From the NCBI GenBank assembly GCA_002067745.1, contig MVRU01000019.1, forward strand, positions 1-40,155: 40,155 nucleotides of DNA. The letters are read 5' to 3'. The first letter of the stretch is position 1. The number at the start of each line of letters is the position of its first letter. This document shows positions 1 to 40,155 of the stretch, piece by piece. This DNA is from Syntrophus sp. PtaU1.Bin005 (GTDB lineage: Bacteria > Desulfobacterota > Syntrophia > Syntrophales > Syntrophaceae). Below the pieces are notes generated by a model. It had not been told where the DNA came from. It worked only from the letters and a program-made list of their open reading frames with translations, and made no database searches. The translations under genes were made by a program, and so were the position numbers.

Positions 1-750
1 CAGGAAACAGAGGAACACATGGGCTTCGATCCGTTCATCCTTCCGGTGATAAACAGGTCTCAGATCCAGAGTCGTTTTCAGGGTTCGGAAAGCCCGCTCC
101 ACTTCCATCAGTTGTTTGTACCCCAGTGCCACATCCTCAGGACTCAGGGTGTCGTCACTGGTGGAAATGATGTATTTCCCGTCCAGATGGGCCTCTTCTC
201 TGATCTTCCCTTTGTCGATTTTGATCCGCCCGTTTTTCAACTGCCGCAGGTATCTGCCCATGGTCCGGTGGGACAGAAGGGCGCAGACGTTCTTCGTGTG
301 ACAGTGTCCGGTCTGCTCTTTGATGGACTTCAGAGCTTCTTCAATCTTTTTGATGGTCTTCTCGCGAGTGGCCTGATCCTTTTTGGCTTCATCCGGATTG
401 TGAACCAGGATAAAGCGGCGGCGCTTTTCCCCGTCGCCAATGATCACTTCCTTGATCTCCAGGTTTTCCCGAACGGAAGTGAACCTGCCCCGCTTGGCCA
501 GAACCTCGCGGTGGGTCTCCTGATTGTCCCGGAGCTTCTCGCCGATGATGTAGTGACCGCCGGCCTTCTGCAGGATCAGGCGATTCTCTTCGGAACTCAT
601 CCCACGGTCCATGACCCAGACGCAGCGGCCCCGTTTCCAGCCGAGAAGATCGCTTTTGACCTTCTCCACGGTCTTCATGTCCGACGTGTTTCCCGGCATC
701 GTCCAGCACTTTACCGGGATGCCCTCCTTCGTGACCGCCAGGCCGATCCG
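1..750 (-). mobile_element. IS1634-family insertion sequence, internal fragment
   Basis: This is the transposase part of the chimeric frame, covering the second and third catalytic acidic residues and the conserved stretch DGKYIISTSDDTLS. It enters from the left edge and stops at about 735-760, where ModC-like sequence begins. No terminal inverted repeat or target duplication is visible at the inner junction. Codon use is similar to the neighbours. Confidence 0.75.
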
Positions 751-825
751 CTCCCCTGCAACGGTACAGTTCGCCTCCAGGAAAAAGGTGCCAAACTGTT
801 TTCCTGTGTCCACACGCAGTTCCAT
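1..825 (-). pseudogene. modC 5' end fused in frame to IS1634-type transposase (partial)
   Basis: An open frame of 275 codons starts at ATG 825-823, one base after the modB stop, and runs off the left edge. The first 25 or so residues (MELRVDTGKQFGTFFLEANC, then TVAGER) read like the start of a molybdate ABC ATPase ModC, just before where its Walker A loop should come. From about residue 27 the sequence becomes an IS1634-family transposase: GLAVTKEGIPV, PGNTSDM, VWVMDRGMSS with the second catalytic Asp, and a YKQLMEVERAFRTLK block with the catalytic Glu. The transposase lacks its N-terminus, the first catalytic Asp and the IS end, so this is a chimera and not a clean insertion. ModC function is lost at this locus. 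An assembly join is the main alternative to a real rearrangement. The family calls come from recognised motifs. Confidence 0.8.
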
Positions 826-826
826 G

Positions 827-1513
827 TCAGTCCGTCCGAATCATTCTTCTCCCCAACCATTCGTGAAAGATGAGCACGGCTACGGAAATGGTTATGGACA
901 CCAAGCAGAGGGCCATGGCCATCTCGTCGCCTCGAGGGGAACTGATGTATTCATAAATCGCCAGGGGGATCGTCTGGGTAACCCCGGGGATGTTTCCCAC
1001 GACGATGATCGTCGCCCCGAATTCACACAGTCCCCGGGCGAACATGAGAACGGAGCCGGCGATGATTCCCCGGACGGAAAGAGGCAGGATCACCGTGAGC
1101 ACATTGTGAAACCAGCCTGCTCCGAGGGTCCGGGAAGCCTGAATAAGGCGCACATCGATGGTTTCCATTCCCGTCCGCATCGACCGGACCATCAGGGGAA
1201 AGCCCAAGACCGCCGTGGCGATGACCGCCGCTTTCCAGGTAAAAATCAGCTGGATCCCGAGGGGCTGGAGGATCATCTTCCCGACCCAGCCCTGCTGTCC
1301 CAAAAGGAGGGGCAGAAGATAGCCAACGACGACAGGCGGCAATGTCAGAGGAAGATTGACAAGGACATCCAGGGCGACCCGCCCCCGGAACTTCCGGAAG
1401 GTCATGAGATAGGCAACGGCAAAACCAAAGGGAAGAGAAATCAGAGTGGCCACAATGGCCACTCTGATCGACAGCAGGATTGCCGAATAATCGGTCGATG
1501 TAAAACCGGGCAT
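827..1513 (-). CDS. modB: molybdate ABC transporter permease ModB
   Basis: This 228-residue inner-membrane permease carries molybdate (or tungstate) from ModA into the cytoplasm. It has about five hydrophobic segments (for example SIRVAIVATLISLPFGFAVA) and the ABC-coupling EAA-type loop, here QASRTLGAGWFHNVLTVILP, followed by the family block RGLCEFGATI. The length is normal for ModB. The ATG at 1513 lies 7 bp after the modA stop, so modA and modB form an operon. The next gene should be modC, but only its first codons remain. Without a partner ATPase encoded elsewhere, this transporter would not be powered. Confidence 0.95.
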   Translation of the reverse strand: MPGFTSTDYSAILLSIRVAIVATLISLPFGFAVAYLMTFRKFRGRVALDVLVNLPLTLPPVVVGYLLPLLLGQQGWVGKMILQPLGIQLIFTWKAAVIATAVLGFPLMVRSMRTGMETIDVRLIQASRTLGAGWFHNVLTVILPLSVRGIIAGSVLMFARGLCEFGATIIVVGNIPGVTQTIPLAIYEYISSPRGDEMAMALCLVSITISVAVLIFHEWLGRRMIRTD

Positions 1514-1520
1514 GTGGAAA

Positions 1521-2270
1521 TTACTTCACCGCAAACCCGTATTTGGCAAGAATCTTCTTTACATCGGCGGTTTTCAGGAAATTATAGAATGCCACCGCTT
1601 CGGCATTTTTGCTTCCCGCAGCTGTAAGCGCTACAGGATAGGTCACTCTCGAGTAATAGTTCTGGGGCACGGCAAAAAGAATCTTCACATTCTTGGCCAT
1701 CATCGCGTCCGTCTTATAGACAAAGGACCCATCCACCTCACCGCGTTCGGCATACATCAGGCATTCCCGAACATCTCTCGCCATGACCAGCTTTTTTTCC
1801 AGCTGCTTCTCCAAACCCGCACTCTTGATCGCCTCCATGGCATACTGGCCGGCAGGAACGCTCTTCGGGCTGCCGATGGCGACCTTCCCCAGTTTCACCA
1901 CATCCTGCATGCCGCTCACCTTGAGACCGGGCTTGCCCACAAAGACCACTTCATTGAAGGCAAAGGTGGAAACATGCCGCGCATCGACCAGATTCTTTTC
2001 TTTCAGGAAGTCCATCCACTCCACATTGGCGGAGAAATAGACATCGCAGGGGGCGCCGTTCGCGATCTGTTTTGCCAATGCCCCGGAACTGGCAAAGTTT
2101 CGTTGAAATGAAACCCCTGGGTTCTTTTTTGTAAATTCCTTGGAAATGTCCGTTACTGCATCCGTCAGGCTGGCCGCCACGGATATTTTAATTTCACCCG
2201 CAAGGGCTGTCCCGGTTAAAAACACGAAACAAAACACCGCCAAAAAGAGTTTGATAGTCCAGTTCTTCAT
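1521..2270 (-). CDS. modA: molybdate-binding periplasmic protein ModA
   Basis: This 249-residue solute-binding protein captures molybdate or tungstate in the periplasm. A Sec signal peptide is evident (MKNWTIKLFLAVFCFVFLTG, then TALA before GE). Family motifs are VAASLTDAV (residues 31-39) and FASSGALAKQI (59-69), which carry the serines known to bind the oxyanion in ModA. The start has an AAAGGATG ribosome site just upstream. It is the first gene of modAB. About 80 bp upstream is a TTATGC-AGG-GCATAA palindrome that may be an operator. The signal peptide resembles that of the UbiD homologue at 5485-6930. Confidence 0.95.
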   Translation of the reverse strand: MKNWTIKLFLAVFCFVFLTGTALAGEIKISVAASLTDAVTDISKEFTKKNPGVSFQRNFASSGALAKQIANGAPCDVYFSANVEWMDFLKEKNLVDARHVSTFAFNEVVFVGKPGLKVSGMQDVVKLGKVAIGSPKSVPAGQYAMEAIKSAGLEKQLEKKLVMARDVRECLMYAERGEVDGSFVYKTDAMMAKNVKILFAVPQNYYSRVTYPVALTAAGSKNAEAVAFYNFLKTADVKKILAKYGFAVK

Positions 2271-2348
2271 CTTTCATCCTTTCCTAAATGAATTTTTAAA
2301 AAAAGGGGGATTTTCTGACCGCCTTACTTCAGAAGTCTCAGATTCAAA

Positions 2349-2371
2349 TTATGCAGGGCATAACGCATATT
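2349..2371. promoter_or_regulatory. GCATAA palindrome upstream of modA
   Basis: TTATGC AGG GCATAA is a perfect 6-bp inverted repeat, followed one base later by GCATATT. On the minus strand it sits between a candidate -35 (TTGAAT, 2374-2369) and a candidate -10 (CATAAT, 2353-2348) with a 15-bp spacer, about 80 bp before modA. Similar words occur upstream of mop and upstream of the operon starting at 23939. It does not match the E. coli ModE box, so any Mo-sensing role is inference. Confidence 0.4.
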
Positions 2372-2806
2372 CAACCCAAATACAACCCGCGAAGGAAGAC
2401 ACCGTGCAAGGTGTTCCAAAGTCCCTTGAAGCTGAAACCACCATGGCATCAAGGTCATTTGCACTCCCTGATGATGCGGATCAGCATCCGGGAAAATTCG
2501 ACGGGTCATCTTTAAATGCTCCCGGAATCCCGCCGCTCAACCCTTTTCTTTTCAAGCCCTGCCCGACTTCACTCCAATTCCCCACACCGGCCCGCCTGAA
2601 TGCGTCAGTGTACGAAGCAGAACACCCTGATATTTCTCTGCAATCCCATCTCCCATACCGATAGAGTAGAACCTTTTGAGGTTGTTAAGTTCAACAACCT
2701 CCATCTGTCGCAGATCCTCCACGTGAAGGCGAAGAGGGTTGTTTACCAAACCTGATACCGTAAGTTTTTTGGGCATATATCTCGGGGCAGATATTTTTTC
2801 AGGCAT
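2357..2806 (-). pseudogene. molybdopterin-oxidoreductase-like gene, frameshifted remnant
   Basis: An 84-codon frame (2806 to 2552) begins MPEKISAPRYMPKKLTVSGL and continues with PLRLHVEDLRQMEVVELNN and EKYQGVLLRTL. This is the typical start of small sulfite-oxidase-like molybdopterin-binding proteins (x-V-x-G-L-V-x-x-P-x-x-L ... Y-x-G-V-L-L-R). The frame then ends early with VKSGRA. Another frame over the same bases reads TDAFRRAGVGNWSEVG, which would fit the expected continuation (an L-x-x-A-G-V-like block). It runs on with one internal stop to about 2357 near the modA motif. I read this as a decayed gene with at least one frameshift and one stop. It lies on the modA strand. Confidence 0.55.
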
Positions 2807-2856
2807 TCACATGACTCCATCAGAGCGTCTTTTGATCAGGTTGGCCGGACATCATT

Positions 2857-2881
2857 GCATAAGAGAAGAATCCTTTTATGC
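2857..2881. promoter_or_regulatory. GCATAA...TTATGC inverted repeat upstream of mop
   Basis: GCATAA (2857-2862) and TTATGC (2876-2881) form a 6-bp inverted repeat with 13 bp between. It overlaps a candidate plus-strand promoter TTGCAT (2855-2860), 16-bp spacer, TATGCC (2877-2882). The sequence words match those near modA and upstream of the large operon. The mop start lies 300 bp further on, so the link to mop is only positional. Confidence 0.35.
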
Positions 2882-2898
2882 CTGAAATAACATAATCC

Positions 2899-3027
2899 AT
2901 GCCCCGCTTATCTTATGAAGGATATAATGTCAAGGATATTCCTGATCACACCATCACAGGCAAGAGAACTGTCGTGACGCGTTTTTCGCTCGAGCCCTTT
3001 TGTCATACAGCTCGGAGAAGAACATAA
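2899..3027 (+). CDS. possible 42-residue ORF upstream of mop
   Basis: ATG 2899 opens a 42-codon frame (MPRLSYEGYNVKDIPDHTIT, then GKRTVVTRFSLEPF). The composition looks protein-like, but there is no convincing ribosome site. I do not recognise a family. It may be the surviving start of a lost gene or chance. It lies just after the candidate promoter at 2855-2882 and before mop. The rest of 2807-3180 shows no other gene. Confidence 0.2.
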   Translation: MPRLSYEGYNVKDIPDHTITGKRTVVTRFSLEPFCHTARRRT

Positions 3028-3180
3028 AACGATGTCCTGAATGTTCGGGACGCCATTGGAAAGGTTTCTTTCCGATATGGATGTTTTGTTGCTTAAAATC
3101 ATTAAAATTAATTGGAAGATATTCGATCGTGATCTGTGTTTTTTTACTGTCAAAATTTAATACTGATGGAGGTAAGGGTC

Positions 3181-3390
3181 ATGAAACTGAGTGCAAGGAA
3201 TGTTTTGAGCGTTACCGTGTCAAGCGTCAAGAAGGGGGCTGTAAATACCGAAGTCGTCATCGCTCTGAAGAGCGGACCGTCTCTCGCGGCGGTGATCACC
3301 AACACGAGCGCCGACAACCTGGCCCTGAAAGACGGGGCGGCTGCCTTTGCCATCATCAAGGCAACCAGCATCATTGTAGGCGCAGAATGA
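3181..3390 (+). CDS. mop: molbindin Mop, molybdate-binding protein
   Basis: This is a 69-residue single Mop/TOBE domain (MKLSARNVLSVTVSSVKKGA ... AAVITNTSADNLALKDG ... AAFAIIKATSIIVGAE). Molbindins assemble into cytoplasmic hexamers that bind molybdate or tungstate oxyanions and are thought to store or buffer them. The length is exactly the family norm. The ATG at 3181 is chosen because GGAGGTAAGG lies just upstream; a longer frame back to 3136 has no such site. The gene is monocistronic and convergent with xdhC, and a strong hairpin follows 9 bp after its stop. It fits the local molybdenum theme with modAB and xdhC. Confidence 0.93.
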   Translation: MKLSARNVLSVTVSSVKKGAVNTEVVIALKSGPSLAAVITNTSADNLALKDGAAAFAIIKATSIIVGAE

Positions 3391-3399
3391 TCACATGAT

Positions 3400-3451
3400 G
3401 GGACATCTTCCCGAAGGCTTCTATTTCTTTCGCCTTCGGGAAAGATGTCCC
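3400..3451. terminator. long hairpin after mop
   Basis: GGGACATCTTCCCGAAGGC (3400-3418) pairs with GCCTTCGGGAAAGATGTCCC (3432-3451), about 19 bp with one extra A, around a 13-base loop. It lies between the convergent mop and xdhC genes, so it probably ends transcripts, but no T-tract follows on either strand. The remainder of 3452-3618 shows no gene. Confidence 0.55.
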
Positions 3452-3618
3452 CAGGACGAAGAACAAAACATCTCTGCGAAACCTTTCTTTTGGCCATGCC
3501 AGCCTCAATGACCACATCAGGCTGAGGGAGATCTGTAATCGTCCCCTCGGGTTGCCTGGGAACAGCCGTTTTTCTTTTTAAAAGGGAATATGGATCCAGT
3601 CCGGTGAGCCAGGATCCT

Positions 3619-4434
3619 TTACGTTGAAGTCCAGTCACGGCGCAGGTGAGAAAGATTGCCGCCGCGGCAGAGAAGAACGACTTCGGTCAGGATGGACAGG
3701 GCAATTTCCTGGGGTTGATTGCGCCCGATCGACAGCCCCACCGGACAGTAGAGCCGCTCATCAATTTCTCCGCCGCGCCCCCGGATGTTCTCGATCAGCA
3801 CGCGCGCCTTGTTCGGGCTGCCCACCATGCCGATATAGGGGATCTCCTTGCAGGGAAGCAGTTGTTCCAGAACCACCTCGTCATGGTCGTGTCCATAAGT
3901 CATGATGACGCAGTAGCTCATGGCCGTAAGTTCGATATTCTCGGAAATCCTGTCAAAGGGGGCGCAGACGAGGGCCCCGGCCCCGGGAAAACGATCGGGG
4001 ATCAGAATTCCCGGCCGGTCATCATAAACGCGATAGGACATTTCCATGACGGCACACAGGCGCGCCAGACACTGCCCGATATGGCCGGCGCCGAAGATGA
4101 CCAGTTCAGGCTCGGGAACAATCGGTTCGATAAAGACCGTCATGGTCCCCCCGCAGGCCCCCAGGGGACGATCCTCTGCCATCCATTCCCCCCCTTCAAC
4201 GGGAGAGACAAAGCGCTGCATCAGGCAGGTCCGATGAGCAATGGCCTTGGCGGCCAGTTCGATGCACTGCTGCTCGGACGTGCCGCCTCCCACCGATCCG
4301 GCGCTCCGGCCATCTTCAGTCACGACCATTTTGGCCCCCGTCTTGCGCGGTGTGAATCCCTGGGCGTCAATAATCGTCACGATCGCACAGGGGATGCCCT
4401 GTGCCTGCCATTCAACCAGGCGGTCAAGCCACAT
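3619..4434 (-). CDS. XdhC/CoxI-family molybdenum cofactor maturation protein
   Basis: This 271-residue protein belongs to the family that binds molybdenum cofactor, promotes its sulfuration and inserts it into xanthine-dehydrogenase-like enzymes in the cytoplasm. An N-terminal XdhC domain is seen (AIVTIIDAQGFTPRKTGAKM, GSVGGGTSEQ, RPLGACGGTMTVFIEP). A C-terminal Rossmann domain follows with ELVIFGAGHIGQCLARL and YIGMVGSPNKA. I chose ATG 4434 because AAGGAGAGAGG lies immediately upstream; the frame is open to 4482 but has no better site. It follows a DUF364 gene by 92 bp on the same strand. No molybdenum hydroxylase gene is in the window, so its client is elsewhere. Confidence 0.88.
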   Translation of the reverse strand: MWLDRLVEWQAQGIPCAIVTIIDAQGFTPRKTGAKMVVTEDGRSAGSVGGGTSEQQCIELAAKAIAHRTCLMQRFVSPVEGGEWMAEDRPLGACGGTMTVFIEPIVPEPELVIFGAGHIGQCLARLCAVMEMSYRVYDDRPGILIPDRFPGAGALVCAPFDRISENIELTAMSYCVIMTYGHDHDEVVLEQLLPCKEIPYIGMVGSPNKARVLIENIRGRGGEIDERLYCPVGLSIGRNQPQEIALSILTEVVLLCRGGNLSHLRRDWTST

Positions 4435-4526
4435 ATCCTCTCTCCTTGAATGAACTTTATCCGCGGCCCGCGGCGCTCTCATCCGTCGACGGCGTCGGCG
4501 GCATCATCCGAAAGGCCAAGGGGAAT

Positions 4527-5318
4527 TCAATGCGCCAAGGCGGCAATCCGCTCCCGGAGTTCATCCAGGTCGCTCGCCATATTGAGGCTTCGAAGCGCCC
4601 CGGACGGGGCGTTGGCGATACTTCCCCCACCCCGCAACGCATAGCCGGACATGAGCTCCACATCGTCGATAGAAGTAATGCCCAGTACATCAACGCCATA
4701 ACTGAAGAGCACGGGGCTGGCGGGTACGGTGGGACCCATGAGGATCCTCATCCGGGCGGACGGCGTCCGGCGGATCACGGCTTCGAGGGTTTCGTTGACA
4801 ACGGTCAAGCCGGTCATAAAGACCAGTTCGGCGTCCTGGAGCGCCTGGTCAGCCTGCTCCCAATGGATATCCCCCGGGCGGGGAAAAAGCTCCACAATCG
4901 TGACGGGATAGCCCTGCTCCCGCCACAGGGCCGCTTTTTTGAAGTAGCCGATAAAACAACTCGGTACGCGGGCTGTTATGGCCGGCTCGAAGAGTTCCAT
5001 GGCCCCTCCTTCAATCGTCACGGGAGGTTCCGGGAGCAGGGACTTGAGGCAAGCCATTCCGACACTGCGCCTGAGGTTCTTCCGGCTTGCCAGGAGTTCG
5101 AGGGCTGCCGCCCGGGCGGGCCGGCCGATCCAATCCCCCATCCAGGCATCCATGCCGATCGGCTCGTTAAAACCGGGCATGTTATGAAAGTAGGTCGAAA
5201 GAGACCATTTCCCGGTCTTGACCAGGACCCAGTTGACATAAATTCTGATATCCTCGATCACCGCCGCCGGATCGGCATCGGCGGCCATGCGCCGGATCAT
5301 CTCTTCATAGAATCCCAA
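4527..5318 (-). CDS. DUF364 (putative heavy-metal chelation) protein, copy 1
   Basis: A 263-residue protein of the DUF364/DUF4213 family. The first known structure of this family joined an enolase-like N-terminal fold with a Rossmann-like domain and led to a proposed heavy-metal chelation role; no reaction is established. Here the C-terminal half carries the family signatures AELVFMTGLTVVNETLEAVI and MGPTVPASPVLFSYGVDVLG. The start appears to be TTG 5318, with AAAGAGG upstream; an ATG at 5300 has no ribosome site. It lies between ubiD and xdhC on one strand. Two further DUF364 genes occur in the TonB operon. A link to molybdenum or another metal centre is inferred from context. Confidence 0.8.
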   Translation of the reverse strand: MGFYEEMIRRMAADADPAAVIEDIRIYVNWVLVKTGKWSLSTYFHNMPGFNEPIGMDAWMGDWIGRPARAAALELLASRKNLRRSVGMACLKSLLPEPPVTIEGGAMELFEPAITARVPSCFIGYFKKAALWREQGYPVTIVELFPRPGDIHWEQADQALQDAELVFMTGLTVVNETLEAVIRRTPSARMRILMGPTVPASPVLFSYGVDVLGITSIDDVELMSGYALRGGGSIANAPSGALRSLNMASDLDELRERIAALAH

Positions 5319-5484
5319 TTTTCAGTCCACGCCTCTTTCATGAAATGGCTAGCCGGATCGGCGCAGGAAAATGCAAGAACGTTCATGGCGATGACTACCC
5401 GCTTCAGGCCATCCCGTTTTGCTTTCTTTCTGCATCAAATCCGGTTCCAGGCAGTCCCGCAGGGGAGATCCGCAGGCGCCGGCG

Positions 5485-6930
5485 CTATTGGATCACAAAC
5501 TTCCCCAGATCCACATCCTTGAATTTCACCCGTTCAAAGGAAGAGGTGCGGGGATACGGGGCCGTTGCATCCACGCCGACCTTGGTGACCAGGCCGTCCT
5601 CAACCATGGGATTCAGGATATGGCCGGGCTGATCTTTCAGGACGATAAATCCCTTCTTGGCGTTGAAGCGCGTCGTAATCGCCCATTCGACGTCGATCGG
5701 GTCGTAGATATTGACATCGTCGTCCACGGCCACAACCCACTGGAGGGATGGAAAGGCCTTGAACGCCTCCTGGATGGCCTCGTTCTGAATGCCCTCCCTG
5801 CTCTTGGTCAGCTGGAGAACGGCGCCATAAAACCCGCATCCCCCCGGGGGAAGGTAAACCGCTTTAAGGTCAGGAACCTTCTGTTTCACCGTAACGAAGA
5901 TCTTCGCCTCGGCGGTGAAGCCGACGGCATTCCAGACTTCCTGGCCCGAGAGCAGGGAATGGAAGACAGGATTCTTCCGATGGGTGATCGCCTTGACCCG
6001 CATGACCCAGCGCTTGCCCTGTTTTCCATAATATCCCGTCACCTCGGCAAAGGGGCCTTCCGTCTCCCGGACGTGAGGGATGATTTCCGCTTCGATCACG
6101 AACTGCGCATCGGCAAAGGCAGGGACATCGACGGTCTGCGCCTTGATGAAATGGATCGGCCTGCCGACGATATGGCTTGCAATGGTCGCCTTTCCGGGCC
6201 CCGTTCCCGGTACGGAAGAAACCAGCCAGGGGGCGAGCCCGACGCCGTTGTTGATGGTCACCTGAAGGGGTTTCCCCTGCTTTTCCATCGTTTCAAGGTA
6301 GGCCCCCAGGTGCCTTCCCGGATCGATCAGGAAGGTAAGGCGATCCTTGCCGGTGATCATGATCCGGTGGATGGAGATGTTGGGCTTTCCCGTCGCCGGA
6401 TCATTCACCACCACCACGGAAGAGTCGAAATAGGGTCCGCCGTCCTGCAGGGCATGGACCGGGGCGGGAAGATCGTAGAGGTTGACACCCTTGGTCACGA
6501 CAACCTCGTTGGCCGGTCCCTTATCGAGAACCTTCGACGGCAGCGCCTCCTTGTCCTTTCTCCACGCACCGATGGCCTGGCCTATGACGAAGGGGACCTT
6601 CTCCTTGGGGACGTTGAAGAGGGAGCCCACCGTATCGCGGTTCCACAGAAGGCCCATGAATACCGGGAAGGCGCTCCCCTTGACCTTTTCAAAAAGGACG
6701 CACTTCTTCCCCTCGAACTTCTTTGCAATGCCGGCGAGCTCATGGACCGGATCGACCTCCGATTTGACGCGGACGAGATTCCCCGTCTTTTCCAGGTAGT
6801 CGATGCAGGCGTTCAGGTCCACGAGACGATCGGCCTTATGCGGATCAGGCGCGGCCTGGGCGGGCCAGCCGGGGGAACTCAAAAAGAAGAAAAAAACAAG
6901 GGGCACAAACAGTCTGATGGTCCACTTCAT
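5485..6930 (-). CDS. UbiD-family prenyl-FMN decarboxylase with signal peptide
   Basis: This 481-residue protein matches UbiD enzymes, which (de)carboxylate aromatic or unsaturated acids with prenylated FMN. The catalytic E-x4-E pair is in TEGPFAEVTGYYG (E291, E296) and the matching Arg is probably R189 in SIHRIM, about 100 residues earlier as in known UbiD proteins. The surprise is the N-terminus: MKWTIRLFVPLVFFFFLSSP followed by GWPAQA is a classical Sec signal peptide without twin arginines. The usual UbiD start (DLNACIDYLEKTGNLVRVKS) follows directly after it, and no Met lies between that could give a cytosolic form. Ribosome site AAAGGA precedes ATG 6930. Its ubiX and LpdD-like partners are divergent. 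The substrate is unknown. Confidence 0.88.
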   Translation of the reverse strand: MKWTIRLFVPLVFFFFLSSPGWPAQAAPDPHKADRLVDLNACIDYLEKTGNLVRVKSEVDPVHELAGIAKKFEGKKCVLFEKVKGSAFPVFMGLLWNRDTVGSLFNVPKEKVPFVIGQAIGAWRKDKEALPSKVLDKGPANEVVVTKGVNLYDLPAPVHALQDGGPYFDSSVVVVNDPATGKPNISIHRIMITGKDRLTFLIDPGRHLGAYLETMEKQGKPLQVTINNGVGLAPWLVSSVPGTGPGKATIASHIVGRPIHFIKAQTVDVPAFADAQFVIEAEIIPHVRETEGPFAEVTGYYGKQGKRWVMRVKAITHRKNPVFHSLLSGQEVWNAVGFTAEAKIFVTVKQKVPDLKAVYLPPGGCGFYGAVLQLTKSREGIQNEAIQEAFKAFPSLQWVVAVDDDVNIYDPIDVEWAITTRFNAKKGFIVLKDQPGHILNPMVEDGLVTKVGVDATAPYPRTSSFERVKFKDVDLGKFVIQ

Positions 6931-7071
6931 GGTCGTAATCCTTTCTCTTTTTTTTTGGGCATTTTTCTTCTCTCAGGATGGGAGCCTGTCAGGGATAAGG
7001 CCATCCAGGCCGCTTTCAGCGAAGTAAGATATTCATAGATGACACACGGCCAATTGTAAACAGAAAAAGTC

Positions 7072-7099
7072 TTGCATTGCTTTGAATTTTCGTTATACG
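7072..7099 (+). promoter_or_regulatory. candidate sigma-70 promoter for the lpdD-ubiX-MFS operon
   Basis: TTGCAT (7072-7077) and TATACG (7094-7099) are separated by 16 bp and lie about 75 bp before the LpdD-like start. The surrounding DNA is AT-rich compared with the genes. It is in the 245-bp divergent gap shared with ubiD. Confidence 0.5.
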
Positions 7100-7175
7100 G
7101 GAAAAAGCTAAGGGAAGCGGCTCCACGGAACCGGCGGCGCAATGGTTTTCGCGGAAGCGTTGAAGGGGGAAACTC

Positions 7176-7607
7176 TTGCAGGCAACAAGAACTTTGAACG
7201 GGATCCTCTTCAGGACGGAAGAAGGCCGGTATGATCTGGATGCCTCGGCGCAGTGGATCGGACAGGATCTGCTCGTCTCGATCTGGGGAGGCGAACGGCC
7301 GCACATCGGAGCCGTCGCGCTGGCCCAGCCGCGGCCGAGCCTTCGAGACCCCGGCAGGACCGGCGCCACCGCCTCCGTGCTCTGCGTGGTGGGCCACAAG
7401 GAAGACGAAGTCGTAAAAAAGGCGTCTGAACATCTCTCCTCGGTCTTCAAAACGCGGGTCGTCGTCACGGCCGGCATCCACTGGGACAACCTCGACGGCG
7501 AAGGAATCGGCCTGGTTCTGCGGAACATCGATTTGCTGACGGAATACATCGTGCAGTACCTCGAGGAAGATCTGAACGTCCCGGATGAAGAAAGGGGAAA
7601 GGTCTGA
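7176..7607 (+). CDS. LpdD-like prenylated-flavin chaperone
   Basis: This 143-residue protein belongs to the small LpdD-like family, subunit D of gallate decarboxylase-type systems, thought to help prenyl-FMN loading or maturation of UbiD enzymes. Family blocks are GGERPHIGAVALAQPRPSL, TGATASVLCVVGHKEDEVV and VVVTAGIHWDNLD. Translation starts at TTG 7176: GAAGGGGGA lies 7 bases before it and no ATG is near. ubiX follows after 3 bp, so both are made together and face the ubiD gene. The context supports a role in activating the UbiD homologue, although that protein seems to be exported. Confidence 0.85.
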   Translation: MQATRTLNGILFRTEEGRYDLDASAQWIGQDLLVSIWGGERPHIGAVALAQPRPSLRDPGRTGATASVLCVVGHKEDEVVKKASEHLSSVFKTRVVVTAGIHWDNLDGEGIGLVLRNIDLLTEYIVQYLEEDLNVPDEERGKV

Positions 7608-7610
7608 AGA

Positions 7611-8174
7611 ATGGCAAAGCGGATTGTGATCGGCATAACCGGCGCCAGCGGCGTCATCTACGGGATCAGGATGCTGGAAGTCCTCAGAAAGATGGACGTG
7701 GAAACCCACCTGATCGTCTCCGAGTCCGGAAGGAAGACTATTGAAATCGAAACGCCCTTTCAGTTCTCCCAGGTAACGGCCCTTGCTTCCCGCTGGTATG
7801 ACAACCGGGATATGGCCGCGGCCCTGGCGAGTGGCTCATTCCTGACCTGCGGCATGGTCGTCATCCCCTGTTCCATCAAGACCCTTTCCGGCATCGCCCA
7901 TTCGTATACGGAGAATCTCCTGATCCGTGCCGCCGATGTCACCCTGAAAGAAAAACGCAGACTGATTCTCGTGGTGAGAGAAACGCCGCTTCATCTCGGC
8001 CATCTCAGGCTTATGGAGGCGGCAGCGGAGTGCGGCGCCCAGATCCTGCCCCCCATTCCTTCGTTCTATCACCAGCCGTTGAGCATCGATGACCTGATTC
8101 ATCAGACCATCGGAAAAATTCTCGACTCCCTCGGCATCGAACACGATCTGTTCCGGAGATGGGAAGGCGGATGA
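7611..8174 (+). CDS. ubiX: UbiX flavin prenyltransferase
   Basis: This 187-residue enzyme joins dimethylallyl phosphate to reduced FMN to make prenyl-FMN, the UbiD cofactor, in the cytoplasm. Signature segments are IVIGITGASGVIYGIRMLEV, TCGMVVIPCSIKTLSGIAHS and VVRETPLHLGHLRLM. The length is typical of UbiX/Pad1. It starts 3 bp after the LpdD-like gene. An ATG overlaps its stop (8171-8173), which I take as the original start of the next gene. Confidence 0.95.
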   Translation: MAKRIVIGITGASGVIYGIRMLEVLRKMDVETHLIVSESGRKTIEIETPFQFSQVTALASRWYDNRDMAAALASGSFLTCGMVVIPCSIKTLSGIAHSYTENLLIRAADVTLKEKRRLILVVRETPLHLGHLRLMEAAAECGAQILPPIPSFYHQPLSIDDLIHQTIGKILDSLGIEHDLFRRWEGG

Positions 8175-9375
8175 GCCGGGCGAACAGCAGGCAACAGCGG
8201 CGGCAGGCCGCGGATCAAGGACCCCCCCCGTGAGGAATGTCCCGCTTTATGTCGTCAAATTCCTGATCACGTCCTACACGAGCATCCTGGCGCCTCTCCT
8301 TCCCCTTTTCATGACGGAGATGAAGCTTTCCCTCACGGAAACAGGCGCCCTGGTCTCCGTCTTCTCGCTCTTCAATTCGGTGCTGCAACCCATCTTCGGC
8401 TGGCTTGAAGACCGGCTGGGATATTATCCGTTCCTGTGTCTTTCCCCTCTATGGGTCGGGTTCTGGATGGGCGGGCTGGGTTCCGCTCCGAATTACGGAT
8501 TTCTGGTCCTGTTCCTGCTCCTTGCCGGAATCGGGATCTGCGCCTTCCATCCGGCGTCCTTTTCCGCCGTGAAGGCCATCCATCCCGACGGCGGATCCCT
8601 GGTCATCTCCTTCCTTCTCCTGGCTACTTCGCTGGGGTTTGTTGCCGGCCCCTCCCTCATTTCCCTCTTCGTTACGCACTTCGGTATGGAAAAGTTTTAC
8701 CTGATTTCTTTTCCCGGCATCCTGGCCACCGTGTGGCTTTTGAAAATTCTCCCGAATCCCGGGAGCCGCCAGCGGTTGCAGGCGAAAGGCTTCTCTTATC
8801 CCCTTGCGAAGATTCTTCCCCCGATTTTACCCCTTTTCCTCTTTGCCCTCGCCGTCAGCATCATCGCCATGAACCTCTATGCCTTTCTGCCCATCCTTCT
8901 GCGCCAGCACGGGGCATCCGTAACTAGAACAGGCCTCTTCCTCTCTCTGTTGTCCCTGGGCTGCGCCCTCGGTCCGCTGGCCGGCAGCCTCTCGGCCCGC
9001 AAGACGGGGCGATTCTTCGTGATTCTTCTCTCCTCCATCCCCCCCATTGTTCTCCTGCTGCTTTTCAACGCGATGCCGCCGGCAGGCGCCGCACAGCTGC
9101 TCATGGTGTTTCTGCTGGGGTTTTTCCTGATGCTCCCCTTTTCCCTTTTGATCAGCATGGCGCAGGAACGGGCCCCCGGATATACGGGAACGGTCTCCTC
9201 TTTTCTGGGCGGATTCGTCTGGGGATGTGGCGGGGTTCTCGTTTTTCTCTTCGCAAAAATCGCGGAATCCGTACCCCTGGAATGGCTGCTGGGGGGACTG
9301 GCCCTCTTTCCCTTCTTCACCCTTGTGCTGGTACTGGCGGACCCCTCGTTCCGAAGGCAACGGGAAGATCCCTGA
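8171..9375 (+). CDS. MFS transporter, with probable frameshift in a C8 tract at its start
   Basis: As read, the frame starts at GTG 8230 and gives 381 residues with about twelve hydrophobic segments. It is an MFS protein resembling the fosmidomycin-resistance (Fsr) branch, with FGWLEDRLGYYPF as the loop 2-3 signature. An ATG at 8171 overlaps the ubiX stop in the usual ATGA fashion and opens a 20-codon frame that ends just after a run of eight C (8222-8229). One more C would join it to the transporter (MSRANSRQQRRQAADQGPPP then VRNVP). Either the run is mis-sequenced, or it slips, or translation uses the GTG with no good ribosome site. It may move the substrate or product of the UbiD enzyme; the substrate is unknown. 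Confidence 0.8.
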
Positions 9376-9516
9376 AGCTCTTGCAGCCTGCCACCCCCGG
9401 CAAACTGCCCTGCCCCCGGCGGTCCGGTTCCGCCTTCGCCTTTCCTGATCCGTCAAAGCCTCCCGCGGCGGAGAGAAACTCTGGAGCATGTTAAAAATAA
9501 GGATAATCCGTACCCA

Positions 9517-12186
9517 TCAGCCCAAATTCAACCTGCACTCGCTGGAGCCCCCCGGAAGCTGCCGGACGGTAAAGCCAAAGCGCCTGAAGATTCCCAGCAT
9601 CGTTGCATTCTCCGAAAGGACCTCCGCGTGCACCTCCGGAAGAGATTTATCCCTGGCGATGTCAATCAGGGACTCCAAGAGCCTCTTTCCAAGTCCTTTT
9701 CCCTGGTACCGGTCGTGCACGAAAACGGCCAGTTCCCCGGAGGTCATATCCGCATTCATGACGAGGCTCGCCGCCCCGATCATCCTTTTTTTCTTCTCCT
9801 CCTGAACCTCGGCAATCAGCGACATATGCCGATCGTAGTCGACGTTGACAAAGTAGATGAGCAATTTGCGGGGAATGTCCTTTACCGTGTGAAAGAACCG
9901 GGTTCTCAAGGATTCCGGGGAAGAAGAAAGGAGCATCTCGGATTTCGCAGGTTCGTCTTCCGGCCGGATGGGCCTCAGGACCACTTCCGTTCCAGGCTCC
10001 ATCTGCCAGGACCGAATGTATTTTGTAGGGTAAGGGCTGATGGCCAGATGAGGATAGGCCGATGGACCGTCCGGGCGAGGATCTCTTTCGATCGTTATCC
10101 TTGCATCCAGGGCGGCCATATCCTCCGGGGATACCGCAAAAGGATTGATCACGATTTCCGCTATCTCCGGAAAGTCGACAATCAGATTGGAAAAATTGAT
10201 CAGCACTTCCTCAAGCCTTGCAATATCTGCCGCTGAGCTTTCGCGGGAATTCCGCATCATCTTGTACACACGGGTGTCCTGGATCAGCATGGACGCCAGG
10301 GTCTTGTTCAGCGGGGGAAGGCCGACGGAATAATCCCTTCCGGCCCCGGCCATGGGCCCACCCGACCCGAAGAGGATGACCGAACCGAAATCCGTATCCT
10401 TCCTTGCTGCCAGGAGGAGTTCATGCTCCACGCGGCTCACCATCTTTTCCACGGCCACGCCACTGAGCGTCGCCTCCGGGGCCCATTTCCTCACTCTTCG
10501 GACCAGCTTTTCACAGGCACCCGGCAGCTCGTCCCGGGAATCGATCCCCAGGATGACGCCATCCACCTCGCTTTTGCGGGAGATATCGGGCGAGACAATC
10601 TTGAGAGCGACCGGATATCCCAGCTTTTCGGCGATGGCTACAGCCTCTTCAGGATTCCGGGCAACCTGGGGCATCGCCGTCGGAATTCCATAAGCGGCGA
10701 GAAATTCCTTCGACTCCTGTTCGTTGAGCAACGTCCGTCCCTCTGCAAGGGCATTGCCGATCAGCGCGTTGAGGCGTTCTTTCGGAGGCGCTTCCTGCTC
10801 GGGCAGCGCGGCGGGGATTTCATACAGCCGATCTAGGTACCGCCTGTAATTGTACATATTCATGTAGCTTCTGGCCGCCTCTTCCGGCGTGTCATAAACC
10901 AGGATGCCGTTCCGGGAAAAAATGCCTTTGCCCTCCTGAACCACTTTTCCGCCCATCCATACAGCGATGACGGGCTTTCTGTTTTTTTCAGCAACCTTCA
11001 CGATCGCCTGCGCAACTTGATCGGAGGGGGCATTAATGAGGGGCACATAGTTTACAATTGCACCGTCCACCGCCTCATCCTGGATGCATATGGCCAGTGC
11101 CTCCGCATATTGTTCGACGGTGGCGCCTCCATGCAGATAAACCGGATTCGCCTTGTTCCAGTAAGGCGGCATGACGGTGTTGATGCGGTCTATGCTTTCC
11201 TGTGAAAGATTGGCCAGTTCCCCGCCCTTTTCGAGCAGTGCATCCATGGTGACCGCGCAGGGACCGGCGGAGCCGATGACGGCGACCCTCGGACCTCGGG
11301 CAAACTTCCGGGAAACAAGGACCGTCGCCGCATCAAAGAGTTCCGCTATTTCCTTGACTCTCAATACGCCTGCCCGCCGGAACGCCGCACCGTAGACGGC
11401 ACTGTCACCAGCCATGGAGGCGAGCTGAAAGTCAGCCCCCCCGGCCCCTTCGCCGTATCTGCCGGGCTTCAAAACGATGATGGGCTTGCGGCGGGCAAAC
11501 CCACGCGCCGCGCTCATGAATTTCCGCGCATTTCCGACACTCTCCATGTAGATCAGAATGCTTCTTGTAGCCTCGTCATATTCCTCCAGGAAGTCGATCA
11601 GATCGGCAAAGTCGATGTCGATCATGTCCCCGAGGGAGGCGAACAGGCTGAAACCGATCCCTGCGTCGGCCGCCCAGTCAAGGATGGCGCTTCCCAGGGC
11701 CGCACTCTGAGAGATGAAAGCGATACGGCCTGGCGGGGGGGTGTTTTTAAGAAAAGTGGCGCTCAGGTTGAGGGGAGGCCTGATAAAACCGACGGAGTTC
11801 GGACCCAGGATGCGCATCCCGTACTTCTTGCCGATCCTGTTGATGTCGTGTTCCAGTCGTCTGCCCTCTTCGCCGGTTTCACGAAATCCGGCCGAGACGA
11901 TGACCACGCCGTTTACGCCGGCCGCTCCGCATTCCTCCAGCGCCCGGGGCACAGAGCGGGCCGGTGCGGCAATGACCGCCAGGTCCATCTGTTCAGGAAC
12001 AGCAGCGATATCAGGATAGCTCTTGATCCCGAGCAGGGACTCCGCCTTCGGATTGACCGGGTAGATGCGCCTTTTTCCGGAATTCAGAAGTTTTTCGAGA
12101 ATCGATCTTCCCACGGCACCGCGTTTTTCCGATGCCCCGACCAGGGCGATCGTTGCCGGATCGAACATTGTCTGTATGTGACCCAT
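9517..12186 (-). CDS. Pat-like protein: inactive ADP-forming acyl-CoA synthetase fused to GNAT acetyltransferase
   Basis: This 889-residue cytoplasmic protein has a CoA-binding domain (ALVGASEKRGAVGRSIL, near residues 13-30), two succinyl-CoA-synthetase-like domains (about 150-455), an ATP-grasp domain (about 470-700) and a C-terminal GNAT domain (about 725-885; YQGKGLGKRLLESLIDIA). This is the layout of Pat/PatZ, which acetylates lysines of acetyl-CoA synthetase and other enzymes. Active ADP-forming synthetases have a phosphorylated His in S-H-T-G-x-L-A-G. Here the aligned segment is FQLASMAG (253-260) with Gln at 254, so the ligase is probably inactive and serves to sense acyl-CoA. Ribosome site GAGGAGAC precedes ATG 12186. 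The gene is convergent with the MFS gene. Confidence 0.85.
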   Translation of the reverse strand: MGHIQTMFDPATIALVGASEKRGAVGRSILEKLLNSGKRRIYPVNPKAESLLGIKSYPDIAAVPEQMDLAVIAAPARSVPRALEECGAAGVNGVVIVSAGFRETGEEGRRLEHDINRIGKKYGMRILGPNSVGFIRPPLNLSATFLKNTPPPGRIAFISQSAALGSAILDWAADAGIGFSLFASLGDMIDIDFADLIDFLEEYDEATRSILIYMESVGNARKFMSAARGFARRKPIIVLKPGRYGEGAGGADFQLASMAGDSAVYGAAFRRAGVLRVKEIAELFDAATVLVSRKFARGPRVAVIGSAGPCAVTMDALLEKGGELANLSQESIDRINTVMPPYWNKANPVYLHGGATVEQYAEALAICIQDEAVDGAIVNYVPLINAPSDQVAQAIVKVAEKNRKPVIAVWMGGKVVQEGKGIFSRNGILVYDTPEEAARSYMNMYNYRRYLDRLYEIPAALPEQEAPPKERLNALIGNALAEGRTLLNEQESKEFLAAYGIPTAMPQVARNPEEAVAIAEKLGYPVALKIVSPDISRKSEVDGVILGIDSRDELPGACEKLVRRVRKWAPEATLSGVAVEKMVSRVEHELLLAARKDTDFGSVILFGSGGPMAGAGRDYSVGLPPLNKTLASMLIQDTRVYKMMRNSRESSAADIARLEEVLINFSNLIVDFPEIAEIVINPFAVSPEDMAALDARITIERDPRPDGPSAYPHLAISPYPTKYIRSWQMEPGTEVVLRPIRPEDEPAKSEMLLSSSPESLRTRFFHTVKDIPRKLLIYFVNVDYDRHMSLIAEVQEEKKKRMIGAASLVMNADMTSGELAVFVHDRYQGKGLGKRLLESLIDIARDKSLPEVHAEVLSENATMLGIFRRFGFTVRQLPGGSSECRLNLG

Positions 12187-12608
12187 CTATGCGTCTCCTC
12201 TGCTCTTTGCCAGGCAGGAGCTGCCGGGCGATTCTCCGTTCATGCCCTCCGCCGATGCCTTCCATCGGTATTACATGGATCATGTCGAAGGTGAAGAATG
12301 TGGAGTGGAATCCCCCCGCTTCGACCCTTCCTCCCTGCTCGCCTTGATTCCAGGCGGACCTCCGGGCGAAGGCGATTTTTGTCGCCTTCGCCCGGAGGGT
12401 CGAGTGTTCCCATGGTTACAAAACCACACGGGGGTTATACGCAAAGATGGTACATTTATGACGGATTTACGCAAGAAAAATCATCTTCGGTATTGAAACC
12501 TGAACGCAGCCGGGACAATCGGCGTCCCGGCATATCATGGGTTTTCCGCACCGGCACACGGGACCTCATCAAGCCCGGCGTTGGTCATTCGTTTCCAGAT
12601 GAAACGCT
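12187..12608. other. gene-free gap with two hairpins between the receptor gene and pat
   Basis: No gene is supported in these 422 bases. GCCGGGAC (12509-12516) pairs with GTCCCGGC (12524-12531) about 80 bases after the receptor stop. CCTCCGGGCGAAGGCGA (12359-12375) pairs perfectly with TCGCCTTCGCCCGGAGG (12382-12398), a 17-bp stem. Both could end the long operon, but no T-tract follows either. The CGAAGGC/GCCTTCG core of the second also occurs in the hairpin after mop. Confidence 0.5.
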
Positions 12609-14714
12609 TCAGAACTTGACGGAAACGCCGCTCCAAAAGCTGCGCCCCTGTGCCGGATAACCGTCTCCCCATTCATAATAGTTGTCGAAAAGGTTGTTCG
12701 CCGCAACATAAAATTCAACGTGTTTCCCCATGGGCTGGGTGACCTTGGCGTTCCACAGCCAATAACTGTCCAACGAATCTTCCTGTCCCGGCGTCACGTT
12801 GGTCCAGACGTGAGACACATAGGAGCCATTGAAATCCATCTTCGTGTTGACGGAAGGCAGCGTGTACTGAGCCGAAAGGTTGAACGCTCTCCTGGGGATA
12901 CCCGTTACATCATCGCTGACCCGGTCCTCACTTCTATCCTTTGCATAGGTATAGGTGTAATCGGCCCGGAGAATCAGTTTATCCACGGGATAAAGTTCGA
13001 CTCCCGCTTCGTAACCGATCGTTCTCACGCCATCGATGTTTATCGGATGATAATCACCCGTTTTTGTGGACCCGGTAGACGAAATCTTATCCTTGATGTC
13101 ATGCCAGAAGAGGGCGAAATCGGCCCTCATGAAAGATCCAAAGGGCCTGGACGCCCCGATTGTATAGTTGTTGCTCTTCTCGGATTTCAGATGGGGGTCT
13201 CCCCAATTGGCATCGAGCTTGTTGTAGAGACTTCTGAGAGTCGGAAACCGGCTCTTTCTGGCTGCAGAGGCATAGATCTTGGTATTATCGGAAAAGAGAT
13301 AGTTGGCTCCGATCATGTAATTGATATCATCGTCATTTGGCTGATAAAGATCCTCCTGCCCGAGATAATCGCCATAGGTTGCTGTTTCCGTACTCGTGAC
13401 GTTTCTTTTGGCCTCCGTCACCTCATACCAATCGTAGCTGAGCCCCGCAACGACCGTAAGATTCTTGATCAGGGTAAATTCATTTTCCAGTCCGATCGAA
13501 CCCGTGTAGGACCGGTATTTCTCGTACGGCAGATATTCATCCGCCACTTCCTTGTGGGAATCCCCTCTGTAACTCAAGCCCAGGCGGACCGAATCCCATG
13601 ATACGGGTTGAAAATCTACAATGAGCGATCCGCCCGCAAGGTAGTCTTTATAATGGCTCTTGGCCAGCACATCGTCAAGCGACGGGTCTTCATAGGCATA
13701 AAGGCTGTCTTTATGCCTGTGATAAAAAAGCTTCCCTTTGAGCACCAGCTTATCGGACAGGCGCTGGCGGCCATCCAGATCGACCCCCCATTCATCGTAG
13801 TCGGGGATATAGCTCGCGTAAAACTGAGAGAAAACGGGGCGGGCCCATACCTGGTTGCCTTCCGTATTGGACGGCACCCCCTTCTCCTTCGTCCGGTAGA
13901 AGAGGGTCATGTAGTATTGAGAATCCTTGTTCGGTTCGATTCCGAAGCGGCCGCTTAGATTCTGAGTTTCATAATCGGAATTATAGCGTTTGCCGCCGTC
14001 TTCGAAAACCTTTGCAGACGTTGTTTTATTATAGGGAAACTCGTGAAAATCCGTCAATGTCCCCTCTTTTACAGGATAGTCGTCCGACAGATCCCAGCCG
14101 CCCGATTTTTCATACATATAATTAAGCCAGTAATGGAACATGCCCACCTTCATGCCGTGAGAAGCGGAGGCCCGGTAGGTGTCGTTTCCCGACACTTCGA
14201 ACGAGGCGCTGGTGAAGGGTTTTTCCGTCGGTTTTTTTGTGATGATGTTGACGACGCCCCCCATCGTGTTGGCACCGTAAAGGACGGAAGGCGCTCCCTT
14301 GATGATCTCGATCCTGGCGATGTTATCCGTACTGATGCTGTTCAGATCGAGGATGCCGAATTTGGTCTCATAATAAGGAACTCCGTCAATCATAAAAAGG
14401 ATCTGGCTCTGATCGAAACCGTGAATCGATACGGTGGCCTGATTCTTTGCTCCTGTCGTCACCCGGACGCCCGGGGCTCTCGACAGGGCTTCGGCAACCG
14501 TATGGCTGTTGGTCGCCTTGATATCGTCCGCCGTGATCTCGTTTGTAATGGCGATATTTTTTTCCCTTTCCCGATCGGCGGAAACCACCACCTCCCCCAG
14601 ATCAAAGGGCTGAAATCCACTGTCGGAAGCTCCCGAGTAGGCAAAAGGAACCGTTAAAAAAATAGGAATAAACAAAGACGCAATCATTAACCATAAATGT
14701 CTTGCTCCAACCAC
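12609..14714 (-). CDS. TonB-dependent outer-membrane receptor
   Basis: A 701-residue receptor that imports a scarce ligand, probably a metal chelate, across the outer membrane using TonB energy. After a signal peptide (MVGARHLWLMIASLFIPIFL) come a TonB-box-like LGEVVVSADRE, a plug domain (ALSRAPGVRVTTGAKNQATV, FMIDGVPYYE, IARIEIIKGAPSVLYGANTM, GGVVNIITKKP) and a long beta-barrel ending in aromatic VSVKF. The start is GTG 14714 with AAAGGAGG 8 bases upstream. It is the last gene of the minus-strand operon that also encodes TonB, ExbB, ExbD, ABC parts and two binding proteins. The plug resembles siderophore/cobalamin-type receptors, but the ligand cannot be read from the sequence. Confidence 0.93.
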   Translation of the reverse strand: MVGARHLWLMIASLFIPIFLTVPFAYSGASDSGFQPFDLGEVVVSADREREKNIAITNEITADDIKATNSHTVAEALSRAPGVRVTTGAKNQATVSIHGFDQSQILFMIDGVPYYETKFGILDLNSISTDNIARIEIIKGAPSVLYGANTMGGVVNIITKKPTEKPFTSASFEVSGNDTYRASASHGMKVGMFHYWLNYMYEKSGGWDLSDDYPVKEGTLTDFHEFPYNKTTSAKVFEDGGKRYNSDYETQNLSGRFGIEPNKDSQYYMTLFYRTKEKGVPSNTEGNQVWARPVFSQFYASYIPDYDEWGVDLDGRQRLSDKLVLKGKLFYHRHKDSLYAYEDPSLDDVLAKSHYKDYLAGGSLIVDFQPVSWDSVRLGLSYRGDSHKEVADEYLPYEKYRSYTGSIGLENEFTLIKNLTVVAGLSYDWYEVTEAKRNVTSTETATYGDYLGQEDLYQPNDDDINYMIGANYLFSDNTKIYASAARKSRFPTLRSLYNKLDANWGDPHLKSEKSNNYTIGASRPFGSFMRADFALFWHDIKDKISSTGSTKTGDYHPINIDGVRTIGYEAGVELYPVDKLILRADYTYTYAKDRSEDRVSDDVTGIPRRAFNLSAQYTLPSVNTKMDFNGSYVSHVWTNVTPGQEDSLDSYWLWNAKVTQPMGKHVEFYVAANNLFDNYYEWGDGYPAQGRSFWSGVSVKF

Positions 14715-14737
14715 TGCAACATCCTCCTTTCATGATT

Positions 14738-14878
14738 TTATTTGAAGTCCCGGACACCCCATATCCAAAACGGCTCTCCAACTCCCTGACCTGCCTGCAT
14801 GGCGGCGCAAGCCCCGTATTCCCGTTTTTGCAGGCGGGTCCAGGCGGACAGCAGGCAGTGCACCCCGTGAATCTTCAT
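14738..14878 (-). CDS. possible 46-residue small protein inside the uptake operon
   Basis: The 183-bp gap between the second binding protein and the receptor holds an ATG at 14878 and 46 sense codons (MKIHGVHCLLSAWTRLQKRE ... EPFWIWGVRDFK). AAAGGAG abuts the ATG with no spacing, which is poor for initiation. The same DNA is also open in another frame and can fold: GACCTGCCTGC (14789-14799) pairs with GCAGGCGGGTC (14830-14840) with one G-T pair. It may instead be a structured leader of the receptor gene. The His and Cys residues are suggestive in a metal operon, but I recognise no family. Confidence 0.25.
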   Translation of the reverse strand: MKIHGVHCLLSAWTRLQKREYGACAAMQAGQGVGEPFWIWGVRDFK

Positions 14879-14897
14879 CTCCTTTCTTCTTTGTTGA

Positions 14898-15968
14898 TTA
14901 TTGTTGCCGATGAATCAAGGCTCGAACCTCCTGCGGCGTGAGGTTGACCTGAAGAAAAACCCTGAAAAAATCCTGCGTTTCCTTGACCATGTCCGCTCTG
15001 TAGATGGTCGGGTACAAACAGCCCGCCACCCACTTGGCCCCCAGAAGCCGCATGAAGGACGGCGGCCGGTCGAACCAGTTGAAAGGTTCCCTGGGAATGA
15101 GATAGACCCGTTTGTTCCGTACGGCCTTGATCCGCTGCCACAGAGGATCCGAAAAGATCTTCCTGTAGAAGACGTCCTCCATGACCAGGATCACCTCCGG
15201 ATTGGAGAGCAGGACCTGTTCGAACCCGACCTTTTCCATCCCCATGGGATTAGAGGACCGGCAGCGGTGGACATTCCGCCCTCCAACCAGAGGAATAAGC
15301 TCCGCATGCGGCGAGGAATCGCACTCCGTGCTCAGTCCGTCGACTCCTTCGGCATAGTACACGGAAACCCTCTTTCCAGGTGGAATCGAGGCCGCCAGGG
15401 CGGACATCTGTGCGAGCACTTTGCGGGTATAGGCAGCCAGCTCTTCCCCCCGCGCCCGGCGGCCGAGAACCCCGCCGAGATAGGAAAAGGCACCGGGATA
15501 ATCCGCCAGCGAATTCAGGGAAACGGAAATGACGGGCATGGGCATCCGCTTCATCCCCTCATCCACCTTGGTCTTCATGGCGGAATCTTGTGAGGAAGTC
15601 ACGACGATCTCGGGATTGATTTTCAGGATCATCTCCAGATTCGGTATCGCTCCCTGTCCGAACCACCCCCCCAGAACCGGCAGACTTTGCATGTTTTTCC
15701 GAAGGTAGCGCTTCTCCCACGGCCGGACCGGAAAATTGAGGCCGGCCAGCATGGCGGGGTCAAGGGCATAGAGCATGTAGGTGACCGGTGGAGAGGTGCT
15801 GTAAACCTTCCGCGGGACATCGCGTACGGACACCTTCTTCCCGAACATGTCGGTAATTTCCCTGCCCTGCGAAGACCCTGCAGAGCCCAGGACCGCCAGA
15901 AGCAAAAAGGTCAGTGCCCAAAAAAACCGGTTCCACATGCCCTGCACTGTTGCCGTCCGTCCTCTCAT
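14898..15968 (-). CDS. FecB/BtuF-like periplasmic binding protein, copy 2
   Basis: This 356-residue substrate-binding protein of the iron-chelate/cobalamin ABC class delivers a chelate from the periplasm to the permease. Its signal peptide is MWNRFFWALTFLLLAVLGSA, after a short basic lead. Typical features are REITDMFGKKVSVRDVPRKV at the mature start, IPNLEMILKINPEIVVTSSQ and SNPEVILVMEDVFYRKIF. The start at ATG 15968 overlaps the methyltransferase stop as ATGA, with GGGGCAAAGG upstream; longer frames lack a site. It lies between the methyltransferase and the receptor. It differs strongly from copy 1, so the two may bind different forms of the ligand. Confidence 0.88.
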   Translation of the reverse strand: MRGRTATVQGMWNRFFWALTFLLLAVLGSAGSSQGREITDMFGKKVSVRDVPRKVYSTSPPVTYMLYALDPAMLAGLNFPVRPWEKRYLRKNMQSLPVLGGWFGQGAIPNLEMILKINPEIVVTSSQDSAMKTKVDEGMKRMPMPVISVSLNSLADYPGAFSYLGGVLGRRARGEELAAYTRKVLAQMSALAASIPPGKRVSVYYAEGVDGLSTECDSSPHAELIPLVGGRNVHRCRSSNPMGMEKVGFEQVLLSNPEVILVMEDVFYRKIFSDPLWQRIKAVRNKRVYLIPREPFNWFDRPPSFMRLLGAKWVAGCLYPTIYRADMVKETQDFFRVFLQVNLTPQEVRALIHRQQ

Positions 15969-16846
15969 CCTTTGCCCCTTCCGTTTTTCGTCCAATACAG
16001 AACCGCCCAGCAATAATTCCTTGAATAAGGCAACCGCCAGCGCCCCTTGACTCGAACCAGGCACTGCCCCAGGTATGTCCGGAGTTTCTCTTCCTCTTCA
16101 TCGGTCATTCCTTGAAGCATCCACCGCTGATCTTCAAACGCCTCTTCAGGGCTTTCCCAGGAATTGGGGTTCGACTCGGAGATGAAGGTGACGTTCGCCC
16201 GAATCCCCATCTCATAGAGAAGGTTGACATAGAAGATATAATCCGGCCTTTGTTTGAACTCCCTTCCCACCGACTCCAGCAGCTTCCTGTCGAAGGGACC
16301 GTCACCGACCTGCGTGGAGATATAGACGGCCTTTTCTGCAATTCTGTCCAGTTTGGCTATGGAGCCGCCGTCATCTTCGCTGAGAAGCGACCGGGAGGCG
16401 ATGGCCACATCGTGAACGCCTATCCCCAGGCGGTCCCAATCGTCCTCCCACCGTCCCAGGAGGGTCTTCACATTCGCAATGCCGCCTGTGCAACACCGCT
16501 GCTCAACGATCTCCAGCATGCGCTCCGAAAAATCGACGGCGGTAATGGCTTTCACCTTTCGGGCAAGGGGGATCGCAAGCGTCCCGCCGCCGCAGGCCAT
16601 ATCAAGCACTGTCCAGCTTTTACGGGGTTTCATAATCCGGAGAAAAGCCGCAGGATATCCCGTGGAGGCGGCATGCTCCGAAAACTCCCGAGCCCGTCCA
16701 TTCCAGAAATTCTGCCTGTCTATCCAGTCGGGCTTCGCTTGATTCTTTCCCTGGATTGTAGAAGAGTTGTTGTTTTCCATCGAATGATCCGCCGCTTCTC
16801 CTCTTCCGCCATGGACTGATTTCCCTTCCAAAGCAACAAGGGGCAT
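15965..16846 (-). CDS. class I SAM-dependent methyltransferase
   Basis: This 293-residue soluble protein has a Rossmann methyltransferase core: motif I WTVLDMACGGGTLAIPLA, then ITAVDFSERMLEIVEQR (motif II) and VHDVAIASRSLLS. The N-terminal DRQNFWNGRAREFSEHAAS resembles methyltransferases often found beside metal-chelate ABC genes. The ATG at 16846 overlaps the stop of the preceding binding protein gene (TAATG); an alternative ATG at 16780 also has GGAGAAG upstream. It overlaps the next gene by ATGA. Placed between two binding proteins, it may methylate the imported chelate or help build one; the substrate is unknown. Confidence 0.85.
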   Translation of the reverse strand: MPLVALEGKSVHGGRGEAADHSMENNNSSTIQGKNQAKPDWIDRQNFWNGRAREFSEHAASTGYPAAFLRIMKPRKSWTVLDMACGGGTLAIPLARKVKAITAVDFSERMLEIVEQRCCTGGIANVKTLLGRWEDDWDRLGIGVHDVAIASRSLLSEDDGGSIAKLDRIAEKAVYISTQVGDGPFDRKLLESVGREFKQRPDYIFYVNLLYEMGIRANVTFISESNPNSWESPEEAFEDQRWMLQGMTDEEEEKLRTYLGQCLVRVKGRWRLPYSRNYCWAVLYWTKNGRGKG

Positions 16847-17964
16847 TAACCCTGCTCCGGAGCTGTTCCCGGAACCGCTTCACCCGCCTTTACCGAAGCT
16901 TCTTCCTTCGAGAGCGGGGGCAGGCAGTTCAGGATCCTTTCCGCATCCTGATCCGTTACCGCCTTGCCGTACACCTCGGAATAGAAGGCCTTCATTTCTT
17001 GAATCATGTCCCAGTCCTGAAATTGTTCGGGGTAAAAGATCTTGGCCAGATGGATCATCAGGAGCACGCCCTCGCCGCTGGCATGATCCCAGGTGTAGAT
17101 CCCCCGGGGGAGATGATAAACCTTCCCGCTTTTGACGGCTTTCAGCGAAGCCCAGTCCGGATTCTTCTTCAGATCATCCGAGGGATCAAAATAGCCGCTC
17201 AGGAGGATAATATCCGGATCCCACAACAGCACCTGCTGCAGGGTCGCCGTGGCATGGTTGTCATCCAGCGCCGCCGGCAGGTAATTGCCGCCGGCGACCT
17301 CGGTGTTCCAGTGCATCACGCTGCCGTTTCCCTGGCTGCCCAGGGGGCTGCCGTGCAGACCGCCGTAATAAACCCTGGGCCTGTTTTTCTTTTCGGTCTT
17401 TGAGGTGATGGAGAGGATCTGCTGGACCTTCCGGTCGAAATAGCGGTTATATTGATCCGCCCTCGCTTTCGCGTCCGGTCCAAGAAGAGCGCCGAAAAAG
17501 GATATCTGCCGTTTAAAGTTCTGCCGATATTCATCGAGGCTCCCGGGTCTAGTGTCGGCGTTGAAGGTACAGACCGTTTTCAAACCGGCCTTGCTATAGG
17601 GTGACTCTTTCGTCATCCCGGGGGTATAGAGTACGAAATCAACGTTCATATCCCGCAGCTGCTCCGGCGTGACGCCCTTATTGGATTGAGCTTTTTTGAT
17701 CTCCGGATAGAGCCGGTAGGCCCAAGGTGATTGCTGTGCCATCAGGAGTATGGAATTGCCCCCGCCGAGGGTCATGATCTTTTCCGGAGACACGCAGTGC
17801 ATGCAGACGATTCTCTTCGGCTCGACCGGCACCTCGACCTTTTTGTCGCACATGTCGGTGATGATTTTGTGATCCCCGGCATAAAGGGGGATATTACCGA
17901 TACCGGCGCCGAATAATACGGTTAACAAAATACCCAACATAAAAAGAATCCTCCTGTTTTTCAT
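16846..17964 (-). CDS. FecB-like periplasmic binding protein, copy 1
   Basis: This 372-residue chelate-binding protein has the signal peptide MKNRRILFMLGILLTVLFGA and then DHKIITDMCDKKVEVPVEPK, as in iron-complex binding proteins. Further family segments are VTPEQLRDMNVDFVLYTPGM, LLWDPDIILLSGYFDP and WASLKAVKSGKVYHLPRGIY. ATG 17964 is supported by AAGGAGG 9 bases upstream; the frame extends further but without a site. It has a C-terminal tail rich in Glu and Ala. It follows the second DUF364 gene by 98 bp. Confidence 0.9.
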   Translation of the reverse strand: MKNRRILFMLGILLTVLFGAGIGNIPLYAGDHKIITDMCDKKVEVPVEPKRIVCMHCVSPEKIMTLGGGNSILLMAQQSPWAYRLYPEIKKAQSNKGVTPEQLRDMNVDFVLYTPGMTKESPYSKAGLKTVCTFNADTRPGSLDEYRQNFKRQISFFGALLGPDAKARADQYNRYFDRKVQQILSITSKTEKKNRPRVYYGGLHGSPLGSQGNGSVMHWNTEVAGGNYLPAALDDNHATATLQQVLLWDPDIILLSGYFDPSDDLKKNPDWASLKAVKSGKVYHLPRGIYTWDHASGEGVLLMIHLAKIFYPEQFQDWDMIQEMKAFYSEVYGKAVTDQDAERILNCLPPLSKEEASVKAGEAVPGTAPEQG

Positions 17965-18062
17965 TGATTGAACCTCCTTCAAGTTATATTGTCTGTACCG
18001 TCCTGCCGCAGAAATTGCCCTTTTCAAAAGAATTCCCCCTGCTCCTGGAGGTTCTCCTCTCC

Positions 18063-18830
18063 TCATTCCGCTCCCGCAAGCCTCCGGACGATATCGTCGT
18101 AATCCCTGATGATGCTCACAAAGCGAACGCCGCCATTCTTCTTGAGCTGAAGAAAAGAAGCCCCTTCGCTCACCGATTTCAGCACGACGTCCTTTTCCGT
18201 CACCACGCTCCCGGCGAGCATGTCGATGCCGTAATCGAAGAGCACCTCGGAGAGGGGCGTCGATGGCCCGAGAAGCATCTTGACGCTCCCTGTTCTGCAG
18301 AGCTTGAGAATGCCGGGGAGGGTATCGTTGATGAGGGTCGTACTGGAGATGACGACGATGTCCGACTGCGGGATAAGATCATTTCCGCTCTCTTCCGGAT
18401 AATCTCCCACCCTGGGCCGCTTTTCTATGATCCAGAGATTTTTGGCCTCTCTGGCCAGCGCATCGAGATAGGGGAAATGACCGATGACGGAGATATTCTT
18501 CCCCTTGCCCAGATCCTTGACCAGTTTCAGCCCCTCGACATCGGAATATCGGTTCGGGTCCACATCGATGAGGGAATTGATGACGGCTAGTCCCAGGGAT
18601 GCCCTTGCCATGCCGCCGCTGAGACCGTAGCGCGCCAGGCCGAGGGCGCTCATCTCCGTAAGATTGCCCTCCAGTCCCCCTCCATCCTCGTGGCTGCAGC
18701 CCCCCTGCGCCATGGTCGAGGCCAGACCGCAGCGCCTGCTCACCACGGCGGTCCAGGAGAGCCCTCTTCTCACCTCCTGGACCGGTGCATCTTCCTTGAC
18801 GGTTTTGAGAATATTCTCCAGAATGTCCAT
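18063..18830 (-). CDS. DUF364 (putative heavy-metal chelation) protein, copy 2
   Basis: A 255-residue DUF364/DUF4213 protein, predicted cytoplasmic because it has no signal peptide. The N-terminal domain shows EVRRGLSWTAVVSRRCGLAS and an HEDGG segment; the Rossmann part shows ISVIGHFPYLDALAREAKNL, SDIVVISSTTLINDTLPGIL and LLGPSTPLSEVLFDYGIDML. Ribosome site AAGGAG precedes ATG 18830 by 8 bases. It lies between exbD and the first binding protein, so it is built into the uptake operon. Its activity is not known; metal or chelate handling is proposed from the family structure and this context. Confidence 0.85.
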   Translation of the reverse strand: MDILENILKTVKEDAPVQEVRRGLSWTAVVSRRCGLASTMAQGGCSHEDGGGLEGNLTEMSALGLARYGLSGGMARASLGLAVINSLIDVDPNRYSDVEGLKLVKDLGKGKNISVIGHFPYLDALAREAKNLWIIEKRPRVGDYPEESGNDLIPQSDIVVISSTTLINDTLPGILKLCRTGSVKMLLGPSTPLSEVLFDYGIDMLAGSVVTEKDVVLKSVSEGASFLQLKKNGGVRFVSIIRDYDDIVRRLAGAE

Positions 18831-18843
18831 GCTGTGAACTCCT

Positions 18844-19224
18844 TTATTTTATTGTCTCCGTCTGGAGGCTTACCTGCCGAAATCCTGAATTTTTCACGAC
18901 ATCCAGGACATCCACAAAATTCTGCAGCGGGATGTCCCGGTCCGCCCGGATCATAAAGGGGCTGCCGCGGTCCAGCGACCGGATGCCATCCGCCAGCGCT
19001 TCAAGGGTGACCGATTGACCGGAAAAATAGATTTGACCGTTTCGGTCGATTTCTACGGTGCGAACCTTCAGCGTCTCCATCCGGTTCTGGGATGCCTTGG
19101 GAAGGCTCACCGGAATGCCTCCGGTGGCGATGAAGGTCGAGGTGGTCAGAACGATCGTCAGCAGGACCAGCATCACATCCACCAGGGGAATGACGTTGAT
19201 GTAGTCAAACTCCTTCTCTTCCAT
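18844..19224 (-). CDS. exbD: ExbD energy-transducing protein
   Basis: A 126-residue inner-membrane protein with a single N-terminal transmembrane helix, [20 protein letters not shown], that starts with the conserved Asp16 used in proton-driven work, and a periplasmic domain ([40 protein letters not shown]). With ExbB and TonB it powers the receptor. Its start overlaps the end of exbB by 20 bases. Confidence 0.93.
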
Positions 19225-19639
19225 GTTGAATCTCCCAGTTCATCAGAAGAACCTTGACCCGGCGCAGGAGCAGGTTGTAAAGAACCACGGAGGGAATCGC
19301 CACGCAAAGCCCCACAGCGGTCGCCTTCAGGGCCAGGGCGAGGCCGACCATGATTTTCCCCGTATCCAGAAATCCATCCCTGCCCAGAGTGTAAAAGGTC
19401 AGCATAATCCCACAGACGGTCCCGAGCAGACCGATATAGGGGGCATTGCTGCCGATCGTCGCGATGAGGTGCAGCTTCCGGGTCAGCTCCATTTCGAGGG
19501 TTTTCCGGTCCGTAAACTTCTCAAGCTGAATCTTTCTGTAGAGAAGGTGCCGTTCGATGGCGATCCCCACAGAGATCAAGCTCAAGAAAACAAGGAACCA
19601 GATAATTCCGTAATCCACTGCTTCTTTCAGCCATTCCAT
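19205..19639 (-). CDS. exbB: ExbB/TolQ-like proton channel protein
   Basis: A 144-residue protein with three hydrophobic segments and the family core [20 protein letters not shown] and [20 protein letters not shown]. It is a short ExbB compared with the enteric form (about 240 residues), as is common in operon-specific sets. It forms the motor with ExbD. It is upstream of exbD with overlap and 84 bp after the ABC ATPase gene. Confidence 0.93.
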
Positions 19640-19723
19640 TCTTGTCCTCTTTCCTGATGGCTTAACGTTTTAATAGCTGGTTCATAAAATCGACATGTCC
19701 AAACCGCCTGCGCCCGGATCGCC

Positions 19724-20590
19724 TCATGCCCCTTGAATGACCGCACAGGGAAGTGGGCTGTCCGAATCGTCCAGCACCCTTGGAGAATGGCCGAACCCCG
19801 CACAGCCGCAGATGGTCTGGGGAACGCATACCCGCAGGGATCCTGTGAGCTTCAGCACGTTGACCCTGGCGTTATAAAGGGAAAAGAGATTCTCGGAACT
19901 GATGATCTCGTCGCATTTTCCGTCCGCTGCGATGGCGCCGTTCTTGATCAGAATGGCACGGTCCGCGATCCAGAGGGCGTGTTCGGGAGAGTGCGTCGAT
20001 TTGATAAAGGTGTATCCTTCCCGGGACAATTTGATGATCTGATCGAGGAGCCGCAGCTGGTTCCCGTAATCGAGACCACTGGCCGGTTCGTCCATGATGA
20101 AGGTCTTTGCCCCCTGGGCAAGGGCCCGTGCAATGAGGGTCAACTGCCTCTCGCCGCCGCTGATTTCCGTGTACGCCCTGTCCGCAAGATGTGAAATGGA
20201 AAGCCTCTCAAGGGCATCGCCTGCGATCCGCTGGTCGGTCTTCGAATAGCGAAAGAAGAACGGCTTGTAGGGAATCCTCCCCATGAGCACCACATCCATC
20301 ACGGTATAGGGAAAGGAACTCCTGTGGATCTGCGGGACATAAGCGATTTTTCTGGCAAGTGCTCTTGAACCTATCTGTCCGATATTTCGGCCGTTAAGGA
20401 AAACATCGCCATTGGCGGGACGGAGAAGACCGAGCATGATCTTGATCAGGGTGCTTTTCCCGCAACCGTTCGGCCCCAGCAGGGTCACGATTTCACCTTC
20501 ACCGATGGCGAAACTGACGTCACTGAGCACGATCTCCCGGGTATAGCCGAAAGAAATATGTTCCACTTCGATCAGGGATTTCAGTTCCAT
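19724..20590 (-). CDS. FecE-like ABC transporter ATPase
   Basis: A 288-residue ATPase of the iron-chelate/cobalamin class. Walker A is GPNGCGKST (39-47), the Q-loop Q87 is in YVPQ, the signature is SGGERQ (144-149), Walker B is TFIMDEP (163-169) and the switch His is H200 in KSTHSPEH. After about residue 250 it has an extra tail with four Cys (RVCVPQTICGCAGFGHSPRV and PLPCAVIQ) that most FecE proteins lack and that might bind metal. It overlaps the permease gene by 10 bases. Confidence 0.92.
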   Translation of the reverse strand: MELKSLIEVEHISFGYTREIVLSDVSFAIGEGEIVTLLGPNGCGKSTLIKIMLGLLRPANGDVFLNGRNIGQIGSRALARKIAYVPQIHRSSFPYTVMDVVLMGRIPYKPFFFRYSKTDQRIAGDALERLSISHLADRAYTEISGGERQLTLIARALAQGAKTFIMDEPASGLDYGNQLRLLDQIIKLSREGYTFIKSTHSPEHALWIADRAILIKNGAIAADGKCDEIISSENLFSLYNARVNVLKLTGSLRVCVPQTICGCAGFGHSPRVLDDSDSPLPCAVIQGA

Positions 20591-21624
20591 CCTTTTTTTG
20601 CCTTCCTCAAAATGATTACGAAAAAGGGGATGCCGATCAGAGCGGTGGTAATTCCGATGGGGATCTCCACCGTGAAGATCATCCGCGAAATGTCATCGAC
20701 GACAATCAGATAAATGGCCCCGATGAGGGCGCTTGCCGGAACAAGGATCTTATTGTCGGGCCCCACCAGCATCCGGGCTATATGGGGAATGATGAGCCCC
20801 ACCCAGCCGATCATTCCCGCCAGCACGACGGTCAGCGCACTCATCAGCGTCGCCAGAAAGATGAGGGCCAGACGGATCCCCTCGACAGGAATGCCCAGCG
20901 ACCGCGCCTCTTCATCCCCCATGCTCAGGGCATTGAGATACCCGGAAAACAGGATGACGAGCGCGATGCTCGCCGTTTGAGGAATCCCGGCAGCCAGCAG
21001 GCTTTTACCATCCACGAGGGACAAACCGCCCATGAGCCACTGGGTGATGGCGGGCAGCTGGTTGTAGGGATCGGCGATATATTTGATGACGGATAAAAGG
21101 GAAGTGAAAAGCGCACTGCTGATGACGCCGCCGAGCACGAGAAGAAGGATGGTATTGCCTTTGTGGATCCGGGCAATGCCCACGGAGAACAGGACGGCAA
21201 GAAAACCGAAAAGAAACGTCAGGATCTGCACGGCAATCCAGTTTTTGAAAAAAACCATTCCAAACGCTGCGCCGAATGAGGCCCCTGCCAGAACGCCAAG
21301 AAGGGAGGGCGACACGAGGGGATTGACAAACATGGCCTGAAAGGCGGTCCCCGCTACGGCAAGCGAAGCACCGATGAGGATGGCCGCGATAATCCGGGGC
21401 ATCCGAATCTCGAGGAGCAGGCTCTCCAGAAGACTGTATCGTTCAGGGTCCATGCTGCCCGCACCGAACATTTTCATAAGGAAGAAGTTTCCGATATCAT
21501 TAAGCATAATAGGATATTTGCCAAGGGTCAGCGAAAAGGCCACCGTAAGAACGAGAAGAAGCGACAGCATCGGAAAAAGAAGATTGCGTTTCATAGATCG
21601 AGGATCTGCCGTCTGATGGTTCAT
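20581..21624 (-). CDS. FecCD-family ABC permease
   Basis: A 347-residue polytopic permease of the BtuC/FecCD class that passes chelates through the inner membrane, probably as a homodimer because only one permease gene is present. About ten hydrophobic segments are seen, with family blocks RMPRIIAAILIGASLAVAGT, FQAMFVNPLVSPSLLGVLAG, GWVGLIIPHIARMLVGPDNK and DDISRMIFTVEIPIGITTAL. The ATG at 21624 overlaps the tonB stop as ATGA. Confidence 0.93.
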   Translation of the reverse strand: MNHQTADPRSMKRNLLFPMLSLLLVLTVAFSLTLGKYPIMLNDIGNFFLMKMFGAGSMDPERYSLLESLLLEIRMPRIIAAILIGASLAVAGTAFQAMFVNPLVSPSLLGVLAGASFGAAFGMVFFKNWIAVQILTFLFGFLAVLFSVGIARIHKGNTILLLVLGGVISSALFTSLLSVIKYIADPYNQLPAITQWLMGGLSLVDGKSLLAAGIPQTASIALVILFSGYLNALSMGDEEARSLGIPVEGIRLALIFLATLMSALTVVLAGMIGWVGLIIPHIARMLVGPDNKILVPASALIGAIYLIVVDDISRMIFTVEIPIGITTALIGIPFFVIILRKAKKGWN

Positions 21625-22475
21625 GTCTTCAGAGCGTAGGTGACGGGAATGACGAGTTCCGCCCGCACAGGCGGCTTCGGAAAGGGCTGGACCTCACGAA
21701 TCGTCTCCACGACGTTCCTGTCCAACACGACGTATCCCGAACTTTCAACAATCCTTATGGTCTCCACCTTTCCATCCTCCCGGATCATGAATGACACTTT
21801 CACTTTTCCCTGCCAGCCGTTCTTCCTGGCCATCGGGGGATACGTGAGATTTTTCAATATAAGGTCGCGGATATAGGCAAAGTGTTCCCGCAAATAGCGG
21901 CTCTTCAGCCCCTCCCTGGATTCGCGGCCCTTTCCCGCTCCCTCACTGCCGTCTGCACCGTTCCTCATGCGACTGCTGCTTCCCGCTCCGATTCCGGCGC
22001 CTGCAACAGATGCAACGCTTTCCTCATGGGCGCCGGAACCAACAGCCTTTAGCGGAGCGGCCGTCTCAACCGGCGTCTTGTCAAGCAGGGGAACGGCATC
22101 CTTCGCCGGTTCAACGGAGGCCCTGTCCACTGCCGGAGCGGGATCAGATGAACGTGCCTTGCGGATCGGGCTCTGCCGGGAGAGTTTCTCTCGGATCGGA
22201 AGGCTCTGAGTCTTTTTTCCGGCCGCCGTTTCCTGGCGGCTTTCTTCCAGACTCCCGCCCGGCGGCTCCAAAGTCAGGAAAACTCTTGGGGTCTCGGAAT
22301 ATTGAGCGGACAGGTTCCCGGAAAACAGGATCACCGCGACGCAAAAGGCATGAAAAACAAGGGACAGGAGCATTCCCTTGCAGGTGCGGATTTGCCGATC
22401 CGTCATTGTTGGAACAGAGTTCGTCTCCCCGCAGTTCGATCGCCCCGCTTCCATACCTGAAGAGCACGTGCGCAT
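21621..22475 (-). CDS. TonB-like energy transducer
   Basis: A 284-residue protein with an N-terminal membrane anchor (GMLLSLVFHAFCVAVILFSG), a long low-complexity periplasmic spacer and a C-terminal TonB domain (about residues 195-284) with LTYPPMARKNGWQGKVKVSF, VETIRIVESSGYVVLDRNVV and PFPKP. It links the ExbBD motor to the receptor. ATG 22475 is kept because TAAGAGG lies just upstream; an internal ATG at 22406 is a possible alternative. The gene is 14 bp after fmdE. Confidence 0.9.
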   Translation of the reverse strand: MRTCSSGMEAGRSNCGETNSVPTMTDRQIRTCKGMLLSLVFHAFCVAVILFSGNLSAQYSETPRVFLTLEPPGGSLEESRQETAAGKKTQSLPIREKLSRQSPIRKARSSDPAPAVDRASVEPAKDAVPLLDKTPVETAAPLKAVGSGAHEESVASVAGAGIGAGSSSRMRNGADGSEGAGKGRESREGLKSRYLREHFAYIRDLILKNLTYPPMARKNGWQGKVKVSFMIREDGKVETIRIVESSGYVVLDRNVVETIREVQPFPKPPVRAELVIPVTYALKT

Positions 22476-22489
22476 CGCCTCTTACCCGC

Positions 22490-23074
22490 TCAACCTTCCG
22501 TCTTTACGCAATAATACTTCTTTTTCTCAAAGCATGGCCTGCAGAGCGTTGCCCCCTCACCGTTCATCTCCCGCCCATCGAGAACATCTTCCCCGCAAAG
22601 GGCGCACCGACAGCGGCGGACGGGCTTGCCGGGCATGTCTTCGGAACGCAGAGGGACTTCGACCTCGGTGACGGACAAAAGCTTCTCTTCGCTGAGGCCT
22701 CCGAAGTCGGTTTCACTTCCGCCGTCTTCGCCGTCCTCTCTTTTGTGTTTGACTGTCACCCGCACCGCTTTTTCCGTTTCCAGATTTACAAAGGTTGCCG
22801 CCATCTTCCCGTAATCGAGGACCTTCATGGTTCTTTTTCCCGGTCTGCATCCGGTCAAGGCCATGATCGCATCCGTCGCGCAGCGATCGATTTCCACAAA
22901 GACCATCAATTTTTTCCCATCCGCCCCCTTGGGATCCGCAATGCCCAGTTTTCGCAGGGCACTCATGGTCATCCTCGTTCCGATCTGAATGCCGCCGCAG
23001 ATGTCTCCATGAAAGCGTCCCGCCTCTTCCAGCAGTATGGCGTACTGATCCCTAGCCTGTTGCTCTTCGGTCAT
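22490..23074 (-). CDS. FmdE domain protein with zinc ribbon
   Basis: A 194-residue soluble protein. Its N-terminal FmdE domain (EEAGRFHGDICGGIQIGTRM, then EIDRCATDAIMALTGCRPGK) is named after a gene in molybdenum formylmethanofuran dehydrogenase operons; its function is not settled. The C-terminus has a four-Cys ribbon, CALC (157-160) and CRPC (178-181). The first Cys motif reads H-G-D-I-C where many relatives have H-G-H-x-C. It overlaps the DUF364 gene upstream by 23 bases. It is likely a cytoplasmic metal-handling or regulatory protein of the uptake system. Confidence 0.88.
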   Translation of the reverse strand: MTEEQQARDQYAILLEEAGRFHGDICGGIQIGTRMTMSALRKLGIADPKGADGKKLMVFVEIDRCATDAIMALTGCRPGKRTMKVLDYGKMAATFVNLETEKAVRVTVKHKREDGEDGGSETDFGGLSEEKLLSVTEVEVPLRSEDMPGKPVRRCRCALCGEDVLDGREMNGEGATLCRPCFEKKKYYCVKTEG

Positions 23075-23939
23075 TGTCTCTCCTCGTTAATTGTTCGATC
23101 CGTTCCTCGTTGAGCACATTGATCTTTTTGAAGCAGCGGCCGAAAAGCCGATAGGCGCCGCCTCCCTCGGCAATGATCTCCAAAGCCGCATCGCTGTCCG
23201 TCACGATGGCGGTTCCGACCAGGGCCACCCTGCGCCGGAAGAGGGGCCCCGGGACAAAGCCCGCCGTTGGTCCCGCAACGGCCACGACGGCCTCTCGCGG
23301 AACAAGCTGGAGGAGAGACTCAATCGTACCGTTGGCGACGGTCGCCCCGGTAAAAACGGCCGTCTCGCACTGCGCCAGGGTTTTCGCCGTATGCTCCGGA
23401 GAAACAAATTCCCCACAGGCCGATTCGACTTCGCTCCGACTTTCCTTTTTGTAATCAATGACTTGAATTTTCCCGGCCCCCAGTTTCTTCAGGCGTTTCA
23501 GGAGTGGAATGATCGCCCCCACCATGCAGATCCGCCGCCCGGCAAAAAGATGCGAGACATCCGAGAGGTCCGTGTTCTCCGCCAGAACATATCGTTCCTC
23601 CCGGAAAAGGGGCACGGAGAGGGCATTGATCGCCGCCAGCCGAAGGATATGGGCAAAGGGACTTGACAGGGTACCGGACAAAACGTCCTGTACAGGCATC
23701 CCGGAAATGGGAGGGAAATCTTCCCGCAGAATCTGCCGGCCTGCATCCGCCACCGTTTCGGGCGGCGTGTAGGCAACCCCTCCGGAACCGTTGGAGAGTT
23801 TTACGCCCGTAAAAAAAACGCCGACCACCAGCCTCTCAACAAAGAGAGATTCCATGGCGGCTCCATAATGACAGCGGAGAACATCCGCTGCTTCGTTAAG
23901 GATGGACAATGAATTGCTTTGATTAAAATGACCGGTCAC
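23052..23939 (-). CDS. DUF364 family protein, copy 3, first gene of the uptake operon
   Basis: A 295-residue protein of the DUF364 type, longer and more divergent than the other two. Matching parts are FVERLVVGVFFTGVKLSNGS, MVGAIIPLLKRLKKLGAGKI, ETAVFTGATVANGTIESLLQ and VAVAGPTAGFVPGPLFRRRV. I chose GTG 23939 (VTGHFNQSNSLSILNEAADV) because GGGGAGGAGA lies just before it; the frame is open back to 24131, but the extra residues look unlike the family. It overlaps fmdE by 23 bases. It leads the operon that ends with the receptor. Confidence 0.82.
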   Translation of the reverse strand: MTGHFNQSNSLSILNEAADVLRCHYGAAMESLFVERLVVGVFFTGVKLSNGSGGVAYTPPETVADAGRQILREDFPPISGMPVQDVLSGTLSSPFAHILRLAAINALSVPLFREERYVLAENTDLSDVSHLFAGRRICMVGAIIPLLKRLKKLGAGKIQVIDYKKESRSEVESACGEFVSPEHTAKTLAQCETAVFTGATVANGTIESLLQLVPREAVVAVAGPTAGFVPGPLFRRRVALVGTAIVTDSDAALEIIAEGGGAYRLFGRCFKKINVLNEERIEQLTRRDNDRRATG

Positions 23940-24126
23940 ACTCTCCTCCCCTGCAGATTTCTTTACATCGCTGAACCTGACCGACGATTTCACACACCCC
24001 TTTACCCCTGGCATCCGCCGTTCTCCTGGACGACGACAGGAAGTGTCCCGTTTCGCCGATTTGACGGCATACCTTCCTTCATCACTCTCGTTTGGGAAAA
24101 AAGGCTGAATCGTCCATGCAGCGCAT

Positions 24127-24194
24127 AGCATATGCGGTCTTTAATATATGTGCCGTTGGGCATATGCTTTCTCGCGCATAATGTCAAGCATATT
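24127..24194 (-). promoter_or_regulatory. candidate promoter with four GCATA-type repeats
   Basis: AGCATATGC (24127-24135) and GCATATGCT (24160-24168) form an inverted repeat, followed by GCATAAT (24176-24182) and GCATATT (24188-24194). On the minus strand TTGACA (24187-24182) falls exactly between the last two repeats, and TATGCC (24164-24159) lies 17 bp further, inside the second repeat. This arrangement looks like an operator over a promoter about 190 bp before the first gene. Similar words occur before modA and mop. Confidence 0.45.
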
Positions 24195-24343
24195 CCTTCT
24201 TTTCCTTTAAAAATAACTATGACGAATGGCCTTTTCTCGGAAGGGATCTTTGGAGCGGAGGGCGTATCAGCAACTTCAAGAATGAAATCGATCTGTCGCT
24301 TCTGAATGTTATGAGGGTATTTGAAGAATTAATAAGGAATTGA
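24182..24343 (+). pseudogene. possible 3' remnant of an unknown gene
   Basis: A 53-codon frame without a start codon reads NNYDEWPFLGRDLWSGGRIS, then NFKNEIDLSLLNVMRVFEEL and IRN before its stop. The composition is that of a folded protein, but nothing precedes it except the motif cluster. It may be the tail of a deleted gene. I recognise no family. Confidence 0.25.
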
Positions 24344-24495
24344 TTTGCGGAAATATTTCGCGTCAGTTATGCGCAGAACCCATTAAGCCGGGATGGCGGG
24401 AGCGGCAACTTTTTTCACGAACATCGTTTCAGGATGGGACGATTACAGCCTTTCCTTTGACCCGAATTGGAAATCCGCCACACGGAAGGCGCTTC

Positions 24496-27400
24496 TCATT
24501 CTGCTGACCGTGCTGTTGGACCGACAGCAGCCGACCCTGTTGGCCTGGACAGCTCCTCCTTAATCGCCAGACCAAGCCCTTCAAGGGAATAAGGTTTTCG
24601 AAGAAATCCCCCGGCCCCGAGTTCCAGGACTTTTTTCACCTTCTCAGTCTCGGAATATCCACTGAGAATGAGCGCCTTCTGATGGGGGTGAATTTCAAGG
24701 ATTCGCCGGTAGGTCTCCAGGCCGTCGATTCCCGGGTCCATGATCATATCCAGGAGCAGCAGATCCGCCTTCTGGGACGTCAGGTAGGAAATTGCCTCCT
24801 CACCGCCGGAAGCGGTTACTACGTTATAGCGTAGTTTGGCCAATATACTCGCCGCCAGGTGTCTTTGGCCTTCGTTATCATCGACCACCAGGAGGGTTTC
24901 TCCTGAACCCATATACTGGTTGAGGGACATCTGTCCCCGATTCTGCGCCAGCCCCTCCCGCGTTGCCGGAAAATAGAGGCTGAAAACGCTTCCCAGCCCC
25001 TCCTGGCTCGTCACCTCGATGTATCCCCCGTGATCCTCGACGGTGCTCCAGACAATGGCCAATCCCAGGCCTGTCCCGCTTTTGCCCATGGCTTTTTTCG
25101 TGTAGAACGGCTCGAAAATCCGCTCCAGATCCCCAGGCGCAATCCCCTGGCCGGTGTCGGATACAGACAGGGCGACATAATCCCCCTCCTTCACCTCGCT
25201 GTACCCTTTGACCGGTGTCTCAAGATAACAATTCTCCATTTTTACAACAACTTCTCCCTGCCCCGAAATCGCCTCGGCAGCGTTCGGAACCAGGTTCATC
25301 AGTGCCTTCGACAGGTGGGTGGGCGATCCCTTCACATTCATCAGGTCACTGGATATATCCGTCCGAAAGGATACCTGGGGATGGTCCTGCCTCAGCCCGG
25401 CAAAATCGGGGCTATTGAAATACACGGATGCCAGATCGCGCAGATTGAAGACTTCGGATACCGAGACCCCCCTTCTGGCCAGGGTCAGCAGGTCCTGGAT
25501 CATCGCAGCGCCGCGGACACCGGACTGATGAATATTGACGGCATAACGCCTCAGAGGATTTCCCTCCGGAATCTCCAGCATCATCATCTCGGCATAACCG
25601 ACCAGTACGCCAAGGACATTGTTCAGGTCGTGAGCCACTCCACCCGCCATTGTGCCCAGAAATTCCATTTTCTCCGCCCTTCTCAGCCGCTCCTCCATCC
25701 GCGTACGTTCCGTATTGTTTCGGATGCATTCAATGGCGGCTATGACGCAACCCTGAGAATCCCGCAGCACCGAGGCCGTAGCGGATATGTGAACATCGCC
25801 GGGAGGGAGGTTCGGAGCGTAGGCTTCGCCGAAGATGATATCCCCTTTCCGCTGGATGGCCGTATAGTGCACCGCTATCTCTTCATCCTGCGAAAGGGCG
25901 AGATCGATCAGGATCGGTCTCCGGTCTCCGTAAAAAGGCAGAGAATATTCCCGATCCCCCTTGCCGAGCATATCCTCTTTTCCAATCCCGGTCATGAATT
26001 CCATCGCCCGGTTCCAGGCAATCACCCGGCCGCTCCTGTCGACGACCAGAGTCGCATCGGGCAGGAATTCTATGATATCCAGAAGCCTTTGCCGGGATTC
26101 CCGCAGGGTTTCCTCCCATCTCCTTCTCTCGGTAATATCTTCAATCGAAGCATCATAGCAGGTGAGTTCTCCGCTGTTTTTCGCCGTCCCCGCGTTGATG
26201 GACACCCAGATTTTTGTTCCTTTTCCCGTATAAACCTCCGTCTCGAAGCCCCTGATTTCGACATCTTTCAGAAGCGATTCGAGAATCTTCCGCCCATCAT
26301 CGGGATGGACCAGGCGAATCGAAGAGACATCCGGAACAGCGGCCAGAAAATCCCCCGGCGTTTGAAATCCCATCATCTGCGCGAGAGCCGGGTTTGCCGC
26401 TACCATGCGACCATCCGGAGCAATCTGGCAGATTCCTTCGAGGGCGTTATTAAAAATGGAGCGATACCGATTTTCACTCCGGCGCAGGCTCCGTTCAGCC
26501 TGCCAGAACTTTGAGAGATTAAGAAGAGAAAAATTGGCTGCAACCGTCAGCAGGGGGACGAGAGGAGACACGACAATGCCGTCGATGCGAAAGGCGAAAC
26601 ACGAAAGAGCGCTCAATCCGATCAGGGCGGCAAAGGCGAAGAGAAGACTTCCCCTCGCGCTGGTTTTCGCAAAGAGGACCGTCGACAGGACCCCGGCCAG
26701 GAGAATGACAAAAAATTCGAGGCCGGAAATCCAGGGAGGGCTTTTGATGAAGCACGACTGGAGAATGTTCTGGGCCGCAGTGGCGTGGATTTCCACACCC
26801 GGGAGATACGAATGGACGGGCGTGATGGTTCGCTCTCCAAGGCCGGTGGCGGATGTGCCTACAAAGACGATCTTCCCCTTCAGAGAGATGTCCGTTGGGC
26901 GACCGGACAGCAGGTCCGAGGCGGAAACATGAGGGCAGACCTTTTCCTGTTCCCGAAAATGGATCAGCATGTTGCCGCGCCCATCCACGGGAATTGCCCT
27001 GTCTCCCAGGAGAATTTCACAGGGCGTTCCCGTGGAAGTCAATTTTACAAACACCTGACGAAGCTTCATGTGCTTCACGATGGCAGCCAGGACGAGACTG
27101 GGGAAATACTCCTCACCGGAAGAGCCGGATTCGCACCGCATCATCAAGGGAATGCGACGCATCAGCCCGTCGATGTCGAAGGAGGCATTGATAAAACCAA
27201 CTGACGAAGCGGCGGCATCAAAAATCGGCAGATTGCAGACGGCCCCGGAGGCCTTGTAAAAGGGCCGGTTTTCCGGCTGGATGTCCGCATCTCCAAGCAG
27301 AGCAACGGAAATCGGATGAGACACACATTCTCTTGAGCTGACGGCTTCATTCTGAAATAAAAATTTCCTTGCAAGGACAAAAGGACCGGAATGAAGGGTT

Positions 27401-27846
27401 TCCGCCAGCAGGGTGTCGTTGTCCATGACCGCGGGCTGGACATGGTCCATGCGGGGAAAGGCTCCGTATGTCGCCTTGATATCCTGAAGAACAGAGGCTA
27501 ATGATGTCCGGTCCGGTTCGGCAAACAGAAGATCAACCCCGACGGCGGAAGGGCCCTGCGCGTTGATCTCTCTGAACAGGCGCGCAACACGATGACGGGG
27601 CCAGGGCCACTGCCCGAACTCTTGGAGGCTGCGTTCATCGATATCGACAATCACAATATCCGCAGAAGGTTTGTCAACCGGGTTTTCACGGAGGACCGCA
27701 TCGTAAAACCGCAGTTCAAGAAAGCGGAGAAAAGGGGGATCCAGGAGGTAGAGGAGGGAAAACAGGGCCGTAACGATGAGGCCATAACAGAGCAATCGTT
27801 TGTGATCCGGCCAGATGTTTTTGGGAATCGGCCTCAATCTCTTCAT
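24496..27846 (-). CDS. CHASE2-PAS-PAS hybrid histidine kinase with receiver
   Basis: A 1116-residue membrane sensor. Helix one is near residues 19-35, an extracytoplasmic CHASE2 domain covers about 40-370 (IVIVDIDERSLQEFGQWPWP, GKIVFVGTSATGLGERTITP), and two or three helices follow (about 375-445). Two PAS domains come next (about 455-575 and 585-715), then the dimerisation domain with phospho-acceptor H739 in GGVAHDLNNVLG, the ATPase (N851/N855, DTGQGIAPG, GTGLGLAIVW) and a receiver with D1033 in LLLLDMIMDPGIDG. It lacks a DNA-binding output. CHASE2 proteins often occur with FecR and OmpA-type genes; such a pair is at 35.7-36.8 kb here, but not adjacent. Confidence 0.93.
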   Translation of the reverse strand: MKRLRPIPKNIWPDHKRLLCYGLIVTALFSLLYLLDPPFLRFLELRFYDAVLRENPVDKPSADIVIVDIDERSLQEFGQWPWPRHRVARLFREINAQGPSAVGVDLLFAEPDRTSLASVLQDIKATYGAFPRMDHVQPAVMDNDTLLAETLHSGPFVLARKFLFQNEAVSSRECVSHPISVALLGDADIQPENRPFYKASGAVCNLPIFDAAASSVGFINASFDIDGLMRRIPLMMRCESGSSGEEYFPSLVLAAIVKHMKLRQVFVKLTSTGTPCEILLGDRAIPVDGRGNMLIHFREQEKVCPHVSASDLLSGRPTDISLKGKIVFVGTSATGLGERTITPVHSYLPGVEIHATAAQNILQSCFIKSPPWISGLEFFVILLAGVLSTVLFAKTSARGSLLFAFAALIGLSALSCFAFRIDGIVVSPLVPLLTVAANFSLLNLSKFWQAERSLRRSENRYRSIFNNALEGICQIAPDGRMVAANPALAQMMGFQTPGDFLAAVPDVSSIRLVHPDDGRKILESLLKDVEIRGFETEVYTGKGTKIWVSINAGTAKNSGELTCYDASIEDITERRRWEETLRESRQRLLDIIEFLPDATLVVDRSGRVIAWNRAMEFMTGIGKEDMLGKGDREYSLPFYGDRRPILIDLALSQDEEIAVHYTAIQRKGDIIFGEAYAPNLPPGDVHISATASVLRDSQGCVIAAIECIRNNTERTRMEERLRRAEKMEFLGTMAGGVAHDLNNVLGVLVGYAEMMMLEIPEGNPLRRYAVNIHQSGVRGAAMIQDLLTLARRGVSVSEVFNLRDLASVYFNSPDFAGLRQDHPQVSFRTDISSDLMNVKGSPTHLSKALMNLVPNAAEAISGQGEVVVKMENCYLETPVKGYSEVKEGDYVALSVSDTGQGIAPGDLERIFEPFYTKKAMGKSGTGLGLAIVWSTVEDHGGYIEVTSQEGLGSVFSLYFPATREGLAQNRGQMSLNQYMGSGETLLVVDDNEGQRHLAASILAKLRYNVVTASGGEEAISYLTSQKADLLLLDMIMDPGIDGLETYRRILEIHPHQKALILSGYSETEKVKKVLELGAGGFLRKPYSLEGLGLAIKEELSRPTGSAAVGPTARSAE

Positions 27847-28483
27847 CGATTTTTTGTTCCCGGGTTGTTCAGTCCTGTGTGTTGTGCAGCTTCATGATTC
27901 CACTCGTCCAATTCCATATCAAAGCGCCCCTTGACGGCACCCGCATCGGCTCCTCTTTGGACCGCACAGACGGCCTTTTTACCGCCACCTTTGCTCTGGA
28001 ATCGGAAGATCTTTTTACATACAGGCAAGCAAAAAGCATACGGGGAAAATCACTTTGTCGGCAAAGGACAAGTTCAACCCGCCGATTGACTGATTCGGGG
28101 ATCTTCTCCGCGGTTCTGGTCAGAGGATCGTCTCTTCCGTGCGACGAGGTCCCGGCTGCAACCTCGTTGCACACTGTTGCCGGTTTTTATATCCCTTATC
28201 GGCCCGGCGCGTTAAAACTTTAATGGCTTCTCATGTAAAGATAAAAAAATCATCCCCGCTGAGTCCTTCCATGGTTCTCTATGGCTCCGGTACCGGGTCA
28301 AAGGAATATCCCCGACACGGAATAAGGCTGGCCCTGAACGAGAAAAAACCGCCGGTCCCGGGTGCGCCACCCTCCTGCGGACGGCATTGCCATGCGCTCC
28401 GTTCTGTTCAGAGGTCCCTTGCCCGAATCGAAGTGCTCAAGGCCGGCACGTGCCCGATGAGGGATTGATGCGGTGCGCAGATA
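27847..28483. other. gene-free gap upstream of the CHASE2 kinase
   Basis: Short open frames on both strands here have no family resemblance and no ribosome sites I trust. The kinase promoter must lie in this gap, but I cannot point to it with confidence. An AT-rich stretch occurs at 28205-28255. Confidence 0.5.
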
Positions 28484-28519
28484 TAAAAAAAGGGGGCGCT
28501 CCATTCCGAGTCGCCCCCT
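28484..28519 (-). terminator. rho-independent terminator of the repeat surface protein gene
   Basis: On the minus strand AGGGGGCG and CGCCCCCT form an 8-bp stem (28519-28512 with 28498-28491), followed by a T-run (A-run at 28484-28490 on the plus strand). It lies 25 bases after the stop of the 28544-32353 gene. It is the only classical T-tract terminator I found in the window. Confidence 0.8.
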
Positions 28520-28543
28520 GCTTTTAATTCCCCTCTTACAGGA

Positions 28544-31500
28544 TTAACATCCCATCCTCTTTCTTATTCCGAGGACGGCGACAATCCCGGATCCCAGGAA
28601 CCAGAAAGCCGCCGGAATGGGTACGGCGTTTCCGTGGGCGGTCAGGATCACATCCTTGCCGTCATAGATACTCCATGTAAAATCAATGAATGCCGAGTTG
28701 TCGGAGATGGAGGCAAAATCGCCTAGAATTCCCGATGAGGTCAGAACCGTGAAGGTGTCGCCGTCAGAAATCATCGCATTCGACAGGACATAAATCGCAA
28801 GAGCGCCGCCCAGACTTGCCGAGCCGTTCACGTCAAGGAGAGAGTAATTGCCAGGACCTGAATTGAGAAGCTGAATCGCCAGGGTTCCATACTCCGATTG
28901 CTCATAACTTCCATGAATGGTCAGGGTCCCGGGGGAGTTTCCGGGAGCAACGGTACCTCCGCTATTGATTACGCTTGCCGTAATGCTTCCCGTTCCCTTC
29001 AGGATCCCGCCATTGATCGCCACGCTGCTCGCTGAAAGCGTGCCATCAACCGTCGTGATCCCGGCGCTCTGGGTGTAATCCTGCAGGCTGCCCGCGGCGC
29101 CGACCTGGAAATCGCTGCCCGTTCCGAAGCTCATCTGCCCGGCATTGCTGAACGCTCCGGCCGTGGTGAAATCCCGCCCGTTCTTGATGGTGAAGTCCCC
29201 GGCCGCCGCATTGGTTGCAAAGCCCTTCAGGGCATCGGTATTGTCGGCATAGCGGAGAACGGCGGATGTCGGCCCATCCATCACGATTGTCGCTGCGTTG
29301 GTTACGATACCCGCCGTAGCAATGGGAAGTTTGATGGTGCCGGCCGCGTAGTACGTGCCGCCGGTCAGCGTGCTGCTCCCGTAGTTTTTCAATCCATCCA
29401 ATACAGCCAGCGTCGCACCGCTTTCGGCGCGGAGGGTTCCCCGGTTGTCAAGCAACTTGGCGTTGGGATTGATGTACAGAGAGGCGCCGGCATTGTTGGC
29501 CACAATGGTCCCCTTGTTGACGACGCCCATGTTGTTCTGGCCGATCCAGCCGGAGCCCTGGATTGTATGATCCGTATCGTTGGTGAGAACAAAATTGCCG
29601 TCGGAAGAGCTGATCCGGCTCCGTTGAGCCGTGTTGCCCGGATTCATGACCAGCGTCCCCGAACCGGTCAGGGTCACACTGGCGCTGTTCAGGGTGAAGA
29701 GGGTGTCGCTCCCGTTGCCGGCAATCGTCATCGTCCCGGAATTGGTAAGAGTGTTCCGCAGGTAGGTATTGGTGCCGTCCGATCCCTGGAACGAGGAACC
29801 GGAGGAAAGGGCGATCCCGTCAATCGTTCCGCTGTTGAGGGTCGCGATCACACCGCCGCCGGTCGTGGTGAAGGTGCCCCCCTTCACCATGGCGCCGTCC
29901 ACAAGGCCGACATAAGAGCCGCTCCCCTCTGCAAGGATGAGCCCCTTGGTATTGTCGAAGTAGCCGTTCATGAGATGAAGGCCGGCACCGGCCGTCGCCT
30001 TGAAGGTCCCTTCATTTACGGCATCCCTGCTGTTCACATCGATGTACAGAGGGGCGCCGGCATTGGTCGCCGCAATGGTCCCCTTGTTGACGATGCCCAT
30101 GTTGTTCTGGCCGATCCAGCCGGAGCCCTGGATTGTATGATCCGTATCGTTGGTGAGAACGAAATTGCCGTCGGAAGAGCTGATCCGGCTCCGTTGAGCC
30201 GAATTGCCCGGATTCATGACCAGCGTCCCCGAACCGGTCAGGGTCACACTGGCGCTGTTCAGGGTGAAGAGGGTATTGCTCCCGTTGCCGGCAATCGTCA
30301 TCGTCCCGGAATTGGTAAGGGTGTTCCGCAGGTAGGTATTGGTGCCGTCCGATCCCTGGAACGAGGAACCGGAGGAAAGGGCGATTCCGTCAATCGTTCC
30401 GCTGTTGAGGGTCGCGATCACACCGCCGCCGGTCGTGGTGAAGGTGCCCCCCTTCACCATGGCGCCGTCCACAAGGCCGACATAAGAGCCGCTCCCCTCT
30501 GCAAGGATGAGCCCCTTGGTATTGTCGAAGTAGCCGTTCATGAGATGAAGGCCGGCACCGGCCGTCGCCTTGAAGGTCCCTTCATTTACGGCATCCCTGC
30601 TGTTCACATCGATGTACAGAGGGGCGCCGGCATTGGTCGCCGCAATGGTCCCCTTGTTGACGAGTCCCATGTTGTTCTCGCCGACCCAGCCGGAGCCCAG
30701 GATCGTATGATCCGTATCGTTGGTGAGAACGAAATTGCCGTTGGTGGAACTGATCCGGCTCCGCTGTGCCGAATTGCCCGGATTCATAACCAACGTCCCC
30801 GAACCGGTCAGGGTCACACCGGCGCTGTCGACATAGAAACGGGTATCACTGCCGTTGCCGACAATCGTCATCGTCCCGGAATTGGTAAGAGTGTTTTGCA
30901 GATAGGTGTTGGTGCCGTCCCAGCCCTGAAACGAGGAACCGGAGGAAAGGGCGATTCCGTCAATCGTTCCGCTGTTGAGGGTCGCGATCACGCCGCCGTT
31001 GGTCGTGGTGAAGGTTCCCCCCTCCACTTCGGCACCTTCCCTGAGACCGACATAGGAACCGGCACCGTCGGCAAGGATCAAACCGGTGGCATTGTCGAAC
31101 GCCCGGCCGACGAGATGAAGACCGGCTCCATCTGTTGCCTTGAGGGTTCCTTCATTTACTGCATCCACAGCGCTCAGCAAGATGTAGAGGGGACCGGCCG
31201 TGCTATTCGCCACAATGGTTCCCCTGTTGACGAGCCCCATGTTGCCCTCCCCGATGTAACCGGCACCCATGATGGTATGGTTCGTGTCGTTGGTGAGGAC
31301 ATAGTTGCTGTTGGTGGAGCTGATCCGGCTTCGCTGCGCCGAATTGCCCGGATTGAGGACCAGCTTTCCCGCACCGGTCAGGATCACATCGGCGCTGTTG
31401 ACGTAGAACCGGGTATCGATCCCGTTGCCGGCAATCGTCATCGTCCCGGAATTGGTAATGGTTTTTCGCAGATAGGTGTTGGTGCCGTCCCAGCCCTGAA

Positions 31501-32353
31501 ACGAGGAACCGGAGGAAAGGGTGATCCCGTCAATCGTTCCGCTGTTGAGGGTCGCGATCACACCGCCGTTGGTCGTGGTGAAGGTTCCTCCCTTCACTTC
31601 GGCGCCTTCCCTGAGACCGACATAGGAATCGGCTCCGTCGGCGAGAATCAAACCCGTGGCATTGTCGAACGTCCGGCCGACGAGATGAAGGCCGGCGCCG
31701 CCCGTCGCTTTGAGGGTCCCTTCATTCACAGCCCCCGCAGCGTTCAGGAAGATGTATAGGGGACCGGCCGTGTTATTCGCCACAATGGTTCCCCGGTTGA
31801 CGAGCCCCATGTTGCCCTCCCCGATGTAACCGGCACCCATGATGGTATGGTTCGTGTCGTTGGTGAGGACATAGTTGATGTTGGTGGAACCGATCCGGCT
31901 TCGCTGAGCCGAATTGCCCGGATCGAGAATCAGGGTGCCGAAACCCGTCAGGGTCACATTGGGGCTGCCGACATAAAACCTGGTGTCAGTCCCGTTTCCG
32001 GCGATCCTGATCGTCCCGTCGTTGGTGACGATCCCTGTCCCGCCTGAGATTGAAAAAGACGTCCCGTCCTGTACGATAAGTCCGTTACCCGAAGCAAGCG
32101 TCAGGTTTTCAACAGCCACATTGATGTTGCTCGTCACAGTGGATGTGCCGTCGATGATGAAAGCGTTGTATTTTCCGTTAGGAACCATCCCGATGTCCCA
32201 ATAGGCCGGATTGTTCCAGACACCATCTCCACCCAACGACCATGTGGCGTTCGTTGCGGCGGCCGCCTGGCCGGAGATGATCCACAGCCAGAATAGCAGA
32301 AGAAACAAAACCGGGCTTAAGGCCCCACCCCTTTTCCTTAACATACCCTTCAT
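28544..32353 (-). CDS. large repeat surface protein with VPIPAA/PEP-CTERM-like sorting signal
   Basis: A 1269-residue exported protein. It has a signal peptide (LSPVLFLLLFWLWIISGQAA), then a start typical of passenger repeats (WSLGGDGVWNNPAYWDIG). Four full 190-residue units and a partial fifth follow, with recurring GTMTIAGNG, NPGNSAQRSRISS, FVLTNDTDHTI and VIATLNSGTIDGIALSSGSS. A non-repeat region has APGNSPGTLTIHGSY, typical of autotransporter-like beta-helix ends. The C-terminus is VPIPAAFWFLGSGIVAVLGI followed by RKR: motif, hydrophobic helix and basic tail as in PEP-CTERM proteins cut by exosortase. No autotransporter barrel is present. It may be an adhesin or biofilm matrix protein. 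No exosortase gene is in the window. Confidence 0.85.
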   Translation of the reverse strand: MKGMLRKRGGALSPVLFLLLFWLWIISGQAAAATNATWSLGGDGVWNNPAYWDIGMVPNGKYNAFIIDGTSTVTSNINVAVENLTLASGNGLIVQDGTSFSISGGTGIVTNDGTIRIAGNGTDTRFYVGSPNVTLTGFGTLILDPGNSAQRSRIGSTNINYVLTNDTNHTIMGAGYIGEGNMGLVNRGTIVANNTAGPLYIFLNAAGAVNEGTLKATGGAGLHLVGRTFDNATGLILADGADSYVGLREGAEVKGGTFTTTNGGVIATLNSGTIDGITLSSGSSFQGWDGTNTYLRKTITNSGTMTIAGNGIDTRFYVNSADVILTGAGKLVLNPGNSAQRSRISSTNSNYVLTNDTNHTIMGAGYIGEGNMGLVNRGTIVANSTAGPLYILLSAVDAVNEGTLKATDGAGLHLVGRAFDNATGLILADGAGSYVGLREGAEVEGGTFTTTNGGVIATLNSGTIDGIALSSGSSFQGWDGTNTYLQNTLTNSGTMTIVGNGSDTRFYVDSAGVTLTGSGTLVMNPGNSAQRSRISSTNGNFVLTNDTDHTILGSGWVGENNMGLVNKGTIAATNAGAPLYIDVNSRDAVNEGTFKATAGAGLHLMNGYFDNTKGLILAEGSGSYVGLVDGAMVKGGTFTTTGGGVIATLNSGTIDGIALSSGSSFQGSDGTNTYLRNTLTNSGTMTIAGNGSNTLFTLNSASVTLTGSGTLVMNPGNSAQRSRISSSDGNFVLTNDTDHTIQGSGWIGQNNMGIVNKGTIAATNAGAPLYIDVNSRDAVNEGTFKATAGAGLHLMNGYFDNTKGLILAEGSGSYVGLVDGAMVKGGTFTTTGGGVIATLNSGTIDGIALSSGSSFQGSDGTNTYLRNTLTNSGTMTIAGNGSDTLFTLNSASVTLTGSGTLVMNPGNTAQRSRISSSDGNFVLTNDTDHTIQGSGWIGQNNMGVVNKGTIVANNAGASLYINPNAKLLDNRGTLRAESGATLAVLDGLKNYGSSTLTGGTYYAAGTIKLPIATAGIVTNAATIVMDGPTSAVLRYADNTDALKGFATNAAAGDFTIKNGRDFTTAGAFSNAGQMSFGTGSDFQVGAAGSLQDYTQSAGITTVDGTLSASSVAINGGILKGTGSITASVINSGGTVAPGNSPGTLTIHGSYEQSEYGTLAIQLLNSGPGNYSLLDVNGSASLGGALAIYVLSNAMISDGDTFTVLTSSGILGDFASISDNSAFIDFTWSIYDGKDVILTAHGNAVPIPAAFWFLGSGIVAVLGIRKRMGC
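29440..32010 (-). repeat. tandem 570-bp repeats within the surface protein gene
   Basis: The same words recur every 570 bp exactly: CAATCGTTCCGCTGTTGAGG begins at 29821, 30391, 30961 and 31531, and a GTTGCCGGCAATCGTCAT-type word falls at about 29711, 30281, 30851, 31421 and 31991. Four units are complete and one is partial. About 285 bases at 29807-30093 look identical to 30377-30663, which points to recent duplication or gene conversion. Confidence 0.9.
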
Positions 32354-32421
32354 GGCTCCCTCCTTACGTGCAAAAATGGATAACCTTCAACATGAAACGG
32401 TTGCCTGGTACTTTCTCCTCC

Positions 32422-32838
32422 TCATGGCTGCTGAGCTTCCGCTGGCTTCGCCGTCTTCGCTTCCTTGATAAGCTGAGCCACCCTGGAATCGGGCGAGACG
32501 GGCTCAATCACCGCAATGTGCTGCCGGTTGATGTACATATACTCCGGTTTGTGCCATTCGCTGCCCCGCTTGATCAGGATGCTCCTCACTTCCTTTTCTT
32601 CCGGAGCCGCCTGGCGGCCGATATAATAAACCTCCTTCAGCAGCGGGTAAGCCGCCCCTGCGTTCTCGATCTTACCGAAAAAAACCTGACCGTTAGCCAT
32701 AAACACAGCCTGGTACTCCGTGGTGAAATTCAGCTTCTCCTCCTTTGCCCTGTTCTCACAAGCGGAAAGGAGAAAAGGGGAGGAGCAGACGAAGAAGAAC
32801 AGAAACATGAACAGCAGGGAACGACGAGCCTTTGGCAT
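32422..32838 (-). CDS. small conserved lipoprotein of unknown function
   Basis: A 138-residue protein with a lipoprotein signal: a basic start, LLFMFLFFFVCSSPFLLSAC with lipobox LSAC. The mature part reads YQAVFMANGQVFFGKIENAG, YPLLKEVYYIGRQ and INRQHIAVIEPVSPDSRVAQ, a pattern I have seen in uncharacterised proteins but cannot tie to a function. ATG 32838 is chosen because AAGGAGG lies 9 bases upstream; the frame is open further without a site. It is upstream of the repeat surface protein on the same strand (68 bp), so they may be co-transcribed. Confidence 0.8.
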   Translation of the reverse strand: MPKARRSLLFMFLFFFVCSSPFLLSACENRAKEEKLNFTTEYQAVFMANGQVFFGKIENAGAAYPLLKEVYYIGRQAAPEEKEVRSILIKRGSEWHKPEYMYINRQHIAVIEPVSPDSRVAQLIKEAKTAKPAEAQQP

Positions 32839-33417
32839 TTTGGAAAACCTCCTTAGTGAAAACTCGGGTTGGAGGGATCTCCGCGTCCCGCTGTCGGTTG
32901 AAGAGTCAGATCGACAGCGTTCTCCCCGGGAGCGCCTGCCCGGGAGAACGCCGACCCTCCTCCGCCGCACAGAAGACAGAACCGGAAACCCCATATTAAT
33001 TATGAAAAAAAATAAAGACACAACTTCCAGGGATTGTCAATTCAGGTAATACCTTATTTTTACTAAGAGATATCGTAATTTTGGCCTAGGAAGAAATGGC
33101 GCCATCGTTCAGATATGGCCTAGGAAAAGCGCCGCAATCTTGCCTCGGATGCCTTGGTCATGCTTGCCCGAAAGGGACGAGGGACGAAACAGTCATCCTG
33201 GCGGCTCGAGCGCCCGGGAAGGGAGAAGGTTCTGAAGCTTTGGCTGTGGCCGTTTCCGTTTGTGCGTAACCGGCCTCAAAGCCTTAGTCGGAGTTCAAAA
33301 AAAAAGAGGGGGATCAATCCATCAGGAAGACGCGGGAGAAATCATCACGTCAGGAAGAAAATCTCTCACAGCGGGGAGAAAGGAGACGTCTAACGGGATG
33401 GGAGAAGGGGGGCTGAA
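32839..33417. other. gene-free gap with hairpin and direct repeat
   Basis: No gene is supported. GCGTTCTCCCCGGG (32917-32930) pairs with CCCGGGAGAACGC (32939-32951) with one bulged C, about 80 bases before the lipoprotein start, and may act in its leader. TGGCCTAGGAA occurs twice, at about 33082-33092 and 33116-33126, in direct orientation 34 bp apart, with the palindrome ATGGCGCCAT between them. This could be a binding site pair for a regulator. Confidence 0.5.
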
Positions 33418-33963
33418 CTAACCCATCCGCCTTTCCCGGGACAGGCCTGCGGCCCATCTGCGGATTCGGAGCACCTCTTTTTCCGGAAGGTCCAGGGAAA
33501 GAAGAAAGGCATGGTGCGCCTCCGGCTCGCGTTCTTCGAAGGCCCTGTGAAACCGCCGCATCGCCGCATCATCCAGTCCAGCGGCCTTCAGCATCCCGAC
33601 GAAGAGGTTCTTGTCGACGGAGGAAGGGATGTCTCCCGGCGCACGGGCTTTCAGCATGCCGGCCAGCATGCGTCTCTTGGCCTGGAACTCCTGGATCTCC
33701 CCGCTCAGAGCCGAAAGGCGCCGAAGAAGGATCTCCGTCGTGTCGCTCTTCCGGGAAGAGATGATCTTCCGAATATCCTCCAGGCTTAAACCAGCCTCTC
33801 GGAAGGAACAGATCGCCGACAAACGATCCCGGTCGGCATCGGAGTAAAGACGGTACCCCTTTTCGGATCGTGCCGAAGGGGAAAGGAGTCCGACCCGGTC
33901 ATAGTAAAGCAGGGTGCTTCGGGAAAGGCCAAAAATTCCAGCAAGTTCACGAATCAGGTACAT
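33418..33963 (-). CDS. MerR-family transcriptional regulator
   Basis: A 181-residue regulator with an N-terminal MerR winged helix (LIRELAGIFGLSRSTLLYYD, RVGLLSPSARSEKGYRLYSD), a coiled-coil dimer helix (about 75-110) and a C-terminal effector part FVGMLKAAGLDDAAMRRFHR, then AFEEREPEAHHAFLLSL. The same effector pattern makes up the whole of the 62-residue protein encoded just upstream. It has no Cys cluster for metal binding. GATGAGGG is a weak ribosome site. It probably controls the promoter at 34250-34280, as MerR proteins often control their own operon. Confidence 0.9.
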   Translation of the reverse strand: MYLIRELAGIFGLSRSTLLYYDRVGLLSPSARSEKGYRLYSDADRDRLSAICSFREAGLSLEDIRKIISSRKSDTTEILLRRLSALSGEIQEFQAKRRMLAGMLKARAPGDIPSSVDKNLFVGMLKAAGLDDAAMRRFHRAFEEREPEAHHAFLLSLDLPEKEVLRIRRWAAGLSRERRMG

Positions 33964-33981
33964 GGGCCCTCATCAAGGGTT

Positions 33982-34011
33982 CCGCCCCGGTCCGGCTGAG
34001 GACCGGGGCGG
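33982..34011. other. hairpin between the small protein gene and merR
   Basis: CCGCCCCGGTCC (33982-33993) pairs perfectly with GGACCGGGGCGG (34000-34011) around a 6-base loop. No T-tract follows, so it may adjust expression between the two genes or protect mRNA more than end it. Confidence 0.5.
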
Positions 34012-34022
34012 TTGACTCCGGG

Positions 34023-34211
34023 TTACATTTTTCGGATATCAGCGATCTGCTCCGGCGAAGCGCCGAGCCATTCCAGGAACCTCTGATGACCTTCGGGGTT
34101 CTCTTCTTCAAAGAGGCGGTGCCACTTCCGCATCGCCAGTTCGTCAAGCCCTACCGCTCGGAAGCGGTCTATCCATTCCGCTATCGTTACAGCTCCCTTC
34201 ATCTTTTCCAT
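34023..34211 (-). CDS. stand-alone MerR effector-domain protein
   Basis: A 62-residue protein: IAEWIDRFRAVGLDELAMRK, then WHRLFEEENPEGHQRFLEWL and a final AdIRKM-like tail (ADIRKM). It matches the C-terminal part of the MerR protein next to it (x-A-G-L-D-x-x-A-M-R-x-x-H-R-x-F-E-E-x-x-P-E-x-H-x-x-F-L) but has no DNA-binding domain. It could compete for or share the same signal, or form mixed dimers. It is 59 bp upstream of merR on the same strand, behind the 19-bp-spaced promoter. Confidence 0.8.
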   Translation of the reverse strand: MEKMKGAVTIAEWIDRFRAVGLDELAMRKWHRLFEEENPEGHQRFLEWLGASPEQIADIRKM

Positions 34212-34249
34212 CCTCCATGACGCTATTTCTTCCGGCCGGAGAGAAAGCT

Positions 34250-34280
34250 ATCCTAAACTGTAAAGCGATAGACAGGTCAA
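34250..34280 (-). promoter_or_regulatory. MerR-type promoter with 19-bp spacer
   Basis: On the minus strand TTGACC (34280-34275) and TAGGAT (34255-34250) are 19 bp apart. CTGT and ACAG arms lie between them as an inverted repeat (CTGTCTATCGCTTTACAG). A long 19-bp spacer with an operator inside is the known mark of MerR-activated promoters. The 62-residue gene starts 39 bp downstream, followed by merR. Confidence 0.65.
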
Positions 34281-34315
34281 GCATTTTTAGGCATATTTTT
34301 TAAAAAGGATGATCT

Positions 34316-34342
34316 CCGCCGGCATACCCCCCTTCCCGGCGG
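34316..34342 (-). terminator. weak terminator after the outer-membrane protein gene
   Basis: CCGCCGG (34316-34322) pairs with CCGGCGG (34336-34342), 8 bases after the stop of the 34350-35198 gene. On the minus strand CCTTTTTAAAA follows about 10 bases later, so the T-run is not adjacent. Confidence 0.4.
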
Positions 34343-34349
34343 ATCTTCA

Positions 34350-35198
34350 TCAAAAGGTGAAGCTCAGGGTCACACCGCCGTAAAGGAAGGAACTGTCGCG
34401 GTCGGACGGTTTTTCACCCTGTATCCCCCTTCCCTTCATTTCGTCCTTTGCATCGTCCGAAAGGGGAAAGACATAGGAAATCATGGGTATTACCGTGACA
34501 TACCGAGTCGCCTTGACGGGCAGGCTGGCGGTTAAGGTCCCGTCATGCAGATTGCTGAATTTACCACTGGTGGGTTCGGCATCTCCGTTATATTCGGGAT
34601 AGGTCTCCTCATCTTCGCTGTGCAGGTAACTGGCCGAGGCCGCAAGTTTCAATGAGACCCGATTGTTCAACTCGATGGTATGGGAGATTCCCAGCAGGAA
34701 GTACCACTGGTGGTAATAGCTGATTTCCTTGTAGACCGTCAATGTCGGCGAAAGGAGCGTATTCAGACCCACGGAAACGTAAATCTCCTGGGAATCATGA
34801 ACATCCGTCCCATTCTCATTGGACCCGGCAAGAGCGTAGTAGATGTAACCTCCACCGAGATTGAAGAGTCCGAGAGTCTTTGTATAGGACAGGGTCACAT
34901 CCGTTTCCGTCCAGTTTGTGCTGTCATCGTCGGAGTCCGCCACATAGGGGTCCGTGTCGAGGTTCCCCCAGACATTAACGGAAAACCCCTTGTAGCCCAT
35001 GGTCATGGAAGGCTGAATGACGATGCTGTCCCGGCTGAGTTCCTGCCCCCGCCATATATACCCGGACAATGCCGACAGGGAAAAATCTCCCGTGGGCTTT
35101 TCCTCCTCGGCACACAGCGGCGTCGCGGAGAGCAGGAAAAGACCGGACAGCAACAAGCTGATCACGAAGAATCCTCTGACTGTTAAAAACGTTTTCAT
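34350..35198 (-). CDS. outer-membrane beta-barrel protein of unknown function
   Basis: A 282-residue protein with a signal peptide (VISLLLSGLFLLSATPLCAE) and alternating strands typical of a small barrel: LSALSGYIWRGQELSRDSIV, MTMGYKGFSVNVWGNLDTD, YTKTLGLFNLGGGYIYYAL, ending in the aromatic GGVTLSFTF. It resembles uncharacterised exported barrels in which a W/F-R-G-x-x motif follows the first strand. GGAGG lies before ATG 35198. The function is unknown. Confidence 0.75.
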   Translation of the reverse strand: MKTFLTVRGFFVISLLLSGLFLLSATPLCAEEEKPTGDFSLSALSGYIWRGQELSRDSIVIQPSMTMGYKGFSVNVWGNLDTDPYVADSDDDSTNWTETDVTLSYTKTLGLFNLGGGYIYYALAGSNENGTDVHDSQEIYVSVGLNTLLSPTLTVYKEISYYHQWYFLLGISHTIELNNRVSLKLAASASYLHSEDEETYPEYNGDAEPTSGKFSNLHDGTLTASLPVKATRYVTVIPMISYVFPLSDDAKDEMKGRGIQGEKPSDRDSSFLYGGVTLSFTF

Positions 35199-35693
35199 GA
35201 TGCCTCCTCCAGAATATTTCTTGATTCTTGTATCTGAACATGGTTCCGGAAACCGTGACTCTCTATTCAGCGAATGTCGTGCCTTAAAGATAAGATCATG
35301 ATATCATTCTTTTTATTTCCACGGCAGCGCCACTGCAGGCCCATAAAGGAACAAATTTGGGACAATTCCGGGACAACCCTCCACAATATTGTAGGTTTGA
35401 ACGCCGGCGTTCCGAAATGTGTCGTCAGGAAGAAGAAAAACGTTGAGGACAGGACGGCCAGCAGGATGGGATGCCTGCGGCGAAACGAAGAGGGAGATTC
35501 CGCAGCTGGTCAGGACGGAATCATTCCGGGTTGGACACCCGTCCGCAGGGCACTGAACGCCAGGATCCTCTTCAGATGGGAATCGGATGGACACTTGGTG
35601 AGGGTTTCAACAGCGAGGAGAAAGATTGGTGCCGATGTCTCCGGTCGTCCCCGGTCCGTCAAAGAATACTGGAACGCTCTCCCTTATCCGGGA
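35199..35693. other. gene-free gap
   Basis: No gene is supported in these 495 bases. The only conspicuous feature is a perfect palindrome GAACGCCGGCGTTC at about 35399-35412, 14 bases after a shorter CAATATTG palindrome. The promoter of the barrel gene probably lies near its right-hand start at 35199-35290. Confidence 0.45.
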
Positions 35694-36338
35694 TTATCGG
35701 ACGGTCACTTCAACCCTTCGATTGCGAGGCTCCGCCACCCCGTCCGGGGTTTTAATCAGGGGATCGGCTTCTCCGTGATAATCGACCTCGATGATGGAGG
35801 GATTTACGCTTTTTGAAATGAGGAATTTTTTGATCTTCAAGGCCCGACTGCGGGAAAGGGCAACGTTATAACTCTTTTCACCCGTTCTATCCGTATGGCC
35901 GATAACGCTGATGTCCTGCGACTGCCTGTCACTGATGGCAGCATGGACAGAGGAAAGCGTTGTTTGCGACGCCTCCGTCAGTTCGGTGGAATCGGTTTTA
36001 AAATAAAGGATAAAGATGACCGGCTTTTTCGGCAGTGCGGCGAGAGCGGCGCCGAACACTTTGTGAATATCCCCCTCGGCCAGGGGGGCCTGCGTTGAAA
36101 TGGCACTGGTCCCATCCTTTGCTTCCGCCATCTGCCCGGCTTGATTGATTTTCCGGGAACCGCCTCTATTTCTGACGGTGACTTCTCCAACCTTTCCGTC
36201 CGGGTCGGGCATAAGAACCACTTGCGTTCTGCCTGCGTCAGGAACAGGAACAGCCTCTGTTTTGACCTCCGGGACCGCGCAGGCCCCCAGAAAGAGAAGC
36301 ATGACCCATGAAGTCGCCTTCACTGCCGCGCGTTTCAT
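35694..36338 (-). CDS. OmpA-domain lipoprotein
   Basis: A 214-residue protein with a lipobox (MLLFLGAC, Cys at 20) and a C-terminal OmpA domain that binds peptidoglycan: FILYFKTDSTELTEASQTTL, VIGHTDRTGEKSYNVALSRS and RNRRVEVTVR. It probably ties the outer membrane to the wall. It overlaps the FecR gene by 4 bases (ATGA). Confidence 0.9.
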   Translation of the reverse strand: MKRAAVKATSWVMLLFLGACAVPEVKTEAVPVPDAGRTQVVLMPDPDGKVGEVTVRNRGGSRKINQAGQMAEAKDGTSAISTQAPLAEGDIHKVFGAALAALPKKPVIFILYFKTDSTELTEASQTTLSSVHAAISDRQSQDISVIGHTDRTGEKSYNVALSRSRALKIKKFLISKSVNPSIIEVDYHGEADPLIKTPDGVAEPRNRRVEVTVR

Positions 36339-36793
36339 TCTTCTTCTCCACCGTCTTCGACCTTCACCAGGAACTTGGTCCCCCGAATTCCGATGGTGGC
36401 CGAGGGTGTTTCAAAGCGCACCGATTGAGGGGACAACCTGGCGATGACGCCGGAGACGTAGGCGGCAGTGCCCTTGAGCATCCGGGTCACGATCGAAAGT
36501 TTTCCCCGGGATGGGTCAAAATGAAATTCTTCAATCAGCAGTTCACTGCGGGGTCCGAGGGAAAGAATGGTATTGTCCTTAAAGATGATCCCCAGCGTTC
36601 CATCTCGACCGGTTCGAAGCAGGTCGCCGGAATAAATCCGCTCGCTTTTCTTAACCGTAAGCGTCCTCTGCTGCCGGACAATGAATGCGGTCCCCGAACA
36701 ATTTTTAACGATTGCCGCTTCTTCATTCGATGCGGCAACAGCATTTGTGCCAAGACATAAAATCAAACACAGTACGCCAAAAAAGTACCTCAT
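36335..36793 (-). CDS. FecR-domain exported protein
   Basis: A 152-residue protein with a signal peptide (MRYFFGVLCLILCLGTNAVA) and a periplasmic FecR domain (VKKSERIYSGDLLRTGRDGT, LGIIFKDNTILSLGPRSELL, RFETPSATIGIRGTKFLVKV). It lacks the N-terminal anti-sigma helix of classical FecR. Such exported FecR proteins commonly occur beside OmpA and CHASE2 genes and may be cell-surface sensors. It is followed by an OmpA-domain lipoprotein gene with an ATGA overlap. Confidence 0.88.
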   Translation of the reverse strand: MRYFFGVLCLILCLGTNAVAASNEEAAIVKNCSGTAFIVRQQRTLTVKKSERIYSGDLLRTGRDGTLGIIFKDNTILSLGPRSELLIEEFHFDPSRGKLSIVTRMLKGTAAYVSGVIARLSPQSVRFETPSATIGIRGTKFLVKVEDGGEEE

Positions 36794-37166
36794 GATCCTG
36801 CTCTCCCTGAAATCCCTGCAATCCCTGAAAAGATCCCCATGGTTTTTGAGAAGACGGATAAGAACAGCGGATTAACTCGGCAAATCGAAGATGTCACCAG
36901 GAAGCAGAAGGATTTCATATCGCTGTCGATCCTTTCTCCCACCCGAGAAAGGATCATCGTTCAAAAAAATTTGTATCACCAGGATTCTAAATGCTTATTT
37001 CATACCAACGATGGATAGACGACCCACATCGATTTTGTTCCCCTGAATTTTCAAGGCGGCACCGATGACCCTTTCCGGGACAGAGCCTTTCCAAGGTATC
37101 GCTTGCAAAAGCGTCAGGCGGCGTATAAACTTTTCCTCAAGAAACGACAAAAGGTCACCCTATCGC
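36794..37166. other. divergent intergenic region with a perfect hairpin
   Basis: These 373 bases separate fecR (minus) and dgt (plus) and must hold both promoters. GATCCTTTCTC (36928-36938) pairs perfectly with GAGAAAGGATC (36945-36955), loop CCACCC; it may be an operator. AATCCCTG is repeated three times close together near 36808-36829. I see no gene. Confidence 0.5.
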
Positions 37167-38369
37167 ATGACAGCACGGGAATTCATTGAAACGACAGAAG
37201 AAAAAAGGCTAGCCCCCTACGCCACAAAAAGCGCGTACAGCATTGGCCGAACGCTGCACGGCAACGAGCCCGACGACTATCGCACCTGTTTTCAGCGGGA
37301 CAGGGACCGGATTCTTTACTCGAAGGTATTTAAGGATCTTCAGCACAAAACACAGGTTTTTCTGATCAACGAAGGAGATTTTTACCGGACGCGCCTGACC
37401 CACACGCTGGAAGTAGCCCAGCACGCCCGGACCTTCGCCCGGGCTCTGCGGCTCAATGAAGACCTCTGTGAAGCCATCGCCCTTGCCCACGATCTCGGCC
37501 ATCCTCCCTTCGGCCATGCCGGCGAGGAAACCCTTAACGAGCTTCTTAAGGACGACGGGGGGTTCGAACACAATCTCCAGAGTCTGCGGGTCGTGGATTT
37601 TCTGGAAAAGCGTTATCAGCGTTACGACGGCCTGAACCTCTGCTTCGAAACCCGCGAGGGAATCGCCCGTCATAACACAACTCACGATCACCCCGACGCC
37701 CCTCCGGAATTTCACCGCTTCCCCAAATCATCCCTGGAAACACAGGTCGTCAATATCGCCGATCCCCTGGCCTACTGCGCCCACGACCTCGAAGACGCCC
37801 TCAATGCCGGCTATCTGCGCCTCAAAGATCTGCGCAACATGGAAAACCCCCTGGTGAGGCGCGTTTTTGAACGCTGCCGTTCAAGATACCCGGATATTCT
37901 CCAAGCCGATACCATCCTCCAGTCCCGGATCCTGGTCCGCACCCTGATCGAGGAGGCCAACATTGCCGTCATTCGACAGACTTCTCGAAATATCGAGCAG
38001 CACGGGATTTCATCCGTCGAAGAGGCCAGAAATTTCCTGGAAGATATTGTGGCCGCCCCTGCCGGAGTCTGGGAAAACTTTGACGCCCTCAAGAGCTATC
38101 TCTTTGAAAATGTCTATCGGAAACCGCAGGTGTGCATCATGAATGAAAAGGGCAAACTCATCATCCGGCGGATTTTCCGCCACCTGGAACGATGCCCGGA
38201 AATGCTGCCCCGGACGTTCAAAATCCGCTTTGACGAGGCGCCGGACTCCTCGGGAAAACGGAGGATCCTGGCGGATTACATCTCGGGCATGACGGACCGC
38301 TATGTCATGGACCTGTACATGATGATGTTTGAGCCTTATGAAAAGGTCATGTTTGAATTTCGGGAATGA
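37167..38369 (+). CDS. deoxyguanosinetriphosphate triphosphohydrolase family (dGTPase)
   Basis: A 400-residue HD-domain hydrolase that cleaves dNTPs such as dGTP to the nucleoside and triphosphate. It shows RDRDRILYSKVFKDLQHKTQ, the HD core TRLTHTLEVAQHARTF and AHDLGHPPFGHAGEETLN, and NIADPLAYCAHDLEDALNAG, supplying the metal-binding His and Asp residues. ATG 37167 (MTAREFIETTEEKRLAPYA) matches the family start, although only a weak AAAGG precedes it; the frame is open to 37065. The cupin gene overlaps its stop as ATGA. Confidence 0.92.
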   Translation: MTAREFIETTEEKRLAPYATKSAYSIGRTLHGNEPDDYRTCFQRDRDRILYSKVFKDLQHKTQVFLINEGDFYRTRLTHTLEVAQHARTFARALRLNEDLCEAIALAHDLGHPPFGHAGEETLNELLKDDGGFEHNLQSLRVVDFLEKRYQRYDGLNLCFETREGIARHNTTHDHPDAPPEFHRFPKSSLETQVVNIADPLAYCAHDLEDALNAGYLRLKDLRNMENPLVRRVFERCRSRYPDILQADTILQSRILVRTLIEEANIAVIRQTSRNIEQHGISSVEEARNFLEDIVAAPAGVWENFDALKSYLFENVYRKPQVCIMNEKGKLIIRRIFRHLERCPEMLPRTFKIRFDEAPDSSGKRRILADYISGMTDRYVMDLYMMMFEPYEKVMFEFRE

Positions 38370-38719
38370 CGATGAACAGGATGGTGTTGAATCTTTTTGA
38401 AGGGGTCCCCGACAGCCTCGCGGAAGAGCAATTCACAAGCCTGCTGAACATGCCCGGCGTGAGGATAGAGCGGATCATTTCCCGGGGACAGGCCTCTCCC
38501 CCCGGGTTCCAGTATGATTCGGAGGAGCAGGAATGGGTCCTGCTCCTCCGGGGTAAAGCCTGTCTGAGCTTTTCGGGACCGGACGACCTCGTAACCCTGA
38601 AACCGGGCGATTCGCTCCTGATCCCGGCGCATACCCGGCACCGGGTGGAGTGGACCGACCCGGAGCAGGAGACGATCTGGCTGGCCGTCTTTTTTCCGGC
38701 TAGCTTTCCTGCTGAATAG
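38366..38719 (+). CDS. small cupin protein
   Basis: A 117-residue single-cupin protein: EEQEWVLLLRGKACLSFSGP and LKPGDSLLIPAHTRHRVEWT carry the two cupin motifs, with Glu and two His of a typical metal site. It is co-translated with the dGTPase (ATGA overlap). Its last 20 bases overlap the 3' end of the convergent Tim44-domain gene. The substrate is unknown. Confidence 0.88.
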   Translation: MTMNRMVLNLFEGVPDSLAEEQFTSLLNMPGVRIERIISRGQASPPGFQYDSEEQEWVLLLRGKACLSFSGPDDLVTLKPGDSLLIPAHTRHRVEWTDPEQETIWLAVFFPASFPAE

Positions 38720-39671
38720 CGGAAAGCCGCCAGGGGTTGTTGCCCGACGGCCGGGCAAATGTCCAGAACTCCACAAATTTCACAGGGTCCTTCCTGCTCC
38801 CGGCCAGAACCTCGCCGGAGATCTCGTCCACCGTGTAATCCAGCAGGTTTGCATAAAATCTGACCGTGATGAAATCTCTGCCGCCCTCCTGCCAGGATTC
38901 CGTAATCTCCACGGAACGGACCGCGATGTTGTCGAGCTTGTTGATCCTGTGCTTCGCCCGCAGCTCATCAGCGTCCTGCTGAATCGTTTTGTACATGTCA
39001 TCGGTCAGCAAGTTCCGGACACCGGACATATCCCGGTTTGCCCAGGCGCCCTGGATCGAAAAAAAATTATCCAGAACGGAATCCTTGAAGCGCTTCTCAT
39101 CGAAGGAATGATCTTCCCGCCGAATGGCGCTCAGTCCGTCACCGGCTTCGTAACCGGCCGGGGGAATGTCCCGGATCGGCGGGGCATAGGAGTCCGTATT
39201 GAAGGCATCCCTGTTGTCCGGGCTGCCGTAAGCCATCGGGGCATTCATGGCGGTCGCCGCCTGCCGCCGCCTCTTGATAAACCAGTAGATCCCGTAGAGA
39301 ATCGCCCCCAGCAGCAGAATATCCATCAGGCCGATCCCGCCGCCAAAACCGCCTGCGCCATGGCCGAAACCGAGACTGCTGAAAAGCAGCGCCCCGGCCA
39401 TTCCGCCAAGAAGGCCGCCGGCCATGCTTCTCATGAAGCCTCCCGGCTGCGACTGCGGGGCCGCAGAGGGAGACGGACGGGAAGGCGTGTTGTAAGAGCG
39501 GGACGGAGAGCTTGGAGAACTAGGAGAACTGCTGAAGGAGCGGGACCCCCGGCTGCCGAAAGACCGTCCTCCACCGACGCGCGCCTCGGCAACCGACGAC
39601 AGAAGATAAAACAACGCAAAAAACAGGGCACAAGCGATCAGCCCCATTTTACCCTTACTGCAAACGTTCAT
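38700..39671 (-). CDS. Tim44-domain membrane protein
   Basis: A 323-residue protein with a signal or anchor (MGLIACALFFALFYLLSSVA), a Ser/Pro-rich stretch, a glycine-rich hairpin segment, a second helix (LMDILLLGAILYGIYWFI) with RRR after it, and a C-terminal Tim44-like domain (residues about 190-320: LDNFFSIQGAWANRDMSGVR, FWTFARPSGNNPWRLSAIQ). Proteins of this build are common in Proteobacteria, and their role is not established. ATG 39671 is supported by AAGGAGG 7 bases upstream; an ATG at 39695 lacks a site. Its 3' end overlaps the cupin gene. Confidence 0.88.
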   Translation of the reverse strand: MNVCSKGKMGLIACALFFALFYLLSSVAEARVGGGRSFGSRGSRSFSSSPSSPSSPSRSYNTPSRPSPSAAPQSQPGGFMRSMAGGLLGGMAGALLFSSLGFGHGAGGFGGGIGLMDILLLGAILYGIYWFIKRRRQAATAMNAPMAYGSPDNRDAFNTDSYAPPIRDIPPAGYEAGDGLSAIRREDHSFDEKRFKDSVLDNFFSIQGAWANRDMSGVRNLLTDDMYKTIQQDADELRAKHRINKLDNIAVRSVEITESWQEGGRDFITVRFYANLLDYTVDEISGEVLAGSRKDPVKFVEFWTFARPSGNNPWRLSAIQQES

Positions 39672-39722
39672 ATGACGCCTCCTTGTTGTTTTCAATTGAA
39701 AATCTTTCTCAGGATGTATTGC

Positions 39723-39749
39723 ATATTATGTACTCATGGGCCTTGTCAA
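39723..39749 (-). promoter_or_regulatory. candidate promoter of the Tim44-domain gene
   Basis: A consensus TTGACA (39749-39744) is followed on the minus strand by TAATAT (39728-39723) with a 15-bp spacer, about 50 bp before the start codon. The stretch is markedly AT-rich. Confidence 0.4.
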
Positions 39750-39854
39750 TGTCTTTTCATGGCGGGACGCCTCTCGAGCAGCTGCAGCCGACGCTTGACC
39801 GCCCGCCTTGACCCTTCGATCCGACCGGTGTCTCAGGTCATCACGGGCTTTCCT

Positions 39855-40155
39855 TCAAAGTCGGCCATAGATCTCCGTCAGTTCACGAAGCCGCTCCACA
39901 ATGGGCGGCCCGAGGTCTTCCTGCTGAACGCGCCATTGCCAGTTCCCATGAACCGTGCCCGGGCGGTTCATTCGTGCGGTTTCGTCAAGCCCGAGGACAT
40001 CCTGCAGGGGAAAAACCGCCAGCCTTGCCACGCTCAACATGGCCAGCCGGATCAAATCCCAGGGCACCCTCGAAGCGGATGTGCGACTCCCCAGATAGCG
40101 GTAAAGCCGCTTCCTGTCCTGACGCGTCGCTTCCCGGCAGAACCAGCCCCGAACC
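39855..40155 (-). CDS. malQ: 4-alpha-glucanotransferase MalQ, C-terminal part
   Basis: The frame enters from the right edge with no start in the window and ends at 39855. It reads TRQDRKRLYRYLG, PWDLIRLAMLSVARLAVFPL, QDVLGLDETARMNRPGTVHG and NWQWR, the well-known end of amylomaltase (GH77), which rearranges alpha-1,4-glucans in glycogen and maltodextrin metabolism. A short tail (EDLGPPIVERLRELTEIYGR) follows. Only about 100 residues are visible. Confidence 0.9.
   Translation of the reverse strand, partial: VRGWFCREATRQDRKRLYRYLGSRTSASRVPWDLIRLAMLSVARLAVFPLQDVLGLDETARMNRPGTVHGNWQWRVQQEDLGPPIVERLRELTEIYGRL

Follow-up and report, generated by a model that had tools for sequence, protein, structure and literature searches.

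A UbiD-family protein with a predicted Sec signal peptide, encoded beside ubiX and an lpdD-like gene in Syntrophus

Introduction

In the literature consulted, UbiD enzymes receive their prenylated flavin cofactor (prFMN) from UbiX or through LpdD, both of which lack export signals. LpdD binds prFMNH2 and helps to activate apo-UbiD (PMC10865409). In the indole-3-carboxylate decarboxylase AnInD of Arthrobacter nicotianae (7p9q), residue R155, the catalytic E266 and a conserved E(D)-R-E network have been named (PMC8988006). Hydroxyarylic acid decarboxylases of the LpdBCD / VdcBCD type are encoded with ubiX and an LpdD-type gene beside ubiD, and this is also the arrangement in the window analysed here, a stretch of 40,155 nucleotides from Syntrophus sp. 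PtaU1.Bin005 (contig MVRU01000019.1). The window UbiD differs from that type in carrying a predicted export signal, in being divergent from lpdD-ubiX, and in scoring 255.5 of 650 bits, short of the cut-off, against the VdcC/LpdC-type C subunit model (NCBIfam NF041204).

Results

A full-length UbiD-family gene

The original prediction placed a UbiD homologue with a Sec-type signal at positions 5485-6930, and the open reading frame there, on the minus strand, keeps those coordinates.

5485-6930, minus strand: ubiD-family gene, 481 aa, with a predicted N-terminal Sec-type signal peptide (open reading frame, Pfam, TIGR00148, best PDB match AnInD)

The product contains the UbiD_N (PF20695, residues 43-119), UbiD (PF01977, 136-330) and UbiD_C (PF20696, 337-455) domains and passes the TIGR00148 cut-off (275 bits against 244.85). 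Among solved structures AnInD 7p9q is nearest (E 6.6e-105, query residues 38-480), and R189, E291 and E296 align with AnInD R155, E261 and E266, so that the E(D)-R-E ionic network is present and the E291/E296 pair is kept, as had been claimed. R189 and E280 do not vary across an alignment of 30 diverse UbiDs, and E291 hardly does. An AF2 model based on a 30-sequence alignment has a mean pLDDT of 92, with residues 6-23 below 50, and outside these residues it is a confident UbiD fold when compared with 7p9q and 6h6v; single-sequence AF2 gave a pLDDT of 38, and the alignment-based model was used. AnInD is the best match by sequence and by fold, with a structural alignment of TM 0.84/0.88 at 41% identity, although its deposited chain aligns from residue 5 and has no leader, whereas the window UbiD adds about 37 residues that include the signal. 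Judged by modelled fold, motif and family score, the gene product is a full-length UbiD. A promoter and terminator scan gave nothing over shuffled expectation. Elsewhere in the window, a 1269-aa open reading frame (28544-32353, minus strand) has no Pfam match above the curated cut-off.

Signal peptide and translation start

Three features at the 5' end of the gene are considered here together with L002, a close relative described below.

6853-6930, minus strand: signal-peptide coding part, residues 1-26, predicted cleavage after AQA (feature scoring; counterpart in L002)
6939-6944, minus strand: ribosome-binding site AAAGGA before the ATG (duplex of -5.4 kcal/mol with the anti-Shine-Dalgarno)
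6820-6822, minus strand: GTG codon 37, a possible cytosolic start, unconserved (GTT in L002; codon comparison)

Signal features were scored by our own criteria, namely n-region charge, hydropathy and the -3/-1 motif. The protein begins with MKWTIRLFVPLVFFFFLSSPGWPAQA up to the predicted cleavage site and continues with APDPHKADRLVDL, with MKWTIRLFVPLVFFFFLSSPGWPAQAAPDPHKADRLV ahead of the UbiD domain, which begins near residue 38. The n-region has a charge of +2, the leader includes an 18-residue run free of D, E, K, R, H, N and Q, and an AQA motif precedes Ala27, providing small residues at -3 and -1. The maximum 12-residue Kyte-Doolittle value of the leader (2.62) resembles that of ModA, a member of an exported family encoded in the same window (2.88), as against 1.32 or less near the start of signal-less UbiDs. 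Hydrophobicity alone was dropped as a test because cytosolic UbiX also scores 2.12, and the combined features were used. A twin-arginine motif is absent from the n-regions of both the window UbiD and L002. By these features the window UbiD has a 26-residue signal peptide of the Sec type. Its charge distribution and AXA site fit a cleaved signal better than an anchor, and the charge distribution together with the -3/-1 motif makes a cytosolic, anchored catalytic domain unlikely.

The claim that the gene offers no cytosolic start stands in part. No Met codon lies in frame ahead of the UbiD domain, but the window gene has GTG (Val37) as codon 37, precisely where UbiD proteins usually begin. Shine-Dalgarno pairing there is weak (-3.8) and weaker than at the ATG. 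GTG37 was rejected as the true start because the codon is not conserved in L002; it is weighed below as a rival account.

The modA and ubiD genes (minus-strand starts 2270 and 6930) begin alike, with MKNWTIKLF and MKWTIRLF and similar DNA from the ribosome site on. The local DNA similarity is 38 against a maximum of 26 in codon shuffles (0/500), for a pair chosen by eye; modA was not among the matches in a genome search with the UbiD 5' end. In view of that search, of the eye-picked pair and of the different signal in L002, we do not claim that the signal (shared MK-WTI-[RK]-LF) was captured from nearby modA, and the resemblance may reflect chance or convergence.

A counterpart in another family of the order

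L002 is encoded on JACQWR010000015.1, a locus equivalent to G013:C4, in a genome assigned to a different family of this order. It is 82% identical to the window UbiD overall and 86% over the domain. Its signal, MKISARWLLIFVFLLVATMPLGVSA with predicted cleavage before an A, is likewise Sec-type but differs from that of the window, the two sharing 31% of residues. The ribosome site before the L002 ATG is the stronger of the two (-8.2), and the only other starts in L002 fall inside the signal and pair poorly (-2.2). Between the two domains dN is 0.087 and dS 1.53 (ratio 0.057), compared with a dN/dS of about 0.5 in the signal. The UbiD domain is under strong purifying selection, and a divergent signal before a constrained domain is what is usually seen where a signal is maintained for its properties. 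The 2.7-Mb genome G013 has 15 places matching UbiD, one of them with a signal peptide, and no LpdD match; its signal-bearing locus lies behind Tct-type transporter genes, a FAD / 2Fe-2S fumarate-reductase-like pair and an NMT1-like protein.

Signal-bearing UbiDs form a narrow clade

Relatives were searched in 155 genomes of the class, 395 across the phylum and four class-level sets (258, 23, 17 and 12 genomes), and N-termini were compared for some 60 UbiD genes, including a few fragments. Signal peptides are absent from L041 (G310, 66%), which starts MESLHVDPQPKPEDLNNRLVDL, from L042 (G399, 64%), which starts MASDSSSYTRAYPCSPDMRSAQRLIDL, from the 43-51% relatives L043, L044, L045, L050 and L003, and from the 14 other UbiDs of G013. 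A scan of viral contigs found no relatives of the window UbiD. One relative of the same order (G027, 49%) has MAQQKIQKTEEITAHNAHPEFGLDRRNFIKGSMALGIGVLLTPLSGREAAAAP before its UbiD domain, a predicted Tat-type leader with the twin-arginine motif DRRNFIK.

L065:3-620 (G027:C17), minus strand: UbiD preceded by a Tat-type leader (DRRNFIK ... AAA), with ubiX and an lpdD-type gene upstream

In G027, ubiX, lpdD and ubiD follow one another on a single strand, downstream of dxs. This ubiD is cut by the contig end, a C-terminal piece lies on another contig, and an internal ATG near the domain start is also present. TatC is present in G000, G013 and G027.

In the tree the two Sec-type proteins are monophyletic (100/100) with L041 and L042 around them (100/98), and a ten-row clade (100/100) holds all of these together with the Tat-type row, which fills only 31% of columns and is not next to the Sec pair. 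The original prediction had looked to an alignment for a signal-bearing clade and had taken close homologues lacking the extension as evidence against it. Such a clade exists, but since the 64-66% homologues are without a signal and only the 82% one has a Sec signal, the signal is, as judged from these N-termini, a derived feature of a narrow clade rather than a trait of the family; the objection is thus half borne out. The Tat leader in G027 is apparently a separate gain, and an export signal would have been gained at least once, and probably twice, within one small clade. The case for exported UbiDs is based on two metagenome-type genes with a Sec signal and one with a Tat leader.

Gene neighbourhood and cofactor supply

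Three genes run divergently from ubiD.

7176-7607, plus strand: LpdD-like prFMNH2 chaperone gene, start codon uncertain, no signal peptide (PF21758, 1.8e-35; LpdD 8pzh, 6.1e-07, residues 11-130)
7611-8174, plus strand: ubiX, flavin prenyltransferase, no signal peptide (PRK06029/TIGR00421 over cut-offs; UbiX 6m8t, 3e-55)
8230-9375, plus strand: MFS transporter gene downstream of ubiX (PF07690, 1.1e-31)

PF21758 is named as a proteasome-assembly-chaperone-like family, and the protein at 7176-7607 is LpdD-like by its 8pzh match. The genome (99.6% complete, 165 contigs) has one UbiD match and, by genome search, one dedicated UbiX, that at 7611-8174; a further flavoprotein-family match lies in a 445-aa frame of CoaBC size, which we read as CoaBC. 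Because UbiX and the LpdD-like protein are without signals and the genome has a single UbiD, the cofactor would be inside and the enzyme addressed outside: prFMN is predicted to be made in the cytoplasm while its sole evident client is addressed to Sec. The proposed cytoplasmic source of the cofactor is therefore upheld, and the delivery problem is genuine if UbiD is exported. That the MFS protein exports prFMN would be a guess, and carriage of substrate or product is equally possible. The cytosolic relative in G384 adjoins TRAP transporter genes, and organic-acid uptake is the common theme of these ubiD surroundings. TonB and a TonB-dependent receptor are encoded within the window, so an outer membrane is present.

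The window also holds genes for ModA/ModB, XdhC, TonB, ExbB/ExbD-like proteins, the TonB-dependent receptor and periplasmic binding proteins, as well as three DUF4213/DUF364 genes (putative heavy-metal chelation; 4527-5318, 18063-18830 and 23052-24131, all minus strand), and it is possibly a metal or molybdate/tungstate uptake region. A short open reading frame near modAB (3136-3390, plus strand; MKLSARNVLSVTVSSVKKGAVNTEVVIALKSG...) looks like a molbindin/Mop domain, and an 84-aa frame (2552-2806, minus strand) resembles the start of a molybdopterin-binding oxidoreductase domain, of which it may be a remnant.

Discussion

We favour, with a probability of about 0.55, the reading that the window gene encodes a periplasmic prFMN-dependent (de)carboxylase of a (hetero)aromatic acid, exported through Sec as the apoprotein in a Gram-negative host. 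UbiX and the LpdD-type chaperone would make and hold prFMNH2 in the cytoplasm, while the unfolded UbiD would pass through Sec, lose its signal at the AQA site and fold outside; prFMN would reach it by a separate route across the inner membrane, and the exported enzyme would act on the acid before this is taken up, or on material that stays outside. Export, periplasmic folding, delivery of prFMN across the membrane and activity there are all steps that we infer. In favour are the signal features and ribosome site, the architecture of L002 without a cytosolic GTG, the kept catalytic residues, the domain dN/dS, the Tat-type cousin beside ubiX and lpdD, the lone UbiD/UbiX pair and the outer membrane. 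Against it are the signal-less 64-66% relatives, the prospect that GTG37 gives some cytosolic protein, and the need for a non-covalent, oxygen-sensitive prFMN to cross the membrane by an undescribed route; the lack of an LpdD match in G013 speaks against a fixed chaperone partnership. More tentatively, prFMN may be exported separately, perhaps via a dedicated carrier, with the holoenzyme assembled and matured in the periplasm, and another lineage may have used a Tat leader instead. In the Tat-type cousin, export of a folded, loaded enzyme could be a way round the cofactor problem. The original prediction had offered periplasmic delivery or an anchor; a cleaved signal is favoured over the anchor, and this Tat route for a folded holoenzyme had not been considered.

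There are possible functional parallels for a flavoprotein located outside the cytoplasm and supplied with flavin there, as the window UbiD may be, in the Shewanella fumarate/urocanate reductases and in ApbE-flavinylated proteins. Secreted flavin cofactors reportedly serve fumarate and urocanate respiration by Shewanella (Kees et al. 2019, listed among the references of PMC8238504). These periplasmic flavoenzymes differ in using FAD or FMN rather than prFMN and in having unrelated folds, and ApbE attaches its flavin covalently. ApbE uses flavin outside the cytoplasm (PMC12052999).

Two other accounts are each improbable, and about equally so. UbiD might be exported through Sec without being a periplasmic prFMN enzyme, remaining apo or binding FMN and serving another role such as ligand binding, which would account for the absence of a known prFMN route to the periplasm and for a G013 genome with no LpdD; yet the fold and R189, E291 and E296 are kept in a domain under strong purifying selection, and lpdD and ubiX adjoin the gene in a genome where no other UbiD client was found. 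Alternatively, translation from GTG37 or inefficient export might leave enough active enzyme inside, in keeping with the position of that codon exactly at the usual UbiD start, its partial Shine-Dalgarno pairing (-3.8), the signal-less UbiX and LpdD, and the 64-66% relatives without a signal. The equivalent L002 codon is GTT, however; the other starts available in L002 all fall within the signal and pair poorly (-2.2); and the retention of a signal in both genomes despite divergence to 31% identity is unlike the behaviour of a useless leader.

An uncleaved anchor that holds the protein at the inner membrane and leaves its catalytic domain on the periplasmic side, or with lower likelihood on the cytoplasmic side, is distinctly less probable again: the hydrophobic run is long in both the window UbiD and L002, but both proteins have -3/-1 motifs at the right distance, and the positive n-region and neutral flank predict an inside N-terminus and an outside domain in any case. 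Least probable of all, with hardly any weight, is that the N-terminal extension is an artefact of assembly or sequencing. The genome is a draft of 165 contigs, but the extension and domain lie in one open frame, and the same architecture, with a ribosome site before the ATG, recurs in an independent genome of another family. A local sequencing error, raised in the original prediction as a possible source of the N-terminal part, is very unlikely because L002 has its own signal and ribosome site.

Searches of the open-licence literature gave no account of a UbiD that is exported, periplasmic or Tat-borne. The signal-bearing UbiDs would be a rare branch of a flavin-cofactor enzyme family, and an exported UbiD, as these leaders predict, would surprise the specialist and is directly testable. 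Export of UbiD would mean one of two things: passage of prFMN, or of its complex with a protein, across the inner membrane, or loading of UbiDs once they have been secreted. This genome gives a clean test, as its one UbiX apparently has a lone, exported UbiD as client. With an exported UbiD, (de)carboxylation of aromatic acids would take place beyond the inner membrane and would affect uptake and proton balance.
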